Source: Caldifarciminota bacterium
GTDB lineage: Bacteria; Hydrothermota; Hydrothermia; UBA1063; CAJXJZ01
Assembly (NCBI GenBank): GCA_026986775.1
Contig: JALSNX010000003.1
Span: forward strand, 1 to 64,000
Direction of reading: 5' to 3'
Length of the DNA stretch: 64,000 bases
The translations under genes and the position numbers were made by a program. The notes below the pieces were generated by a model. That model saw nothing but the letters and a program-made list of their open reading frames with translations. It had not been told where the DNA came from and did no database searches. Below, in pieces: positions 1 through 64,000 of this stretch; position 1 is the stretch's first letter; each line of letters starts with the position of its first letter.

Positions 1-46
1 TACCCTCCTTCTTCCTTTTGTTGCCTTTATTAGAAGAAGGAGGGTA
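1..46. repeat. Perfect 14-bp inverted repeat, possible terminator hairpin
   Basis: Bases 1-14 are the exact reverse complement of bases 33-46, with an 18-base loop between them. The right arm is followed by a weak A/T tract rather than a clean run of T. It may be the end of an intrinsic terminator for a gene left of the window, or a structured intergenic repeat. The left edge of the window prevents a decision. Confidence 0.45.
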
Positions 47-131
47 CTATATTTTACTCGTTTTGTGTAGTTTTTATCATGAGTCAATGATATACCTTTC
101 GTGTAGATTTTTAATGAGGCAACTCGGCCCC

Positions 132-160
132 TTGACAATTCCGATTTGAGGTTTTATATT
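132..160 (+). promoter_or_regulatory. Promoter of rlpA-like gene (TTGACA-17-TATATT)
   Basis: TTGACA at 132-137 and TATATT at 155-160 are separated by 17 bases, a near-perfect housekeeping sigma promoter. Standard spacing puts transcription start at 167, the first base of the GTG start codon. No Shine-Dalgarno sequence precedes that codon, so a leaderless mRNA is inferred. Confidence 0.65.
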
Positions 161-166
161 TAGTGT

Positions 167-562
167 GTGGAGAAACTATTTCACATCTCAATTTTGATAG
201 CCTTAATTTTAATTCCCCTATCATGTGTTGAATATACACCACACGGTACCTGGATTGAGGTGGGCTATGCTTCATACTACTCTCGTGAGTTTAAAGGAAG
301 GAAAACGGCATCCGGAGAGACATTTGACCCAATGAAACTTACAGCGGCACACAGAACGCTTCCTTTCGGTACACTTGTCAGAGTGACAAACCTTGAAAAT
401 AAAAGGAGTGTTGTTGTCAAAATCAATGATAGGGGACCCTTTGTTAAAGGAAGAATAATAGACCTTTCGTATAAAGCTGCATTAAAAATTGGTATGGTAT
501 CCAGAGGAATAGCAAAGGTAAAATTGGAGGTTATAAGATGGCCAGAACAAAGAAGGCGTTGA
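167..562 (+). CDS. rlpA: RlpA-like lipoprotein (double-psi beta-barrel)
   Basis: A 131-residue secreted protein. Residues 1-20 form a lipoprotein signal peptide (one Lys, hydrophobic run, lipobox LSC), so it should be anchored in the outer membrane. The rest is an RlpA-type double-psi barrel: GYASYYS near the start, then ASGE, the LPFGT segment and the VKINDRGPF segment. RlpA proteins bind or cleave denuded peptidoglycan; whether this short version is enzymatic cannot be told. There is no C-terminal SPOR domain. The GTG start is chosen because it creates the lipoprotein signal and coincides with the predicted transcription start. The last 25 bases overlap the next gene. Confidence 0.85.
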   Translation: MEKLFHISILIALILIPLSCVEYTPHGTWIEVGYASYYSREFKGRKTASGETFDPMKLTAAHRTLPFGTLVRVTNLENKRSVVVKINDRGPFVKGRIIDLSYKAALKIGMVSRGIAKVKLEVIRWPEQRRR

Positions 563-1527
563 ATCTTGAGATAGAAAGGGTTGAAGACCCTCTATCAATA
601 TGGGATTACAGGGAAAAGTGGGTGGAACTTTTAAACAGAATGCAGGAAAAAAATCCTTTTCTCACACCGCACTGGGTCTTCCTCTCATACGATTATTTTG
701 GAGTAAAAGAGTTTTTTGACTTTTATATACTGAGGCATAATGGAAAAATTGTGGGATTTTTACCCCTTTCCGTGGATATGGGAGAAAAGTGTGTAACAAC
801 TGTTAATGCGGACCTTAAAAGAGCTATAACAGACATTGTTGCAGAGCCATCTGTGAAGGAGAGTATATTCCAGTTCCTGCTGGAGCGTTTTGAAAAGGTA
901 AGTTTTCCACGGGTGATGGAGAGTTCAAGTACCCTCTGGGCAATGGAAAAAAGCGGAAAGGAAGAGAATGCACTTTTTGAAAAGGAGCATACGGATACTA
1001 TTAACAGAATAGAACTTAAAGATGATTTTGATAGAATGCTGTATAGAGAGAAGGGAAAACTGAAGGGCAAAGCTATCAAACTGATTAAAAAGGTGGAAAG
1101 AGAGGTTGATGTTGAAATCAGTATCCATTCAGGTAAAAAAGAGGTCGCTTTTGCTCTTGATGAAGTGCTGGCACTTTCAGAAGGAGAAATCTTTTCAATT
1201 GGAGAGGTGGCTTTCTTGAGGGATATTACATCCCTGTTTTCTCCATCCGGCTGGTCCAGGGTATATGTATTTAAGGCTGATGGATGGCCTGTGGCCGGAG
1301 GAGTGGTTTTCTCATATGAGAAGTCTTCGTTTCTGTATGTATTATCACAGAGAAGGGAATCCCTTGAGATAAAGGCAGGGGATTATCTGTTTCTTAAGAT
1401 ACTTGAGAGTGAAAGCAAACTCGGTACAAGGTCATTCTACTTTTTTGATGATGGTTTTAATCCTTTGATCACCACAACCAGATTGAAGGTTAAAAAAGCT
1501 GTGCTCAGAAAAAGTGGCATCGCTTAG
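538..1527 (+). CDS. FemAB/CelD-like GNAT-fold acyltransferase
   Basis: A 329-residue cytoplasmic protein with the layout of the CelD/FemAB-like acetyltransferase family. An N-terminal GNAT-like half contains WVFLSYDYF-type segments. A C-terminal half carries the characteristic stretch around residues 245-300 (VAGGVVFSYEKSSFLYV, then AGDYLFLKILE and the FDDGFNPL segment). Related proteins occur in envelope or polysaccharide loci and move acyl or aminoacyl groups, but the substrate here is unknown. ATG 538 has GGAGG at 526-530. The gene overlaps both neighbours, which implies translational coupling with the lipoprotein upstream and the STAND protein downstream. Confidence 0.6.
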   Translation: MARTKKALNLEIERVEDPLSIWDYREKWVELLNRMQEKNPFLTPHWVFLSYDYFGVKEFFDFYILRHNGKIVGFLPLSVDMGEKCVTTVNADLKRAITDIVAEPSVKESIFQFLLERFEKVSFPRVMESSSTLWAMEKSGKEENALFEKEHTDTINRIELKDDFDRMLYREKGKLKGKAIKLIKKVEREVDVEISIHSGKKEVAFALDEVLALSEGEIFSIGEVAFLRDITSLFSPSGWSRVYVFKADGWPVAGGVVFSYEKSSFLYVLSQRRESLEIKAGDYLFLKILESESKLGTRSFYFFDDGFNPLITTTRLKVKKAVLRKSGIA

Positions 1528-4500
1528 ATACGGATTGGTTACTTTTCCCTTAAAGATCAGAGAGGCCAGTAAGAGGTCTGTTCTCTATAGACTTTCCATG
1601 CCCTTTGTGAAGGAAACGATACGCAGAGTGCTGGTGAAGGAAATTTCCCCAAAAGAAGGTTTACTTGAGGTAGAGGGTTATTTGAAACATCTGGTAAGAA
1701 TACCATTGCTCTCACGGAGTTTTATTGTACATCTTGAAGATGGTGAAGGTTTCCTGCTAATGGAAGAGGTGGAAAACATTTCTCCCGGAGCCATGAGGTT
1801 TTTTGCACAGGTTCTTAATCGCAGAGGTTTTGCTAAAGAAAAGGGTATTTATTTTGAAAAAGTTCCATTTTTGCCATATGAAGTTGAGGTTGAAGGCATT
1901 GGAAATATTAGATTTCTGGAGGTTCTCAACAAGAATCTAAACCTTAAAACTGGACTGAAAGTAGACAATTTGAAAAGAGAAACTCAACCTCTATGTGATA
2001 GAGCAGAATTTTATGATGACAGGGCTTTTATTTATATAGAATTTGAAGCAAAGGACAGGTCCGTTGTAAGGGATATTATTGGAATAACCGCAGAAATTGC
2101 AAATAAATATAAAATTTTTTTCCACCTCGTGCCGGTAATCCAGAAGGGTAAAATAAGAATTCGTGGTGTGTTTCAGGATGACCTGTATTCCAGTAAGCAT
2201 GTGATAAAAGATATACTGGAATATTTTCAGAGGTCATTTGCCAGTAAAGATCCCGGGGTTAGAGTTTACATGGGAATAAATCCAGTAATTGCTGGTGCCT
2301 TTGAACTTGAACATTTTCGTTTACCTCTTGTTTGTGGTTATGTCCCAGAGCTTGATAAAAGCAAGGTGGTAATAGATCAGAAGCTTAAAGAGTTTATTCT
2401 TGGTGAAGGATTTATTGCCTTTGTGAATATTCCTTTTGTTGGAAGACTGCGGGAGATAGAGGAGTTCATGCATATTTTTGATACGACGCCACAGGAAAAT
2501 TTACCTTATCTTATAAATATTACTGGCATACCCGGAGTGGGAAAAACGAGGTTCGTGGATGAGGTTATTGAATTTATTTCAAGAAAACATCAGAATATCA
2601 GGATATTGAAAATTCAGTTCCCTTATATTGAGGCTGGCAATTTATACACGGCCTTATCTGTTATTGGCCAAACCCTTAAAGTTGTGTCTGATAAAGAAAC
2701 GTCGGTTTCTCTAACTGAAATAGCAAAACGCATTAAGAGAAAGTTAACAGATTTATCCCGTAAGTTCAGGTTGCTTGTGGTGCTTGACAATGCCGATTTT
2801 ATAGGTGATGAGACTCTCACTTTTATAAAGAATGTCCTCTCTGCAAAAGATTCTCCGCCCCTTTTCTTGATTCTCGTGTCCCGTAATAAGAAGATTCCCA
2901 TTGGGCTCTCGCAGGAAAAATATACGCACATAACACTTCCTCCTATGTCAAGAGAATCCATTAAATTTGTTGTGATGGAGCTTCTTGGAGCGTTTCCTTC
3001 AAGTGAATTTATGGAATTCATCTATGATAATACGCAGGGAATTCCTCTATACGTGGTTGAACTTCTTTCAAGATTAAAAAGAGAAGAAAGAATTGTTGTA
3101 AAAGATGGGCAGGTACTTCTCAAGAAGCCTCCAGAAAATCTTCTTTCGCTTGAGGATATACTCAGAAATTTTTACAGGAGTCTTTCAGGTACACCTGTTA
3201 GGGTTTTGCTTGATATTATGGCGGTATTTCATGGAAGTATACCGCTGTCTATTCTTGAGGCGGTTTTTATGGACATATCAAGGTCAGATTTTGATGAAGC
3301 CATTAAGTCTTTAGAGGAGACAGGTCTGGTAGAGTTAAGTCATATGGACGTATTCTCTGCAGGTATTACTATCAGTTTTAAAAACAATCTGTTTAAAGAG
3401 GTTATACGGGAATTACTTGCTCCCAACTGGTATGGCAGGTTAAGAAATTTGATTATTGACGCTTTAAAGAGGGATAAGAGGTTTCCAGACATTTTTAAGC
3501 ATCGGGTAATTGCAGAGTATTTAAAGGAGGCAGGCGATTTTGGTTATGTTGATTATATGTACAGAGCTTCAAGAGAATTTATGCGGGTTCATGCCTATGA
3601 TGTGGCAAAGGACATTATGCTAAAAGCCCAAAAATATGAGAGCTATATAAAAGACAAGTGTGATTTTTATAAAACTCTCACCACTGTTCTGATTCAAACG
3701 GGTGACTATGTTGAAGCAAAAAAGGCCTATGAAAAGGTAATGGAGTATGGGGAAGAGAAAACAAATTTCAGGGTACTGCTTGGTATTATTGTCTATATTG
3801 GAGTTGGTGAGAACAAAAAGGCTGAAAAGCTCCTTAAGGAACTTGATTTGAGGAAGGTAAGGGATCCTGAAAAGGGATACGTATATAATGCTCTTGGTGT
3901 GTATTATTACAGGCTTGGAGAATACAAAAAAGCCCTCAAATACATGGAGAGGGCTCGAAATTTTCTCAGGGATAATGAGGCTATGTTTATAACAAATCTT
4001 TCAAATATGGCGACCACCTACGAGAGAGTTGGTAAGATTACAGAGGCACTTGGTGTAATAGACGAAGCCATTTCTATTGCTAAAGGCATTTACCACAGTC
4101 AGCACCTTATGGGATTGTATCACAATAAGGCTATTATCCACATTCAAACAGGTGAGTATGAGAAAGCCATCTCAGCATTAGAGGAGAGCGCATTCTGGGC
4201 TGAAAAGATGAGCCTAAACAGGGCGATGTCGTATATTTACAACACAAGAGGTGTTTTGCTCTTTGAATTGGGTAGATATAAAGATGCACTCATGGATTTA
4301 AACAGGGCCTATGAGGCTGTCATTAAGACAGAGGATAAAAGACAGAAGTCAAGCATTCTTGCAAATCTTGGTTATGCCAGAACACATCTTGGAGAGTGGA
4401 AAGAAGCCCTCAAAGACCTGAAAGATTCTCTCAGTATTAGAGAGCTCCTTGAAGATGAAAGGGGTATTTCCTATACTCTGTTCTATATGGGTGAGCTGGC

Positions 4501-5113
4501 AAGACAGAGAGAACAGTATGATGAAGCTCTGAATTATTTTGAGAAAAGTATGGAGATTAAAAAGAGAATCAATGAGAGAACGGGTATATTGTACGTAATG
4601 GCTCAGAAGGCTTTTTTACTCATAGAAAAGAAGGATTTTGATACTGCCTATACGCTTTCCCGTAAGGGTTTGAAAGTTGCTGAGGAAGTCTCTGATAGAC
4701 ACGCCTTTTTCCTTCTTCAGCTTGCACTTGCTGCTTTATATCTGAGTATAGGTGAAACTAAGAGGGCTTTTTTACTTTTAGATGAGATACGAGCGGAATT
4801 ATCTCACAGGAATCATCATCACCTTGAGGGACTTGCGTATTATCTTTCTGGAAGTGGTAAACTGCAAAAAGGGGCTTATCGGAGCTCCTTTTCCGATTTT
4901 CTTAACGCAAGGGAAAAATTTCTTTTTACCGGAGAAAAAAAGGCTCTTGCCATGACCCTTGAAAAGCTTGTGGAGGTAATGGTTAAACATTCGGTTTACT
5001 ATATGGGGAGTGATAATATAATCAAAGAGGCCAGAGAAATGGTGGATTTTTACAGGAATAATGGTCTTTCAAACAGGGCAGACAACCTTTCACTTATGCT
5101 TTCGAATTTATAA
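1514..5113 (+). CDS. Giant STAND/AAA ATPase with TPR repeats and degenerate cyclase-like N-terminus
   Basis: A 1199-residue cytoplasmic protein. Residues about 168-300 have the order of a nucleotide cyclase domain that has lost its metal-binding Asp residues (FIYIEFE in place of the first metal strand; GINPVIAG at 254-261 resembles the cyclase GIN..G..AG segment). Next come FVGR at about 307, a Walker A GIPGVGKT at 338-345 and a Walker B strand LLVVLD at 420-425. A helical region follows, then at least ten TPR-like repeats from about residue 690 to 1150. This cyclase-AAA-TPR order is known from bacterial signalling proteins, in which the TPRs sense or bind partners. The GTG start overlaps the previous gene by 14 bases with no clear Shine-Dalgarno; an internal ATG about 30 codons in is the alternative. 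A shorter relative lies at 47776. Confidence 0.7.
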   Translation: MASLRYGLVTFPLKIREASKRSVLYRLSMPFVKETIRRVLVKEISPKEGLLEVEGYLKHLVRIPLLSRSFIVHLEDGEGFLLMEEVENISPGAMRFFAQVLNRRGFAKEKGIYFEKVPFLPYEVEVEGIGNIRFLEVLNKNLNLKTGLKVDNLKRETQPLCDRAEFYDDRAFIYIEFEAKDRSVVRDIIGITAEIANKYKIFFHLVPVIQKGKIRIRGVFQDDLYSSKHVIKDILEYFQRSFASKDPGVRVYMGINPVIAGAFELEHFRLPLVCGYVPELDKSKVVIDQKLKEFILGEGFIAFVNIPFVGRLREIEEFMHIFDTTPQENLPYLINITGIPGVGKTRFVDEVIEFISRKHQNIRILKIQFPYIEAGNLYTALSVIGQTLKVVSDKETSVSLTEIAKRIKRKLTDLSRKFRLLVVLDNADFIGDETLTFIKNVLSAKDSPPLFLILVSRNKKIPIGLSQEKYTHITLPPMSRESIKFVVMELLGAFPSSEFMEFIYDNTQGIPLYVVELLSRLKREERIVVKDGQVLLKKPPENLLSLEDILRNFYRSLSGTPVRVLLDIMAVFHGSIPLSILEAVFMDISRSDFDEAIKSLEETGLVELSHMDVFSAGITISFKNNLFKEVIRELLAPNWYGRLRNLIIDALKRDKRFPDIFKHRVIAEYLKEAGDFGYVDYMYRASREFMRVHAYDVAKDIMLKAQKYESYIKDKCDFYKTLTTVLIQTGDYVEAKKAYEKVMEYGEEKTNFRVLLGIIVYIGVGENKKAEKLLKELDLRKVRDPEKGYVYNALGVYYYRLGEYKKALKYMERARNFLRDNEAMFITNLSNMATTYERVGKITEALGVIDEAISIAKGIYHSQHLMGLYHNKAIIHIQTGEYEKAISALEESAFWAEKMSLNRAMSYIYNTRGVLLFELGRYKDALMDLNRAYEAVIKTEDKRQKSSILANLGYARTHLGEWKEALKDLKDSLSIRELLEDERGISYTLFYMGELARQREQYDEALNYFEKSMEIKKRINERTGILYVMAQKAFLLIEKKDFDTAYTLSRKGLKVAEEVSDRHAFFLLQLALAALYLSIGETKRAFLLLDEIRAELSHRNHHHLEGLAYYLSGSGKLQKGAYRSSFSDFLNAREKFLFTGEKKALAMTLEKLVEVMVKHSVYYMGSDNIIKEAREMVDFYRNNGLSNRADNLSLMLSNL

Positions 5114-5116
5114 CCG

Positions 5117-5122
5117 TATAAT
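5117..5122 (+). promoter_or_regulatory. -10 element (TATAAT) close to the oxidoreductase start
   Basis: A perfect TATAAT ends 9 bases before ATG 5132, which predicts a transcript with only about 3 untranslated bases. The -35 position (5094-5099, TTATGC) is poor. It could provide a second, leaderless start inside an operon. Confidence 0.4.
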
Positions 5123-5131
5123 TAAATCCAC

Positions 5132-7219
5132 ATGAAAAAATTACTCCAGCACGTCAAAACAGGCAGGATTGAACTTGTGGAAGTTCCAGCACCTACCCCA
5201 AGACCGGGGTTTGTGATTGTAAAAACAGCCTTTTCTGCTATAAGTCGGGGAACTGAACTTGCTCTTGTGGAACTTCTTAAAACATCTTTAGTAGAAAAAG
5301 CACGCAGACGCCCCCAGGATGTACGTAAGGTAATAAATATGGTCCGGAGGTATGGGATAAAAACAACATATTCCCTCATAAAGGATAAACTTGATTCTTA
5401 TGTGCCTTTAGGGTATTCACTTGCTGGTGAAGTGTTAATGGCAGATGAGGCAAGTGAGTTTCAGAAAGGTGATTTTGTGGCATGTGGTGGAAGTGAGTAT
5501 GCCTCTCATCAGGAGATTGCATCAGTTCCGGTAAATATGTGTGTTAAAATACCAGAGGGTGTGGGATTGGATGAGGCTGCTTTTGCCACAATTGGGTCTG
5601 TTGCTATCTGGGCTTTACGTGAGGCTGATATGCGATTCGGAGAAAAGGGACTTGTTGTGGGGTTAGGGCTTTTGGGTATGCTTGCATATTTGATTATGGA
5701 TGCTTCTGGTTCTTTAGCGTGGGGAACAGATATAGATGATAAAAAAGTCAGTTTTACATCACGTATTGGTGTGAGGGCCACATCTTTGAATGAATTGAAA
5801 GAGCGGGATTTTGATTATGTTATAGTGGCTGCGTCCTCAAAAGACCCTACACCACTTGAATATGCCCTTAACAAAGTCAGAAAAAGAGGCAGAATTGTGA
5901 TACTTGGCGCTGTTCCAGTGAATCTTGATAGAAATGCGATGTATGAAAAGGAGGTTAAAATTTCTGTATCCCGATCCTATGGACCTGGACGTTATGACCC
6001 TTACTATGAATTACTTGGATATACGTGTCCGCTGGAATACCTTCGCTGGAATGTAAAAGAAAATATGAAAACCTTCCTTGAATTACTGGCTTCGGGCAAA
6101 ATAAATGTGAAAAATGTCATTACACACAGGTTTGACTTTAATAGAGCACCAGAGGCCTATGAAACCTTAAAAGACAAAAATGTCGTAGGTGCGATTTTTG
6201 TATATCCCGGTAATGTAACTTACAGAAAGAACGGATATGTGCAGAAAAGCCCGATTGCAAAGGGAAAAATACGTGTCAGTGTTATTGGTGCAGGAACCTT
6301 TCTCAGAAATTTTATCCTGCCACATATGAAAAAAATGAAGGACATCAGGTTTGACACTGTTTGCAATGAGAGGCCTGAGAGCGGGTATAACGTTTTGAAA
6401 AAATTTTCCTTTTCATCTTTTACATCTGAACCGGATGTTGTCCTTAATGGCAATGCAGACCTTGTTGTAATTGGAACAAGACATGATACACATGGCGAAC
6501 TTGTAAAGAAGGCACTTCTTCGTGGCAAATCTGTTTACGTGGAAAAGCCTCTTGCTATTTATCTGGATGATGTGTATGACATAAGGAAAATTATAGAGGA
6601 TAAAGGAGGCTTTCTACATGTAGGTTTTAACAGAAGGTTTGCAGATGGACTTTTAAGGGTAAAAAGTTTTCTAAGAACCACAGAGCCACTTTCAGGGTTT
6701 ATCAGAGTAATTGCAGGTAAACTTCCTTCAACACACTGGGCAAAAATCAGTGAAATTGGTGGGGATAGAATTGTTGGAGAGGTATGTCATTTTATTGATG
6801 TAGCGGTCTTCTTATCAGAAAGCAAAGTGAAAAGTGTGTATGCCAGCAGTATTAAGGAAGGTTCTGATTTTGATGATAATCTTCATATACAGTTGAAAAT
6901 GGAAAATGGTGGTGTAATAACGATTCTTTATACGGAATGGGGCGCGGATATACTTGGTAAGGAATACTATGAGTTTCACCAGAACGAGAGAAGTGTAATG
7001 TTACATGATTTCAAAACACTTGTGATAAAAGGAGACAAAGACGTAAACTTAAAGGTTAAGGGCAAAGGCCACGAAAACGAGGTAAAAGCCTTAATTGAAG
7101 GGATGAAACACGGAAAGCCCCCCATACCTTTAGATGAAATTTTTAATGTAACCTTTACGACATTTGCTATAAGAAAGTCGCTGAGGGAGGGAAGAGAAGT
7201 TTTTCTCAGGGAATTCTAA
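5132..7219 (+). CDS. Fused zinc-type alcohol dehydrogenase / Gfo-Idh-MocA oxidoreductase
   Basis: A 695-residue protein of two complete oxidoreductase modules. Residues 1 to about 345 resemble medium-chain dehydrogenases, with a GroES-like half and a nucleotide-binding segment VVGLGLLG. Residues about 375-695 are a Gfo/Idh/MocA protein with VIGAGTF, the EKPLA loop and a C-terminal alpha/beta domain (HWAKISEIGGDRIVGEVCHFID). Such fused proteins are known from surface-polysaccharide gene clusters, where they are thought to oxidise and modify sugar nucleotides; the exact reaction is not established. No Shine-Dalgarno is evident (see the -10 element at 5117). The gene ends convergently with gmk, overlapping it by 14 bases. 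Confidence 0.8.
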   Translation: MKKLLQHVKTGRIELVEVPAPTPRPGFVIVKTAFSAISRGTELALVELLKTSLVEKARRRPQDVRKVINMVRRYGIKTTYSLIKDKLDSYVPLGYSLAGEVLMADEASEFQKGDFVACGGSEYASHQEIASVPVNMCVKIPEGVGLDEAAFATIGSVAIWALREADMRFGEKGLVVGLGLLGMLAYLIMDASGSLAWGTDIDDKKVSFTSRIGVRATSLNELKERDFDYVIVAASSKDPTPLEYALNKVRKRGRIVILGAVPVNLDRNAMYEKEVKISVSRSYGPGRYDPYYELLGYTCPLEYLRWNVKENMKTFLELLASGKINVKNVITHRFDFNRAPEAYETLKDKNVVGAIFVYPGNVTYRKNGYVQKSPIAKGKIRVSVIGAGTFLRNFILPHMKKMKDIRFDTVCNERPESGYNVLKKFSFSSFTSEPDVVLNGNADLVVIGTRHDTHGELVKKALLRGKSVYVEKPLAIYLDDVYDIRKIIEDKGGFLHVGFNRRFADGLLRVKSFLRTTEPLSGFIRVIAGKLPSTHWAKISEIGGDRIVGEVCHFIDVAVFLSESKVKSVYASSIKEGSDFDDNLHIQLKMENGGVITILYTEWGADILGKEYYEFHQNERSVMLHDFKTLVIKGDKDVNLKVKGKGHENEVKALIEGMKHGKPPIPLDEIFNVTFTTFAIRKSLREGREVFLREF

Positions 7220-7808
7220 AAGGCGGTAATCTATTAGATAGACACTCTTTAGAGCGAAGAATGCTGATTATTCTTCGTGCTGCATCATCAACAGACTCGT
7301 TCAATACCCAGTAATCATACAAAGGTGCATTTGAAAGTTCCTGTTTAAGCCTTTCAATGCGAATCTTCAATTGCTCTTTTGTTTCAGTTCCTCTGTTTTT
7401 CAATCTCTCAACGAGAGTGTTGAAATCTGGTGGAAATAGAAATACACTTACCGTATCCTCAGGAAAAAACTCTTTCATTTTCTTCATGCCATTAACGTCT
7501 AAATCTGCTATTACACTCTGACCTCTTGATAGTGCCTTTTCTATGGGTTCTTTAGGAGTTCCGTAATACTCTCCGTATACCAGAGCCCATTCTAAAAGTT
7601 TATTCTTCTTTATCCACTCCTGAAATGTATCTTTATCAATGAAAATATAGTCCTTCCCATTGATTTCATAAGGTCTTCTTGGTCTGGTAGTGGCGGATAC
7701 AGAGTAAAAAAGCTCAGTCTCAATTTCAAGTATTCGGCTTATTACAGTGGTTTTGCCTGTACCTGAGGCAGCCGATATTACTAAAATGGCGGGTTTATAT
7801 CTTATCAT
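7206..7808 (-). CDS. gmk: Guanylate kinase
   Basis: A 200-residue cytosolic kinase that converts GMP and ATP to GDP and ADP. The P-loop is near the N-terminus (SAASGTGKTTVISR), followed by the GMP-binding region (TTRPRRPYEINGKDYIFID) and the YGEYYGTP segment. The length fits the family. ATG 7808 overlaps the yicC stop in an ATGA arrangement and has AAGGA upstream. It is last in the minus-strand glmS-yicC-gmk operon; yicC-gmk adjacency is common in bacteria. Confidence 0.95.
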   Translation of the reverse strand: MIRYKPAILVISAASGTGKTTVISRILEIETELFYSVSATTRPRRPYEINGKDYIFIDKDTFQEWIKKNKLLEWALVYGEYYGTPKEPIEKALSRGQSVIADLDVNGMKKMKEFFPEDTVSVFLFPPDFNTLVERLKNRGTETKEQLKIRIERLKQELSNAPLYDYWVLNESVDDAARRIISILRSKECLSNRLPPFRIP

Positions 7809-8644
7809 TGTATATTCCTTAATTGTTCCCTTATTTTTTCAACCTCTTCTTTTAATAAGATAACCTTATGAACAATGTCGGGTCTGTGAGTTTTACTACC
7901 AAGGGTTGTTAATTCCCTTGTAATTTCCTGAGAGAGAAAATCAAGTTTTTTACCTTTTTCCTGTCCTTTCTCTCTCAGGACTTGTCTGAAATACTTTATA
8001 TGAGAGTGCAACCTTTCAACTTCTTCGGAGACATCCAGTTTGAGAAGAAGAGATGAAAGTGTCTCACCTTCATCTATCCCCTTACTTTTGTACTTCTGTT
8101 CTGCTTCTTTTCTTTCCTCTTTTTTCATTTTTACAATTTCATGAAGTGTTCTTTGAATAATATTCAAGCGTTCACGCAGAAACTTCTCTGTTTTCTGGCC
8201 TTCAAGCTTTCTCATTTCAAGCACCCTTTGAAGTGCGTATTTAAAACATCTCTTAAACTGACGTTTTTCATGTATGTTGAGAGAGGTTATCTCTTTGTGT
8301 TTTATAATGTTTAATTTTGCAAGGTCAAAGTAAAGCTGAAAGGGTATTTTTTTTACATTTAAGGAGTGCTTCTTAAAGTATTCCGCTGCATTTGTAACGA
8401 AGTTGTAAATCTTCTCAATATATTCCTTCTCACCTTCTTCAAAATCAATCTTTATGGTTATTTTTCCTCGTGTAAAAACCTTCTTTATTTCCCTTTCAAG
8501 GTCCGGTCTCATAGAGTCAAACATGGGTGGAATGTTGAAATTTATCTCAAGATATCTGGAGTTCAGAGAAATGATTTTTACATTCAATGTGTAATGAGTA
8601 ATAGTACATTTCCCCTCTCCGAAGCCGGTCATACTCTGAAGCAT
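7805..8644 (-). CDS. yicC: YicC/YloC family endoribonuclease
   Basis: A 279-residue protein beginning with the family signature MLQSMTGFG and ending with the conserved C-terminal segment (EEVERLHSHIKYFRQVL, LDFLSQEITRELTTLGSK). YicC proteins are metal-dependent endoribonucleases linked to RNA turnover. GGAG lies just upstream of the start, at the end of glmS, so the genes are coupled. It overlaps gmk by four bases. Confidence 0.9.
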   Translation of the reverse strand: MLQSMTGFGEGKCTITHYTLNVKIISLNSRYLEINFNIPPMFDSMRPDLEREIKKVFTRGKITIKIDFEEGEKEYIEKIYNFVTNAAEYFKKHSLNVKKIPFQLYFDLAKLNIIKHKEITSLNIHEKRQFKRCFKYALQRVLEMRKLEGQKTEKFLRERLNIIQRTLHEIVKMKKEERKEAEQKYKSKGIDEGETLSSLLLKLDVSEEVERLHSHIKYFRQVLREKGQEKGKKLDFLSQEITRELTTLGSKTHRPDIVHKVILLKEEVEKIREQLRNIQ

Positions 8645-8647
8645 AGA

Positions 8648-10471
8648 TTACTCCACTGTTACACTTTTTGCAAGATTACGCGGTCTGTCAACATCACAGC
8701 CGCGTTTTACAGCTATGTGATATGCAAGAAGTTGGAGAGGTATAATGGTAATTATAGGTTCAAGGATTTCAGGCATTTGTGGTATAAAGATAACATGGTT
8801 TGCAAATTCTTTTATGCTTTCGTCACCCTCGGTAGCCACTGCAATAATCTTTCCCCCTCTTGATTTTATTTCCAGCAGATTATTCTTTGTTTTGTCATAG
8901 ACAGAATCCCTTGGTACTATGAAACATACAGGAAGGTCTTTATCAACCAGAGCAATGGGTCCGTGTTTCATTTCACCGGCCGCATATCCTGTGGCATGAA
9001 TATATGAAATTTCTTTAAGTTTGAGTGCAGCCTCAAGTGCAGTGGGATAGTTATATCCTCTTCCAAGGAACATAAAATAGTTTGAGTCTTTGTATTCATC
9101 AGCTATTTTCTTTATCTCATCATCAAGGGAAAGAACCCTTTCTGCAAGTTCAGGGAGCTTCCTTATTTCTTTTATAAGGTTTCTCCTTTCTTCATCACTG
9201 AGATAACCTTTAAGTGCTGCAAGTTCAAGGGAAAGAAATAAAAGGACAAGAAGTTGTGCTGTGTATGCTTTAGTGGATGCAACGCCTATTTCGGGACCTG
9301 CATTGATGTAGATTACATAATCCGATTCCCTTGCAATTGTGCTGTCTTTAACATTGACTATAGATAATACGTCTACTCCCTGTTCTTTGGCAAGTCTGAT
9401 ACCTGCTATGGTATCTGCCGTTTCACCGGACTGACTTATGGCAACCACAAGAGTATCTTTTGAAAGTAGGGGTTCTCTGTATCTGAATTCAGAAGAAAAA
9501 TCCGCATCAGTCAGCACTCTTGCCATTTTTTCAAGCCACAGCCTGCCCACAAAACCTGCATGCAGGGAAGTTCCGGATGCCTGAAAGTAATAACGCGATT
9601 TATTGAGTAAAAGCCTTCTGAGATTATAGTCTTTTAAAAGTGTGAAGTCGTCTTCTCTTACGTATTCCTGTATATTTTTTCTGAATATATTGGGTTGTTC
9701 GTGGATTTCTTTGAGCATAAAATGAGCATAACCCTTTTTACTCACCATGTCAGGTTCCCATTCAATAGTTTTTATCTCGCGTTTTACAGGCTGCCCATCA
9801 AAATTTAATATTTCATATCCTTTTTTGGTACAAACACATACATCACCATCCTGAAGTATAACAATTTTTTTCGTATGTGATAACAGAGCAGTTGCATCAG
9901 ATGCAAGGAGCATTTCATCCTTGCCAACACCCAGCAAAAGAGGACTGTCTTTTTTCACGCCTATGAGTTTGTCAGGTTCAAGTGATGACACTATTACCAG
10001 TGCAAATGAACCCTTTAATCTCTTCACAGCAGCCAGAACAGCCTCTTTTAAAGAGCCCCTGTAATACTCTTCAATGAGATGTGGGATTACCTCGCTATCA
10101 GTGTCTGAGAGGAATTTGTGTCCCTTTTCTTCCAGTTCTTTTCTTAATTCCTGAAAGTTTTCAATAATTCCATTATGTGCAACTGCTATTCTGTCAAAAC
10201 AGTCAGTATGAGGATGAGCATTTATATCGTTGACCTCTCCGTGTGTTGCCCATCTCGTATGGCCAACGCCAACCTGTCCATTAAAAACAACGCCATTTAC
10301 AAGGGTGTAAAGGTCCTTTAATCTTCCGGCTTTTTTCTTGAGAATTAACCGCTGGTTGTGGATTGCTGCTATTCCTGCAGAATCATATCCTCTGTATTCA
10401 AGTTTTTCAAGCCCGACCAGTATAACCGAGCCAAGGTCTTTGTCTCCAACATATCCGACTATACCACACAT
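8648..10471 (-). CDS. glmS: Glutamine-fructose-6-phosphate aminotransferase (isomerizing)
   Basis: A 607-residue enzyme making glucosamine-6-phosphate from fructose-6-phosphate and glutamine, the first step toward UDP-GlcNAc for peptidoglycan and lipopolysaccharide. The N-terminal MCGIVGYVG carries the catalytic Cys2 of the glutaminase domain, with HTRWATHG and AHNGIIEN downstream. Two SIS sugar-isomerase domains follow (SGTSLHAG, SQSGETADT), and the C-terminal DRPRNLAKSVTVE is typical. Full length. The Shine-Dalgarno GAAGGTGA is about 7 bases from ATG. The gene starts only 28 bases after tRNA-Leu on the same strand, so the two are probably co-transcribed, and there is no room for a glmS ribozyme. 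Confidence 0.97.
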   Translation of the reverse strand: MCGIVGYVGDKDLGSVILVGLEKLEYRGYDSAGIAAIHNQRLILKKKAGRLKDLYTLVNGVVFNGQVGVGHTRWATHGEVNDINAHPHTDCFDRIAVAHNGIIENFQELRKELEEKGHKFLSDTDSEVIPHLIEEYYRGSLKEAVLAAVKRLKGSFALVIVSSLEPDKLIGVKKDSPLLLGVGKDEMLLASDATALLSHTKKIVILQDGDVCVCTKKGYEILNFDGQPVKREIKTIEWEPDMVSKKGYAHFMLKEIHEQPNIFRKNIQEYVREDDFTLLKDYNLRRLLLNKSRYYFQASGTSLHAGFVGRLWLEKMARVLTDADFSSEFRYREPLLSKDTLVVAISQSGETADTIAGIRLAKEQGVDVLSIVNVKDSTIARESDYVIYINAGPEIGVASTKAYTAQLLVLLFLSLELAALKGYLSDEERRNLIKEIRKLPELAERVLSLDDEIKKIADEYKDSNYFMFLGRGYNYPTALEAALKLKEISYIHATGYAAGEMKHGPIALVDKDLPVCFIVPRDSVYDKTKNNLLEIKSRGGKIIAVATEGDESIKEFANHVIFIPQMPEILEPIITIIPLQLLAYHIAVKRGCDVDRPRNLAKSVTVE

Positions 10472-10499
10472 CCACTATCACCTTCTTTTGTTTATTTTA

Positions 10500-10583
10500 T
10501 GCCGGAGGAGGGATTTGAACCCTCACGGGCCCAGTGCCCAGCGGATTTTGAATCCGCCGCGTCTTCCATTCCGCCACTCCGGC
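10500..10583 (-). tRNA. tRNA-Leu (anticodon CAA)
   Basis: On the minus strand, acceptor GCCGGAG (10577-10583) pairs with CTCCGGC (10501-10507). A GCGGA/TCCGC anticodon stem flanks the loop TTCAAAA, giving anticodon CAA (reads UUG). There is a long variable arm as expected for leucine, and a TTCAAAT T-loop. The discriminator is A and CCA is not encoded. Confidence 0.95.
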
Positions 10584-10594
10584 TCTGGTTTATT

Positions 10595-10600
10595 ATTATA
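10595..10600 (-). promoter_or_regulatory. -10 element for tRNA-Leu/glmS
   Basis: TATAAT on the minus strand ends 11 bases before the tRNA 5' end. The -35 region is not recognisable. It is the only promoter-like element between the TonB receptor gene and the tRNA-Leu-glmS-yicC-gmk unit. Confidence 0.45.
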
Positions 10601-10643
10601 ACTCAAATGTGCGGAAAATTAAAAGTAAAAGCAAGCACGTATT

Positions 10644-10668
10644 TTCAGTAAATTTTCTGATTACTGAA
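10644..10668 (-). terminator. Weak stem-loop after TonB receptor gene
   Basis: TTCAGTAA (10644-10651) and TTACTGAA (10661-10668) form an AT-rich 8-bp stem with a 9-base loop, overlapping the receptor stop codon. No strong T run follows on the minus strand, so termination would be weak. Confidence 0.3.
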
Positions 10669-12505
10669 TAAGGATTTTGATGCCTGTTTCTGCATAGAGC
10701 CCCTTTGCAGGAATGCCCCGTTGATATTCGTAAAAGGTATCAAAGATATTATGTATTTTGAAATACAGGTGAAGGTTTTTATATCTTCTTGTAAGTGTAA
10801 CATTTGTTATGGTGTATGGTGCGTGGGTATATATACTGTCCTTTGTAAGCTCTTTTCTTTTTCCCGTGTACAGAATATCTACATAGATGGCAGTACCCGG
10901 TAAGAAAGGTTTATTAAAAGTAATACCTGCCTTACTTTCAGGAACAAGATTAAGAGGCCTGTTATTATTATCCTTTCCATGATTATACGATGCGAATATA
11001 GAAAATGCTATGTCACTTAGGTGTCCATTAATGCCAGTTTCTATACCAGAAAGATTTGCACTTTCAATATTAACGGTTTTATAGAGAGAGTCTATCTTTA
11101 CTTTCTGTATAAGCTGGGTTATTTTTGAATGGTAGAGTGCCACATACATTCTGAAACCGTGCATTTTTGCTGTGGCGTGGATATCAAAGTTGTAGGAACT
11201 TTCCGGTTTAAGGGCGGGATTTGGATATGCAGAGCCAGAATATGTGGAATACATCTCCTTCAATGAGGGAAAACGAATTTTCTTTGATGCAGCAAAAAAT
11301 ATATTAAATCTGTTAAATCTCCGTGCTATGGATGCAGTAAACTGGGGATAAAACAGTTTCCTTGGCCCTTGAGAATGATATATCCCTTCCATGACTATTT
11401 CAAGGGTGGTCATTGAAAAAGACCTTTTGGAATGGATACCGTAATCAACAAGAAATGCATTTATCTCTTTCCAGTTCTCATTATAGTTGGGTTGTTCTTG
11501 GTGTATATCTTTTTTCAAGGTGAGCACGTTGAGGAGTTTCCACTGTCCAATAGTTTGAGCCAATTGTATGTAGCCCCCCATAGAATGGTCATCGTAGGTT
11601 GAATGAAAGGCATATGGTGCTTTCTGAGTCTGGTAGGTGGAATCATCGTAAGAATCAAGGATATTGTAATATGAATCGCGGTAAATGCCCATGCTCAGAG
11701 TTTTCCTTGTATATCGTAAGGATAAGGTTTTCTTTTGCCATACAGGGAATCGCCAGTATCTCGGTCTTGAAGTGCTAAGGTCCTCCTCTACTCCTTTTTC
11801 GTTGTCAATAAAGAGTAAATCTGCTTTAAAGGTTCCAAATAAAGTTGTAAGTCGTGTTTTTCCGTATAACCCCTTTCGTACGAAATAGGAATTTGGCATA
11901 AGACCGTTTATTCCGTAAGGATTGTTGGACGATATGGGGAATCCATCGCTTCTATCAAAGGAGTAACCTATGATATAGGCCAGTTTTCCCATTGTATCTC
12001 CGAAAAAGACACTGCTGTTTAACGCATTACCACTACCAATGGAAAGCTGAATTTTAGTTATTTTTTTTATTTTTGGTGCTGTAATATTTACAACCCCTCC
12101 AATGGCGTCCTTTCCTGCGATTATGGGGGATGATGCGCTGAGCAATGATACTGAATTAAAGAAAGCAGGTGGTATCTGAGAGATGTCAAATGTGCTGGAG
12201 TAAGGAAGGCTGAAGGGTATGCCGTCAAAAAGAACGGTTATTCTTTTTGCGTCATTACCACGAAAAGTTAAAATACCGTATCCTTTTGCTGAATACGCAA
12301 AATTGAGCGAAGGAACAAGGTTGAGTATTTCTTCATTATCCGACACATTTTTACTTTCAATCACAGAGTCGGGTATCGTGTAAATGGTATGTATACTCTG
12401 CTTTTCCCCTTTTACCACAATACTGTCAAGAATGAATTGTGGCAAGTCTGTCTTTTTGTGGTTTACATGTGTTCCGATTACCAGAAGAAGGAGAACAGCT
12501 AACAT
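10661..12505 (-). CDS. TonB-dependent outer-membrane receptor
   Basis: A 614-residue outer-membrane transporter. A plug domain covers about residues 35-135: a TonB-box-like stretch after the signal, GYGILTFRGNDAKRITVLFDG, then GKDAIGGVVNI. A long beta-barrel of alternating aromatic strands follows, with the closing segment IHNIFDTFYEYQRGIPAKGLY. The resemblance is to BtuB-type receptors for cobalamin or chelates, but the ligand is unknown. ATG 12505 gives a signal peptide with no positive charge. In-frame upstream codons add a Lys, and AGGAG lies upstream of ATT/ATC codons, so a non-standard start is possible. No ExbBD/TonB genes or ABC importer lie nearby. Confidence 0.85.
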   Translation of the reverse strand: MLAVLLLLVIGTHVNHKKTDLPQFILDSIVVKGEKQSIHTIYTIPDSVIESKNVSDNEEILNLVPSLNFAYSAKGYGILTFRGNDAKRITVLFDGIPFSLPYSSTFDISQIPPAFFNSVSLLSASSPIIAGKDAIGGVVNITAPKIKKITKIQLSIGSGNALNSSVFFGDTMGKLAYIIGYSFDRSDGFPISSNNPYGINGLMPNSYFVRKGLYGKTRLTTLFGTFKADLLFIDNEKGVEEDLSTSRPRYWRFPVWQKKTLSLRYTRKTLSMGIYRDSYYNILDSYDDSTYQTQKAPYAFHSTYDDHSMGGYIQLAQTIGQWKLLNVLTLKKDIHQEQPNYNENWKEINAFLVDYGIHSKRSFSMTTLEIVMEGIYHSQGPRKLFYPQFTASIARRFNRFNIFFAASKKIRFPSLKEMYSTYSGSAYPNPALKPESSYNFDIHATAKMHGFRMYVALYHSKITQLIQKVKIDSLYKTVNIESANLSGIETGINGHLSDIAFSIFASYNHGKDNNNRPLNLVPESKAGITFNKPFLPGTAIYVDILYTGKRKELTKDSIYTHAPYTITNVTLTRRYKNLHLYFKIHNIFDTFYEYQRGIPAKGLYAETGIKILIQ

Positions 12506-12716
12506 GTTAAATATTTTAATATGAATGATTCGTATCTCCTATGCATATGCAGTGTTCTGCTAATAAATAAATCTGATAAAACAGTACATTAATCTTTTCC
12601 TTATGTCCTTTATTAAACGATGCAAGGAAAATTCTCACAAGAACTTTGAGTTTGTGCAGGAAGATTGGAGCCAGAAAGTGCGAGAAAGAGGTGTTGCGAT
12701 TACTTGAAGATACAGT
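12506..12716. other. 211-base intergenic gap with possible decayed coding remnant
   Basis: No intact gene is evident. On the plus strand one frame stays open from about 12575 to the TAG at 12718-12720 without a recognised start. Its peptide (containing NDARKILTRT and CEKEVLRLLEDTV) has a coding-like basic, helical character. A second overlapping frame begins at ATG 12604 and encodes 34 residues. Neither has a Shine-Dalgarno. This may be debris of a lost gene. Confidence 0.25.
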
Positions 12717-13694
12717 TTAGTATAAGTGCAGGATATCTTTGTAACGACGGATAAAATCCACTTTCTCTTCGTGTGTGAGTAACTCTGGTCTCATTCCTTT
12801 TATACGATATGGGATAAGTGTTATATTGGTTATAGAATCCTTTGTAAAGGTGCATGCAAACATTATGCCCTCGTTTCTCTCTTTTCCTCGCTGGTCAAAG
12901 ATAAAGTTTCCAAGGCTGTAGAAAATGGTTTTCCCCTTATAAAATTCCACTTCCTGTATTACGTGAGGGTGATGCCCTATTATGATGCTTGCACCAGCGT
13001 CAATAAGTGAGTGTGCCACTTTTTTCTGATTTCTGGAAGGATAGTGAACGTATTCTGTACCCCAGTGTAGAGATACGATTACAAAATCAACACTGTCTTT
13101 AATTCGGCGTATGGTTGACAGTGCAGTATCAAGATTAAATCTGGCAATTTCAGGGACATTTTTCCGTTCTGGAACCCCGGTTGCTATATCGCAATATGAT
13201 ACAAAGGCCAGTTTGATAGAGTCTTTTTTTATAATAAGTGGCCTGTACGCCTCTTTCAGGGTATTGCCCCCTCCAACTGTGTTAAAGTCATTATCAGCCA
13301 GTCTTTTAATACAATCCTTTAAGCCGTTTCTCCCAAAATCAAGGGCATGATTGTTTGCAATGTTGATTACATTGAAACCTGCCCATTTCAATGCTTTAAT
13401 CAAAGAAGTATCTGCCCTGAAAGTAATGGGCTTTTTAATTGCATGTCCTTTATTTGATATAATTGACTCAAGGTTACAGAATACAATATCATGTCTTTTT
13501 AGAACAGAGGTAATTTTTTCAAAGGGATAGTAAATTCCGTGTTTTTCTATCTGTCTTCTTACACCCCTGTCCAGCATTATATCGCCCACAAACACAGCAC
13601 TTATTTCAGGTCGTGTTGATATCATGCTTTGACAGCTATGTTCAGGAGAACATGAAAATAAAAACAGAATTATACCTGCCACGAGTATTCGCAT
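12717..13694 (-). CDS. CapA/PGA-cap family lipoprotein (metallophosphatase fold)
   Basis: A 325-residue protein. The ATG at 13694 gives a clean lipoprotein signal, MRILVAGIILFLFSC; an upstream TTG at 13757 would add 21 residues before it and is disfavoured. The mature part has the CapA/PGA_cap order: VFVGDIMLDRG, CNLES, NIANNHALDFG, VSLHWGTEY, IIGHHPHVIQ and YSLGNFIFD. The family holds binuclear metallophosphatase-like proteins tied to poly-gamma-glutamate capsules and other envelope functions; the substrate here is unknown and no capB/capC are nearby. TATAAT ends exactly 7 bases before ATG, so translation is probably leaderless. The gene is divergent from the surface protein at 13820. Confidence 0.85.
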   Translation of the reverse strand: MRILVAGIILFLFSCSPEHSCQSMISTRPEISAVFVGDIMLDRGVRRQIEKHGIYYPFEKITSVLKRHDIVFCNLESIISNKGHAIKKPITFRADTSLIKALKWAGFNVINIANNHALDFGRNGLKDCIKRLADNDFNTVGGGNTLKEAYRPLIIKKDSIKLAFVSYCDIATGVPERKNVPEIARFNLDTALSTIRRIKDSVDFVIVSLHWGTEYVHYPSRNQKKVAHSLIDAGASIIIGHHPHVIQEVEFYKGKTIFYSLGNFIFDQRGKERNEGIMFACTFTKDSITNITLIPYRIKGMRPELLTHEEKVDFIRRYKDILHLY

Positions 13695-13700
13695 GGGAAA

Positions 13701-13706
13701 ATTATA
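13701..13706 (-). promoter_or_regulatory. -10 element placing +1 on the capA-like ATG
   Basis: Minus-strand TATAAT is followed by TTTCCC and then ATG, so the predicted +1 is the A of the start codon at 13694. The -35 is only T-rich. No Shine-Dalgarno exists. Confidence 0.5.
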
Positions 13707-13763
13707 TTGAAACAGGAGCGGATAAAAAAGAATTTCATTTTTTCTGACATTTTGCAAAATAAT

Positions 13764-13792
13764 TTAACAGAATGATGAAGAGAGTTTATAAT
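13764..13792 (+). promoter_or_regulatory. Promoter TTAACA-17-TATAAT
   Basis: TTAACA at 13764-13769 and TATAAT at 13787-13792 have a 17-base spacer. The predicted start at 13799 gives a 21-base leader that holds AAGGAGG before ATG 13820. It is back-to-back with the capA-like promoter. Confidence 0.7.
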
Positions 13793-13819
13793 GAAAATAA
13801 ATCAATTAAGGAGGCTTAT

Positions 13820-15088
13820 ATGTCAAAATATTTTGCAGGTAACAGAATATACAAACTGACAATAAGTGTTTTGTTTACATTTATTGTTGCAGGGCGCCTG
13901 AACGCAATAACGTGGGACATGCAGGAGAAAATTACAGGGGACGCAACACAAGCCTTTATGGGGCGTTCAGTTTCTGATGCCGGTGATATAAATGGTGACG
14001 GTTATATGGATTTTTTGATAGGTATATCTGGAAGAAACAGGGTGTATATATATTTTGGGGGACCTCAGATTGATTCTGTTCCTGATGTGGTGTTGTCAAA
14101 AAATTACGGTAGTTTTGGTATTTCGGTTTCTACAGCAGGTGATGTAAATGGTGATGGATACGATGATGTGCTCTTGGGAGCTCAATACCATGATACAGGT
14201 AGTTATACGGATGCAGGTGCGGCATATTTATATGATTTCTTTATGTTTAAGGGATTAAACCCCGGCGGCGCAGAGGTATGGAATGTCGGTGCGATTGGGA
14301 ACATAACATGGAAAGGAAAGGATGCAGCGGATATATACATTTCCACGGACGGAGGGGCAAGCTGGGAAAGGATAGTCAATGGTGTTATACCTCCTGAGGA
14401 TACTAACTATAATGTATATACATATAGAGTACCACATATACCCACAAGGTATGCAATGCTGAAAGTGGTGAAGTGGAATTACAGTCCGGACAGAAGGGGG
14501 TATTATATCTGTTCAGATTCGTTTTTTACCATTAAATCAAGTATAACACTATTGAAGTTTACGGCAGAGAACCAGGACAATGAAGTTAATCTAAAGTGGA
14601 AAACAGAGCCCGGTCTTGATGTACTGTCGGGTTATAATCTTTACAGGGTTAAGGAAAACGGTGTGCTTGAAAGGGTCAACGATTCGCTACTGAAGGTAAA
14701 TGAGTTTAAAGATATAAAAAAGTCTGATGTAACTGGATATAAACTTGGCGCTGTAAACGGACTCGGTGAGGAATACAGGATTGGAGAGGTAGAGTACTTC
14801 AAGCTCAAAGAACCGGTTGAAATAACTCCTTCAATAATCAGACATACAATCAATGTAAGCTTTGTTGTACCGGAAAATTACCTGATAAGCGGAAAAAGAC
14901 AGGTCAATATTTTTGTTGTCAATACGGAGGGGAGGGTCGTTAAAAGGCTTTTCAGCGGCCTTATGGAAGGTGGAATCCATGAGATAAAGGCCCATGATGT
15001 GCATCTTTCTTCTGGTTACTACTTCCTAATGGTAAAAATAGACAAAAGCACGATTTATAGAGGGGCATTTCAGGTATTCGGGGAGTGA
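13820..15088 (+). CDS. Secreted FG-GAP surface protein with T9SS-like C-terminus
   Basis: A 422-residue exported protein. ATG 13820 is chosen for its AAGGAGG and because it starts the signal peptide (MSKYFAGNRIYKLTISVLFTF); an ATG at 13772 is upstream of the Shine-Dalgarno and inside the promoter. Residues about 40-130 hold two FG-GAP/integrin-like calcium-binding repeats (DAGDINGDGYMDFLIG, TAGDVNGDGYDDVLLG). The middle resembles fibronectin/Ig-like modules. The last 70 residues have the order of a type IX sorting domain (INIFVVNTEGRVVKRL, GIHEIKAHDVHLSSGYYFL). It probably sits on the cell surface. It is translationally coupled to the next gene. Confidence 0.7.
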   Translation: MSKYFAGNRIYKLTISVLFTFIVAGRLNAITWDMQEKITGDATQAFMGRSVSDAGDINGDGYMDFLIGISGRNRVYIYFGGPQIDSVPDVVLSKNYGSFGISVSTAGDVNGDGYDDVLLGAQYHDTGSYTDAGAAYLYDFFMFKGLNPGGAEVWNVGAIGNITWKGKDAADIYISTDGGASWERIVNGVIPPEDTNYNVYTYRVPHIPTRYAMLKVVKWNYSPDRRGYYICSDSFFTIKSSITLLKFTAENQDNEVNLKWKTEPGLDVLSGYNLYRVKENGVLERVNDSLLKVNEFKDIKKSDVTGYKLGAVNGLGEEYRIGEVEYFKLKEPVEITPSIIRHTINVSFVVPENYLISGKRQVNIFVVNTEGRVVKRLFSGLMEGGIHEIKAHDVHLSSGYYFLMVKIDKSTIYRGAFQVFGE

Positions 15089-15093
15089 TGGTT

Positions 15094-16122
15094 ATGAACA
15101 AGTGGACGATGGTATTTCTGGCCTTTATTGGCGTCGGGAATGCTTCAATTTATGTTGCAACCTATTATGGTGATATATATCGCAGTGATAACCTTGGCAT
15201 AGATTTTGCACTTATTTCAAATGTGGAGTACGGTGATATCGTTGATATGTATTTTAATAACGATACCCTTGGCCTCGTTCTGACAGAGTCAGGCATAATA
15301 TTAAAGACCCGGGATAGGGGTGTTACCTGGGAAGCCGTATCTGCGTTGAGTGTAAACGATGCTGTGTCAATGGCAGTAACCGGAGACAGGTATTATGCCC
15401 TTACGAGGTCTAAAGACCTCTATATGGGATATAGCCCGTCAGATTTGAGCCTTTTAAGTTCCACAGGCTCTGTTGATATGGTGGATTTAAAAGGATATGG
15501 CAGAACATTATTTGCCCTTTCAAAAAATGGAGATACTTATATCGGATACGACAGAGGGAGAAACTGGGTCCTTGTGGGAAATACGGGGTCACAGGATATG
15601 AAAGCCATTATATCTTTGCCAGATACGCTCTGGGCAATTAATGCTACAGGGGATTTATTTGTTTCACAGGACAGCGGCAGGGTATGGTCATTGATTTCAA
15701 CTGTTTCACAAGTAGGTGTGGTGGACATGACAATGGATAAGAATCACAATATCTATGCGCTTTTGGATGCAGGGGATGTTGCCAAAAAACCTTCTTACGG
15801 TAGCTGGTGGTTCACGGGCACAACGAGTCAGGTAGGTGCAATGGCTATAGAGACACCCTATGATCCCGCATTGCCGGACAGTGAAAGGGTTCATATGCAT
15901 CAATTTTTTACTGTTTCGCCAACATTTACCTCTCGTTTTATTAAAGTTAGTGTAGAGCTTGAGTTTGTTGGCAGGTACATCCATATATACAATGTGGCGG
16001 GAAAAGAAATAGGAAAACTACTCATTCTTAATGCGGAAACGATATTAGACCTTGGTAAATACCATTCTGGAATGTATTTTATTCGTATTGGGGCGGAGAT
16101 TGAAAAAATTATAAAGAGATAG
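15094..16122 (+). CDS. Secreted beta-propeller-like protein (BNR/YCF48-type) with T9SS-like C-terminus
   Basis: A 342-residue exported protein. ATG 15094 has GGGGAG at an acceptable distance; GTG 15085 and ATG 15088 are too close to it. After the signal peptide come repeated units of the form S.DG.W..V (IYRSDNLG, KTRDRGVTWEAV, YIGYDRGRNWVLV, VSQDSGRVWSLI), as in BNR or photosystem-assembly-type propellers. The C-terminus (IHIYNVAGKEIGKL, GMYFIRI) looks like a type IX sorting domain. It forms a two-gene unit with the FG-GAP protein. No catalytic motif is seen. Confidence 0.65.
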   Translation: MNKWTMVFLAFIGVGNASIYVATYYGDIYRSDNLGIDFALISNVEYGDIVDMYFNNDTLGLVLTESGIILKTRDRGVTWEAVSALSVNDAVSMAVTGDRYYALTRSKDLYMGYSPSDLSLLSSTGSVDMVDLKGYGRTLFALSKNGDTYIGYDRGRNWVLVGNTGSQDMKAIISLPDTLWAINATGDLFVSQDSGRVWSLISTVSQVGVVDMTMDKNHNIYALLDAGDVAKKPSYGSWWFTGTTSQVGAMAIETPYDPALPDSERVHMHQFFTVSPTFTSRFIKVSVELEFVGRYIHIYNVAGKEIGKLLILNAETILDLGKYHSGMYFIRIGAEIEKIIKR

Positions 16123-16173
16123 CGTGAGGCTTAAAATATACAGTTCTCTCAGGATTGCTTGATTTATGAGCAT

Positions 16174-16202
16174 TTGACCATTTAAGCCACGCAACTTATA
16201 AT
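16174..16202 (+). promoter_or_regulatory. Promoter TTGACC-17-TATAAT for the HAD gene
   Basis: TTGACC at 16174-16179 and TATAAT at 16197-16202 are 17 bases apart. The predicted +1 is 16209, only three bases before ATG 16212, and there is no Shine-Dalgarno. This is a near-leaderless arrangement. Confidence 0.7.
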
Positions 16203-16211
16203 TATTGTACT

Positions 16212-17189
16212 ATGGAAGTATTTCTTCAAAATGTGATTGCAGTTATATGGGATTTTGACAAGACACTTACGCCAAGATATATGCAGGAGCCGCTTTTCAA
16301 AGAGTATGGCGTGGATGCCAATAAATTCTGGCAGGAGGTAGATGGACTTGTGGATTTTTACACCTCGCAGGGTGTAAGAAGAGTAAATAGAGATACAATA
16401 TATCTCCATCACATTCTTACTTACGTGAGAAAGGGAATATTTAAGGGGCTTTCCAATAAAAAACTCAGAGAACTGGGAGCCAGGATAGAGTTTTTCCCTG
16501 GTTTGCCTGAGTTTTTTGAGAAAGTTAAGAGATTTGTAGAGGAACATCCTCTTTTTAAAGAACATGACATAAAACTGGAGCATTACATAGTAAGTACTGG
16601 TATTTATGAAATGATCAGGGGAAGCAAAATAGCGCCTTATGTGGATGATATCTGGGCTTGTGAGTTTGTAGAAGAGGTGGCAGAGCCCGGATATCTTGAA
16701 AAGAAAAAGCAACAGTCTCTTTTCAGAGACACTGAAAAAGATAAAACCGATAAGGAAATAACGGATATTTGTTATGCTATAGATAATACAACCAAGACGA
16801 GAGCAATATTTGAAATAAACAAAGGCTCAAACAAAGTTAAAAGTATAGGTGTAAATGATGATATCAAGCCCGAACATCGCAGAGTCCCCTTTGAAAATAT
16901 GATATATATTGCAGATGGTCCTAGCGATATCCCTGTCTTTTCAATTATGAAGCAGTACGGAGGCATTGCATTTGCCGTGTACGAAAAAGGTAACAGAAAG
17001 GCTTTCAGACAGGTAAATGAGCTTCAAAAGCAGGGGAGAATTCATGCCTTTGGAGAGGCAGATTACAGAGAAGATTCACAGATTTATATGTTGATCATGC
17101 ACTATGTTGAAGAAATCGCTCATAGAATTGTCAAGAAGCAATATGAGACGTTAAAAAAACGCGTGGGGAAACCCCCACGCCATATTTAA
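16212..17189 (+). CDS. HAD-superfamily hydrolase
   Basis: A 325-residue cytosolic protein with HAD motif I WDFDKTLTP (nucleophile Asp14, acid Asp16), motif II in VSTG at about residue 122, and motif IV in IADGPSDIP near 235. The overall order resembles phosphoserine-phosphatase-like HAD proteins, but the substrate cannot be assigned. The 3' end encodes a GC-rich hairpin that acts as the terminator of the opposing ferritin-like gene. The start is supported by the promoter, which leaves about three bases of leader. Confidence 0.8.
   Translation: MEVFLQNVIAVIWDFDKTLTPRYMQEPLFKEYGVDANKFWQEVDGLVDFYTSQGVRRVNRDTIYLHHILTYVRKGIFKGLSNKKLRELGARIEFFPGLPEFFEKVKRFVEEHPLFKEHDIKLEHYIVSTGIYEMIRGSKIAPYVDDIWACEFVEEVAEPGYLEKKKQQSLFRDTEKDKTDKEITDICYAIDNTTKTRAIFEINKGSNKVKSIGVNDDIKPEHRRVPFENMIYIADGPSDIPVFSIMKQYGGIAFAVYEKGNRKAFRQVNELQKQGRIHAFGEADYREDSQIYMLIMHYVEEIAHRIVKKQYETLKKRVGKPPRHI
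17155..17180 (-). terminator. Intrinsic terminator of the ferritin-like gene, inside the HAD gene
   Basis: GCGTGGGG (17161-17168) and CCCCACGC (17173-17180) form an 8-bp GC-rich stem with a 4-base loop. On the minus strand it is followed by six T. It lies wholly inside the last codons of the opposite-strand HAD gene. Confidence 0.75.
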
Positions 17190-17191
17190 GT

Positions 17192-17611
17192 TTAATCGTC
17201 TTCCAAGAGTGAAGTAAACTCATCGTGATGTTCTTCTTCCTCCGCCAGTATTTTTCTGAACAATCTGTGTGTGGTTTCATCTCCTTCTTCTTTTGCAACC
17301 TTAATAATTTCTTTATAGAGCTCTATTGCCTCTTCTTCCGCTTTTACATCCAGTTTAATCATCTCCTCTAATTTATTTCCAACAAAAATCGGGGCGGGTT
17401 TCGTCGTAGGAGTTCCGCCTAAGTAAGCGAGTCTTTCTGCTATTTCTTCAGCGTGTTTCATTTCAGTGATGGCTATTTTTTTGAAAAGGTCTTTCACCAT
17501 GTGTCCCTTAATTCCCTTCGCCAGTATGTGTTGCCACATATATTGTATTGAGACCTGTATCTCACGGGCTACAGCCTGGTTCAGGAGTTCTTTCAATCTA
17601 TCGCTTGCCAT
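17192..17611 (-). CDS. Ferritin-like/bacterioferritin-type diiron protein
   Basis: A 139-residue four-helix protein. Iron-binding motifs are visible: REIQVSIQYMW in helix 1, EMKHAEEIAERL in helix 2, AEEEAIELY in helix 3 and EEEEHHDEF in helix 4. Relatives are bacterioferritins and rubrerythrin-type ferritins that oxidise and store ferrous iron or remove peroxide. It is shorter than typical bacterioferritin (about 155-160), and a heme-binding Met was not confirmed. GGAGGT precedes ATG 17611. It is a single gene with its own terminator. Confidence 0.8.
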   Translation of the reverse strand: MASDRLKELLNQAVAREIQVSIQYMWQHILAKGIKGHMVKDLFKKIAITEMKHAEEIAERLAYLGGTPTTKPAPIFVGNKLEEMIKLDVKAEEEAIELYKEIIKVAKEEGDETTHRLFRKILAEEEEHHDEFTSLLEDD

Positions 17612-17687
17612 TTTTACCTCCTGTTTATTATTATTTTAATTTTTTTGTTTGGGTCAGTCAATATTTTGCAAACCGTATGAAATTTAA

Positions 17688-17716
17688 TTGTTTAAACACA
17701 TCTTTTGGATTATAAT
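17688..17716 (+). promoter_or_regulatory. Promoter TTGTTT-17-TATAAT
   Basis: TTGTTT at 17688-17693 and TATAAT at 17711-17716, spacer 17. The predicted start at about 17723 yields a 15-base leader containing AAGGAGG before ATG 17738. Confidence 0.6.
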
Positions 17717-17737
17717 ACATACAAAAAGGAGGTTTCT

Positions 17738-18859
17738 ATGAAGAAGTTTCTGTTTGTATTTGTACTGGTATTTGTGGTAAAGGTATATGCCCACACTGTA
17801 ATAGTTGATGGAGACCCTGCTGACTGGATAGGTGTTACTTTATCCCAGAACGATACTGCATACATTGATGCAGGTGAGGCTATCTGGATTGATACACAGG
17901 GAGACGATATTGGCGATGGTGGGGACGCCCTTAATGCCCAGGATGATACTTCATCTTATACATATCCGACTGATACTACATTTACAGGCGGAGAGGCGGA
18001 TATTATCCAGTGCAGGGTAACTGCGGATACAGAGAACCTGTATTTCCTTATACAACTTGATACCTTTGCATCTGTTTACTATCCCATGGTAGTGATTACC
18101 CTGGATGTTGACCATATATCTGGAAGCGGAGCAATATGGGTGCCTCAGAATGCTGACTTACAGGTTGCTCCCGAAATAGCATGGGAGTATGCCATTGTGC
18201 TGGCAGATAACAATATAAGGGTATTTAATAGTGAGTGGGCGGAGATAACCGATGATGTTCAGGCTCAGGCAGTCTTTAATCCGAATGGAGGATATATAGA
18301 GGCCGGGTTAAATGCAAGACTACTAAGTCCTGATGTAAATATTCTTGATACAGTGGTTTACTACACGTGTATGGCCGGTCTTAATGAGTTTGGTGATTTT
18401 AAGGAAGTGGATTCGGTTGCCACACAGTGGCATGGCGGAGGAGGACTTGGAGAAAACGGAAATACTGACTCCCCCTACTGGATTGAACCTGATGTATATG
18501 ATCTTGCCTTTGTATCTTCATCCGATCAGGTAAATGATCTGAATACTTACAATGATTCAACTCTTTCGCCTGCTGTTGTCAGATCCACGTCAGCTATTCC
18601 TGTGTACATGTCAGATGTTTCAGGTGTCAGAGAGAGTGTTCATAAAAATGGGGTAAATCTTCCAGTTGTCTTTGCTCGTGATGGTCATATAATATTTGAT
18701 GGGAATGTAAATAGTGTGATTATCTACTCCAGGACAGGTGCCAGAATTGGTGAATTTAATGGTAAAAATGTATCTTTAACTTTGCCTCATGGAGCTTACT
18801 TTGCGCTTGTTAAAAGCAACAGGGGAAGAAGACTTTATAGAATCGTAAACACTAAGTGA
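17738..18859 (+). CDS. Secreted protein with DOMON/CBM9-like domain and T9SS-like C-terminus
   Basis: A 373-residue exported protein. ATG 17738 (AAGGAGG 5-6 bases upstream) begins the signal peptide MKKFLFVFVLVFVVKVYA; an earlier ATG at 17705 lies inside the promoter. The mature part starts with TVIVDGDPADW, typical of CBM9/DOMON or glucodextranase-type beta-sandwich domains. Conserved strands follow (ADTENLYFLIQLD, VVITLDVD). The C-terminus (VIIYSRTGARIGEF, HGAYFALVKSNRGRRLYRI) resembles a type IX sorting domain. It overlaps the malF-type permease, so a surface sugar-binding role is inferred. No catalytic residues are seen. Confidence 0.65.
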   Translation: MKKFLFVFVLVFVVKVYAHTVIVDGDPADWIGVTLSQNDTAYIDAGEAIWIDTQGDDIGDGGDALNAQDDTSSYTYPTDTTFTGGEADIIQCRVTADTENLYFLIQLDTFASVYYPMVVITLDVDHISGSGAIWVPQNADLQVAPEIAWEYAIVLADNNIRVFNSEWAEITDDVQAQAVFNPNGGYIEAGLNARLLSPDVNILDTVVYYTCMAGLNEFGDFKEVDSVATQWHGGGGLGENGNTDSPYWIEPDVYDLAFVSSSDQVNDLNTYNDSTLSPAVVRSTSAIPVYMSDVSGVRESVHKNGVNLPVVFARDGHIIFDGNVNSVIIYSRTGARIGEFNGKNVSLTLPHGAYFALVKSNRGRRLYRIVNTK

Positions 18860-19764
18860 TGAATAACAGTTTAAAAGAACAGGTTGCTTCCTATCTGTAT
18901 ATAGGTCCATTTTTATTAGTATTTTTGATTTTCATAGGTTTCCCATTTATTTATGCCTTTTTCCTTTCTTTTCATCAGGTAACAACCCTCTCTGATGTTT
19001 TTGGTGGGCTTAAATTTGTGGGTTTTTCCAATTATCTGTCAATTCTGAAAGATCCAAAGTTTCACTGGGCCCTTATTGTTACAGCATACTATGCCGTTCT
19101 TATTATCCCTATGAACATTGCATTTTCGCTACTTCTCGCTTCTTTAATGAGAGTTCCCTTCAGATTAAATTCAGTTTTTCGTACAGGTTTCTTTCTGCCA
19201 TTCGTACTTGATGCCTTTGTTGTGGGTATTGTGTGGACTTTTCTGCTATCAGGGAGGTTTGGTATAATAACCAATCTTTTGAAACCTCTAATAAGTGAAT
19301 CTGTCTACAGGCAGGGGTTTTTGGGAACCCCTGCCACAAGCATGCCATCCGTAGCTACTGCGATGGTTTTAAAAGGTGGTGGATTTGGAATGATTTTGTA
19401 TCTTGCAGCAATGCAGAATATACCAAGGGAAGTGTATGAAGCGGCTTCTATTGACGGTGCATCGGGTTTAAAGAAATTTTTTTATATAACATTTCCACTG
19501 TTGAAACCTGTTACGACGTTTATGGTAATAACAGGACTGATAGGAGCAATTTCTGCTTTTGCAGAGTTCTATGCGATGACCGGTGGAGGACCGACTGTTT
19601 ACAAATTTGGTATGCCACAGGGTATGACGAAGGTTACAGGACTCTATCTTTTTGATTTTATTCAAACACTGAGATTGGGAAAGGCTGCAGCTTTAGCGTT
19701 TATTCTTCTCGTTATAACCCTTTTTATATCTCTCTTATACGCAAGGCTACAGAGGGGTAAATAG
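18859..19764 (+). CDS. ABC sugar permease, MalF/UgpA type
   Basis: A 301-residue inner-membrane protein with about six transmembrane helices. The cytoplasmic EAA loop (EAASIDGASGLKKFFYITFPLLKP) docks the ATPase and is diagnostic of carbohydrate ABC importers. ATG 18859 overlaps the upstream stop codon; GTG 18856 is possible. It pairs with the next permease. No solute-binding protein or ATPase gene is in the window, so those must be encoded elsewhere. Confidence 0.9.
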   Translation: MNNSLKEQVASYLYIGPFLLVFLIFIGFPFIYAFFLSFHQVTTLSDVFGGLKFVGFSNYLSILKDPKFHWALIVTAYYAVLIIPMNIAFSLLLASLMRVPFRLNSVFRTGFFLPFVLDAFVVGIVWTFLLSGRFGIITNLLKPLISESVYRQGFLGTPATSMPSVATAMVLKGGGFGMILYLAAMQNIPREVYEAASIDGASGLKKFFYITFPLLKPVTTFMVITGLIGAISAFAEFYAMTGGGPTVYKFGMPQGMTKVTGLYLFDFIQTLRLGKAAALAFILLVITLFISLLYARLQRGK

Positions 19765-19766
19765 TT

Positions 19767-20567
19767 ATGAGGAAGGTTATAGTTGTGATTGTATCAGTTG
19801 TTCTGCTTCTTGTTGTGCTATTTCCCTTTGTATGGATGCTCTATACTGCCTTCAAGCCACCGGGCACAGGGCTTGTGTTCTCACTCAAGACAGGTTTTAC
19901 CCTTGATAATTTCCGCAAAGTTCTTTTTGAATATAATTTTTTGAAGTATTTTAAAAACAGTTTCATAGTAGCGTTCTTTTCAGCAACATTTTCAACACTA
20001 TTTGCATCAATGGCAGCTTATGCTTTTGCCAAGAAAAATTTCTTTCTGAAAAACACTCTTTTCTGGACATTCATTGCATCAATGATGGTTCCTGGACTTT
20101 TGTATGTGATACCCCAGTTTCTCGTTGTGTATAAACTCAGGTGGATGAACACGTATCAGGGAATGATTGTCCCACATCTTGCCAATGTGTTCGGTTTGTT
20201 TATTCTTACGCAGTTTGCAAAAGAGGTGCCAGATTCTCTTATAGAAGCGGCTAAGATAGATGGGGCATCTGAACTTAAAATATTTTTATTTGTAATGTTA
20301 CCGTTAATGATACCCATTGTGGCAACCGTTTATCTTCTGAATTTTCAGTTTCACTGGTCAAACTTTTTGTGGCAATTGATTGTTGCCCAGACAGATAAAA
20401 TGTATACAGTACCGGTTGGCCTGGCCATGTTCAAAAATGCCCACGAAGAGGCATATACTCTTGAAATGGCCGCATCCTCTCTTTCAATAATACCCATAGG
20501 AATTTTGTTTATTTTTGCCCAGAGATACTTTATAGAAGGTATCACTCAGGGCGCAGTTAAAGGATAA
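19767..20567 (+). CDS. ABC sugar permease, MalG/UgpE type
   Basis: A 266-residue inner-membrane protein with about six helices. It has the MalG-type start (MLYTAFKPP), the EAA loop EAAKIDGASELKIFLFVMLP, and the C-terminal QRYFIEGITQGAVKG that is highly typical of this permease class. It lies two bases downstream of the MalF-type gene and forms the heterodimeric pore with it. The transported sugar is unknown. Confidence 0.93.
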   Translation: MRKVIVVIVSVVLLLVVLFPFVWMLYTAFKPPGTGLVFSLKTGFTLDNFRKVLFEYNFLKYFKNSFIVAFFSATFSTLFASMAAYAFAKKNFFLKNTLFWTFIASMMVPGLLYVIPQFLVVYKLRWMNTYQGMIVPHLANVFGLFILTQFAKEVPDSLIEAAKIDGASELKIFLFVMLPLMIPIVATVYLLNFQFHWSNFLWQLIVAQTDKMYTVPVGLAMFKNAHEEAYTLEMAASSLSIIPIGILFIFAQRYFIEGITQGAVKG

Positions 20568-20580
20568 AAGGAGGATTTAA

Positions 20581-21036
20581 ATGATTGGAGAACTACTCAA
20601 AAAAGACAGGATAATCTACAATATGAAGGCTAAAAGCAAGGATGAGGCACTCAAGGAACTCATAGAACCGCTGAATCTTTCCGATGAAAGACGTAAAGTG
20701 GTGCTGGAGGCTTTGCGGAAGAGAGAGGCTATTGGTTCTACGGGAATAGGACATGGCATTGCCATACCTCATACCAGAAGTGTTGTACTTGATAGTGTGG
20801 CACTCGTTGTGGGGCGTTCAAAGGAAGGTGTGGATTTTGATGCTCTTGATGGTAAGCCCGTGCATTTATTCTTCCTTCTTGTTGCACCCCCAAATGACCC
20901 GGGCACCAAGTATCTTATCACTCTTGGCGAGGTTGCAAGAATGGCCAAGAAGTTGATAGAAAAGGACGAGTACTTAAAAACAGCAGATGAAGAAGCCTTT
21001 TTTAAACTACTTAAAGAAGTAGCTGGAGAGGTATAA
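20581..21036 (+). CDS. PTS EIIA domain protein (fructose/nitrogen type)
   Basis: A 151-residue stand-alone EIIA of the PTS_EIIA_2 family. The phosphorylatable His is in GIGHGIAIPHTR at about residue 61. AGGAGG precedes ATG 20581. It follows two ABC permeases rather than a PTS membrane component, so a regulatory role like PtsN is more likely than sugar translocation. No EI or HPr genes are in the window. The stop overlaps the next ATG (TAATG). Confidence 0.88.
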   Translation: MIGELLKKDRIIYNMKAKSKDEALKELIEPLNLSDERRKVVLEALRKREAIGSTGIGHGIAIPHTRSVVLDSVALVVGRSKEGVDFDALDGKPVHLFFLLVAPPNDPGTKYLITLGEVARMAKKLIEKDEYLKTADEEAFFKLLKEVAGEV

Positions 21037-21377
21037 TGGATGATGTTATTGAGAAACTCATTGCTTTAAATGATATAGACGCCATGCTCAAGGATGCAGA
21101 ATCAGAGGAGTATAGGAGTCTGGGCTTTGAAACCAAAGAGGAGTGTATTGAAAAACTGAAAAAGATGCGTGAAGAGATTGCATCTTCAATCCCGAGGCAG
21201 GTAGTTAAGAGATATGAAAAGTTGAGAAGAAAGTATGGAAGAGGTATAGCGCCGGTGGTAAACAGCGTATGCACGAATTGTTTTATGCAGTTTCCAACAG
21301 AGGTTGCTTCCAGAACCGATAAGAACCAGAAAGTGGAGTTCTGTCCGAACTGCGGTATTATAATTTATTGGACTTAA
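21036..21377 (+). CDS. Short C4-type zinc-ribbon protein
   Basis: A 113-residue protein with a helical N-terminal half and a C-terminal zinc ribbon: CTNC, then FCPNC 22 residues on, within GIAPVVNSVCTNCFMQFP. This is the zf-RING_7 family, whose usual members are about 230-250 residues with a long coiled-coil hairpin; here that part is mostly missing. The family function is unclear (RNA- or transcription-associated proposals). It is coupled to the EIIA gene. Confidence 0.7.
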   Translation: MDDVIEKLIALNDIDAMLKDAESEEYRSLGFETKEECIEKLKKMREEIASSIPRQVVKRYEKLRRKYGRGIAPVVNSVCTNCFMQFPTEVASRTDKNQKVEFCPNCGIIIYWT

Positions 21378-21407
21378 ACTGAATCTGAACAAGAGGGAGA
21401 ACTTACA

Positions 21408-22607
21408 ATGTCCTGGAAGATAGGTGAAGTATTGCCAGTTATAAAGCAGAATGTCGTTGATTTAATTCCAGAGGAAGAACTTATAGACAAACTTAAAAGA
21501 AAGGATGAGATAATCGTGAAATATGGTGCAGATCCATCCCGGCCCGATCTGCACCTCGGGCATTATGTGTGTTTAAAAAAATTGAGAGACCTGCAGGATA
21601 TTGGATTTAAAATAATCTTCATTGTAGGGGATTTTACCGCTATGATAGGAGACCCCACGGGAAGGTCCAAAACAAGACCACGGCTTACAGAGGAGGAGGT
21701 AAGGGAAAATTCAAAGACGTATTTTGAACAGGTTTTCAGAGTACTTGACAGAGAGAAAACAGTTGTAAGATATAATTCTGAGTGGCTGGCAAAACTTACT
21801 GCGAAGGATGTAATTGAAATTGCTTCTACATACACTGTAGCACGTATGCTTGAAAGGGACGATTTTGCAAAGAGATACAGGGAAAATATTCCCATATCCA
21901 TACATGAGTTTCTTTATCCCATCTTTCAGGGATATGATTCTTATGCGGTAAAGGCAGATATTGAGGTTGGTGGGACAGATCAGGTGTTTAATTTCCTCGT
22001 AGCAAGAGAGATTCAGAAACATTTCGGACAGGAACCTCAGGTTATTCTAACAGTGCCTCTTCTGGAGGGTACGGATGGAAAGCTGAAGATGTCAAAATCC
22101 TATGATAATTACATAGGGTTAACCGAGGACCCGAAAGAGATTTATGGGAAGGTGATGTCTATTCCCGATACTCTTATTCTTAAATATTTCCGTCTTGTGT
22201 TGTATTATACAGATGAGCAGCTTAAGAAGATAGAAGAGCATATAAAAAATGACCCCCGTGGTGCAAAGGCAAAACTGGCTTATGAGATTGTTAAATTGCT
22301 ATACTCTGAAAAGGAGGCTAAAGAGGCTGAAGAGCATTTCAACAGGGTGTTTAGAGAGAGAAAAATACCCGAAAATATACCGGAATATGCTGTTCCAGTA
22401 GAGGGTAAGAACATAATTGAGATAGTGTATGAAGCGGGGCTTGTAAGTTCAAAGAGTGAAGCAAGAAGACTTATTTCTCAAAAAGCGATAAAAATAAATG
22501 GAGAGCCTGTAACAAACATAGAGGCTAAAGTAAAACCTGATGGGGAGAAGATTATCAAGGTGGGCAAGAGAAAGTTTTTAAAAGTGGTCTCTAAAAATGG
22601 AAGTTGA
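21408..22607 (+). CDS. tyrS: Tyrosyl-tRNA synthetase
   Basis: A 399-residue class I aminoacyl-tRNA synthetase that charges tRNA-Tyr. The HIGH-type motif appears as LHLGH near residue 48, KMSKS near 227, and a C-terminal S4 RNA-binding domain (SKSEARRLISQKAIKING). The sequence type is that of the TyrZ/TyrRS group common in diverse bacteria. A Shine-Dalgarno AGGGAG lies 9 bases from ATG. The 3' end overlaps ribD by 11 bases. Confidence 0.96.
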   Translation: MSWKIGEVLPVIKQNVVDLIPEEELIDKLKRKDEIIVKYGADPSRPDLHLGHYVCLKKLRDLQDIGFKIIFIVGDFTAMIGDPTGRSKTRPRLTEEEVRENSKTYFEQVFRVLDREKTVVRYNSEWLAKLTAKDVIEIASTYTVARMLERDDFAKRYRENIPISIHEFLYPIFQGYDSYAVKADIEVGGTDQVFNFLVAREIQKHFGQEPQVILTVPLLEGTDGKLKMSKSYDNYIGLTEDPKEIYGKVMSIPDTLILKYFRLVLYYTDEQLKKIEEHIKNDPRGAKAKLAYEIVKLLYSEKEAKEAEEHFNRVFRERKIPENIPEYAVPVEGKNIIEIVYEAGLVSSKSEARRLISQKAIKINGEPVTNIEAKVKPDGEKIIKVGKRKFLKVVSKNGS

Positions 22608-23667
22608 CAGGGAGTATATGGCACTTGCTCTGAAGCTTGCTGAAATAGGGTATGGATTTACCTGGCCCAATCCAGCAGTGGGAGCGGTAATAGTAAGAAA
22701 TGGACGTATAGTGGGCATAGGCTATCATAGAAGAAAGGGTGAGGACCATGCAGAGGTTCTTGCTATAAAGGATGCGAGAGGGCTTACGGAAGGTGCCACC
22801 ATGTATGTTACTTTAGAACCGCATTCCTTTTATGGGCTTGTGCCTCCGTGTACAGATGCCATAATAAAGGCTAAAATCAAGAGGGTTGTAATTGCCATGC
22901 TGGACCCAAATCCAAAAGTGAGTGGTGAAGGAGTGCGAATACTCAGAGAAAATGGAATTGATGTGACCCTTGGAGTGATGGAAAAGGAGGCCAAATTCCT
23001 TAACAGGTTCTTTTATAAATTTCACAGACATAAAAAGCCTTATGTTATCCTGAAGATGGCTGTTTCTCTGGATGGTTTTGTCGCAGATATCAATGGTAAT
23101 TCAAAATGGATTAGCAATTTAGAATCCAGAAAACTGGTTCATAAAATGAGAGGAGAGGTTGATGCTGTAATGGTTGGCCGAAAAACCCTTATACGGGATA
23201 ATTCTCTTCTTACACCAAGGCATGTATTTCCAGCACGCGTACCTGTGAGGATTGTTAGTGGAAGGAATTTTTCAAAAGATATTTTTCATCTTGATTTTTT
23301 TAAAGAAGGTGGGGAAAAGTGGATACTGACCACGGAAGATGCTCACATTCAGAATACACCAACAGATGTGAAGATTATAAGGTATGGAAGAAGGGAAATT
23401 GATTTTAACGCATTTCTTGATTATATGAAAGGAAAGGAGATGCTTTCGCTTTTGGTGGAGGGTGGACCACGTCTTGCCAGTTCACTCCTAAAGCAGGGTG
23501 TGGTTGATGAAATTATAATATTTAAGTCTTCTCGGATACTTGGTAGCGGTATCCCGGTATTTCAAATTAATAACAAAAATTTAGCTGGAGAATTTTCGCT
23601 TTATGAGACAGCAGAAATTGGAGATGACGTAATGTTAAGGTATATTAAAAATGGAACACTTGATTGA
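22597..23667 (+). CDS. ribD: RibD bifunctional deaminase/reductase with altered zinc site
   Basis: A 356-residue riboflavin-pathway protein: an N-terminal deaminase (1 to about 145) and a C-terminal reductase (about 146-356, with KMAVSLDGFVAD and LLVEGGPRLASSLL). The deaminase zinc site should be His-Cys-Cys. Here it reads H51-A-E53, then LEPH at 73-76 where Cys is expected, then PPC at 83-85; SFYGLVPP replaces the usual SHYGRTPP. The Cys-to-His change could keep a His-His-Cys zinc site, so activity is not excluded. No other rib genes are adjacent. Overlap with tyrS implies coupled translation. Confidence 0.88.
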   Translation: MEVDREYMALALKLAEIGYGFTWPNPAVGAVIVRNGRIVGIGYHRRKGEDHAEVLAIKDARGLTEGATMYVTLEPHSFYGLVPPCTDAIIKAKIKRVVIAMLDPNPKVSGEGVRILRENGIDVTLGVMEKEAKFLNRFFYKFHRHKKPYVILKMAVSLDGFVADINGNSKWISNLESRKLVHKMRGEVDAVMVGRKTLIRDNSLLTPRHVFPARVPVRIVSGRNFSKDIFHLDFFKEGGEKWILTTEDAHIQNTPTDVKIIRYGRREIDFNAFLDYMKGKEMLSLLVEGGPRLASSLLKQGVVDEIIIFKSSRILGSGIPVFQINNKNLAGEFSLYETAEIGDDVMLRYIKNGTLD

Positions 23668-24193
23668 AAGGATACATGCACTTGGCTTACCAGCTGAGAT
23701 ACAGATTCCTTTAATATCTGCATTACCTGTACTTGAACTTAGAGGTGCCATTCCCTACGGCGTATGGGTCCTTAAAATGAACCCTTTAAAAACGCTTGCA
23801 CTTGCCTTGCTGGGTAATCTTGTGATAATAATACCGTTATTGTTATTTCTTGATGTAGTGATGAGCAGGTTTGAGAAGCTTGAAATAGGTAAAAGGTTGA
23901 TTGAGAGAGCAAAAAACAGGGGAAAAATAGTTGAGAAATTTGAACTTCTGGGCCTTTTTCTATTTGTTGCCATTCCCTTGCCCGGTACAGGAGCCTGGAC
24001 TGGTGCTCTTGTCTCATTTATCTTTGGTATAAGGAAACATCTTGCTGTACCGGCTATTTCACTTGGTGTGATAGTCGCCGGATTGATTGTGACTCTTATT
24101 GTAAGTCTTGGAACTTTTCAGGGGATACTGTTGGGAGTGCTATTTCTTGCAGGAATGTCAAAAATGCTTGATTATATTACAGACAAAAAATGA
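23651..24193 (+). CDS. Small multidrug-export-like membrane protein (COG2426)
   Basis: A 180-residue inner-membrane protein with about four hydrophobic segments. Diagnostic motifs are ALPVLELRGAIPYG near residue 25 and PLPGTGAWTGAL near 110, as in the Sm_multidrug_ex family. The name comes from an early observation and the transport function is poorly established. It overlaps ribD by 17 bases and the following gene by four. Confidence 0.8.
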   Translation: MEHLIERIHALGLPAEIQIPLISALPVLELRGAIPYGVWVLKMNPLKTLALALLGNLVIIIPLLLFLDVVMSRFEKLEIGKRLIERAKNRGKIVEKFELLGLFLFVAIPLPGTGAWTGALVSFIFGIRKHLAVPAISLGVIVAGLIVTLIVSLGTFQGILLGVLFLAGMSKMLDYITDKK

Positions 24194-25200
24194 AAGTATT
24201 TTATCCATCATTTGAATCATCCTATATACCCCCATTCAGGGTGCAGGGGAATCTTTTAAATACGTTCTCCGACACCCCCAAGAGGTTGCAGGAAGTACTG
24301 AAATTCATGGAAAAGAATCCAAAAAGATTTGAAATTATAAAGGTTGCTTCAATGGGAATAGACAATATTGGTAAGGTTCATTCCCCCGCTCTTATCTCTT
24401 TTTATTCTCAACTTCAGAGGGTTCTTGGAAAGAAAGAGTATGTTGAGGCAATCACATACCCCATAAGGAAGGGGAAGAAACCGCAGAATGTCAGGTTCCA
24501 TGCGGGTTACTATTGTTTTGATTCAAGGACAGTAATAAAAAAAGACACACTTAAAGCAGCCCTGAATGCAGGAGCCACTTCAATGAAGGCTGCGTTGGAT
24601 CTTTTGAACTCAGATGATAGTCATGTTTTTGCGCTTGTCCGACCTTTGGGACATCATGCGGGTAAGGACTTTTATGGAGGACATTCTTTTATAAATAATG
24701 CTGCAATAGGAGCCGTTATTCTTGAAAAACTTGGGCGGGTAGCTATACTTGACCTTGATTATTTTCATGGTAATGGTACACAGGATATTTTCTACTCAAG
24801 TTCTCGCGTTTTCACCATTTCAATTCACAGGACACCGGAGATGGAATTTCCATATTTCTGGGGTTATGCATCTGAAAAGGGGAAGGGTAAGGGAGAAGGC
24901 TGGAACCTCAATATCCCACTTGATGGGATAGTTAAAGGCTCAAAATACGTAAAACTTGTGGAAAGGGTTGCAAATCTTCTGACTAAGGCGCAGATAAAGG
25001 GTCTTGTGGTATCCCTGGGTACCAATACGCATAAAAGTGATGCGCAGGGAACTTTTGACCTTGATACCAGAGATTTTGAGAGAATTGGGAATATAATTGG
25101 GTCACTGGGGTTAAAGGTGCTTACAGTTCTTGAGGGAGGTTATGATTCCAGGGTCCTTAAAGATTCCATTCTTGCCTATCTGGAGGGGATTTATGGATAA
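24190..25200 (+). CDS. Histone-deacetylase/acetylpolyamine-hydrolase fold protein with two zinc ligands replaced
   Basis: A 336-residue protein of the arginase/deacetylase fold. RPLGHHAGKD (His155-His156) keeps the catalytic His pair and GGHSFINNAAIGA is typical. The zinc ligands of characterised enzymes are Asp and His in D-x-D-x-H-H-G and an Asp in a later G-x-D segment. Here the first segment is DLDYFHGNGT, with Phe192 at the zinc-His position, and the second is SLGTNTH, with Asn279 at the Asp position. Only Asp190 remains, so classical zinc deacetylation is doubtful; it may bind ligand without catalysis. ATG overlaps the upstream stop (ATGA). Confidence 0.75.
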   Translation: MKVFYPSFESSYIPPFRVQGNLLNTFSDTPKRLQEVLKFMEKNPKRFEIIKVASMGIDNIGKVHSPALISFYSQLQRVLGKKEYVEAITYPIRKGKKPQNVRFHAGYYCFDSRTVIKKDTLKAALNAGATSMKAALDLLNSDDSHVFALVRPLGHHAGKDFYGGHSFINNAAIGAVILEKLGRVAILDLDYFHGNGTQDIFYSSSRVFTISIHRTPEMEFPYFWGYASEKGKGKGEGWNLNIPLDGIVKGSKYVKLVERVANLLTKAQIKGLVVSLGTNTHKSDAQGTFDLDTRDFERIGNIIGSLGLKVLTVLEGGYDSRVLKDSILAYLEGIYG

Positions 25201-25456
25201 ACTTATAAAAATCGGTGTGCGTTATATAAGGGCATCTGCCTTTCTTGTGTTGTTTTTGTTGTTTTTATATCTCATTTTCGTTCTGGGTAATATGCTTGGT
25301 GTAAGTTTTTATTCTGTGTGGAGTATAGTCTCCTATATACTTTTGCAGATACTTCTACCCGTTTATGGAGGGTTACTTATATTTTTTATCCTGTTTTTGC
25401 TCGCTGAATCCTTTGAGAGGACTTTAATCAGGAAAGATAAAGAAGAAGGTGCATAA
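25193..25456 (+). CDS. Small two-helix membrane protein, unknown
   Basis: An 87-residue protein starting at ATG 25193 (GGAGGGG about 6 bases upstream, overlapping the previous stop). It has two hydrophobic helices (about 15-40 and 48-75) and a charged C-terminus. I do not recognise a family. It follows the deacetylase-fold gene and overlaps the opposing gene by 29 bases at its end. A start further upstream at 25130 is open but lacks a Shine-Dalgarno. Confidence 0.6.
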   Translation: MDKLIKIGVRYIRASAFLVLFLLFLYLIFVLGNMLGVSFYSVWSIVSYILLQILLPVYGGLLIFFILFLLAESFERTLIRKDKEEGA

Positions 25457-26003
25457 CCAGTGCCCCTGAAATGGGTGCCCATACGTTGTCATCTGGATAA
25501 AAATCTGCGAACTCCATAACACCAATTGTGAGTCCTGAAAGTATCTTTATATACAAAGGTATAGGATGGTATGACAGCACCGATATTACAAATGCAAGTG
25601 CTGTAAATGTAATAAAATGTGCAAGGTCCTTTCGCTCAGGAGGCTCGCGTAAAATACCTGCGACTACAGGCGTGATTCCATCAACAAGTACTGCAACAAA
25701 TACCACAAATTCAAATGTTAGCCTGTCCCACAAGAGTGCCACTGTTGTAGTACTAAGAAGCATATAAGTAGCACCCGATATGCCTCTTTTTTCCTTTTCT
25801 TTCATTAGCATACCAGTGATTTTAAGAAAGCTTGAATTAAAATCTTCTGATCTGGCTCTCAAAAACTCAATGGTTAATGCTGTGAATGTAAGCACAAGGA
25901 GAATAACTTTTGTGTGAAAGTATCCCACTATTCGTGGCAGGTAAACAACAAGCAGAATGGAAAGATGCAAAAGTTTTCTGAGGTAGAATTTCTCGTTACT
26001 CAA
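25428..26003 (-). CDS. Dolichol-kinase/CTP-transferase-like membrane protein (SEC59-like)
   Basis: A 191-residue polytopic protein with about six hydrophobic segments. The N-terminal RKLLHL and the loop with EKEKRGISGATYML resemble COG0170-type CTP-dependent isoprenoid or lipid kinases. A clear D..AS.VG nucleotide motif is replaced by VDGITPVVAG, so the assignment is moderate. It overlaps the PorV-like gene upstream by 8 bases and the small plus-strand gene by 29. Confidence 0.5.
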   Translation of the reverse strand: MSNEKFYLRKLLHLSILLVVYLPRIVGYFHTKVILLVLTFTALTIEFLRARSEDFNSSFLKITGMLMKEKEKRGISGATYMLLSTTTVALLWDRLTFEFVVFVAVLVDGITPVVAGILREPPERKDLAHFITFTALAFVISVLSYHPIPLYIKILSGLTIGVMEFADFYPDDNVWAPISGALVMHLLLYLS

Positions 26004-26901
26004 TTCTGTATGAGAGTGCCAGTTTATGTGTTATGCCAGCATTATTAAAAGGACGTATGGCATAATCAACATGTAATCTGTGGAGATTGAGTCCTGCACC
26101 CAGAGCCATGCCGTACCTGCCAGTCCCTGCCCGAATGGCTATCTTGTGAGACAGCCAGTACTCCATTCCCATGGAAGCATGTATTGACATATCATGGTAA
26201 GTAAAGAATGAATAATCCTTTTCTCCGTCATATTCTAATGAAGCTGTAAAATAGTACTTTAGTTTATCGTTATGAGTGAGCATGGTTATGTTCATGAAAG
26301 GACGGAGTATTTCCCTGTTGCCGTTCTCAAATCTTGATGCAATTATATTACTTATTTTGCCACCCAGAATGATTTTTGAGGATAGTGTGTAAACCAATCC
26401 CCCATCTATACCGGCATCGTTTAGATTATAGTCAGGCAGATTTTGTAGACTGTAATGAAAAGTTATCCCCACTGAGAGTTTATGGTTAACATCTCTTTTA
26501 ACTCCACCATAGATTGAAAATGATAAAAGCCGCTCTTTTGATACTACTTTTATATTGCCTTCAGTGGCACCTAAAGCAGTATCTACGAGTTCTGTCAGTT
26601 CAACAGGCTTTGAATGCAGATATGAAACAAACAGAGAAAGCATGTAATTTCCACTTTTGATGCCCGAGACACCAGCGTTTTCAAGACCAATGAAGTTTTC
26701 GTAGTAGGAAAAGTGAGAAATGCCGATGGTCTTCTCTGATATGCCTGCAGGATTCCAGTAAGGGGAAGATACAGACCACATGCTTACTGTATGGTCCCCG
26801 CCAAGCGCCATATTTACAGGGTCTTCCAGAAGTAATACAAAATCTGAGGAGTATTTATACTGTGTGTAGAAAGCAAAGAGGATTGTAAGTAGCTTTAGCA
26901 C
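25996..26901 (-). CDS. PorV/PorQ-like outer-membrane beta-barrel protein
   Basis: A 301-residue protein with a short signal peptide and then the segment DPVNMALGGDHTVSMWSVSSPYWNPAG. That Ala-rich-turn/WNPA(G) pattern is typical of PorV/PorQ (UPF0164, FadL-like) barrels. The rest alternates beta strands through to LALSYRIE. PorV-type proteins shuttle T9SS cargo at the outer membrane, which agrees with the several T9SS-like C-termini in this window. It sits two bases after hslV on the same strand. It could instead be a generic barrel. Confidence 0.6.
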   Translation of the reverse strand: MLKLLTILFAFYTQYKYSSDFVLLLEDPVNMALGGDHTVSMWSVSSPYWNPAGISEKTIGISHFSYYENFIGLENAGVSGIKSGNYMLSLFVSYLHSKPVELTELVDTALGATEGNIKVVSKERLLSFSIYGGVKRDVNHKLSVGITFHYSLQNLPDYNLNDAGIDGGLVYTLSSKIILGGKISNIIASRFENGNREILRPFMNITMLTHNDKLKYYFTASLEYDGEKDYSFFTYHDMSIHASMGMEYWLSHKIAIRAGTGRYGMALGAGLNLHRLHVDYAIRPFNNAGITHKLALSYRIE

Positions 26902-26903
26902 AA

Positions 26904-27437
26904 TTAATCCACCTTTAGGATGGTAAAATGATCATTGGTATAAATGCAGACCTCTGATGCGATTTTAAGGGATTCTCTCACAACTTCTTCCGGAGTGAGG
27001 CTGGTATGACGTAGAAGGGCTCTTGCTGCTGAGAGTGCATAGGGTGCTCCTGATCCAACTGCCACCACACCATCGTCAGATTCAATAATATCACCTGTTC
27101 CTGAAATGATGAAAGCATGCTTTCTGTCAACCACTGCAAGAAGGGCCTCAAGCCTTCTTAGAACCTTATCCTGTCGCCAATCCTTTGCCAGTTCCACAGA
27201 AGCTCTGAGAAGATTGCCTTTGGAGTCTTCAAGCTTCTCTTCAAGCCGTTCAAAAAGGGTGAGTGCATCAGCGGCAGCTCCAGCGAATCCTGCAAGTATC
27301 TTCCCGTCCCATAGCGACCTGACTTTGCTCGCTCCGTGTTTAACCACTGTATCATCAAACGTTACCTGTCCGTCTGACCCAATGGCCGCTTTGCCATTTT
27401 TTACTATACCTATTACGGTGGTTGAGTGAACTATCAT
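26904..27437 (-). CDS. hslV: HslV, ATP-dependent protease peptidase subunit
   Basis: A 177-residue N-terminal-nucleophile protease. MIVHSTTVIGIV places the catalytic Thr at residue 6 after a five-residue propeptide; GSDGQVTFDDTVVKHGASKVR and ILAGFAGAAADALTL are diagnostic. It forms a barrel that degrades substrates unfolded by HslU. No hslU lies next to it: the next gene is the PorV-like barrel. The promoter TTGAAA-16-TATAAT puts +1 one base before ATG, so it is probably leaderless. Confidence 0.93.
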   Translation of the reverse strand: MIVHSTTVIGIVKNGKAAIGSDGQVTFDDTVVKHGASKVRSLWDGKILAGFAGAAADALTLFERLEEKLEDSKGNLLRASVELAKDWRQDKVLRRLEALLAVVDRKHAFIISGTGDIIESDDGVVAVGSGAPYALSAARALLRHTSLTPEEVVRESLKIASEVCIYTNDHFTILKVD

Positions 27438-27444
27438 ATCTGTT

Positions 27445-27472
27445 ATTATAGCTCCTTTTTTAAGTTTTTCAA
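27445..27472 (-). promoter_or_regulatory. Promoter of hslV (TTGAAA-16-TATAAT)
   Basis: On the minus strand, TTGAAA (27467-27472) and TATAAT (27445-27450) are separated by 16 bases. Predicted +1 is 27438, one base before ATG 27437. GGAG occurs inside the spacer but is too far upstream to be used. Confidence 0.65.
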
Positions 27473-27525
27473 AAAAATACGGGGCGTTTTTATGTATTGT
27501 GTATTGGACCTTAAAAATGTCAGTG

Positions 27526-27554
27526 TTGACAATTCACAGACAAACTCATATAAT
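27526..27554 (+). promoter_or_regulatory. Consensus promoter TTGACA-17-TATAAT
   Basis: TTGACA at 27526-27531 and TATAAT at 27549-27554 with a 17-base spacer match the consensus fully. The predicted start at 27561 gives a 27-base leader with AAGGAGGT. It drives the large surface protein at 27588, divergently from hslV. Confidence 0.8.
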
Positions 27555-27587
27555 AACTTTTAGGATACCGTAAAAAGGAGGTAAGGT

Positions 27588-29873
27588 ATGTATCTGCTTT
27601 ATATTTTTCTAACTATTATACCCAACAGTATAACCGTTGATGGGATTTTGCATCGTAATCAGATGGCAGCGTATTATAAAGATACAACCACTATTTATAC
27701 AGGGAAAAATTCCCTGGCAGACAGCCACCTTGCTCTTGACTCAGTCTTTGTGGCTAAGGATAGATACAACGTATACCTTAGAATTTTCAGTTCGGATACA
27801 TTGTGGCTGGGAAACTATGGAGACCTTTTTGTTGCAATAGATACAGGTTCTCCTGAAGGAGGGCTGTACTCTCCTTATTCAAAGCATATAAAGTTCAGTG
27901 GAAATTTACCTGATTACGTTGTATATGTAAATGACAACGGTGAATGTTATCTTTTGAGTTACAATGATACATCAAAAACATGGGATAATACCGGTACGGA
28001 GGTTTTATGTGATGGTGCAGGAACCCATCCGGATTTTGAGATTGCTTTTCCTCGTGATTCCATAGGTTCTGCAACGGATATTAAAGTTCTTGTATACACA
28101 ACATACAGAGATAGTGGAGATGGAGTAATAGACTATTCAGTTGGTGATACGGCTTATGCCAATGTCCTGCTTGATGCTTCAAAGGATGAGGATTATAGTT
28201 TACTGGGTGTTTCTGATCAGTCAACTCAGGATGGGGCCAACCTTGATAGCATGTTCGTTACATGGGATTCACTTTATCTTTACATATATATTACCACACT
28301 GAATACATCGTCATGGGATGTGGCTTATGGTATCGGGCTTGATGTGGACCAAAAACCCGAATCAGGATATTATACAGGGGATTCTGATGCATGGGGCAGG
28401 CGTATAGATTTTGGCGATACTCTATCGGCTGAACCCTACACTGTGGATTATGAAATATATTTCTGGTGGAGTGGAGCTGACCAGGCCATAACAAGTGCAA
28501 ATTTCTGTGTATGGGATGGTGATAGTTTTGTCTATGTGAACATAACTGACAGTACTTCGTGGTATGCTTATTCAGGAGGGGCAAATGGTTTGCAGGCTCT
28601 GGAAATAAAGGTACCACTTTCAAGTATAGGCGAAAATATAAGTAAGATTCATATGAGTGCATGGGTGACAGGTGGGAACAACTCAAGCGCTGTTGATATA
28701 ATACCTCATGATGATCAGATTAGCAACAACTCAGATGAGTGGAGTGATGTGGATACCATATTTACCTATGTAGTAATAAATGTTGATAAACCAGGTGTTC
28801 AGGATGTTACTGTTCCTTTTACTTCTGGGTACGGTAAATCTCCAGATATTGTTAGTGAAGGGACATCGTTATCCCTTTCCACCAGTCTTATTACATTTGG
28901 ATATTATGACTATTCCAACTGGGGAAATACACCGGTGGGTTTCCTCTATCCTATAGATGGTGTCATTGATACAGGCGGATTTTATGAAGATGAAATGCTT
29001 TTATGCAGTGACTCCAAAAACGCCTGGCTTACATGGGATTCAGATTCAATTTATATAGGTTACACTTATCAGGCGTTTGATTCTGGTTATGGTGGTGATG
29101 GAGATTTGTTTGTGTATTTTCAAACAGATTCTGTAACTGATATAAATCCTTATGGTGATGCTGGCAGTAATATTGCAATAAATTGGTGGAATGGTGATTC
29201 AATAGTACTGAAATTCAATGCAGATTATGCTATAGGGGTTGAGGATGGCTCATACTATGCTCTATATAAATACGTTGACAGTATAGGGGAATGGAGAGTG
29301 CTGTATTCAAATGCAGATGGGAATTTCCCCGGTAATGCTTTTATAGGATACGATAATTCACCACCTGGAAATGGGGTTACAGAAATTTCTCTGTCACGTG
29401 CAGCCCTCGGAAATCCTGAATACCTGGGGGTTATATTTTTTGTGCACTCAGACGCTTCAGGTACCATGTTTGGTATAAGTCCAATTGATGACACGTTAAA
29501 TCAGAGGTACTTAAAAGAAATCTCTAACACAGATGGTGTAAATGATTCCATATATCATTTCTGGGGTATATACAGGCTTACGACTTCCGGTATTGCGGTG
29601 AATTCAGTTAAAGATTATTATATTCCCCTGGGTGTCTCAGAGAGTAATATTCAGCAAGAAAGTGCTTTTCAGGTTGTTAATAAGGTTTTATATCTTAATA
29701 ATACACAGCACTATGAGGAAGTTGGCATTTACAGCATTACGGGGAGGAGGGTATTGTATACGGAGTTGAGAGGAAATAAGGCTGAGATTTCACTCAAAAA
29801 TCTGCCAGAGGGAATTTATTTTGTTAAGTTATTGAGAAGCAAAAGATTATACCGATTATTACTGATAAGATAG
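27588..29873 (+). CDS. Large secreted three-module beta-sandwich protein with T9SS-like C-terminus
   Basis: A 761-residue protein with a signal-like N-terminus (MYLLYIFLTIIPNSITVDG). Three related modules can be read, each with a core like V.WDSLYLYI followed by a GD/AID strand: about 40-190 (VFVAKDRYNVYLRIF, GDLFVAIDTG), 195-400 (MFVTWDSLYLYIYI, IGLDVDQKP) and 440-690 (AWLTWDSDSIYIGY, GDLFVYFQTD). They resemble DOMON/CBM9 or glucodextranase-C-like carbohydrate-binding domains. The last 70 residues (VGIYSITGRRVLY, LPEGIYFVKLLRSKRLYRL) form a clear type IX-like sorting domain. Tyr/Trp/Asp-rich composition suits a surface sugar binder. No catalytic site is recognised. Confidence 0.75.
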   Translation: MYLLYIFLTIIPNSITVDGILHRNQMAAYYKDTTTIYTGKNSLADSHLALDSVFVAKDRYNVYLRIFSSDTLWLGNYGDLFVAIDTGSPEGGLYSPYSKHIKFSGNLPDYVVYVNDNGECYLLSYNDTSKTWDNTGTEVLCDGAGTHPDFEIAFPRDSIGSATDIKVLVYTTYRDSGDGVIDYSVGDTAYANVLLDASKDEDYSLLGVSDQSTQDGANLDSMFVTWDSLYLYIYITTLNTSSWDVAYGIGLDVDQKPESGYYTGDSDAWGRRIDFGDTLSAEPYTVDYEIYFWWSGADQAITSANFCVWDGDSFVYVNITDSTSWYAYSGGANGLQALEIKVPLSSIGENISKIHMSAWVTGGNNSSAVDIIPHDDQISNNSDEWSDVDTIFTYVVINVDKPGVQDVTVPFTSGYGKSPDIVSEGTSLSLSTSLITFGYYDYSNWGNTPVGFLYPIDGVIDTGGFYEDEMLLCSDSKNAWLTWDSDSIYIGYTYQAFDSGYGGDGDLFVYFQTDSVTDINPYGDAGSNIAINWWNGDSIVLKFNADYAIGVEDGSYYALYKYVDSIGEWRVLYSNADGNFPGNAFIGYDNSPPGNGVTEISLSRAALGNPEYLGVIFFVHSDASGTMFGISPIDDTLNQRYLKEISNTDGVNDSIYHFWGIYRLTTSGIAVNSVKDYYIPLGVSESNIQQESAFQVVNKVLYLNNTQHYEEVGIYSITGRRVLYTELRGNKAEISLKNLPEGIYFVKLLRSKRLYRLLLIR

Positions 29874-29883
29874 CATGCATAAA

Positions 29884-29900
29884 GTGTCGAAAAGATGAAC
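29884..29900 (+). repeat. Direct repeat copy 1 (GTGTCGAAAAGATGRAC)
   Basis: A 17-base unit matching a second copy at 29980-29996 at 16 of 17 positions. It lies just after the 761-residue surface protein gene. Its origin is unknown; it may be the end of a lost mobile element or a protein-binding site. Confidence 0.5.
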
Positions 29901-29964
29901 ACTATCGGGTAATAGGTTAAGTTACGTCTTATTTACAAATTCTGGAGAAGAATAATGGGTTTAT

Positions 29965-29978
29965 TATAGAATTCTATA
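29965..29978. repeat. Perfect 14-base palindrome
   Basis: TATAGAATTCTATA reads identically on both strands and ends one base before the second direct-repeat copy. Together they suggest an operator or a transposition scar. Confidence 0.5.
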
Positions 29979-29979
29979 G

Positions 29980-29996
29980 GTGTCGAAAAGATGGAC
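29980..29996 (+). repeat. Direct repeat copy 2 (GTGTCGAAAAGATGRAC)
   Basis: Second copy, 96 bases downstream of the first, with G replacing A at the variable position. The rest of the 233-base gap (29874-30106) holds no gene, only the promoter at 30056. Confidence 0.5.
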
Positions 29997-30055
29997 TTAG
30001 TGGTGTGTGCTGAATCCTGAAATTACCTCTAATTACGTAATATTACCCTGTATAC

Positions 30056-30083
30056 TTGACAAATTGATGGTAAGGTGTATAAT
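30056..30083 (+). promoter_or_regulatory. Promoter TTGACA-16-TATAAT
   Basis: TTGACA (30056-30061) and TATAAT (30078-30083), spacer 16. Predicted +1 is 30090. The leader contains CAGGAGG six bases before ATG 30107. Confidence 0.75.
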
Positions 30084-30106
30084 ATTGATATAGCAGGAGG
30101 TTTAAA

Positions 30107-32458
30107 ATGAAGGGTTTTGCAAAACATGTTATAGGGTTGGTGGTGTTAATGGGATTTGCCTTTGCGGCAAGTCCTCCAGGTGAGCCGGGTGACGATATGG
30201 CTCATGCTGTTGAAATACAGTCCAGAACCACATATACTGAACACCTTGATTCCACTGATGTTCACGATTTTTATAAATTCAAGGTGGCTTATAGTGAATC
30301 AATTACTCTCACAATGACACCTTCAGGGGGTAATGACTTTGACCTTGTCCTCTATGATTGTAAAGGTGTTGGAATTGCAAACAGTATAAATCCTGCGGGG
30401 CAAAGAGATGTTGTAACCGGTATAGTAAAGGATTCATCCTGTGACTACTGGTATGCGGATGTATTCAGATACAGTGGAAATGGTAAGTATTATTTGAATC
30501 TGGAGAAGGACACTATAAAACCCGTCTGGACATTGATGGTTTTTGTAAATGGAGACAATAATCTTGAATCATTTGCAAAACAGGATGTAAATGAAATGGA
30601 GGCTGCTAATCCCTCTCCCTATGTAAATGTAGTTGTACAGCTGGATCTTTTGAATGGAGGTACCAAGAGATATTTAATTAGAGGCGATAATGACCCGAAC
30701 CATATAAGCTCTCCTGTTGTTGATGACCCTGGAGAACAAAATATGGGAGATGGACATACTCTGGTAAATTTTGTTAGCTGGGCTGTAAAGAAATACCCTG
30801 CAAAGAAATACGGATTGATTATATGGGACCATGGTTCGGGGTGGCATAAAAAAGGTATACAATTCGTTTCACCTATTAAAGGAGTCTCTCAGGACGAGTC
30901 AAGTGGATATGATATGATAGGTGTCTCAAACGGTGAACTTAAGAGCGCATTGTCATCAATAAGCCGTATAGTTGGTGGAAAACTTGATTTTCTGGGTTTT
31001 GATGCATGTCTTATGGGCATGTGGGAAGTGCTTGATGTTATAAAGGATTATGCCAAATTTGCCACTGTTTCCGAGGAAACGGAGGGAGCTCAGGGATGGT
31101 ATTATACTGGTTTTGCCAATGTAGACCCATCATGGGATGGGGCTGCGCTTGCTTCCCATGTTGTAGGGTCTCAGCAGGGTCTTAATACCCTTGCTGCCAT
31201 TGACCTCTCCAAGATTGACCGTCTTACACAGGCTATAAATGATTTTGCTGAGGCATTGATAAACCAGAGACCCGCCTTATCTTCAGCAATAGATGAGGCA
31301 AGAGCTCATTTTTATGAAGATGGTTCTGGGTCTTATGACCATGAGTATGGCTGGGATCCACGGGACCTTTCTAATTATCATGAAGATATTGATATTTACA
31401 GGTTTGCATATTACATCTACAATGATAGAAGATTTCCTGATAAAGTTCACAGACTTGCACGTGATGTGATGGATGCTGTGAGTGGTGCAGTTATTAATCT
31501 CAGTACGTCATCAGCTTACAGGGATGACTCTCATGGTATTTCTATTTACTACCCGAAAGACCCGAGAGATTATAACCGTTCTGTGTTTGGTGGTAATTAT
31601 GATAATCTATGGGTAGCAAGATTTACAAAGTGGGATGAGTTCATTAAAGGTGAGCAAGGTGGGAGTAATTATGACTATACGCTTACCACCACTGCTTATA
31701 ACTGGATAGACACAAGGAATGCAACCGGTATTACAGGTGATGACCAGTCCAAAGCCTTTTCTCTGCCGTTTACATTTACATTTTATGGTGTTCAATACAA
31801 CTCTGTTTATGTCAGCAGTAATGGATTCTTGAGCTTTACCTCAAGTGCAACTGCTTACAACCCGCAGAGAATTCCTGATAGAGCTGCACCCAATGCGGTT
31901 ATTGCACCTCTGTGGAGGGACCTCAACCCATCTGCAGCAGGGCAGGTTACGTACTATTCAGGAAGAGATAAGTTTGTGATTACATGGGAAGGTGTAAAGA
32001 ATTACAGAACGGATGAAAGACAGACTTTCCAGGTTATCCTCTATCCTAACGGTGAGATAGTGTTCCAGTACAGAGATATTTCAAATGATGTTACCACGAC
32101 TATAGGACTTGAAGATCAGAATGGAAGCAAAAGCAAGACAGCGGGCTCTCCAAGAAATGGCACAGCATACAGATGGGTGCCCACTACAAAGAGTATTCTT
32201 TCAAATGTTTCTGTGGACAATGGCCTTAACAGGGTATTCTTTAGATCGGGTGTGTTGAACATCGTATTCTCAGCCCCACCTTCTACCAGTGTTGATGTGG
32301 CTGTATATAATGTTCTGGGAAGAAAAGTTGTATCGGGTGTACTTAAGGGTGCTCCTCATTTGAGAGTTTCTCTGGGTAGTCTGCCGCGAGGAGTTTATAT
32401 TGCCAGGATAAGGGCTGACAACAGACTTTACACACGCAAGTTCTATGTAGTACGCTGA
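30107..32458 (+). CDS. Secreted clostripain-type (C11) cysteine protease with T9SS-like C-terminus
   Basis: A 783-residue exported protease. After the signal peptide (cleavage near AFA-AS) comes a pre-peptidase C-terminal-like (PPC) beta domain, about 25-130 (DFYKFKV, DFDLVLYD). The C11 catalytic domain covers about 140-515: the fold start LMVFVNGDNNLE, catalytic His242 in WDHGSGW, and catalytic Cys301 in DACLMG. A beta-rich segment follows, then a canonical type IX sorting domain (VAVYNVLGRKVVSG, LPRGVYIARI, RKFYVVR). Gingipains are T9SS cargo of the related caspase-like clan, so a surface or extracellular protease role is likely. Single gene with its own promoter and terminator. Confidence 0.88.
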   Translation: MKGFAKHVIGLVVLMGFAFAASPPGEPGDDMAHAVEIQSRTTYTEHLDSTDVHDFYKFKVAYSESITLTMTPSGGNDFDLVLYDCKGVGIANSINPAGQRDVVTGIVKDSSCDYWYADVFRYSGNGKYYLNLEKDTIKPVWTLMVFVNGDNNLESFAKQDVNEMEAANPSPYVNVVVQLDLLNGGTKRYLIRGDNDPNHISSPVVDDPGEQNMGDGHTLVNFVSWAVKKYPAKKYGLIIWDHGSGWHKKGIQFVSPIKGVSQDESSGYDMIGVSNGELKSALSSISRIVGGKLDFLGFDACLMGMWEVLDVIKDYAKFATVSEETEGAQGWYYTGFANVDPSWDGAALASHVVGSQQGLNTLAAIDLSKIDRLTQAINDFAEALINQRPALSSAIDEARAHFYEDGSGSYDHEYGWDPRDLSNYHEDIDIYRFAYYIYNDRRFPDKVHRLARDVMDAVSGAVINLSTSSAYRDDSHGISIYYPKDPRDYNRSVFGGNYDNLWVARFTKWDEFIKGEQGGSNYDYTLTTTAYNWIDTRNATGITGDDQSKAFSLPFTFTFYGVQYNSVYVSSNGFLSFTSSATAYNPQRIPDRAAPNAVIAPLWRDLNPSAAGQVTYYSGRDKFVITWEGVKNYRTDERQTFQVILYPNGEIVFQYRDISNDVTTTIGLEDQNGSKSKTAGSPRNGTAYRWVPTTKSILSNVSVDNGLNRVFFRSGVLNIVFSAPPSTSVDVAVYNVLGRKVVSGVLKGAPHLRVSLGSLPRGVYIARIRADNRLYTRKFYVVR

Positions 32459-32480
32459 TTTCAGAACATAAGGTGTCCAT

Positions 32481-32510
32481 AAGGCGGCCACAGAGTGGCC
32501 GCCTTTTTTT
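32481..32510 (+). terminator. Intrinsic terminator after the C11 protease gene
   Basis: GGCGGCCAC (32483-32491) pairs with GTGGCCGCC (32495-32503) around an AGA loop, extended to 11 bp by flanking AA/TT, and is followed by seven T. A textbook rho-independent terminator. Confidence 0.95.
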
Positions 32511-32512
32511 GT

Positions 32513-32541
32513 TTTACACTTCATGTAAAATGGTTTATACT
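32513..32541 (+). promoter_or_regulatory. Promoter TTTACA-17-TATACT before the Na/Pi gene
   Basis: TTTACA (32513-32518) and TATACT (32536-32541), spacer 17, begin three bases after the terminator T tract. Predicted +1 falls within a base of ATG 32547 and no Shine-Dalgarno exists, so the transcript would be leaderless. Confidence 0.55.
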
Positions 32542-32546
32542 ATAAT

Positions 32547-33605
32547 ATGCACCTCATAGGTTTACTTGCCTCATTGTATTTCTTTTTTGTTAGTATAGAA
32601 CTTATTGCTGGAGGGTTTAAACTCTTCGGCAAAGACCTCGCTCACGCCATCATGGGATATACCACTAATCCGCTTGTCTCTCTCCATAGGTGTTCTCGCC
32701 ACTGCACTGGTTCAGTCTTCTTCATCCACAACCTTTTTATTGGTCGGTATGGTGGCAGCCGGTACAATTCCCATAAGGCATGCTTTCCTGTTGTTATGGG
32801 GGCCAACATAGGGACAACAGTTACAAATATGCTTGTATCTATAGGCCATATAACAAAGTGAGAGGAGTTCAAAAAGGCAATGGCGGCAGCCACGGTTCAT
32901 GACTTTTTCAATCTGCTTTCGGTCATTATACTGTTTCCACTTGAGCTGATATTTCATCCCATAGAGAGAACCGCCCGCTTTTTTACCGGAGTCCTGGGTA
33001 ATATTGGAGGGTTTAGGCTGTTGTCTCCTGTGAAAGTAATTGTAAAGCTAGCAGTGCACGAGATTATTCATCTTTTACACAAAAATCCAGTTATGGTGGA
33101 GATAGATGAAATCGTACTCCTTTTTGTCTCTCTTAAGTTTCTGACGGATATAATAAAAAAAGTGGCTCTTAAAAGAATTGAAGCATATATAGATGAGTTT
33201 CTCTTCAAAACTCCGGGACGGGCATTTCCGCTGGGGCTTATCCTTACATCACTGGTCCAGTCAAGCTCTGTGACAATATCACTTGACGTACCCTTTGCTA
33301 CTGCAGGTCTTCTCACACTTGAGGAGGTCTTTCCCTACACCCATGGTGCCAATGTGGGCACAACAGTTACGGCTATAATGGCTGCACTAATTACAAAGGA
33401 CCCGCATGCAATTACCGTTTCCTTCTCCCACCTTTTCTTCAACCTTTACGGGATTTTGATAGTGTATTCCCTTCTTAAAAGAATACCGTTGAGACTTGCC
33501 AGGGGATTATCCTCACTGGCAGTGAGCAAAAAACCACTTGTACTTTTGTATATCATCGTGACTTTCTATCTTATTCCGTTTATAATATTTATAACAGGGA
33601 GGTAA
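32547..33605 (+). pseudogene. Na/Pi cotransporter (NptA/PF02690 type), broken by two frameshifts and one stop
   Basis: The conceptual product is about 353 residues of a polytopic sodium/phosphate symporter. Frame 1 gives IELIAGGFKLFGKDLAHAIMGYTTNPL. The sequence then continues in another frame (SIGVLATALVQSSSSTTFLLVG) and returns to the first (VVMGANIGTTVTNML). The shifts fit loss of a TC unit near 32675-32684 and of one C near 32784-32789. An in-frame TGA (32859-32861) falls where HITK-R-EEFKKAMAAATVHD expects Arg. The second half from ATG 32880 is intact, with another QSSS and a second GANVGTTVT motif. A split gene or assembly errors are the alternatives. phoU follows directly. Confidence 0.8.
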
Positions 33606-33607
33606 TG

Positions 33608-34276
33608 ATGGCTTTTAAAAAGATACTTGAATTTTTAAAAGGTAAAAATGTTCTTGAAGAGGTTAAAAATGAAACCCTTACCATGTTAAAGGAAACAAAG
33701 AGTATGTATCAGGAGGTTAATGGTTTTCTTTTTGACAGGATTAACATAGATGTTGATGTGTATCAGATAGATAAAAAGGTCAACAAAACAGAGATTGATA
33801 TAAGAAAAAAGATACTTGAGCATCTTGTTTTTTCCAGTGATAAGAGTGAACTTGTTCCTTCTCTTATCATAACGAGCATAGTAATAGACATTGAAAGAAT
33901 AGGCGATTATTGTAAAAACATGTTTGAACTTGTAAAATTATATCCTGATGAGTTAAAGGGACATAGCCTTATTGATGAACTGAGGAGGATTGCAGAACGT
34001 ATAGAAAGGGAATTTGACCTTACCTATTATGGTCTCATGGAGGGTGATAAAGAGAAGGCGGAAGAAGTAATGAGAATTCATGGAGAAATAGGAAAGAGAT
34101 GCGACGGAATTCCAGAAGAAGTACTAAAAGATGATACTATAGACAAAAAGACAGGAGTCATACTTGTTCTTCTCGCAAGGTATTTAAAGCGTGTAAGCGC
34201 CCATCTGTGGAACATATCTTCAAGTGTTATAAACCCATTTCCTAAAATAGGCTATCATCCGGACAGTAAATTTTAA
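33608..34276 (+). CDS. PhoU-like phosphate-uptake regulator
   Basis: A 222-residue all-helical protein with the three-helix-bundle pattern of PhoU, including VIDIERIGDYCKNMFEL, the metal-binding E..RIGD..KN motif. In operons with Na/Pi symporters, PhoU-like proteins are thought to control uptake. ATG 33608 is preferred over 33605 because GGGAGG needs the extra spacing. The gene is intact although the transporter upstream is broken. Confidence 0.8.
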   Translation: MAFKKILEFLKGKNVLEEVKNETLTMLKETKSMYQEVNGFLFDRINIDVDVYQIDKKVNKTEIDIRKKILEHLVFSSDKSELVPSLIITSIVIDIERIGDYCKNMFELVKLYPDELKGHSLIDELRRIAERIEREFDLTYYGLMEGDKEKAEEVMRIHGEIGKRCDGIPEEVLKDDTIDKKTGVILVLLARYLKRVSAHLWNISSSVINPFPKIGYHPDSKF

Positions 34277-34289
34277 CAGGAGGTTTTAA

Positions 34290-35546
34290 ATGGTAAAAAG
34301 GACCATTATCGTGCTGGGTCTCATATTTATGTTTTCTTGCTCAAGAAAGAAGGAGCCGTATTATCTGTTTCATATTGGAAGGGACGCAGTTGTAACTGAT
34401 AGCGCAGGAAAGGTTTTGCGAGATACATTCTATTCAAGGGTAAATCTTGGATACTCCTATGAAATGATTAAAGGTAAAGATACGGTATTTGTTCCCAGAT
34501 ACGTTACCACAGTTGACTGGAGCAGGGGGCTTCAAATCAGGATGTTTGCAGGTATGGCTGCAATAAATCCAGAAAACCTTGCCCTTATATTGAATTTTTC
34601 GCCCAGGAAACTTACTTATATGAAGGCTAACTTCCAGCTAATTCCGGAGGATTTTGTGGATATTTACAGGGTAAATGACGGATATGTGATTTTCACCACC
34701 ATGAATATATATCACACGGATTTTAAGGGTAATGAAAAAAACATGAAAGAGGTTTATACTTCTAAAGAGTTTTACGGTTTTTCCATCCAATCAGTGCATA
34801 GAATAGGCCCAGAGAAGTTTCTTATACTTGGGGGTAATAAATTCGGAATCTTCAATTCACAGGCGGACTCTTTGATAGTTATAAAGCCCCAGAGACCTTC
34901 CTCGCCAGCTTTCTTTGTAGGAGGGAAAATATACAGGCTTGAAATGTTGGTGTTTGGTCCATATAAGGCAAAATATGTGCTCTGTGAGTATAATCAAGGT
35001 GGGGTTCTTGTAGATTCAATAAGAATGTCTGTTTTTGACAATCAATACAGACTTAAACCCTATGTTTTTGGAAATAGGCTTTATATTATGAGTGAAAAAG
35101 CTATTTATGAATTAAACACAAAGGATTACTCTGTTATAAAGAAACTGGCTCTACCTGTAGAATATGATAGTCTCTGGAATGTTGGTAACGGGTTTGTAGT
35201 ATATTCAAGAAAGAAAAATCAAATAGCCAGAATACCAGAAGATTTAAGTGATGTGAAGGTTATTGCAAATAATGTTAGCTGTGAAGGAATTTACGTATCG
35301 CCCACAATTATTTCCTGTAGAAGGGGAGATAGCACATATGTTTATAGCCCAAGCTTCAAACCAATTTCAGTTTACGAAAATGTGCTCTTCGTGAAAGGTG
35401 ATTTTATCGGAACAAGGATTAAAGACACCCTGATTATTTACCGAAAGAGCGATACTTTCCTGAAAATAGCCTCACCATATTATTCCTATCAGAGAAAGCT
35501 TCAGGAAGAGGAGGAGAAAAGTAAAGAAAAGGATACAAAGGAGTAG
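34290..35546 (+). CDS. Lipoprotein of unknown function, propeller-like
   Basis: A 418-residue lipoprotein with signal MVKRTIIVLGLIFMFSC. The mature part is beta-rich with repeated short strands (YRVNDGYVIFTTMN, GFVVYSRKKNQIARIPEDL, CEGIYVSPTIISC) suggesting a six-bladed propeller such as the 6-bladed NHL/TolB type. I do not recognise a family. The C-terminus is highly charged (EEEEKSKEKDTKE). AGGAGG precedes ATG and glnA begins five bases after its stop. Confidence 0.6.
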   Translation: MVKRTIIVLGLIFMFSCSRKKEPYYLFHIGRDAVVTDSAGKVLRDTFYSRVNLGYSYEMIKGKDTVFVPRYVTTVDWSRGLQIRMFAGMAAINPENLALILNFSPRKLTYMKANFQLIPEDFVDIYRVNDGYVIFTTMNIYHTDFKGNEKNMKEVYTSKEFYGFSIQSVHRIGPEKFLILGGNKFGIFNSQADSLIVIKPQRPSSPAFFVGGKIYRLEMLVFGPYKAKYVLCEYNQGGVLVDSIRMSVFDNQYRLKPYVFGNRLYIMSEKAIYELNTKDYSVIKKLALPVEYDSLWNVGNGFVVYSRKKNQIARIPEDLSDVKVIANNVSCEGIYVSPTIISCRRGDSTYVYSPSFKPISVYENVLFVKGDFIGTRIKDTLIIYRKSDTFLKIASPYYSYQRKLQEEEEKSKEKDTKE

Positions 35547-35551
35547 CGGTT

Positions 35552-36874
35552 ATGGATATAATTGAAGTAAAAGAACTTATAAATAGTGATGATATAAGGA
35601 TGGTTGACATTCGCTTTTTTGACATTTTTGGTAAGATGAAACACGTTACCGTATCTTCTTCCTATTTTGCCAGAGCAATGGAAAAAGGTGTTGGAATTGA
35701 TGGCTCAAGTATTCCGGGATTTGCCTCTATTTCAAATAGTGACATGAGACTAAAGCCTGACTTAAGCACAGCCTTTATGGACCCAATGCATGAGGGTGTA
35801 CTGGCTGTTTTTGGAGATGTATATTTATCTTCAGAGGAGAAGATTTTTGACAGATATCCGCGGCATGTACTTAAAAAAGCATTGCTTTATGCGAGAGAGG
35901 AGAAAATTGCTGATGATTTCTTTGCCCTTGGAGAACTTGAATTTTATCTTTTTAAGGATATAAAATTTGATGATGACTTTTTCATACTTGACTACAGCGA
36001 GGAACTTCACATGGAGAAGGGCTATCATGTTGCGGAACCGGATGATTCCCTTTTTGAACTCAGAAATACTGTTATGGAAGTGCTTGAAGAACTGGAGATA
36101 ATGGTGAAGTATCACCATCATGAGGTTGGAACCAGAAGTCAACACGAAATAGAGCTTTCTTTTGCTCCAGTGCTTAATATGGCAGACTATGTGGAGATAG
36201 CCAAGTATCTTATTAAAGAAGTTGCCAGAGATTTTGAACTTTACGCCACCTTTATGCCAAAGCCGATTTATGGAGAGCCGGGTTCTGGGCTTCATTTTCA
36301 CCTGTATCCATTTAAAAATGGAGTAAACTTATTTTCAATGCGGGGTGGTAAACTCAACAGCACAGCAAGGTATTTTATAGGAGGTATCTTAAAGCATGCG
36401 AAAAGTCTTACTGCTTTTACCAATCCATCCACAAATTCTTACAAAAGGCTCATGTCTGGCTTTGAAGCACCTTTCGCAATAAATTACTCCATTGCCAACA
36501 GGTCAAGTGCGATAAGAATACCCGGGTATGTGGACAAGAAGAATATTGATATAGAATATAGACCACCTGATGCTACTATGAATACCTATTTTGGACTTGC
36601 GGCCATCTTAATGGCTGGTATTGATGGTATAAAAAATAAAATGGACCCTGGCAATCCTGTTGAAGCCAACGTTTATGAGAACATGGACAGTTTTGAAAGG
36701 CTGCCTGAAACTCTATGTAAAGCACTGGATGAGCTTGAGAAAGACCATGAGTATCTACTAAAAGGTGAAGTATTTACAGAGGAACTGATAAATATCTGGA
36801 TAGCACTTAAAAGAAAAGAGTACAGAGAAATAAGCCTGAGACCTGTTCCAGCAGAATTCAGATTGTATTTTTAG
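35552..36874 (+). CDS. glnA: Glutamine synthetase type I
   Basis: A 440-residue enzyme making glutamine from glutamate, ammonia and ATP. Visible motifs: DGSSIPGFASI near residue 50, GELEFYLF near 128, the active-site block EVGTRSQHEIELSF, GSGLHFHL, and NRSSAIRIPGY. The length fits GSI-alpha. The Tyr adenylylation motif of the beta subtype was not seen, so direct feedback control is likelier. Some positions near the substrate region are unusual (SGFEAPFAINYS where PGYEAPV.IAWS is common). Downstream of the unknown lipoprotein in the same operon. Confidence 0.93.
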   Translation: MDIIEVKELINSDDIRMVDIRFFDIFGKMKHVTVSSSYFARAMEKGVGIDGSSIPGFASISNSDMRLKPDLSTAFMDPMHEGVLAVFGDVYLSSEEKIFDRYPRHVLKKALLYAREEKIADDFFALGELEFYLFKDIKFDDDFFILDYSEELHMEKGYHVAEPDDSLFELRNTVMEVLEELEIMVKYHHHEVGTRSQHEIELSFAPVLNMADYVEIAKYLIKEVARDFELYATFMPKPIYGEPGSGLHFHLYPFKNGVNLFSMRGGKLNSTARYFIGGILKHAKSLTAFTNPSTNSYKRLMSGFEAPFAINYSIANRSSAIRIPGYVDKKNIDIEYRPPDATMNTYFGLAAILMAGIDGIKNKMDPGNPVEANVYENMDSFERLPETLCKALDELEKDHEYLLKGEVFTEELINIWIALKRKEYREISLRPVPAEFRLYF

Positions 36875-36903
36875 AAGATAAATTTAATGTGAAGTAAAAG
36901 ATT

Positions 36904-38343
36904 ATGAACTCTGAATTGGGTCATACTCGGTCCAAAACAGTACTGTATTTAGAATACTTGATTGTATTTATACTTTTCTGGGTATATCATGAGTTTTCAA
37001 AATTTTTTATATATCATTCACATATAAGGGTACAAATTTCTCCTGAAGCAGCGCCTTTATTTGGCGTTGTAGTGAATGTTGCTCCTTTTAAATTAAGGTG
37101 GCTGTTATCTCCATTTATAGCATATTTTGAACTTTTATTTTTTAGCCTCCTAATATATAAAAACAAGTTAAGTAGATTGGGTAGTTTTTTATTTGCATTG
37201 TTTTTTGTTGAACTTGTAGTTAATGTTGGCATAGAATTTACTGATATTTGGAGATTCCCGATTATATCTTTACATGGCGCTTCTCAATACATAAATGATG
37301 TTAATAAATTTAATAATTTGAGTGATATTCTAAAAAATTATGTGTCTAAAATGTATTTTCTGACCACTCATTCTGGAACACATCCGCCGGGTCCCGTGAT
37401 TTTAATGTGGATTGTCACGAAATTATTTGGGTTCAGTCATTTAGTAAAAATAGCTTTTATATTACTTTTTGAACCTTTTACTGCGTTTTATCTTTATTTT
37501 TTAGGTAAGGAGTTATACACAGAGAAAGTCTCTCTATATGCAGTTCTTTTATATATAGTTTCTCCAAGTATAGTGATGTATGGTTTTGCTTCTATGGATG
37601 CGGTGTTTGCTGTATTTTTGGTTGGAACGCTTTATTACTTTATCAAAAGCATGGTAACAGTAGATGAAAGCAGATGGAGATATATAGCTGGTATTTTCTT
37701 TGTTGTATCCAGTATGTTGACTTTTGCATCAAGTTTTTTAGTAATGTATTTTTTCTTTTTTACAATATTAACATATTTTCTGAACAGGGAATATTATGTT
37801 AGATCATTGAAAACATTTATAACTATTATATTGATGTTTATTTCAGTACTATTGTTTTTAAAGTTCTTCTTTCATTTTGATTATGTGGCCTGTCTTCTTG
37901 AAGCAATGAAAATAGATGCATATGGTAGTTTACATCATTCGGGTTGTGGTACAGGTTTTGAATCTCCAGAAAGGTATTTTTTTATAAGTTTTTCTAATCT
38001 CTTTGCTTTTTTTATCGGTATGGGGATACCTGGCATTACTTTATGGTTCCGTGAATTATGGTCCATTGCTTTTGGAAAAAGACGTGTACGTATATTTGAG
38101 ATTACAGACGTATTTATTATATCTTTTATAGTTACTTTGCTTTTGAATGCATTTGGTGGCCTGTATACTTTAGAAACAGAGAGAATATGGATGTTTTTGT
38201 CTCCTTTTATAATACTTCCAGCTGCGAAAAATTTCACAAATTACCTTGAGAAGGTTAAATTTAAAGCAGAACCTTTCCTTACAATTACACTTGCATTCAT
38301 TCAGACCCTGCTTTTAGAAATTTTACTGTATACTCTCTGGTAA
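36904..38343 (+). CDS. AT-rich GT-C family membrane glycosyltransferase-like protein
   Basis: A 479-residue polytopic protein with about 11 hydrophobic helices. The periplasmic loop around residues 115-170 (GASQYINDVNKF, TTHSGTHPPGPVIL) resembles the HxxPPG-type loop of GT-C/PMT-ArnT-like transferases, which use polyprenyl-phosphate sugars. Acceptor and donor are unknown. The base composition is clearly more AT-rich than neighbours, with many TTT, TTA and ATA codons, suggesting transfer. No good Shine-Dalgarno precedes ATG 36904. Confidence 0.6.
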   Translation: MNSELGHTRSKTVLYLEYLIVFILFWVYHEFSKFFIYHSHIRVQISPEAAPLFGVVVNVAPFKLRWLLSPFIAYFELLFFSLLIYKNKLSRLGSFLFALFFVELVVNVGIEFTDIWRFPIISLHGASQYINDVNKFNNLSDILKNYVSKMYFLTTHSGTHPPGPVILMWIVTKLFGFSHLVKIAFILLFEPFTAFYLYFLGKELYTEKVSLYAVLLYIVSPSIVMYGFASMDAVFAVFLVGTLYYFIKSMVTVDESRWRYIAGIFFVVSSMLTFASSFLVMYFFFFTILTYFLNREYYVRSLKTFITIILMFISVLLFLKFFFHFDYVACLLEAMKIDAYGSLHHSGCGTGFESPERYFFISFSNLFAFFIGMGIPGITLWFRELWSIAFGKRRVRIFEITDVFIISFIVTLLLNAFGGLYTLETERIWMFLSPFIILPAAKNFTNYLEKVKFKAEPFLTITLAFIQTLLLEILLYTLW

Positions 38344-38439
38344 GTAATTCATTTCATAAACTCATAGTTCCAGCCAGATTCAATTTTGTATTTACACATG
38401 TCTTTTATAGTGTAATTATTTTTGAGGAATAGCGTGTTT

Positions 38440-38468
38440 TTGAATATACACCGGTTTTGCATTATTAT
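38440..38468 (+). promoter_or_regulatory. Promoter TTGAAT-17-TATTAT of rpmA
   Basis: TTGAAT (38440-38445) and TATTAT (38463-38468), spacer 17, predict a start at about 38475. The 17-base leader carries AAGGAGG before ATG 38492. Confidence 0.65.
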
Positions 38469-38491
38469 TTTAAACCACAAGGAGGAAAGCA

Positions 38492-38749
38492 ATGGCACAT
38501 AAAAAAGGAATGGGTTCAACGAGAAATGGTAGAGATTCTATTTCCAAGAGGCTTGGCATTAAAAAATATGCGGGTCAGATTGTCAGGGCTGGAAATATCC
38601 TTGTAAGACAGCGTGGGACACATTTTCATCCTGGCTATAATGTTAAAAGAGGCGGAGATGACACCCTCTTTGCTCTCAAAGATGGCAAAGTGGTGTTTGA
38701 GAGGCGTAAAAACAGAATCTATGTGTCTGTTTATCCCCTGAATGCGTAA
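38492..38749 (+). CDS. rpmA: Ribosomal protein bL27
   Basis: An 85-residue large-subunit protein with the signature [16 protein letters not shown] and [24 protein letters not shown]. The N-terminal tail reaches the peptidyl-transferase centre. There is no partner rplU (bL21) upstream, where it is usually found. Met replaces the common Gly at position 7. Its 3' end forms the left arm of a terminator. Confidence 0.97.
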
Positions 38750-38777
38750 AATCATTCAGGGGTTTTTATTTTTTTTT
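38735..38777 (+). terminator. Terminator of rpmA embedded in the next gene's signal-peptide codons
   Basis: CCCCTGAATG (38735-38744) and CATTCAGGGG (38753-38762) make a perfect 10-bp stem with an 8-base loop, followed by TTTTTATTTTTTTTT. The stem starts in the last codons of rpmA. The T tract encodes the FLFFF core of the next protein's signal peptide. Confidence 0.92.
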
Positions 38778-39266
38778 ATTTCCGCTCTATCTTGTAAGGT
38801 TTATAACCCTTTCAATTTTCCAGTTGCTGGTGATTTGCCGGATACTAATACTCCATTAAATGTAGTTTATACGTTACGCCAGGCTTATATATCCCGTGAC
38901 CTTGTGCTTTATCTTTCCTGTCTCCACAGAGATTCTTTTAGATTTTATTTTAACCCCCAGGATACGGTGGTGCAGAGAATACTTGAGGTTGATCTCGGTA
39001 TAGATTCCCTTGTATGGGGGTTTGAGGAGGAAAAGAAAGCCACCGAGGCTCTGTTTGAGCTTTCAAGAAGCATTTATCTTGAATACCTTAATCCCGTAGG
39101 GTTTTATAGCGATGACAGTATGATATTCTACTTTATGGCGAACTATTATATGGTAATAGCTGAGGCGGATAATTCATCAGATATAGCAGAAGGAAAACTA
39201 CTCTTTGAACTGCGAAAATTCAATGGACACTGGTATATAATAAGATGGGAAGATTATCCCCTTTGA
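38742..39266 (+). CDS. Lipoprotein of unknown function, start overlapped by rpmA terminator
   Basis: A 174-residue lipoprotein with signal [18 protein letters not shown]. The mature part ([25 protein letters not shown], then [21 protein letters not shown]) has the helix-then-curved-sheet look of NTF2-like proteins common among lipoproteins of this lineage, but no family is certain. ATG 38742 overlaps the rpmA stop by eight bases and no separate Shine-Dalgarno is seen. Expression must pass a strong terminator made of its own first codons, so it would be a minor read-through product or controlled. Confidence 0.7.
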
Positions 39267-39267
39267 T

Positions 39268-40344
39268 TTAAGTAACTATCCTTACACCGTCTCCTTCTAC
39301 AATAACTGTACATTCCTTTTTTACAACTCCCTCTGGAAGTATTAAAGGTGCATGAACCATTGCAAGAACCATACCCTCTTTTATTTCCTGAAATCTGTGC
39401 TGTACTACAATTGTCGTAATGGGGTCTTCTTCAATCAAAAGACCCACTCCATGAGTATACCCCTTTATATAAAACTCGCTCATCTGGTGATTTTCATAGA
39501 TTTTTTCTATTTCCTTTTCTATATGTATGAATTTTTTTCCGGGTTTTGTTTCATCAAGCGCATAATCAAAAGCCTCTTCCATGGCATATAAAGCCCTCCT
39601 TGCCTTTTCTGACACTTTTCCTATAGGAAAACTGCGGGATGTATTTACATAGTAATCGTTATAATCAGCACCTATTACCACTGAAACTATCTGTCCCTCT
39701 TCAACATAAATGTCCCTCATGGGTTCTGCGTGAATTCGTGGAATTGCCGAGACGTACACCTGTGGAGCCTCACTCCCCTCAAGCATCAGTTCATGAATAA
39801 TTGCAGCTGCAATTTCAAGTTCGGTTTTACCTTCTTTTACAACTTCTTTTGCTACTTCTCTTCCAGTTGCCGCTATCTCACCGGCCCTTTCTATTGCCTT
39901 CAGTTCCCATTTATCTTTAATTTTACGCATTTCCATAATGATTGAGTGTATATCTTTAATAACCACCTTTGGGTTCAGTCTCTGAAATACTGCCAGGAAT
40001 AACATAAAAGAATCACGTTCCACAGTGTATTCAAGGCCCACTGTATGATAGTTGTTTTTCTTTATCCATCCAGTAACATAGGACATGAGTTTTTCAGCAT
40101 TCTTGTATTCAACAACGTTTTTAATCCACGAGCGCTTCAAAAATCCCTCTTTTTCGTTTTTGACTACCATTACCACAGGTTCCCCTTCTTCTGGAATTAA
40201 AAGAGCAGGTCTCAGCCATCTTGTTCCGGTGAAATAGGTATATGATGAGAGAGCCCGAATAATGGCGCCATCTATCCCGGACTCCCTCATCAATTTTTGA
40301 AACCTCTTTACCCTTTCTCTATAAACTTCTTCCGGAAAATGCAT
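39268..40344 (-). CDS. M24-fold (pita-bread) protein lacking most metal ligands
   Basis: A 358-residue protein with a creatinase-like N-terminal domain (1-145) and an M24 C-terminal domain (146-358). The usual five ligands are Asp, Asp, His, Glu, Glu. Here the pair spaced 11 apart reads Val223 and Asn234 (in GADYNDYYVNTSRSF), His298 is kept (YTHGVG), the first Glu is lost in MVHAP, and Glu344 is kept. A two-metal aminopeptidase is therefore unlikely. Metal-free creatinase, which shares this fold, is a precedent for other chemistry. ATG 40344 is chosen because it follows the upstream stop by four bases; a longer frame overlaps that gene heavily. Confidence 0.75.
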   Translation of the reverse strand: MHFPEEVYRERVKRFQKLMRESGIDGAIIRALSSYTYFTGTRWLRPALLIPEEGEPVVMVVKNEKEGFLKRSWIKNVVEYKNAEKLMSYVTGWIKKNNYHTVGLEYTVERDSFMLFLAVFQRLNPKVVIKDIHSIIMEMRKIKDKWELKAIERAGEIAATGREVAKEVVKEGKTELEIAAAIIHELMLEGSEAPQVYVSAIPRIHAEPMRDIYVEEGQIVSVVIGADYNDYYVNTSRSFPIGKVSEKARRALYAMEEAFDYALDETKPGKKFIHIEKEIEKIYENHQMSEFYIKGYTHGVGLLIEEDPITTIVVQHRFQEIKEGMVLAMVHAPLILPEGVVKKECTVIVEGDGVRIVT

Positions 40345-40348
40345 TGTT

Positions 40349-41680
40349 CTAATTCCAGTCAAGTAGTCTCTTCTGTCCTTCAAGTTTTCTGATTCTGGAC
40401 ACTTCCTGTGTGACCTCAAGTGTTCCTCTGTAATTTCCTTTCTCGTCTCTGATAGCATAATAAGTAATGTATACAAATTTCGGGCCCATTTGAATCCAGA
40501 ACTCTGCTGTATCTCTTTCACCGCTTTTAAATGCATTCAGTATTTTGTTAACTATATAAACGCTTTTGGGTGGGTGACATAGTTGCACAGGCCTACCTAT
40601 GATTGAAGGCGACCTTGGGAATATCCTGTCTCCGCCCGAGTAAAATTTTACCCTGTCATTCTCATCTATGTAAGTTACATCAACGGGTAAATGTTTAAAT
40701 ATCATATCAACAAGTTGGGGATTTAAAAAGCCCACATTCACTTCAAAATCACCATCTTTCTTAATTTCGTAATTATCCGGGAGAAGCTCCACGTTATTTT
40801 TCTTAAACTCATCTTTCATATGCTGCGGAATCTTTGATAGCATATCTTCCGCTTTGAAACCTGAAAGCTCATGAGGGTATATGGGGCTTGCATCTGGCTT
40901 CCACTCATCTTTCACTTTTATGCCATAGTATCCAAACTGAGGCTCCTGTAGTTTTATAGCAACCCATTCGCCTTCAGAGAGGAGTGTTTTCAGTGTAGGG
41001 TAAAGTATGTTATTTTCTCTGAATACCATGTCAACGAGAGCTGTAGAGAGGTCTCTTGCAAGTCTTGTAAGTTCTTCTATAGCCTTTTGATCCTCCGGGT
41101 TGATCTTCTCAAGAAGATTCAGTAGTTTTTTAATCATCACTCTTATTTCATCATGTTTCCTCCATAACACCTGTGATACGGCAGAAAGGCCTCTTTTTTC
41201 TATGTGTGGGAAGATTACCATTTCTTCTCTATCATAATGGGTATAGTAAATTGACTTTATTTTGCTGGCAATTTCTCTTACTGTATTGAGTATATTCTCT
41301 ATATCTTTTCTGTCTTTCACTTTTTCCAGTGTTGCACTGTAAAGTCCAAGCATCTCAGCATCCTTTGTAATTTGCTCATTCTCAAGGGCCAGTGTTTTGA
41401 GGGGGTGTCCATCAGGTATATCGTCTATTTTCAGGGCATTCTGTACTGCCTCTCTGAAAATAAGGACATGAAGATCACACAGTTTTGCAATCTCCGATGC
41501 CTTGAGACCTTCTTTAACCAGTTCCTGTTCTATAAGTGGAATTTCAAGAGGACTCACGTTTTTTAATACTCCTTTAAATTTCTCCTTAAGCTCCTCTGGA
41601 CTTTTCCCGTGATGAAGTTCCCTTATGATGTCTTTCAGGAGCTTCTTCTTATACTCTGTGTTGTTTAAAAATTCAGACAT
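40349..41680 (-). CDS. DUF438 - hemerythrin (HHE) - PAS sensor protein
   Basis: A 443-residue cytosolic protein in three parts: DUF438 (about 8-75, HHGKSPEELKEKFKGVL), a hemerythrin-like HHE domain (about 90-240, with HYDREEMVIFPHIE, WRKHDEI and ENNILYPTL), and a PAS domain (about 305-435, LPVDVTYIDENDRVKFYSGGDRIFPRSPSIIGR). This architecture is known and is thought to sense oxygen, NO or redox through the diiron site and PAS pocket. ATG 41680 has AAAGGAGGT. It follows the Rrf2 gene with one base between and precedes the M24-fold gene. Confidence 0.88.
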   Translation of the reverse strand: MSEFLNNTEYKKKLLKDIIRELHHGKSPEELKEKFKGVLKNVSPLEIPLIEQELVKEGLKASEIAKLCDLHVLIFREAVQNALKIDDIPDGHPLKTLALENEQITKDAEMLGLYSATLEKVKDRKDIENILNTVREIASKIKSIYYTHYDREEMVIFPHIEKRGLSAVSQVLWRKHDEIRVMIKKLLNLLEKINPEDQKAIEELTRLARDLSTALVDMVFRENNILYPTLKTLLSEGEWVAIKLQEPQFGYYGIKVKDEWKPDASPIYPHELSGFKAEDMLSKIPQHMKDEFKKNNVELLPDNYEIKKDGDFEVNVGFLNPQLVDMIFKHLPVDVTYIDENDRVKFYSGGDRIFPRSPSIIGRPVQLCHPPKSVYIVNKILNAFKSGERDTAEFWIQMGPKFVYITYYAIRDEKGNYRGTLEVTQEVSRIRKLEGQKRLLDWN

Positions 41681-41681
41681 T

Positions 41682-42125
41682 TTAAACCTCCTTTTTTTCA
41701 AGTATTTCTTTTATTTTCTGTTTCTCTTTTTCTGCAGCCTCTTTAATAGTATGAGATTTAAGAACGTTAACAAAGGCAAGATATGCCTCTTCAAGAAAAT
41801 CCCGCGCTCCGCAGGTTTCAAAGCGCTCGCAGGTGTTTTTATCATCTATACATGGTAAAGGTGTAAGGGTATTTTCAAGAGTGTTTATAACATCAAAAAT
41901 AGTTAATTTATCAGGGTCTTTTTTTAATTTGAACCCTCCACCCCTCCCACGGGCGCTCTCAACTATACCACCAGCCACGAGCCTCGCCATAATATTTTCA
42001 AGGTATCGGTATGGAATATTCTGTGCCCGGGCTATCTCTTTTAAAGATACAGCACCTTTATTACCACGTTTGGCAAGCTCAATGACAGCCCTGTATCCAT
42101 ATCTTGATATTGTAGATAATTTCAT
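41682..42125 (-). CDS. Rrf2-family Fe-S transcription regulator (IscR/NsrR-like)
   Basis: A 147-residue winged-helix regulator. The HTH covers about residues 25-60 (SLKEIARAQNIPYRYLENIMARLVAGGIV) and the wing is GRGGGFKL. Cys92, Cys99 and Cys105 are spaced almost as in IscR, so an iron-sulfur cluster is likely. ATG 42125 (AGAGG upstream) is preferred to GTG 42131. A perfect TTGACA-17-TATAAT promoter and an inverted repeat just after +1 suggest autoregulation. The operon continues with the hemerythrin/PAS protein, pointing to NO, oxygen or Fe-S status sensing. Confidence 0.92.
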   Translation of the reverse strand: MKLSTISRYGYRAVIELAKRGNKGAVSLKEIARAQNIPYRYLENIMARLVAGGIVESARGRGGGFKLKKDPDKLTIFDVINTLENTLTPLPCIDDKNTCERFETCGARDFLEEAYLAFVNVLKSHTIKEAAEKEKQKIKEILEKKEV

Positions 42126-42157
42126 CAGCACCCTCTATTTCCATATTATCATAAATC

Positions 42158-42172
42158 CTATAGTTTTTATAG
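42158..42172. promoter_or_regulatory. Candidate Rrf2 operator (CTATA-N5-TATAG)
   Basis: Inverted repeat CTATA (42158-42162) and TATAG (42168-42172) at about +2 to +16 of the predicted Rrf2 transcript. A repressor here would block promoter escape. Confidence 0.5.
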
Positions 42173-42179
42173 TATTTAA

Positions 42180-42208
42180 ATTATAACCCCATGTGTTCAC
42201 TCTGTCAA
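42180..42208 (-). promoter_or_regulatory. Consensus promoter of the Rrf2 operon (TTGACA-17-TATAAT)
   Basis: On the minus strand TTGACA (42203-42208) and TATAAT (42180-42185) are 17 bases apart; predicted +1 is 42173, giving a 47-base leader. The -10 box lies in an 8-bp inverted repeat TTATAACC (42181-42188) / GGTTATAA (42216-42223). Confidence 0.8.
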
Positions 42209-42267
42209 TGTCCCTGGTTATAACGATGTGGTTTTAGAATTCAGGTAGTTTAATATAAACTAAAATA

Positions 42268-43314
42268 GTGGTGAATTTACAGAAAAAAGTAAGTCCCAGA
42301 ATTGGTATTGTAGGCGCGGGTTTTATTGCACGTGTCCATGCAAGAGGTCTTATATTCCTGAAAAAATACGTTTTTCCTTCTTTAAACTTTAGTGGTGTTT
42401 ATGATATAGATGAAGAAAAAAGTAGATTGTTTTACATGAAATATGGTTTTCCTCTATTAAAGAAAGAGGAAATTATAAGAAAAAGTGATGCTCTCATTTT
42501 GGCTATCCCTCCTGAAGCTCACAAAGAGTGGATTAATATCTGTGCTGAGCATGGTATTGTTTTCTATATTGAAAAGCCCGTAGGAAGCAATTTTGAAGAA
42601 ACCAGAGAGATTGCAAATATTTCAGAGAAGATACCTCATCAGGTAGGACTTGTCCTTCGTTTTTCGCCTGTGGTGGAATATATAATGAATGTTACAAAAA
42701 CCTTTATTCCTTCATGGATTTTTTTAAGGCATCAGGCTGATAAATATGGTGTCCATGAATCTCATACAATAGGAAATGCGGTGCGCAGGTATATATGGGA
42801 TTGTATGATTCATGATGTAGACTTCATGTATCTTTTATCTGGAGGGGATGTACGGGTAACTGATGCGAAAATTGAATACGGAAAACTTGATAGAATCATG
42901 GTTGAAGGTTATATGAATAAAAAAGCCACTAAATTTAACATGTTTGGTATTTTCCATGAAATACCTTCTTATACTTCAAGGTTCCTTGAAATTTACGATT
43001 CTAATCACCATATAAGGGCGAATTTCTTTGTTAATGGAGACCTGTTGTCAGTAAAGCATTTAGAAGGTAGAAGATTCAGGAGGGAGTTTTTAGACATGGG
43101 ATTGTTGTGGAGAAAATGGGTAGAAGATGAGATAGGAAATAAGATTAAAATTCCCTCACGGGTCTTTAAAGACAGTTATACATTCATTTCTCTATATAGA
43201 TTTGTTAAAGCGCTTTATGAAGGTAAAAACACTTTGTATCCTTCAATTAGAGATGTCTTTGATTCCCATTACATTGCAGATTTCATAATAAAAATGCTTG
43301 AGGCTCATACTTGA
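42268..43314 (+). CDS. Gfo/Idh/MocA family oxidoreductase
   Basis: A 348-residue NAD(P)-dependent oxidoreductase. The Rossmann motif is at residues 12-20 (IGIVGAGFIARVHARG), the EKPVG loop near 110 and a C-terminal alpha/beta domain with the conserved HDVDFMYLLSGG segment. It probably acts on a sugar or sugar derivative. GTG 42268 and GTG 42271 are both possible; no Shine-Dalgarno is visible and TATAAA at 42254-42259 suggests a very short leader. It is divergent from the Rrf2 gene. Confidence 0.85.
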   Translation: MVNLQKKVSPRIGIVGAGFIARVHARGLIFLKKYVFPSLNFSGVYDIDEEKSRLFYMKYGFPLLKKEEIIRKSDALILAIPPEAHKEWINICAEHGIVFYIEKPVGSNFEETREIANISEKIPHQVGLVLRFSPVVEYIMNVTKTFIPSWIFLRHQADKYGVHESHTIGNAVRRYIWDCMIHDVDFMYLLSGGDVRVTDAKIEYGKLDRIMVEGYMNKKATKFNMFGIFHEIPSYTSRFLEIYDSNHHIRANFFVNGDLLSVKHLEGRRFRREFLDMGLLWRKWVEDEIGNKIKIPSRVFKDSYTFISLYRFVKALYEGKNTLYPSIRDVFDSHYIADFIIKMLEAHT

Positions 43315-43339
43315 TTGGACTTTTGTATGATTACATAAT
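43311..43339 (+). promoter_or_regulatory. Promoter TTGATT-17-CATAAT with overlapping palindrome
   Basis: TTGATT (43311-43316) and CATAAT (43334-43339), spacer 17. The near-palindrome TGATTA-CA-TAATCA (43328-43341) covers the -10 box and could be an operator. The leader ends with GGAGG before ATG 43361. Confidence 0.5.
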
Positions 43340-43360
43340 CAAACAAACGAGGAGGAAAAG

Positions 43361-44953
43361 ATGTTGTTCTTCAGACATAATCTAAATGAAGACCTATTTG
43401 AAGCCATCAATAAACACGATGCCAAAAAAGTTGAATCCCTTCTGAAAAAAGGTGCTGACGTCAATGCTACTACTCCAAAAGGAATTATGCCATTACACCT
43501 TGCAGCAATGGTAGGTGATGTTGAAATTGTCAGAATACTTCTCAAACACGGAGCGGACCCCAACAAGGCAGTTGAGCCATGGGATTATAAGGGGTTAACG
43601 CCACTGCTTGCAGGTCTTTTAGCCAAGAACCCTGAAGTGATTGAAGTTTTACTAAAAAATGGTGCTGACCCCAATGCTGTTATAGAATACAGGGACTATG
43701 AAGGGAAAACCCTTTTACACATTTGTGCAATGGAGGGGTATAAAGAAATTGCAGATGTTCTTTTAAAAAATGGTGCTGACCCTGATAAAAAATGTCTGGT
43801 TAAAGATAGGGGTAAAAGAGTGGAGGATTATTCCCCCATATTTGAGGCTATAATAAAGGGAAGGAATGATATTGTAGAGACTTTAATTGGGCATGGTGCA
43901 GATGTGAACCTGAAGAGGAGAAACGGATGGACACCGTTGCATCTTGCATCTTTCTGGGCGCTTGAGGAAATTGTCTCCACGTTGCTTGAACATGGAGCGC
44001 TTGTCAATGAAAGAAATAATGTTGAAGGTAAGGGATTTACTCCAATGGTGGTTGCATCCGTTGATAGCATACGAGAGATGTTGAAAACAAGTGGTGGAAA
44101 ATTTGAAGGTGTTAATGAAAAAGACATGCGAGAATGGACACCTTTGCATTATGCAGCATATTATGGTATTAATGAACTTGCCGGGTATCTTTTATATCAT
44201 GGAGCAGATTCAAGTATAGTAAATGGTTATGGTGAAACACCTGTATTGCTTGCGAAGCAAAATGGAAAAGAAGAAACAGCATCTTTGATTGAGGATATAG
44301 ACTGGAAAATTGCGAATGAGAAAGGCACAGAAGATGCGTTTATGGATTATCTCCGTAAATATCCAGGGGGAAGATATGAACAGGAGGCACTCAATCGGGT
44401 TCAAAGAATAAAGACACTTGCCATGTACATTTTGAAAGGAGCACAGGCTGGTGACCTTGAAGTTATTAAAAAAGTTTTAGAAAAGGGTGGTAATGTAAAC
44501 TCTCGTGATATGGATGAATGGACACCCCTGCATCATGCTATATGGGCTCAACATCCAGAAGTTGCAGAATTTCTTATAGAAAACGGAGCAGATGTAAATG
44601 CAAAGAATAACGAAGGCTTTTCTCCACTCCATTTTGCAGGTAGAATGGGGCTTGTTGATATAGTAAAACTTCTCATAGAAAAAGGTGCGGATGTTAACAC
44701 AAAGAATAAATACGGTGAAACACCGCTACATTATGCATCAATGGGTGGCTCTCCAGCGGCTGTCAGAATTCTTATAGAAAAAGGTGCTGAAGTAAATGCA
44801 AAGGTCTTAAATGGACTAAATAAAGGAAAAACACCACTTGATTATGCAGAAGCATTCGCACAAGGGGATAGGAAGGCTGAAGTTGTAAAGGTTTTAAAAG
44901 AATATGACGGAAAGCATGGTAATGAGATTATTGACTTTGACCTTGATATATAA
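43361..44953 (+). CDS. Ankyrin-repeat protein, two arrays with a helical linker
   Basis: A 530-residue cytoplasmic protein without a signal peptide. Ankyrin units (T.LH.A...G..EIV..LL..GAD.N) fill about residues 5-310 (roughly eight to nine units) and 365-515 (four units). The linker at about 320-360 reads EDAFMDYLRKYPGGRYEQEALNRV, a short helical motif seen in other repeat proteins. It is a protein-interaction scaffold with unknown partners. GAGGAGG precedes ATG; it is a single gene with its own promoter. Confidence 0.88.
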   Translation: MLFFRHNLNEDLFEAINKHDAKKVESLLKKGADVNATTPKGIMPLHLAAMVGDVEIVRILLKHGADPNKAVEPWDYKGLTPLLAGLLAKNPEVIEVLLKNGADPNAVIEYRDYEGKTLLHICAMEGYKEIADVLLKNGADPDKKCLVKDRGKRVEDYSPIFEAIIKGRNDIVETLIGHGADVNLKRRNGWTPLHLASFWALEEIVSTLLEHGALVNERNNVEGKGFTPMVVASVDSIREMLKTSGGKFEGVNEKDMREWTPLHYAAYYGINELAGYLLYHGADSSIVNGYGETPVLLAKQNGKEETASLIEDIDWKIANEKGTEDAFMDYLRKYPGGRYEQEALNRVQRIKTLAMYILKGAQAGDLEVIKKVLEKGGNVNSRDMDEWTPLHHAIWAQHPEVAEFLIENGADVNAKNNEGFSPLHFAGRMGLVDIVKLLIEKGADVNTKNKYGETPLHYASMGGSPAAVRILIEKGAEVNAKVLNGLNKGKTPLDYAEAFAQGDRKAEVVKVLKEYDGKHGNEIIDFDLDI

Positions 44954-44957
44954 TCTT

Positions 44958-44986
44958 TTGGATATTCGCTTACAATGAGTTATACT
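44958..44986 (+). promoter_or_regulatory. Promoter TTGGAT-17-TATACT of the rpsF cluster
   Basis: TTGGAT (44958-44963) and TATACT (44981-44986), spacer 17. Predicted +1 is about 44993, seven bases before the hairpin in the rpsF leader. It probably drives the long cluster downstream. Confidence 0.7.
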
Positions 44987-44992
44987 AATTTC

Positions 44993-45048
44993 AACTACCG
45001 GACCGTAAGGTCCCCCTGAAAAATAAAAAGGGTCCAAGGAGGTGAAGT
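44993..45048 (+). promoter_or_regulatory. Candidate S6:S18 ribosomal-protein leader
   Basis: The 56-base leader starts AACTACCG, followed by a GGACC-GTAA-GGTCC hairpin with a GNRA loop. A CCCCCT tract that can pair with AGGG near the Shine-Dalgarno, and a second GGTCC that can compete for GGACC, follow. In many bacteria the S6:S18 complex binds an rpsF leader containing a CCG next to a hairpin; the CCG at 44998-45000 and the gene order fit. The match is by eye only. Confidence 0.5.
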
Positions 45049-45336
45049 ATGAAAAAGCGTAAATATGAAATGATGGTAATCCTGAATCCCGATCTGGAGG
45101 ATCAGGAAAGGGAAGATATCATAAATCTCATAAAGGAAAAAGTGGAAGAAGATGGTAGCATGGAGAATATTGACGAGTGGGGAAAAAGAGAAATGGCGTA
45201 CGAAATACAGCATAAAAAGGAAGCATATTACTATGTGCTCAATTTTGAAACAACCCCTGAGATAGCAGACAGTTTGAAGAAAACGCTCAATCTCAGGAAA
45301 AAAGAGATACTGAGATACATGGTCATCAGGAAGTGA
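45049..45336 (+). CDS. rpsF: Ribosomal protein bS6
   Basis: A 95-residue small-subunit protein with the S6 pattern KRKYEMMVILNPDLED, WGKREMAYEIQHKKEAYYYVLNFE and a C-terminal RYMVIRK. It binds S18 in the platform of the 30S subunit. AAGGAGGTG precedes ATG. First gene of rpsF-ssb-rpsR-rplI. Confidence 0.97.
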   Translation: MKKRKYEMMVILNPDLEDQEREDIINLIKEKVEEDGSMENIDEWGKREMAYEIQHKKEAYYYVLNFETTPEIADSLKKTLNLRKKEILRYMVIRK

Positions 45337-45340
45337 TAAT

Positions 45341-45766
45341 ATGAGCGACCTTAAAATACCAAACCTTAATATTGTTATACTGGCAGGTAGACTGGTGAGA
45401 GACCCTGAACTCAGATATACTCTTCAGGGTAGACCTCTTACCAAATTCAGACTTGCCACAGACAGAAATTTCAAAGATGCGTCAGGCGAGTGGCAGAAAG
45501 AGACGCTGTTTATAGATGTAACTACATGGGGACAGCTTGCGGAGAGAGTCCATGAGCAGTTAAAAAAAGGAAGTCCCGTAATTGTTCAGGGTTATTTGAG
45601 GTTGCGTGAATGGACAACTCAGGATGACCAGAAGAGACAGATGATTGAAATTGTTGCACGGAGTGTGCAGTTTCTTGAAAAACAGGGCTCTTCTCCTGAA
45701 GTGGTTGAGGAGAGCCTTGATGAAGAACCACCGGAAGATACACTTCCGGATGATGTAAACTTTTAA
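45341..45766 (+). CDS. ssb: Single-stranded DNA-binding protein
   Basis: A 141-residue OB-fold protein (about 1-110: NIVILAGRLVRDPELRYT, FIDVTTWGQLAERV, VIVQGYLRLREW) with an acidic C-terminal tail (EEPPEDTLPDDVNF) ending in VNF instead of the common DIPF. It sits between rpsF and rpsR as in many bacteria. Confidence 0.95.
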   Translation: MSDLKIPNLNIVILAGRLVRDPELRYTLQGRPLTKFRLATDRNFKDASGEWQKETLFIDVTTWGQLAERVHEQLKKGSPVIVQGYLRLREWTTQDDQKRQMIEIVARSVQFLEKQGSSPEVVEESLDEEPPEDTLPDDVNF

Positions 45767-45781
45767 AAGGAGGTTTTTTAA

Positions 45782-46000
45782 ATGGCAAGAAGAAATTCAT
45801 GTGAATTCTGTGCGAAGGGTATTAAAGAAATAGACTATAAAGATTTTGAAACTCTTCGTAAATATATGACAAGAAGGGGTAAAATTTTACCAAGGCGTTC
45901 CACCGGTACCTGTGCCTATCACCAGAGACAACTTACACGTGCTATAAAGAGGGCAAGACAGATGGCTCTTCTACCGTATGTGGAAGATTATTATCTCTAA
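45782..46000 (+). CDS. rpsR: Ribosomal protein bS18 (zinc-binding form)
   Basis: A 72-residue protein with CEFC near the N-terminus and CAYH later, suggesting the zinc-binding (C+) form, plus [29 protein letters not shown] precedes ATG. Together with S6 it forms the proposed leader-binding complex. Confidence 0.96.
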
Positions 46001-46018
46001 GATTCGGGAGGGTTTGAA

Positions 46019-46468
46019 ATGAAGATAATTTTGCTTCAAGATGTAGAAAACCTTGGAAAAAGAGGAGAGATTAAAGAGGTAAAGGATGGTTTTGCCAGAA
46101 ATTATCTTATACCAAAGGGGTTTGCCCTGAAAGCCACACCATCCAACATGAGAACATTTGAAGCACTTGAGGCTCAGCAGAAGAACAAGAGGGAGAAAGA
46201 GAAGAACAGAGCACTCAAACTCAAAGAAAAGATAGAGAAGTTTAAGTTAAAAATTAAGGCAAAAGCTGGAGAAGAGGGTAAACTCTTCGGTGCAGTAAGC
46301 TCCATTGATATTTTGAATGGTCTTAAAGAACACGGTATTCACGTTGAAAAGGGAATGATTCATATGGATGATGCTATTAGAACACTTGGCTCTTTTGAGG
46401 TTGAGATGAGGCTGCATCCTGAAGTAAGAGCGATTTTGAGGGTAGAGGTCATTCCAGAGAGTGAATGA
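46019..46468 (+). CDS. rplI: Ribosomal protein bL9
   Basis: A 149-residue large-subunit protein: N-terminal domain MKIILLQDVENLGKRGEIKEVKDGFARNYLIPKG, a long connecting helix rich in Lys and Glu, and the C-terminal domain (GKLFGAVSSIDI). GGGAGG upstream of ATG. It overlaps the next gene by eight bases. Confidence 0.97.
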   Translation: MKIILLQDVENLGKRGEIKEVKDGFARNYLIPKGFALKATPSNMRTFEALEAQQKNKREKEKNRALKLKEKIEKFKLKIKAKAGEEGKLFGAVSSIDILNGLKEHGIHVEKGMIHMDDAIRTLGSFEVEMRLHPEVRAILRVEVIPESE

Positions 46469-46874
46469 TTTAGTTCCGGTTATAGTTGAAAAGGTAGTTA
46501 TAGACCAGAATATAGGTGGACCTTTTGTTCTTTTGAAAAAAAGAGATGGGGAGGTTTATCTTCCCATCTCTATTGGTTTTACAGAAGCGCAATCCATTCT
46601 TTTTGCAATTGAACATGTACACCCACCCCGTCCTATAACTCATGACCTTATTGTAAACTTACTGGAGGCTTTTGAGGCACATCTTTTAAGGGTAGTCATA
46701 AATGACCTGAAAAACAACACCTTTTATGCAAGGATGGTATTACAGAAAGAAAATGTGATGTTTTCAATAGATGCCCGTCCTTCTGATTCAATAGCTGTGG
46801 CAGTTCGCAAGGATGCACCTATATTTGTTTCCCGTCATGTTATGGATGAAGCAGGGCAGTATAATCTGAGTTGA
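46461..46874 (+). CDS. Bifunctional nuclease (BFN/DUF151) family protein
   Basis: A 137-residue protein of the DUF151 family: LPISIGFTEAQSILFAIE, RPITHDLIVNLLEAFEAHLLRVVI and the highly typical DARPSDSIAVAVRKDAPIFV. Plant and bacterial relatives have reported nuclease activity; here function is assigned by family only. GTG 46461 start, overlapping the rplI stop. Confidence 0.9.
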   Translation: MNDLVPVIVEKVVIDQNIGGPFVLLKKRDGEVYLPISIGFTEAQSILFAIEHVHPPRPITHDLIVNLLEAFEAHLLRVVINDLKNNTFYARMVLQKENVMFSIDARPSDSIAVAVRKDAPIFVSRHVMDEAGQYNLS

Positions 46875-47779
46875 TGTTAAAGGTAAAATTAAGGGATGTT
46901 GAATTTAAGAATCCAATTATTACTGCAGCGGGCACATTTGGGAAAGGATATGAACTTGCAGATAGTTTTGACTTATCAAAACTTGGTGGAATAATACCAA
47001 AGACAATAACCCTTAAAAAGCGTGCTGGCAACCCCTTTCCAAGGCTTGTTGAAACTCCCTGTGGTCTTATAAATTCCATAGGACTTGAAAATGACGGAAT
47101 AGAAAGTTTTGTGAAAAATACCTATCCTGTACTGAAGAGACTTCCTGTAAAAATTATTGCGAGTATCTCTGGTGAAACCATTGAGGAGTATGTTGAACTT
47201 CTTAAAATACTTGTTCTGGAAACAGACATAGAGGTATTTGAAATTAATCTTTCGTGTCCGAATGTAGAAAAGGGAGGAGAAGAGTTTTCGCAGGATGTTG
47301 AGGTTTTAACTGATTTACTTCTTAAAATTAGAGATGTGACAGAGAGGCTATTATGGGCCAAACTTCCCCCTGATGTATATGGCATAATTGACAGGGTCAG
47401 GGCTGTTGTCTCCTCAGGTTTTGATGCTGTTGTTTTAAGTAATACCTATAGAGCCACGTATGTGGATGTGGACAAAATGTCCTATTCACTTGCTAAAGAG
47501 CATGGAGGGCTGTCAGGACCGGCTATTCTACCAGTTTCACTTTATATCGTAAAAGAAGTAAAGAAGGCTTTTCCGGATTTCCCCGTTGTTGCCTCAGGTG
47601 GTGTGTTTTCCGTAGAGGATGTTGTAAGATATATACTTGTGGGAGCGCATCTTGTTGAAATAGGCACAATGAATTTTGTAAAGCCGGAGAAGGTTTTTAC
47701 GCTGCCTGATGAGCTGGCAACGTATCTTCATCGTAAGAAAAAAAGTCTCGGTGAGATAAGGGGGTATCTTATTTCATGA
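46874..47779 (+). CDS. pyrD: Dihydroorotate dehydrogenase, class 1B catalytic subunit
   Basis: A 301-residue FMN enzyme of pyrimidine synthesis. AAGTFGKGYEL, NSIGLEN, the catalytic-Cys segment INLSCPNVEKGG and the GGLSGPAI loop identify the class 1 type, and KLPPDV with the C-terminal IGTMNF fits 1B. The 1B enzyme normally pairs with PyrK for NAD; no pyrK is adjacent. ATG 46874 overlaps the upstream stop. Confidence 0.93.
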   Translation: MLKVKLRDVEFKNPIITAAGTFGKGYELADSFDLSKLGGIIPKTITLKKRAGNPFPRLVETPCGLINSIGLENDGIESFVKNTYPVLKRLPVKIIASISGETIEEYVELLKILVLETDIEVFEINLSCPNVEKGGEEFSQDVEVLTDLLLKIRDVTERLLWAKLPPDVYGIIDRVRAVVSSGFDAVVLSNTYRATYVDVDKMSYSLAKEHGGLSGPAILPVSLYIVKEVKKAFPDFPVVASGGVFSVEDVVRYILVGAHLVEIGTMNFVKPEKVFTLPDELATYLHRKKKSLGEIRGYLIS

Positions 47780-50772
47780 AGGAAAGCGAATTTAAACTCT
47801 TTCCGGACCCTGTGATGCGAAAACTCATGTTGTTAAAGGAAGAAGGAATATCACAGGACATAGAGATTTTCCCTGTCCTTCTGTTTGTGGGTATAAATGA
47901 TGAAACGCATCTTGCTTATGAGCGTATCCTCAGAATTTTAAGAGATGCTGCCTATCCATTTAACGGGGAGATTCTTGATGTTTACCCTGATTATGTGGTG
48001 TTATCTTTTGACATATTCCGCACTTTAAGGGATGATGTCTTTCGTGCCCTGGCTTTTGCCAGCCATCTTAAATCCTTTGATTTTGTTAAATTTGTGTTTA
48101 TTACACAGAGAAGAGGTATATTCCGCTACATTAACATAAAGGGGAGAGAATTTGTTTTTATAGACAGTGGGGCATTTTCCGAGTATTCTGGACTGAAAAA
48201 CAGCTTTGATTCAGGTATTTTCATTGATGAAAACATTTATTATGAACTCTACCATAATGTTAAAGTTGAACCTGTTGGTGAGCAGGTTTTAAAGGTTTTA
48301 TCTGTAAGAGAATGTTTTATCCCCTATATGAGACCAGATTTTATAGGGAAGAATCCGTTACAGGCAGTCACTCAGGAGAAGGTCATCACTGTGAGAGGTG
48401 AAAGAGGTTCAGGCAAAACAAAAGTATCTCTCCATTACCTCAGAGAAGGAGGGTTTGAGCGTATTGTTCATGTGAAATTAATTTCCCATATGAAGTACAT
48501 ACCCTTTTCAGCAGTTTCCCAGCTTGCCAGATGTCTTGAATTTTATAGAAAGAATAAAGGTAATTCACCCTGCGACTTTGTAAAAGAAATGCTCTCGGAA
48601 CCTGTAAAAACCGCTATATTTTTTGAAAATGGAGAGTTTATAGATTCTGACAGCAGACAGTTCATAAAAAGACTTGTAGGACAGATTCCATCTCAAGCAG
48701 TATTTATATTTGAGGGAGGAGAGCGCTGGGAGGATGAGGTTACCGTTATGCTGGAGGGATATACTGAATCAAAGGGTATAGAGATTCTTAAATCTATTGC
48801 TGGTGGGAGAAAACCTGACAGGACTGTCATTGAAATACTGAATTCTCTGGATGATGTTGATTATCAGATTATTTATGATTTCTACACCATTTTTTCTTTC
48901 AAAAAGTTCTTTATTTTTGGTGAGGACGTATTTTATGTCCATCCTGCTGCGCGATCCCGGGGTGGTGTTTTTTTGAAAGATAAACTCTATGAACTTTTGT
49001 TTGAGTCTCTTGATGAGGGAGAACAGAGAGAACTTTTAAAAATAATACTTTCTGGCTCAGGTGTAAATCTTGACAGGGTAAGATTGGGAAGTTTGATTAG
49101 GCTTCTCAGGCACGGGATATTGAGAATAGATGGTAATTGTGTGACAGTTTGTTCTCAGGAAGTAGCTCGCAGGTTCTTGAACTGGGTAGATAGAGATAAG
49201 ATACTGGCCTATCTGGAAAATGAACTGGAGGAAGATGCTGGAATTATTCGTGCAGAAATTCTCAGTTTTATAGGAAAAAGTCGTGCGGCTTTCAGGGAGC
49301 TAAAGCAATATCTTGATTCTGTAGATTCTGGTCGTAAAACACTGAAATATATCCTCTATAAACTTCTTGAACTTGAGCCTACAGATAGGGAAAGAATTGA
49401 GATTTTACGCAGGCTTTATGAAGTTTACAAAATCAGTGGAAGCTATGATACGGCGTTGTCCCATCTTAAAGAAGCCTTAAGAACGGCAAAATCAACGAAG
49501 GACAAAAGAGCGATAGCAGAGGTATTGTATGAGCTTGGCAAGTTTAATCTTGAAATAGGGCAGAGCGGAGCGGCAATAATGAACTTTAAAGATGCTCTCA
49601 GATTTGCTAAAGAATCAGGTGATGAAAAAGCGTACGTATCCATTTTGCTTGATATAGCTGAATTTTATCTTAAAAAGAATGACATGGAAAGGATTGTTGA
49701 AGTACTCAGAGAGCTTGAGACCGTTGAGATAAAGGATAAATATCATATGGCAAGATACCTCTATTATTATGGCCTCTATCATCTTTATACTGAGAATATC
49801 AATAGAGCTCATTCCATACTTGAGGATGCGTATAATGTAGCGCGGAAAACCAGAAGTGAAATACTTATCTCCAATATACTTGCGGCCCTTGCAAAAACTG
49901 AACTTTTATTTAAGCAGTACAGGGTTGCTGAACAGTATGCAAATGAGGCACTTTTGAGGGACTCTAAAAACATAGAGGCACGTCTTGTGCTATCCCGTAT
50001 AAAGTTTGTAGAACATGCTCCGGATGAGGCAATGGAGATACTTTATGAAATTTCTACTTCAGGTTCTGCTAACCGTGATGTACTTCTTGACATTGCAGCT
50101 CTTCTTGCGTACAAAGGAAGATATAAACAGGCGATAGGGTATCTTGATGAGCTTTTAGAGAAAGAGGATGTAACATTTAAAAATAAAGTGCTTAAAAGGA
50201 AAGTAAGATATCTTTTACGACTGGGTCAATATGCTGATGCGTATGAGATACTTTCGGTTATCGCAGATGAAGAGTTGAAAGATGAGTTCAACATCTTTCT
50301 AATGGCTGATAAATATACCCCCATAAGTGACACCCCATATTTAAGGGCTGTAATTTCATTTGCAACGCTGGCAAGTGTTGAAAACCTTGATTTTTCGTTT
50401 ATGTATGATTATGATTATATAGACGCAGGGTGGATGGTGGAGTTCAATAAGGCTATAAATGAGCTTGTATCTGGTAGTTATGAGTCTGCTTACGAGAGAA
50501 TGAAGGCTATTGATAATATGTATTTTAGAGCTTCACTTGCTGTGAACATTGCAAAGTATATTATAGACAGGGGAGGAGATGGAAACATGTTTCTGCGTGA
50601 GGCTGGTGATTTAGCAGAAAAAGAGGGATATCTTGAAGTGCTTATGTGGATTTATATTATACTTGGCAAAAAGGATAAGGCTAGGGAGCTTTTTGAGCGT
50701 ATGTTCAAAGATGAGGTGGAGCTGAAAGATAACTATATTCAGGCAAGGAAGTATGTTTTTAACAGAATTTAA
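47776..50772 (+). CDS. Second STAND/AAA ATPase with TPRs and degenerate cyclase-like domain
   Basis: A 998-residue cytoplasmic protein paralogous in layout to the one at 1514. Residues about 30-175 follow a nucleotide-cyclase order: PVLLFVGIND (first metal Asp replaced by Gly), GEILDVYPDYVVLSF (second Asp position kept), ITQRRGIFRYINIKG, and VEPVGEQVLKVLSV as in the cyclase exit strand. DFIGKN near 190 then stands where FVGRE usually begins the AAA part. Walker A is GERGSGKT at 208-215; the Walker B strand TAIFFEN (279-285) has Glu-Asn in place of Asp-Asp/Glu. TPR-like repeats run from about 545 to 985. ATG overlaps the pyrD stop (ATGA). Confidence 0.7.
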   Translation: MKESEFKLFPDPVMRKLMLLKEEGISQDIEIFPVLLFVGINDETHLAYERILRILRDAAYPFNGEILDVYPDYVVLSFDIFRTLRDDVFRALAFASHLKSFDFVKFVFITQRRGIFRYINIKGREFVFIDSGAFSEYSGLKNSFDSGIFIDENIYYELYHNVKVEPVGEQVLKVLSVRECFIPYMRPDFIGKNPLQAVTQEKVITVRGERGSGKTKVSLHYLREGGFERIVHVKLISHMKYIPFSAVSQLARCLEFYRKNKGNSPCDFVKEMLSEPVKTAIFFENGEFIDSDSRQFIKRLVGQIPSQAVFIFEGGERWEDEVTVMLEGYTESKGIEILKSIAGGRKPDRTVIEILNSLDDVDYQIIYDFYTIFSFKKFFIFGEDVFYVHPAARSRGGVFLKDKLYELLFESLDEGEQRELLKIILSGSGVNLDRVRLGSLIRLLRHGILRIDGNCVTVCSQEVARRFLNWVDRDKILAYLENELEEDAGIIRAEILSFIGKSRAAFRELKQYLDSVDSGRKTLKYILYKLLELEPTDRERIEILRRLYEVYKISGSYDTALSHLKEALRTAKSTKDKRAIAEVLYELGKFNLEIGQSGAAIMNFKDALRFAKESGDEKAYVSILLDIAEFYLKKNDMERIVEVLRELETVEIKDKYHMARYLYYYGLYHLYTENINRAHSILEDAYNVARKTRSEILISNILAALAKTELLFKQYRVAEQYANEALLRDSKNIEARLVLSRIKFVEHAPDEAMEILYEISTSGSANRDVLLDIAALLAYKGRYKQAIGYLDELLEKEDVTFKNKVLKRKVRYLLRLGQYADAYEILSVIADEELKDEFNIFLMADKYTPISDTPYLRAVISFATLASVENLDFSFMYDYDYIDAGWMVEFNKAINELVSGSYESAYERMKAIDNMYFRASLAVNIAKYIIDRGGDGNMFLREAGDLAEKEGYLEVLMWIYIILGKKDKARELFERMFKDEVELKDNYIQARKYVFNRI

Positions 50773-50787
50773 CAGGAGGGTTTTGAT

Positions 50788-51255
50788 ATGGTGGATTTTT
50801 TAAAAGCAGTTCCGCTCCTAAAGCATATGAATGAAGACAGACTTCAGGAAATAGCAAGGAGAGCAAGTGTAAAAGAATATAAAGAGAAAGAGGTTATCAT
50901 CAAGCAGGGTGAAAACAGCAATAAATTCTTTATTATTAAGGAAGGACTCGTAGGAATTATTCTGGAAGTGGATAAAAAAAATGAGGAAGTGATTGGTAAT
51001 CTCAAAGGTAAGGGTGAGTTTTTTGGAGAGATTGGTATTATATATAATATTCCAAGAAGTGCTACAGTCATTGCACTTGCCCCAACTACCGTACTTATAC
51101 TTTCTGATAGTGATTTCATGGAGCTTATCTTTGGAGATGAAGAAGCGAGGAAGCTCTTGCAAGAATTGGCTGAAACAAGGCTAATGCAAAACGAAGAGAC
51201 CCTTGAAAAGTACAAGAAAACAATACTGGATGTCATATACAGGTATAACATCTGA
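50788..51255 (+). CDS. Stand-alone cyclic-nucleotide-binding domain protein
   Basis: A 155-residue protein that is essentially one cNMP-binding barrel (about 10-125) plus a C-terminal helix. The phosphate-binding cassette is intact: GEFFGEIGIIYNIPRSATVIAL, with the Glu that contacts the ribose and the Arg-Ser pair that contacts phosphate. There is no DNA-binding helix-turn-helix, so it is not a CRP-type factor by itself. AGGAGGG precedes ATG. It immediately follows the STAND protein with the cyclase-like domain, and could serve as its partner. Confidence 0.85.
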   Translation: MVDFLKAVPLLKHMNEDRLQEIARRASVKEYKEKEVIIKQGENSNKFFIIKEGLVGIILEVDKKNEEVIGNLKGKGEFFGEIGIIYNIPRSATVIALAPTTVLILSDSDFMELIFGDEEARKLLQELAETRLMQNEETLEKYKKTILDVIYRYNI

Positions 51256-51257
51256 GA

Positions 51258-52535
51258 ATGCTGTTTCTCTTTATTATCACATTTTTAAAGGGATGTATTC
51301 TTTCAGAAGGGGATAGTGTATATACAAATGGATTTTCTGATAGGATTCAGTGGGTATATATTGAGGACTACAAAAATTTTGATTTCTCATACTGTGATTT
51401 TATTATAGTAAGTAACCCTCCTGCTTATTCCTTTAGCGGTATTGACTCCCTCCTTCTACAGTATACAAGGAAAGGTGGTAATCTTTACTTTGAGTCTCTG
51501 GATTTTACAGGATATGCTACTTTAGAAAGGTATGTGCAATATATTGTGACTGATGCATACACAAAAGATACGCTCCGTGCTTCTGGAAGTGGTATATTTG
51601 AGGGAGTGAGTTTTAGACTTATGCACCCGCCTTTAATGTTTTTCACTGTTGATACATCAAAAGAATGGGATTTTGTTAAAGTTGAGGATAACCAGCTTAT
51701 TGAGGGAGCAATTGTGTTGTATGCCACATCCATTGGAAAGGGTAGTGTTATATTCTCATCATATCTCTTTATGCAGGATTCAGTGCAGGATGAGTTGCGT
51801 AAAAGATTGGAGGGATACTTTTTCCCTGATATTTCAGTGATAAGTGATTCTGTGGATTCTACATTTAGATACATGTCAGGGGAACTTTACCGTAAGGAAG
51901 GTTTGTTTTTGAGATTTTACTTGAGCGATTTTGAGGGGGTCCCCGCAGGAAGGGTGGCGGTTGTCAATGTATACCAGAATATTATTGGTCCGGATACAAT
52001 GACAATCTTTTATATGGGCCCCTTTGTCTGTGAAATGCTTTCTTTTTGTGACACGGTACCACCATATGTTAACTTTTACCTGCAGGGTGAAAGCTTTGAT
52101 CTTTTGCATTATGAGACACTTGCAGTTGGGGATGGTAACATGGAAGAGATTGTATTTGTGGCACCTTCTGGAAAAACAATCGGATTTCTTTCTGGTACAG
52201 AAAGGGTCGGATTTTTACCATTTTCTCTTTCATCAATATCGCCATATGACAGAGTCCGCTTTTTAGCGTGTCTGGTAGATTTTAAATATAGTAGCTCAAG
52301 TATTAAAGAGAGACTTGAATATTTTAAGGGTGCTTTGGCAGGTACCTTCAGAGATGTTCAGGATGTTATGGTGTTTACAATTGATGGGAGGGTGGTATAC
52401 CACTTAGAGGGCAGTAATAGTATTGCTTACAATTTTAACTCTTTACCAGACGGTCTTTATATAATAAAATTAAAACTTAATAGCGGTAAGGACAGTTTAA
52501 TGCTACTAAACAAATTGCAAGGAGATAAACAATGA
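51258..52535 (+). CDS. Secreted protein with ThuA-like start and T9SS-like end, unknown
   Basis: A 425-residue exported protein with a hydrophobic N-terminus (MLFLFIITFLKG). Residues about 30-190 (FDFSYCDFIIVSNPPAYSF, LLQYTRKGGNLYFESLDFTG) resemble the ThuA/glutamine-amidotransferase-like Rossmann layer; no catalytic triad is evident. The middle is beta-rich. The C-terminus (VMVFTIDGRVVYHL, LPDGLYIIKLKL) is like a type IX sorting domain, with about 14 extra residues. It lies between the cNMP-binding and pseudo-receiver genes and overlaps the latter by four bases. Confidence 0.55.
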   Translation: MLFLFIITFLKGCILSEGDSVYTNGFSDRIQWVYIEDYKNFDFSYCDFIIVSNPPAYSFSGIDSLLLQYTRKGGNLYFESLDFTGYATLERYVQYIVTDAYTKDTLRASGSGIFEGVSFRLMHPPLMFFTVDTSKEWDFVKVEDNQLIEGAIVLYATSIGKGSVIFSSYLFMQDSVQDELRKRLEGYFFPDISVISDSVDSTFRYMSGELYRKEGLFLRFYLSDFEGVPAGRVAVVNVYQNIIGPDTMTIFYMGPFVCEMLSFCDTVPPYVNFYLQGESFDLLHYETLAVGDGNMEEIVFVAPSGKTIGFLSGTERVGFLPFSLSSISPYDRVRFLACLVDFKYSSSSIKERLEYFKGALAGTFRDVQDVMVFTIDGRVVYHLEGSNSIAYNFNSLPDGLYIIKLKLNSGKDSLMLLNKLQGDKQ

Positions 52536-53668
52536 AAAAGAAAATACTCATAGTTGAACCAGATAAAGAATTACAGGTAAGGCTTTCAGATGCATTAAGG
52601 GATAGAGGATATCAGGTTCTCGCAAGTGAGAATTTTGAAGAAGCTGACGATACACTTCATTTTCTGAAACCTGATGTTGTAATAATGGAGCTTCTGCTTC
52701 CAGATAGAAACGGTGTTGACCTTATCGTAAATATCAAGCAAAATCAGCCAGGAGCGCGGATAATAGTGTTTACAGATATAAAAGGCTCGACAATTGAAAG
52801 GTCAGTAAAAAAGAAAGGAGCAGATATTTTTATAAACAAAGTTGGTAATGTGGAAGAAGATACGGCTAAGATTCTTGATGCTGTGGATGAACTTTTAAGG
52901 CCGAGGGAAGAGAAGACCCAGCCTGTAGAAGGATTTAAGGGAAATCTGGAAGGAGTTGACCTGAAGGACCTGGTTCAGGCATTCTCCCTTATGGGCCGTG
53001 ATATTATCATAAAAATACGTGATGTCAAAACCTTTAAAGAGGGGACACTTTATTTCCGGGCAGGCGCTGTAGTTGATGCAAAGGCAGGTGCCAAGAGAGG
53101 AGTTGATGCCTTTAAAGAAATAATGATGTGGGAAAATGGAATATTTGAGGTTGCCTATCCCAATCCAGATGAGCCCATAGAAACCACCATTGATGTGCCA
53201 CTGGATGTACTACTACTGGATGTTGTAAGAGAGCAGGATGAAATGCTGCAGGAGACCACAAAACCAAGATTCACACCCAAGGAGGTTTTAAAACATATAC
53301 GCGCTGAAATCCCGGGTTTTATAGGTGCAATGGTATTTGACTATGAAGAAGGTGCTCCACTTGAAACAGAGACTATCCTTGAAGGAAAAAGCTTTCACGC
53401 TTCTGCAACTCTTTATGGGGGTATTTTAAAATCCGCTATGGAGGCAATGGAGTTTGTAACTCAGGGTAACGAGAAATCAAGGGACTTTATAGATATGATA
53501 ATTACAGACAAGTATGACCATGTGATAATGGTACCTCTGCATGTGGAAACCTTTGCTGTTTTCCTGCTCGTAAATGTTGATACCAACCCACATGAGGCGT
53601 TAAATGTGGTAAAAAGATACGTACCCCTCCTGGTTGAATTGTATAAGGAACAAGAAGCGAGTATGTGA
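52532..53668 (+). CDS. Pseudo-receiver - PATAN (DUF4388) - Roadblock/LC7 protein
   Basis: A 378-residue cytosolic protein in three parts. Residues 1-120 are a receiver fold (KILIVEPDKE, VVIMELLLPDRNG). The phosphorylatable Asp is Glu53, the acidic pocket is Glu9-Pro10, while Thr81 and Lys103 are kept. That suggests a constitutive, phosphomimetic state. Residues about 130-245 match DUF4388/PATAN (GNLEGVDLKDLVQAFSLMG, GTLYFRAGAVVDA). Residues about 250-375 resemble a Roadblock/LC7 domain, which in bacteria often regulates MglA-type GTPases; none is visible here. ATGA overlap with the gene upstream. Confidence 0.8.
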   Translation: MKKKILIVEPDKELQVRLSDALRDRGYQVLASENFEEADDTLHFLKPDVVIMELLLPDRNGVDLIVNIKQNQPGARIIVFTDIKGSTIERSVKKKGADIFINKVGNVEEDTAKILDAVDELLRPREEKTQPVEGFKGNLEGVDLKDLVQAFSLMGRDIIIKIRDVKTFKEGTLYFRAGAVVDAKAGAKRGVDAFKEIMMWENGIFEVAYPNPDEPIETTIDVPLDVLLLDVVREQDEMLQETTKPRFTPKEVLKHIRAEIPGFIGAMVFDYEEGAPLETETILEGKSFHASATLYGGILKSAMEAMEFVTQGNEKSRDFIDMIITDKYDHVIMVPLHVETFAVFLLVNVDTNPHEALNVVKRYVPLLVELYKEQEASM

Positions 53669-55158
53669 CCGGGTTAGTTATTCTTTTGCTGTATAACCTT
53701 TCACTCAATTTATCCTATTCTCCCTACAGAATGCTTTTTACCACGGAGTTCAGAGGAAATCCATCAAAAAATATATTCTCCACTTCTTTTATGGAAATAG
53801 AGAGAAATTCAAATACAGACAGAGAAAGAAGGCATATCTCCACTCTTTTTTCAATATCCATGAAACAAAATTTTGGAATCAGGGGAGTTCTGGACAGAAC
53901 ACTTGAAAGCACTTCTAAAGGTAGCGGTGAGAGCAAGGGTGGCGTGATGGAAGCCGCTTATAATTCCAGTCCTGTATTTTTGAGGGCTTATCTTGAAGCC
54001 AGAGAATATAAAAAAGACAGTGCAATGTTCAATCCAGGCTATGGTGTTATTACATATGGAAATTCAGGTTTTAACAGTTTAAGGATGAGAGCATATGGAG
54101 AATACAGAAAGTTCGGTAAATACGAAAAAATTGGAGCAGAGTGCACAGGAAAGAGCATACAGGAAGGAAATATGGATTACGGTTTTGCTTTAAATGTTAG
54201 AAGACAGACACTGCCTGTTGGTCTTTTTACTGTTGATAACAGATTAACAGGAAGATTAAGGGGTGATGTTGATGTTATAAGAAAAAACTGGATGGCCCGT
54301 TTTATGATATTCTATATGAACACAAAAAGCACAAGGATTGCCAGTATGAATTTTCAAAAGCTGAGAATGAGGCTTTCCTGGAACATGATTTTTTATAGAG
54401 ATAATCGCAAAAGCACAGGCATTAAAGGACATGCAGGGTATTTAACAAGGCATTTTACAGAGGGAGGAATAGAAAATATCATGGATTATGGCTTTTTGTA
54501 TAGGTTTGCCCATAGCAGTTTTTTTGTTGAATCTTCTGTGAATATGAAAAGGTTTGACTACTTTTCACTTGTTCCTTTAGATAGAGATGAGAGGTCTATT
54601 TCATTGCGTGTATCTTTAAACAAATACAGCTTTAGCTTTGAAAGGCTGGACATAAACTATATACGTTCGCAGTATGTATCAAATTCCAGGAGCATGAAAA
54701 AGTTTGAGGTTTCAAGCGAGAATCATAACTTTAATGTTAGGGGAATAAAGGTGAGATACAGTGGCAGGCTTTTTGCTGGCATTTTTACCCCCATCTACAC
54801 AAATGACTTGGGGTTTTATCAAAGGTACTGGGAGAACAGGATTCTGTGTAATACCAGAGATAGCCTTGTTTCCGCGACACTTTCTATAAGGTATAAACAA
54901 TTTGGGGAGTTCAAAAACGATTCTATCTATACACCTTCCTGGGACCTTGAATACATTAACTCACTCTCCCTGAAAGTATTTTCCAGTAGAAATATCAGGA
55001 CCTTTATAAGGCAATATTCTGATGTATTAAATACAGGTGGGACAAGAGAGTGGAAGATTGGAATAAGGATTGAAACAGAAACGTACAATTTTGAAGCTGG
55101 AGTGGGTATGCTTATGGGAAGAGAAAATTCGTATCTGGAGTTTGAAGGATGGATATAA
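53665..55158 (+). CDS. Putative outer-membrane beta-barrel protein
   Basis: A 497-residue protein with a hydrophobic N-terminal signal (MTGLVILLLYNLSLNLSYS, GTG start overlapping the previous stop). The remainder alternates polar and aromatic residues in 10-14-residue strands and ends in YLEFEGWI, consistent with a barrel. Basic content is high for a barrel. I recognise no family. It overlaps the DUF58 gene by ten bases, suggesting linked expression with the envelope-related DUF58/BatA pair. Confidence 0.5.
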   Translation: MTGLVILLLYNLSLNLSYSPYRMLFTTEFRGNPSKNIFSTSFMEIERNSNTDRERRHISTLFSISMKQNFGIRGVLDRTLESTSKGSGESKGGVMEAAYNSSPVFLRAYLEAREYKKDSAMFNPGYGVITYGNSGFNSLRMRAYGEYRKFGKYEKIGAECTGKSIQEGNMDYGFALNVRRQTLPVGLFTVDNRLTGRLRGDVDVIRKNWMARFMIFYMNTKSTRIASMNFQKLRMRLSWNMIFYRDNRKSTGIKGHAGYLTRHFTEGGIENIMDYGFLYRFAHSSFFVESSVNMKRFDYFSLVPLDRDERSISLRVSLNKYSFSFERLDINYIRSQYVSNSRSMKKFEVSSENHNFNVRGIKVRYSGRLFAGIFTPIYTNDLGFYQRYWENRILCNTRDSLVSATLSIRYKQFGEFKNDSIYTPSWDLEYINSLSLKVFSSRNIRTFIRQYSDVLNTGGTREWKIGIRIETETYNFEAGVGMLMGRENSYLEFEGWI

Positions 55159-55994
55159 GCCCTTTTGTTGAGAAATACGGTAGCCTTTTTATAAAAAGTA
55201 AGTTCCTTGTGGACGGGCTGTATCAGGGAAAACACAGGAGTATCACTTTTGGATATTCTGTTGAGTTTACCGAGCATCGTCCTTATGAGGTTGGTGATGA
55301 TCTGAGGTTCGTTGACTGGAAGGTATATGCGAGAACGGACAGATTCATGGTTAAAAAGTTTACTGATGAGACAGAGATGGACGTTTATGTATTTCTGGAT
55401 ACGAGCGGTTCAATGAGATATGAGGCTAAATTTCATAGTGCCATATTAATAGCCGGGGCCTTGCTTTACCTGTTTAATACGCAAAAGGACAGGGTTTCAC
55501 TGTATACCACATCAGGCTTTTTTGCTCCACCTACGAGGAGAAAAGATGAACTAAAAGAGATGTTTAGATATCTGGAAAATATTACACCTCAAAACACCTT
55601 TATCCCTGATGAGGTTTTTATGGATTTCTCCATAAGAATCAAAAAGAGGGGCTATATTATCCTTATCTCTGATTTTCTGTATGACATTTCGTACATAGAA
55701 CGGTTTATCAGATTTATGCATAAGAAGCACCGAACTACGGTAGGTTTCATGGTTCTTTCTGAAAAAGAGGAAAAGTTTCCGTTTAGTGGAGGTGCCTTAT
55801 TTAAGGGCATTGAGGAGGAGGCAATAGTAGAAGTCAACGCTGACCTTGAAAAACGTATGTATCTCAAGGCACTCAAAGAACATAAAAAAAGTCTTTCAAA
55901 TCATTTTAAGAGTAACGGAGGAAAACTCATTACACTTACCGATAAGGATGGTGTAGAAAGTGCCATTTCCATGTTTATAGGAGGAGGAAGGTGA
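55149..55994 (+). CDS. DUF58 protein with VWA-like MIDAS
   Basis: A 281-residue protein of the DUF58 family: GKHRSITFGYSVEFTEHRPYEVGDDLRFVDWKVYAR in the first 70 residues, then a von Willebrand-like fold whose MIDAS is DTSGSM at about 89-94. DUF58 genes usually follow a MoxR-type AAA ATPase and precede Bat/VWA genes, forming chaperone-like envelope or metal-insertion systems. No MoxR gene lies in this cluster. Confidence 0.9.
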   Translation: MDISPFVEKYGSLFIKSKFLVDGLYQGKHRSITFGYSVEFTEHRPYEVGDDLRFVDWKVYARTDRFMVKKFTDETEMDVYVFLDTSGSMRYEAKFHSAILIAGALLYLFNTQKDRVSLYTTSGFFAPPTRRKDELKEMFRYLENITPQNTFIPDEVFMDFSIRIKKRGYIILISDFLYDISYIERFIRFMHKKHRTTVGFMVLSEKEEKFPFSGGALFKGIEEEAIVEVNADLEKRMYLKALKEHKKSLSNHFKSNGGKLITLTDKDGVESAISMFIGGGR

Positions 55995-57367
55995 GTTTTC
56001 TTTATCCATTTTTTCTATTTCTCTTGCCGCTTGCAGCTTTACCGCTTATTCTATTTACAGGCTTAAGGGGAAAAAAGAAAGAGATAATATTTTCAACGCT
56101 TTTTCTCATAAGAAGAGAAGAATTTAGAGATGAAAGATTTAAGCAAAGGCTCAGGTTGTGGCTCATAATAATACTGAGAATTTTGATGATAATTACCATA
56201 ATATTTTTACTTGCCCGTCCCAGATATTTCGGAAAAAGATGGCATTTTGCCTATTTTGATGCATCTATCTCCATGAAAGAGGCTAAGGCGGAGCGGGCGC
56301 GAAGTGCACTTTTTAAATTACTTGATATCTTTGGAGAGAAAAGGGTATTTGTTATAGATTTTGATGGCGAGCGTTTGTTTATAAAAGATACTTCAGAAGT
56401 ACCGCCTATGGCTGTAAACGATGTGTTTTACACTGATGGCAGGTTACCATTTCAGCCCTCTGGAAAAGTAATATGTGCACCATTATCCTCATCTGATGCA
56501 TGGATTCACTTGGATAGCATAAAAGGAGGATATATGTATTTTAGCGCATTCTCACCAGAGAATACGGTAGTAAAAGTTTATAATCTATTGCAGTCTTTAG
56601 ATTCTTTTGAAATAAAAGCTGGCAAAGGAAGCTTTATTTACTCCGTATCAGGCAGAAAGATGAACTATCCGTGGTTTTTCGTGGACTATAGAGACAATTT
56701 GATGGAAAACAACTATTTTTTCTATGTTGCATTAAATGGAAAAATTCCCGTGCGGCTGGATAAAAAACTTATGGTTCTAAAAGCCTTTTTTGATTCTTAC
56801 CCCTTTACTTTGAGCCCTGTTTCTGACAACTGCGTCAGTGTGGATACAATATTGCAGGGGTGTAAGAGACAGGTGGTGTTTTTCAGTAAAAAAAACAGAG
56901 GACTTGAGTCCTATGTGAATAAGGCACATAAGGTTCCTTTTGGAAAATGGTATGGTTACATGATGCATTCAGGAATAAACTCGTTTCTGTTTTTCAGATT
57001 TTATCCCCATGATACTGCCGCACAGTTTTATGATCCGGAGTTTTTAAAAGCCCTATCTGATACACTGAAGAATATGTTTAAAGAAGAACGTGCAGAGAAG
57101 AATGTTTTTATAAGGGATGTTGATTTCAGCATTTGCAGAGGGCCGTTGGTTCCCGAAAAAAACAGTGTGGCTGGATTTTATGTATGTAATGGCGATACAG
57201 TGGCAGTAAATATTGATATTCAGGAGTATAGAAAGCCCTCATTATGTAAGCACTCAGAAGAGGTATCATTCAAACAGCTTTCTTCAATTATGGTTTTCCA
57301 GAGGCTTCTTGTTTATTTTTTAATCCTTTTATTTGTTTTTGAGACGGCCTTGCTATACTTTCTTTAA
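55991..57367 (+). CDS. BatA-like membrane protein, probably lacking a VWA domain
   Basis: A 458-residue protein. Residues 1-80 match the BatA N-terminal membrane domain (FLYPFFLFLLPLAALPLILF, then RLWLIIILRILMIITIIFLLARP). The periplasmic middle is beta-rich and contains YFDASISMKEAK, a degenerate DxSxS MIDAS that lacks the later elements. A final transmembrane helix closes the C-terminus. GTG 55991 overlaps the DUF58 stop. It ends 15 bases into the converging heptosyltransferase gene. Confidence 0.7.
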   Translation: MSFLYPFFLFLLPLAALPLILFTGLRGKKKEIIFSTLFLIRREEFRDERFKQRLRLWLIIILRILMIITIIFLLARPRYFGKRWHFAYFDASISMKEAKAERARSALFKLLDIFGEKRVFVIDFDGERLFIKDTSEVPPMAVNDVFYTDGRLPFQPSGKVICAPLSSSDAWIHLDSIKGGYMYFSAFSPENTVVKVYNLLQSLDSFEIKAGKGSFIYSVSGRKMNYPWFFVDYRDNLMENNYFFYVALNGKIPVRLDKKLMVLKAFFDSYPFTLSPVSDNCVSVDTILQGCKRQVVFFSKKNRGLESYVNKAHKVPFGKWYGYMMHSGINSFLFFRFYPHDTAAQFYDPEFLKALSDTLKNMFKEERAEKNVFIRDVDFSICRGPLVPEKNSVAGFYVCNGDTVAVNIDIQEYRKPSLCKHSEEVSFKQLSSIMVFQRLLVYFLILLFVFETALLYFL

Positions 57368-58300
57368 GATTTCATCTATTGTATCAAGAACAAGTGTGGT
57401 GCTTATTTTCTTCATACATTCTTTTGTGCCCAGTGGGCATTCACGCCTGTAACAGGGCGCACATTCAGGTGGTTCCCACAGAGCAAAAGATGCTTTTCCT
57501 ATTGGTTTTGTCCAGATGGGTGATGTGGGGCCAAATATTGATACTGTAGGGTGTCCCATGGAGGCTGAGAGATGTGCAAGCCCGGAGTCGTTACCGATAA
57601 AAATAAGGGAATTTTTTATGATACAGGCAGCCTCCATTAATGATGTGCGACCTATAAGTGATGTTATAAACTCCGGTAAATAAAAGTCCTTTAGTCTATG
57701 AGCATCTTTTTGAGAGCCGAGTATAACGGTTTTGTAGCCATATTTTTTGAAAAGAGTTTCAGCAACCTCCAGATAATTATCAAAAAACCATTCTTTGGCG
57801 CCTCCGAAAGCGGCAAATGGTGCAATTGTAACATAAGAAGAAAGCTTATATAAAGTTGAATCACAGTTGCATACGGGTGAGAAATAGACTTCTGGTACCT
57901 CTGGTTCTATTCCTAATTCTTTTAAGAGCAGAAACTGTGTCTGAATTGTGTGCCTATTTTTCCAGTTATCAGGAATTTTCAACCTCTTTGTCAGAAAGAT
58001 GTCTCTCTTTTCAAAAGAAAATCCGATTCTTTCAGCAGGGTGTGCGATATAAAGAAAAAAAGCCGATGAAAAGGAGAGGGGAACAACTATCCCGACATCA
58101 AACTGCCTCTTTTTCAGAGCAAGTGATTTAAGAAAAAGCTCCTTTTTGTTTTTAAAAGTAATGCATTCAAAATCATAGAAAATATCCTGAAGACCGTACC
58201 TGCATAAAAGAGTGATTTCGTGCCCTTTCAGGTTATAAAGCAGTATGCGGGATACAATTGCATCACCAATCCAGTTGGGAGTGCGAAATAGAATCTTCAA
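57353..58300 (-). CDS. Glycosyltransferase family 9 heptosyltransferase-like
   Basis: A 315-residue GT-B enzyme like WaaF/WaaC. N-terminal RTPNWIGDAIVS binds the acceptor side; the donor-side motifs are APFAAFGGAKEW, GRTSLMEAACIIKNSLIFIGNDSGLAHLSASMG and SIFGPTSP. A CAPCYRRECP Cys cluster is near the C-terminus, as in many WaaF proteins. It adds heptose (or a similar sugar) to lipopolysaccharide core, supporting a diderm envelope. Overlaps the transglutaminase-like gene in ATGA. Confidence 0.88.
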   Translation of the reverse strand: MKILFRTPNWIGDAIVSRILLYNLKGHEITLLCRYGLQDIFYDFECITFKNKKELFLKSLALKKRQFDVGIVVPLSFSSAFFLYIAHPAERIGFSFEKRDIFLTKRLKIPDNWKNRHTIQTQFLLLKELGIEPEVPEVYFSPVCNCDSTLYKLSSYVTIAPFAAFGGAKEWFFDNYLEVAETLFKKYGYKTVILGSQKDAHRLKDFYLPEFITSLIGRTSLMEAACIIKNSLIFIGNDSGLAHLSASMGHPTVSIFGPTSPIWTKPIGKASFALWEPPECAPCYRRECPLGTKECMKKISTTLVLDTIDEILKKV

Positions 58301-59628
58301 TACTGAGTTAGTATTGAAATCTTTAGCTTCCCTACAATACTGATAATATCGCTTTGCCTGTCTATTCCGCCTCTTTTCAGCATTATGTGACCAATACTGG
58401 CAGGAAATTCATGGAAGATGGGGTCAACGAAATACCATTTTCCTCCAAGGTACACAGCATCCCATGCATGATAGTAGTAAGCCCCATTCTGGTAAATAAG
58501 TCCCACGGTAATTTCTGTGGGTATTCCAGCAGCACGGGCAAGTGCTCCGAATAGAACTGAATGTTCGTTACAATCACCCTTTTTCATATGCAGAACATCA
58601 AGTGCAGAGGGAAGTGAAACAACTGGTTCTTTTTTAAGGTAGTCATATACAAAATCAAGAATGTTTTTAACCTTTTCCCTGTCGTTTTCAGCATTTTCAG
58701 TGATATTTTGAGCAAGTTGCATGATCTCTGGCGCATCCTTCTGCATAAACGGTGTTGACTCAAGGTAAACCTTTATAGAATCAGGAATTTCTCCCACGTA
58801 TTCAGGGATGGAGTCAGGCATTTTTATCTCTACAATTGCAGATGAATTTTTTCTTGACAATACCTTCTGATAGGAAAAGTCCAGTTCTGTTTCCCTGTCA
58901 ATGCCGCTAATCTTGAATTTTAGATAATGTGCACTGAGATTAAGCGGTTTATCAGGCTTTACAGCAAAGAAATCAAGCAAAGCAAATGGATTCTGGGTGA
59001 GTTTTATCGCTTCTTCTCTGGTGGTTTCCCTCGTAATAAGTCCCATGGGACCTCTATCCACTATTCTTCCATTTTCCATCGTAATTTTAGACTGATAGTT
59101 CCCGTACTGGAAAATAAAGGCGTCCTTTTCCCGTTTAATTGTGGCCTTTTCAAGCGACATTGTAGATGGGTCAAAAACCATAATGTTTTTAGAGGGTTGT
59201 AGAATACCCTCTTTAAGCATTGCATAAACACAGGAAGAGAGTATAACCCTGTTTTTACCAACAAAATAGGCTTTCCGTCCCTTTGTAGTTCCAGTGGAGA
59301 ACGAAACAATCAGGGAGTCTTTCATGATTGTGGCAGTTCCATTGGTGGTTTGTTCTGGCGTTTTGAGGCTGAATTTAAGATTTTTTATTGAAAAGTTCGG
59401 TTTTAAATTAGCCTCATCTGAGAGTTTAACTCTTTTTGTACTGCCAAGCATGTTAATTTCCATGAAAGACAGGTCTTTGAGATAAACACCATTTTGAGAT
59501 ATAGTGTACTTTAACACGTTGTAGCCAATTTTGTTGTTCCTTATCAGAATATCAAACCAGAGAGTGTTTTCTTTATTTTGGGGTTTAGCAGAAAGGGTTA
59601 TGGCAAGTAGAAGGAATAATTTATGCAT
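58297..59628 (-). CDS. Secreted transglutaminase-like protein
   Basis: A 443-residue exported protein with signal MHKLFLLLAITLSAKP. The transglutaminase core is at about 315-420: GDCNEHSVLFGALARAAGIPTE (catalytic Cys), YYHAWDAVY (His), YFVDPIF (Asp). All three triad residues are present. Bacterial members can act as proteases or cross-linking enzymes. AAAGGAGT lies 8 bases from ATG. It follows tRNA-Thr and tRNA-Ser on the same strand and is coupled to the heptosyltransferase. Confidence 0.85.
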   Translation of the reverse strand: MHKLFLLLAITLSAKPQNKENTLWFDILIRNNKIGYNVLKYTISQNGVYLKDLSFMEINMLGSTKRVKLSDEANLKPNFSIKNLKFSLKTPEQTTNGTATIMKDSLIVSFSTGTTKGRKAYFVGKNRVILSSCVYAMLKEGILQPSKNIMVFDPSTMSLEKATIKREKDAFIFQYGNYQSKITMENGRIVDRGPMGLITRETTREEAIKLTQNPFALLDFFAVKPDKPLNLSAHYLKFKISGIDRETELDFSYQKVLSRKNSSAIVEIKMPDSIPEYVGEIPDSIKVYLESTPFMQKDAPEIMQLAQNITENAENDREKVKNILDFVYDYLKKEPVVSLPSALDVLHMKKGDCNEHSVLFGALARAAGIPTEITVGLIYQNGAYYYHAWDAVYLGGKWYFVDPIFHEFPASIGHIMLKRGGIDRQSDIISIVGKLKISILTQY

Positions 59629-59653
59629 AATTGTACTCCTTTTAAGGTTTAAA

Positions 59654-59726
59654 AGCCCACGGCCGGATTCGAACCGGCGACCTCTTCCTTACCAAGGAAG
59701 TGCTCTGCCGACTGAGCTACGTGGGC
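59654..59726 (-). tRNA. tRNA-Thr (anticodon GGT)
   Basis: Minus strand: acceptor GCCCACG (59720-59726) pairs with CGTGGGC (59655-59661). The anticodon stem CTTCC/GGAAG encloses TTGGTAA, anticodon GGT. The T-arm has GGTTCGAATCC. Discriminator U; CCA is not encoded. Confidence 0.96.
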
Positions 59727-59732
59727 CTGTTA

Positions 59733-59817
59733 TGGCGGAGGGTGAGGGACTCGAACCCCCAAGGGCAGAGCCCGCCGGATTTCAAATCCGGTGCCTTGCC
59801 AATTAGGCTAACCCTCC
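59733..59817 (-). tRNA. tRNA-Ser (anticodon TGA)
   Basis: Minus strand: acceptor GGAGGGT (59811-59817) pairs with ACCCTCC (59737-59743). The anticodon stem CCGGA/TCCGG encloses TTTGAAA, anticodon TGA. A long variable arm fits serine. Discriminator G is followed by an encoded CCA, unlike the Thr and Leu tRNAs here. Confidence 0.96.
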
Positions 59818-59828
59818 GTTGGTAAAAA

Positions 59829-59857
59829 ATTATAACGAAAGCTGTGTGATTGTGCAA
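59829..59857 (-). promoter_or_regulatory. Promoter of tRNA-Ser/Thr unit (TTGCAC-17-TATAAT)
   Basis: Minus-strand TATAAT (59829-59834) with TTGCAC (59852-59857) 17 bases upstream. Predicted +1 is 59822, five bases before tRNA-Ser. The transglutaminase and heptosyltransferase genes may be read through from it. Confidence 0.6.
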
Positions 59858-59941
59858 GGACAGATTATGGTAGACAGTTTATCGCAAAATAGAGTTTTCG
59901 TGTAAAGACCTGAATCAAATACCTTTATATTACCCTGATTT

Positions 59942-59970
59942 TTGACTATTCATCTTCAAAGCATTAGACT
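59942..59970 (+). promoter_or_regulatory. Candidate promoter TTGACT-17-TAGACT
   Basis: TTGACT (59942-59947) and TAGACT (59965-59970), spacer 17, predict a 57-base leader for the aminotransferase gene. The rest of 59858-60033 shows nothing recognisable. Confidence 0.45.
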
Positions 59971-60033
59971 ATTATAAGCAATAAGAACAGTTTATCAAAA
60001 CAAACTTTCATAAAGAAAAAAGAGAGGTGAGGC

Positions 60034-61368
60034 TTGTTAAGACCCGAAATAAAGACCGAATTACCCGGTCCAAAGGCGAAAGAGTGGCTTAAAAAAGATA
60101 AAAGGTTTATCTCTCCCTCATACACAAGGAGTTATCCTGCTGTACTTGAGCGGGGAGAGGGTGTATGGATATACGATGTGGATGGAAACAGATTCCTTGA
60201 TATGACCGCAGGTGTTGCTGTTCTTGCAACAGGACATTCTCATCCTGAGATTATAAAGGTTGCTTACGAACAGATAAAAAAACTTATTCACATGTCGGGC
60301 ACTGATTTTTACTATCCTGCTGAAATAATGCTTGCAGAGAAACTTGCAGAAATAGTTCCCGGTGCGCAGAATAGGAAGGTTTTCTTTGGTAATTCCGGTG
60401 CAGAGGCAAATGAGGCGGCTCTCAAACTTGCCCGATACCACTCAAAGAGGCCGTATATTCTTGCCTTCATTGGTGCTTTTCATGGAAGAACCTATGGAGC
60501 CATGAGCCTTTCGGGCTCAAAAAGCATACACCACAAAGGTTTTTCGCCTCTTATTCAGGGAGTCATACACGTTCCTTATCCAGACCCTTACAGACCTCCG
60601 TTCGGTATATCAGGAGAAGAAGTGGCAGATGCTGTTATTGACTATATAGAAAATGTGGTATTCAAAAAACTTGTAGACCCGGAAGAAGTTGCAGCAGTGT
60701 TTTTTGAACCAATACAGGGTGAGGGAGGTTATATTGTGCCTCCTCAGGATTTCTTCAGAAAATTGAGGAAACTCACTTCTAAATACGGGATTTTAATGGT
60801 GGACGATGAGGTGCAGGCAGGTATGGGTCGCACAGGTAGAATGTTTGCCATAGAGCACTTTGGCGTTATTCCAGATATTGTTACTGTTGCAAAAGGTATT
60901 GCTTCAGGTTTTCCCTTAGGTGCGATGATTGCAAAATCGTCTTTAATGGACTGGAGCGCTGGATCACATGCGAGCACTTTTGGGGGAAATCCTGTATCGT
61001 GTATGGCTGCACTCAAAACCATTGAACTTCTTGAAGATGGGTTGATTGAAAATGCTGAAAAGATGGGAAACTATCTTATTGACAATCTCCGCAACCTTAT
61101 GACACGCTATGACTTTATCGGAGATGTGAGAGGAAAGGGGCTTATGATAGGGGTGGATATTGTAAAAGACAGGAAAACCAGAGAATACAATCCTGAATTA
61201 AGAGACAGGATAATCAATGAAACATTTAAGCGTGGGCTTCTTATGCTTGCAGCAGGACCGAGTGCCATAAGGTGGGCACCTGCCCTTATTGTGAAGAAAG
61301 AAGAAATAGATGTTGCCCTTGAAATATTTGAAGAGGCATTAAAAACAGTAACAAAAAGAAGGAGGTAA
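60034..61368 (+). CDS. Class III pyridoxal-phosphate aminotransferase
   Basis: A 444-residue PLP enzyme of the acetylornithine/4-aminobutyrate aminotransferase class. GNSGAEANEAALKLAR binds cofactor phosphate, FFEPIQGEGGYIVPP and DDEVQAGMGRTG are conserved, and the PLP Lys is in TVAKGIASGFPLG. Its close resemblance in feel to archaeal members (including broad amino-acid racemases) means substrate is uncertain. Start is TTG 60034, supported by GAGAGG upstream and by alignment of LRPEIKTELPGPKA. It is followed five bases later by the COG2403 gene. Confidence 0.88.
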   Translation: MLRPEIKTELPGPKAKEWLKKDKRFISPSYTRSYPAVLERGEGVWIYDVDGNRFLDMTAGVAVLATGHSHPEIIKVAYEQIKKLIHMSGTDFYYPAEIMLAEKLAEIVPGAQNRKVFFGNSGAEANEAALKLARYHSKRPYILAFIGAFHGRTYGAMSLSGSKSIHHKGFSPLIQGVIHVPYPDPYRPPFGISGEEVADAVIDYIENVVFKKLVDPEEVAAVFFEPIQGEGGYIVPPQDFFRKLRKLTSKYGILMVDDEVQAGMGRTGRMFAIEHFGVIPDIVTVAKGIASGFPLGAMIAKSSLMDWSAGSHASTFGGNPVSCMAALKTIELLEDGLIENAEKMGNYLIDNLRNLMTRYDFIGDVRGKGLMIGVDIVKDRKTREYNPELRDRIINETFKRGLLMLAAGPSAIRWAPALIVKKEEIDVALEIFEEALKTVTKRRR

Positions 61369-61372
61369 AAAG

Positions 61373-62692
61373 ATGGCAAAAAGGAAGGTGTTAATACTTG
61401 GTGCAGCAGGTCGTGATTTTCATAATTTCAACACATATTTCAGAGATAATGAGGATTATGAAGTAGTGGGTTTTACAGCCACACAGATTCCTGATATTGA
61501 AGGTAGAAAGTACCCACCCGAACTTGCAGGGAAACTTTATCCCGATGGTATTCCCATTTATGCCGAAGACGACATGGAGAAAATCATTGAGGAGAAAAAG
61601 GTGGATGTGGTTGTTTTTGCTTATTCTGATGTATCCCACGAATATGTTATGCACAGAGCGTCAAGAGCAATGGCAAAGGGAGCGGATTTCTGGCTTATGG
61701 GCACTCATAATACAATGATAAAATCTGAAAAGCCGGTTATTTCCATCTGTGCTGCAAGAACAGGCTCCGGGAAAAGTCAGACTACAAGAAGGGTTGCAGA
61801 GATACTCAAGGAACTGGGTAAAAAGACAGTTGTTATCAGACATCCAATGCCCTATGGTGACCTCACAAAACAGATTGTTCAGAGGTTTGAAACACTTGAT
61901 GACCTTGATAAGTACAACTGTACAATTGAAGAGAGAGAAGAATATGAACCTCATATACAGAGGGGCAATGTGGTTTATGCAGGTGTTGATTATGAAAAGA
62001 TTATAAGAGAGGCGGAAAAAGAGGCAGATGTTATACTCTGGGATGGTGGAAATAATGACCTTCCTTTCTACAAGCCAGACCTTCATATTGTTGTGGTTGA
62101 CCCCCACAGACCGTTCCATGAGATTACATACCATCCCGGTGAGGCCAACGTGAGACTTGCTGATGTGATAGTCATTAACAAGATAGACACAGCCTATCCT
62201 GAAGATGTAGAAACTGTTAGAGAAAATGTCAGGTCAGCAAATCCCCGTGCAAAAATCGTGGAGGCTGCGTCTCCAATTTCTGTGGATGAACCTGAAAAGA
62301 TATTTGGTAAGAGGGTCCTTGTTGTGGAAGATGGACCAACTCTCACACATGGTGAAATGTCCTATGGTGCTGGAGTTGTTGCTGCTGAGAAGTATGGTGC
62401 AATTGAACTTGTTGACCCAAGAGAATATGCGGTGGGTTCTATAAAGGAAGTTTATGCCAAATATTCACACATTGGCACCCTTCTTCCGGCAATGGGGTAT
62501 TCTGAAAAACAGCTGAAAGAACTTGAGGAAACAATAAATAACACTCCCGCTGACCTTGTGGTAGTGGCAACCCCCATTAATCTTGGTAGAATACTGACGC
62601 TAAACAAGCCTTTTGTCAGGGTTTACTATGAACTTCAGGAGATAGGTAAACCCACGTTAAAAGATATTATAGAGGAATTTTTCAGGGGGTGA
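61373..62692 (+). CDS. COG2403 GTPase (annotated cyclic 2,3-diphosphoglycerate synthetase-like)
   Basis: A 439-residue protein. An N-terminal Rossmann-like segment (KVLILGAAGRDFHNFN) is followed by a P-loop AARTGSGKSQTTRR near 130-143 and further G motifs (DGGNNDLPF, VINKID near 263). Members are often annotated as cyclic 2,3-diphosphoglycerate synthetases, the compatible solute enzyme of thermophilic methanogens, but many bacterial ones are uncharacterised GTPases. AAGGAGG precedes ATG. Confidence 0.8.
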   Translation: MAKRKVLILGAAGRDFHNFNTYFRDNEDYEVVGFTATQIPDIEGRKYPPELAGKLYPDGIPIYAEDDMEKIIEEKKVDVVVFAYSDVSHEYVMHRASRAMAKGADFWLMGTHNTMIKSEKPVISICAARTGSGKSQTTRRVAEILKELGKKTVVIRHPMPYGDLTKQIVQRFETLDDLDKYNCTIEEREEYEPHIQRGNVVYAGVDYEKIIREAEKEADVILWDGGNNDLPFYKPDLHIVVVDPHRPFHEITYHPGEANVRLADVIVINKIDTAYPEDVETVRENVRSANPRAKIVEAASPISVDEPEKIFGKRVLVVEDGPTLTHGEMSYGAGVVAAEKYGAIELVDPREYAVGSIKEVYAKYSHIGTLLPAMGYSEKQLKELEETINNTPADLVVVATPINLGRILTLNKPFVRVYYELQEIGKPTLKDIIEEFFRG

Positions 62693-62697
62693 TATAA

Positions 62698-64000
62698 ATG
62701 GAAATGGAAGAGAAAGATAAACTGTATGAAGAAGTAAGGAGGATTATTGAAGAGTCTATCTCCTCCTACATAAGAAGTACCATAGATGAACTCACGAACA
62801 GAATTGAAGAACTGAAAAACAGGATATCCGAGGATATTGAGACAAAGGAGAATGAGAAACTAAATGAGGTGCAGACTGTTATTGATGAGAAGGTAAAGAG
62901 TGAAGAGATTGCGGAAAATGTAAGAAATCAGGCGGAACAAATAGCACAGAATAAACAGAACGAACTTGAAAATAACCTTGATGCGATTATTAAGGAGAAG
63001 GTATCACGTAAGGAGAAGGAATTTGAAGACATCATTGAAAAAACACTCAAGTCTAAAGATACACAGGAGAAAATCTCACAGGAGATAGTTAACTGGCTCT
63101 CTGAACATAAGGACTTTCTCACAAATGTTCTTGAAGACAAGGTAAAGGCTATTATTACTGAGAAAAAAGAAAAGGAGCTAACGAGGAACATAGATGATTT
63201 CTTAAAGAGTGGCGACTTCAAGGACATGATAAAACTCCAGTTCATGAACTATCTTGCAACCTCAAAGGATGCTTTTACCAATGCAGCAAAGGAAGCACTC
63301 CGTGAGCAGATAGAGCGTGAGGGTGAAAAGGTCCTGAAGGAAGCCATGAAGAACGTGGACTCCATGGTTAAAGAGGTAGTTGAGGGCAAAATAGAGGAAT
63401 CTTTAGGTGAAAAGATTGACAGTATCGTTGGTGAACTCAAAACCACCCTTGATGAACTTAAGAAAGAGATAGAAGAACTCAAGAACAGTGTGAAGGAAAA
63501 AGAAGTTTCAGGTTCTTCTGTGGCAGAGGAAAACATGCCACCTTCTTCACAGACAGCAACTCAGGAACCTGAACAGCCAGAACTTGAACTTGAGGAAAAT
63601 GTGGATGAACACATAGAGGGCCTCTCTTCAGAAGAAGGCGATGAGGTTGTGGAGGAGGAAAGTGCTTCTGAAAGTGTTGCTGTAGAGGAGCCGCCTGAGG
63701 AAGAAGCCGTTAGTGAGCCTGTTGCCAGAATCTCAACAGAGGAAAGGGGTATAAGGCTTACTGATATACTGAAAATTAAATATTATGGACATTCATCTTT
63801 TCTCGTTTCCAATAGCAATGTCAAGATAATCATGGATCCCTATAAGAAGGGGGCTCTTGATGGTGCAATAAACTACGAGCCTATAGATGATATTGCTGAT
63901 ATTGTTACTGTAAGTCATGGCCATATGGATCACGCAGGGTGGAAGGAGATTCCCGGCAGTCCCACACTCGTTGAAGCTGCTGGAGAAAAGGTAATTAATG
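62698..64000 (+). CDS. Coiled-coil protein fused to a metallo-beta-lactamase fold (runs off the window)
   Basis: At least 434 residues, incomplete at the 3' end. Residues 1 to about 265 are a nearly continuous charged coiled coil (Glu/Lys-rich). An acidic linker, about 280-345, is rich in Glu, Ser and Pro. From about 358 a UlaG-like metallo-hydrolase begins: KYYGHSSFLV at about 361 and the metal motif SHGHMDH at 406-412 (H407, H409, D411, H412). The fusion is unusual because UlaG-like domains generally stand alone. ATG 62698 is six bases after the COG2403 stop; GGGGTGA overlaps that stop. No signal peptide. Confidence 0.75.
   Translation, partial: MEMEEKDKLYEEVRRIIEESISSYIRSTIDELTNRIEELKNRISEDIETKENEKLNEVQTVIDEKVKSEEIAENVRNQAEQIAQNKQNELENNLDAIIKEKVSRKEKEFEDIIEKTLKSKDTQEKISQEIVNWLSEHKDFLTNVLEDKVKAIITEKKEKELTRNIDDFLKSGDFKDMIKLQFMNYLATSKDAFTNAAKEALREQIEREGEKVLKEAMKNVDSMVKEVVEGKIEESLGEKIDSIVGELKTTLDELKKEIEELKNSVKEKEVSGSSVAEENMPPSSQTATQEPEQPELELEENVDEHIEGLSSEEGDEVVEEESASESVAVEEPPEEEAVSEPVARISTEERGIRLTDILKIKYYGHSSFLVSNSNVKIIMDPYKKGALDGAINYEPIDDIADIVTVSHGHMDHAGWKEIPGSPTLVEAAGEKVIN

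Follow-up and report, generated by a model that had tools for sequence, protein, structure and literature searches.

A degenerate class III cyclase-like STAND-TPR protein next to a stand-alone cyclic-nucleotide-binding domain in an uncultured bacterium related to candidate division WOR-3

Introduction

What does a cyclase-like protein do once its catalytic residues are gone, and why would a gene for a cyclic-nucleotide-binding domain stay next to it? The question is raised by two adjacent genes in a 64,000-nt window (the whole stretch of DNA analysed here, contig C3 of a 2.18 Mb genome that is 98% complete). The host is an uncultured bacterium; the named relatives of its genome are candidate division WOR-3 and Candidatus Hydrothermota MAGs. 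Pseudoenzymes are well known among kinases and GGDEF/EAL proteins. In the open-licence literature, we found no description of a bacterial class III cyclase pseudoenzyme and nothing on cAMP in WOR-3.

Results

A pair of genes within a tight operon

The original prediction placed a pseudo-cyclase STAND protein beside a lone cyclic-nucleotide-binding domain, and both open reading frames are present, at 47776-50772 (998 aa) and 50788-51255 (155 aa). They belong to a tight operon at 46871-53668, in which the start of the 998-aa gene overlaps pyrD by 4 bp and 15 bp separate it from the 155-aa gene:

46871..47779, + strand: pyrD (dihydroorotate dehydrogenase), upstream neighbour and synteny anchor
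47776..50772, + strand: 998-aa protein with a degenerate class III cyclase-like head, a STAND-type NTPase and a TPR superhelix
50788..51255, + strand: 155-aa stand-alone cNMP-binding domain (CNBD), the sole PF00027 protein of the genome
51258..52535, + strand: probably secreted 425-aa protein; as third gene of the inserted block, it is conserved within the genus alone
52532..53668, + strand: response regulator with DUF4388, retained throughout the order and used as the synteny anchor downstream

Within the genus, the two genes lie side by side in each of the three genomes that show both (G000, G001 and G003); in the fourth, G002, the contig breaks off within the first gene. At the same place in a genome from another family of the order (G008), pyrD is followed by a 1126-aa cyclase-STAND-TPR gene and a CNBD gene. 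A search of relatives for conserved adjacency, as first proposed, thus recovers the pair throughout the informative genomes of the genus, and a cyclase with a CNBD at the G008 locus. This linkage evidence comes from one genus and one genome of a sister family.

Besides pyrD, the operon-like block holds ribosomal-protein genes. Upstream of ribosomal-protein and ssb genes, the window encodes a 530-aa protein made almost entirely of ankyrin repeats (43361-44953). The genes at 51258-52535 and 53665-55158 are kept at the locus in the genus; in the sister genus, the pyrD-response regulator-vWA locus lacks them. We rejected the gene at 51258-52535 as part of an ancestral cassette, its match to the same-position gene of G008 not being significant.

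Predicted fold of the head

47848..48315, + strand: cyclase-like head (residues 25-180), catalytically degenerate; from AF2, Foldseek and a local HMM

The N-terminal part of the 998-aa protein does show the cyclase layout that drew attention to it, with FVGI at residues 37-40, YPDYVVLSF at 70-78 and VGEQVLKV. Neither Pfam (at E<=1) nor NCBIfam finds a cyclase domain in this protein, and phmmer against PDB sequences does not recognise the head. Pairwise shuffles of the head scored only Z 2.6 with the G008 cyclase, and the other orthologues gave nothing consistent; sequence alone was therefore judged insufficient for its assignment.

We modelled residues 1-198 with AF2, using four orthologues as the only input (pLDDT 73.5, pTM 0.75). 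The order of elements in the model, b-a-bb-a-b-bb-a-b-a-bb, is that of class III cyclases. All 50 best PDB matches found by Foldseek are class III cyclases (E 9e-7 to 6e-5): the top one is 2w01 (Cya2; E 9e-7, probability 1.00), and human soluble AC stands lower among them. TM-scores are moderate, about 0.55, also for the top match. A clearly different N-terminal fold, which would speak against a cyclase origin, is thus not what the model gives. A class III HMM built from the phylum scores the head at 13.3 bits and a GGDEF HMM at -1.4; in global profile alignment, the respective E-values are 0.008 and 0.89. On the strength of the model, we assign a class III cyclase fold to the head; sequence homology is marginal but points in the same direction.

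A guanylate kinase in the window, at 11.9 bits with the head profile, was discarded as a chance match. The original prediction saw the cyclase layout "again" in the 998-aa protein, probably with reference to a 1199-aa STAND-TPR protein at window positions 1514-5113; the local class III cyclase HMM does not match the latter.

The genome also encodes four GGDEF-STAND-TPR proteins:

L196:708-4007(-): GGDEF-STAND-TPR protein
L197:1288-4581(+): GGDEF-STAND-TPR protein
L198:1215-4349(+): GGDEF-STAND-TPR protein
L199:999-4118(-): GGDEF-STAND-TPR protein

Once these were found, and since GGDEF and class III folds share a core, we considered a GGDEF diguanylate cyclase, and not a class III enzyme, as the origin of the head. 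We rejected this on the uniformly class III PDB matches and on the HMM and profile scores; the syntenic relative G008 has a class III head as well, which makes a GGDEF origin very unlikely. When this set is compared with class III loci (L006, L007 and L195), similar STAND-TPR bodies are seen to bear a class III cyclase head in some cases and a GGDEF diguanylate-cyclase head in others, as though synthases of second messengers had been exchanged on one sensor scaffold. As in soluble adenylyl cyclase, the protein at L195:564-3791(+) has tandem class III heads in front of its STAND-TPR body.

Loss of catalytic residues and conservation of the head

Catalytic positions were read from an alignment of the orthologues with five intact cyclases. 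Including the window protein, there are four orthologues, all from one genus, and its full-length identity to the other three is 38-52%. Two positions of the alignment are marked in the window:

47890..47892, + strand: codon of Gly39, at the metal-binding Asp-1 position
47989..47991, + strand: codon of Asp72, at the metal-binding Asp-2 position

Across the four orthologues, the metal Asp-1 position is occupied by G, N, R and R, and G39 of the window protein agrees with the earlier reading that glycine replaces the first metal aspartate. The second metal aspartate is kept in three of the four, including the window protein (D72), and lost in one. The position of the purine-binding lysine holds D, D, D and E, and the segment carrying the transition-state Asn/Arg is absent from all. 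Judged by these residues, the head has lost its catalytic apparatus in all four orthologues.

Identity among the orthologues is 58/44/46% for the head, against 50/34/35% for the NTPase and 49/41/37% for the TPR part. Conservation of the head exceeds that of the NTPase and of most of the TPR part; the head also contains an invariant-rich stretch, RGFFRYxNIKGREFV, and together these argue that it is under constraint and not simply decaying.

Class III cyclases work as dimers, and degenerate second sites occur in soluble guanylyl cyclase and in transmembrane cyclases. PF00211 has five matches in this genome, four of which we read as intact cyclases; the genome thus apparently has at least four other, putatively active cyclases. 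The head might accordingly be the inactive half of a heterodimer, tuning an intact cyclase head with the CNBD as feedback. Established dimers of this kind, the presence of several intact cyclases with STAND-TPR bodies of a similar type, and the conserved core of the head would all suit such a role. However, the transition-state hairpin/helix region and the C-terminal KG hairpin, near the dimer interface, are shortened, and no intact cyclase gene is linked to the pair; we consider heterodimer formation unlikely.

STAND NTPase and TPR body

48397..48420, + strand: Walker A GERGSGKT (residues 208-215), with GKT invariant in the orthologues
48613..48645, + strand: Walker B region AIFFENGEFID (residues 280-290), with E284-N285 replacing ED/DD
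49273..50769, + strand: TPR superhelix and conserved C-terminal part (residues 500-998), Pfam TPR_12 E 1.6e-12

A STAND HMM matches the 998-aa protein weakly, at 24 bits. The degenerate Walker B noticed at the outset is real: it reads IFFEN and not hhhED/DD, while Walker A is intact. One orthologue has ED, and other cyclases of the genome have intact forms. With Walker B altered, gating by the NTPase is uncertain. The full-length model has a P-loop domain, a linker of poor model quality (residues 314-401), a part resembling a winged helix, and an extended helical superhelix, with all-helical repeats at residues 461-997. By TPR_12 and the helical model, the superhelical repeat sensor expected of a STAND NTPase is present.

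The 155-aa CNBD protein

The 155-aa protein matches PF00027 with E 5e-20 and 71.6 bits (curated cut-off 27.5), the single match in a whole-genome search. Its phosphate cassette is intact (G80-E81, R90-S91); G80, E81 and R90 are invariant in four relatives including G008, in which S91 is T. In CRP and PycTIR, the ribose and the cyclic phosphate are contacted by these three invariant positions (PMC11224242). We infer that the 155-aa protein binds cAMP. Pfam finds no HTH DNA-binding domain, nor any other domain, in it; hence it is not of the CRP/FNR type. Its description as a lone CNBD with an intact cassette and no DNA-binding part holds, PF00027 being all that is found across the 155 residues.

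Intact form, degenerate form and absence at one locus

In G008, the cyclase motifs are intact (FADI, KFVGDA and GDVVNTASR) and the CNBD is 47% identical. The CNBD gene there (L038:3932-4396) has an in-frame TGA, so this pair may be broken, or misassembled. Of the outgroup proteins, the G008 cyclase scores highest with the orthologue profile, at 74 bits against 50 for the next. It aligns end to end, from the head to the last residues (E 6e-16), whereas a paralogue aligns in the TPRs only. Outside the genus, the C-terminal domain is found in the G008 cyclase only (C-terminal HMM, 41 bits; next <8).

In four near-complete genomes of the sister genus (G004-G007), both genes are missing and pyrD and the response regulator are neighbours, one of the four having an unrelated gene between them. 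No PF00027 protein is recognisable in these genomes, although each has 2-3 class III cyclases. Adjacency in the genus and joint absence here indicate that the two genes come and go together. One locus within the order thus shows the intact form, the degenerate form and absence. We infer that the intact cyclase is the ancestral state, because losing catalytic residues is far easier than regaining them.

As the block is shared with pyrD and ribosomal-protein genes, adjacency could be mere co-transcription. The two proteins would then work separately, the ribosomal-protein/pyrD operon would merely collect genes, and the CNBD would act on another target. This fits the tight operon with housekeeping genes and the very different rates of the two proteins, the 155-aa one being 75-85% identical within the genus and the large one 38-52%. 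Across the order, however, both genes are present or absent together, and similar pairs occur at other loci in unrelated genomes; separate functions appear rather unlikely.

Related pairs in the phylum and beyond

Among 60 genomes of the phylum, 25 have both a CNBD and a class III cyclase, 25 have neither, and 5 and 5 have a single one of them (Fisher p 4e-7, the genomes not being independent). We also surveyed the neighbours of related CNBDs at 79 named loci. Stand-alone CNBDs of about 143-163 aa adjoin cyclase-STAND-TPR genes in several Deltaproteobacteria, and a Syntrophus contig (L136:4501-10893) carries the tandem CNBD - cyclase-STAND-TPR - CNBD - cyclase-STAND-TPR. Pairing of a stand-alone CNBD with a cyclase-STAND-TPR protein is therefore a recurrent type. 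The original prediction had suggested that the pair may be an uncharacterised signalling system; as to its kind this does not wholly stand, since such pairs recur elsewhere.

A cyclase next to a CNBD receptor is also the layout of Pycsar, a two-gene anti-phage defence. In PADLOC, PycTIR models match the CNBD through their CNBD part, and PycC models match the G008 cyclase but not the 998-aa protein. Its head has lost the catalytic residues, the CNBD comes without a TIR or transmembrane effector, and the pair sits at a fixed housekeeping locus kept by descent, with no defence island. We rejected membership in Pycsar, as two of its defining features, an active pyrimidine cyclase and a TIR/TM effector, are lacking; a defence role of this type is scarcely credible.

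Discussion

We now propose an explanation for the pair, to which we give an even chance of being right: an ancestral class III cyclase-STAND-TPR protein had a dedicated stand-alone cNMP receptor, its cyclase became a pseudoenzyme, and the CNBD now reads cAMP for the STAND-TPR protein. In the genus, the pseudoenzyme head would have been retained for structure or docking, with the receptor staying highly conserved. cAMP supplied by the other cyclases of the cell would bind the CNBD protein. Once loaded, the CNBD may dock on the STAND-TPR protein, perhaps through the pseudo-cyclase head or the lineage-specific C-terminus. The docked CNBD would in turn gate the nucleotide-dependent assembly of the STAND-TPR protein, its presumed output.

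The predicted fold, the adjacency, the co-loss and the intact cyclase at the G008 locus support the original idea of a cyclase-like scaffold with a separate cNMP-binding partner. That idea cast the CNBD as the effector; the CNBD, the only one in the genome, as receptor with the STAND-TPR protein as its output fits at least as well. We offer as a tentative possibility that the STAND-TPR protein, its head dead, forms the output subunit of a cNMP pathway, the sole CNBD acting on it in trans.

An enzyme that probably made a cyclic-nucleotide signal in the past seems to have lost its catalytic site, and yet the partner gene, which encodes the only recognisable cyclic-nucleotide receptor of the genome, is kept; this suggests that a signal producer has turned into part of a signal reader. 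With active form, dead form and absence at one syntenic locus, such a change from signal maker to possible reader becomes traceable. Several intact cyclases and one recognisable cNMP receptor also yield a concrete prediction of where cAMP acts in these bacteria.

The closest known proteins are soluble-adenylyl-cyclase-like class III cyclase-STAND-TPR proteins, with which the 998-aa protein shares the domain order, the P-loop, the TPR body and the predicted fold of the head. It differs from them in lacking the catalytic residues, in the deletion of the transition-state segment and in a shortened STAND region.

CbpA of Pseudomonas aeruginosa is not known to bind DNA. A passage of PMC11139211 cites it as a second cAMP effector besides Vfr; like CbpA as presented there, the 155-aa protein is of the cNMP-binding type and other than a CRP-type regulator, and unlike it, the 155-aa protein is a single domain and the only CNBD of its genome. 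Predicted nucleotide-cyclase-like proteins with CNBD neighbours are described in part of PMC4886424, and the present pair likewise joins a divergent cyclase-like protein to a conserved CNBD neighbour. The authors argue that the catalytic residues are retained in their proteins, whereas here they are lost; a STAND-TPR body like that of our protein has no mention in that part of the paper. Pycsar (PycC and a CNBD receptor; PMC11224242) also has neighbouring cyclase-fold and CNBD genes, but the pair described here has no active cyclase, as far as residues tell, no TIR/TM effector and no defence locus.

Degenerate GGDEF/EAL proteins serve as c-di-GMP effectors (PMC11139211). If the tentative reading of the STAND-TPR protein as output subunit is true, it would be a cyclic-mononucleotide counterpart of these receptors, and a sister family would still show the active ancestor at this locus. 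As in those effectors, a second-messenger enzyme domain would have been reduced to a non-catalytic role, presumably in the same pathway; here, in contrast, the fold is that of class III and the presumed ligand-binding function resides in a separate protein.
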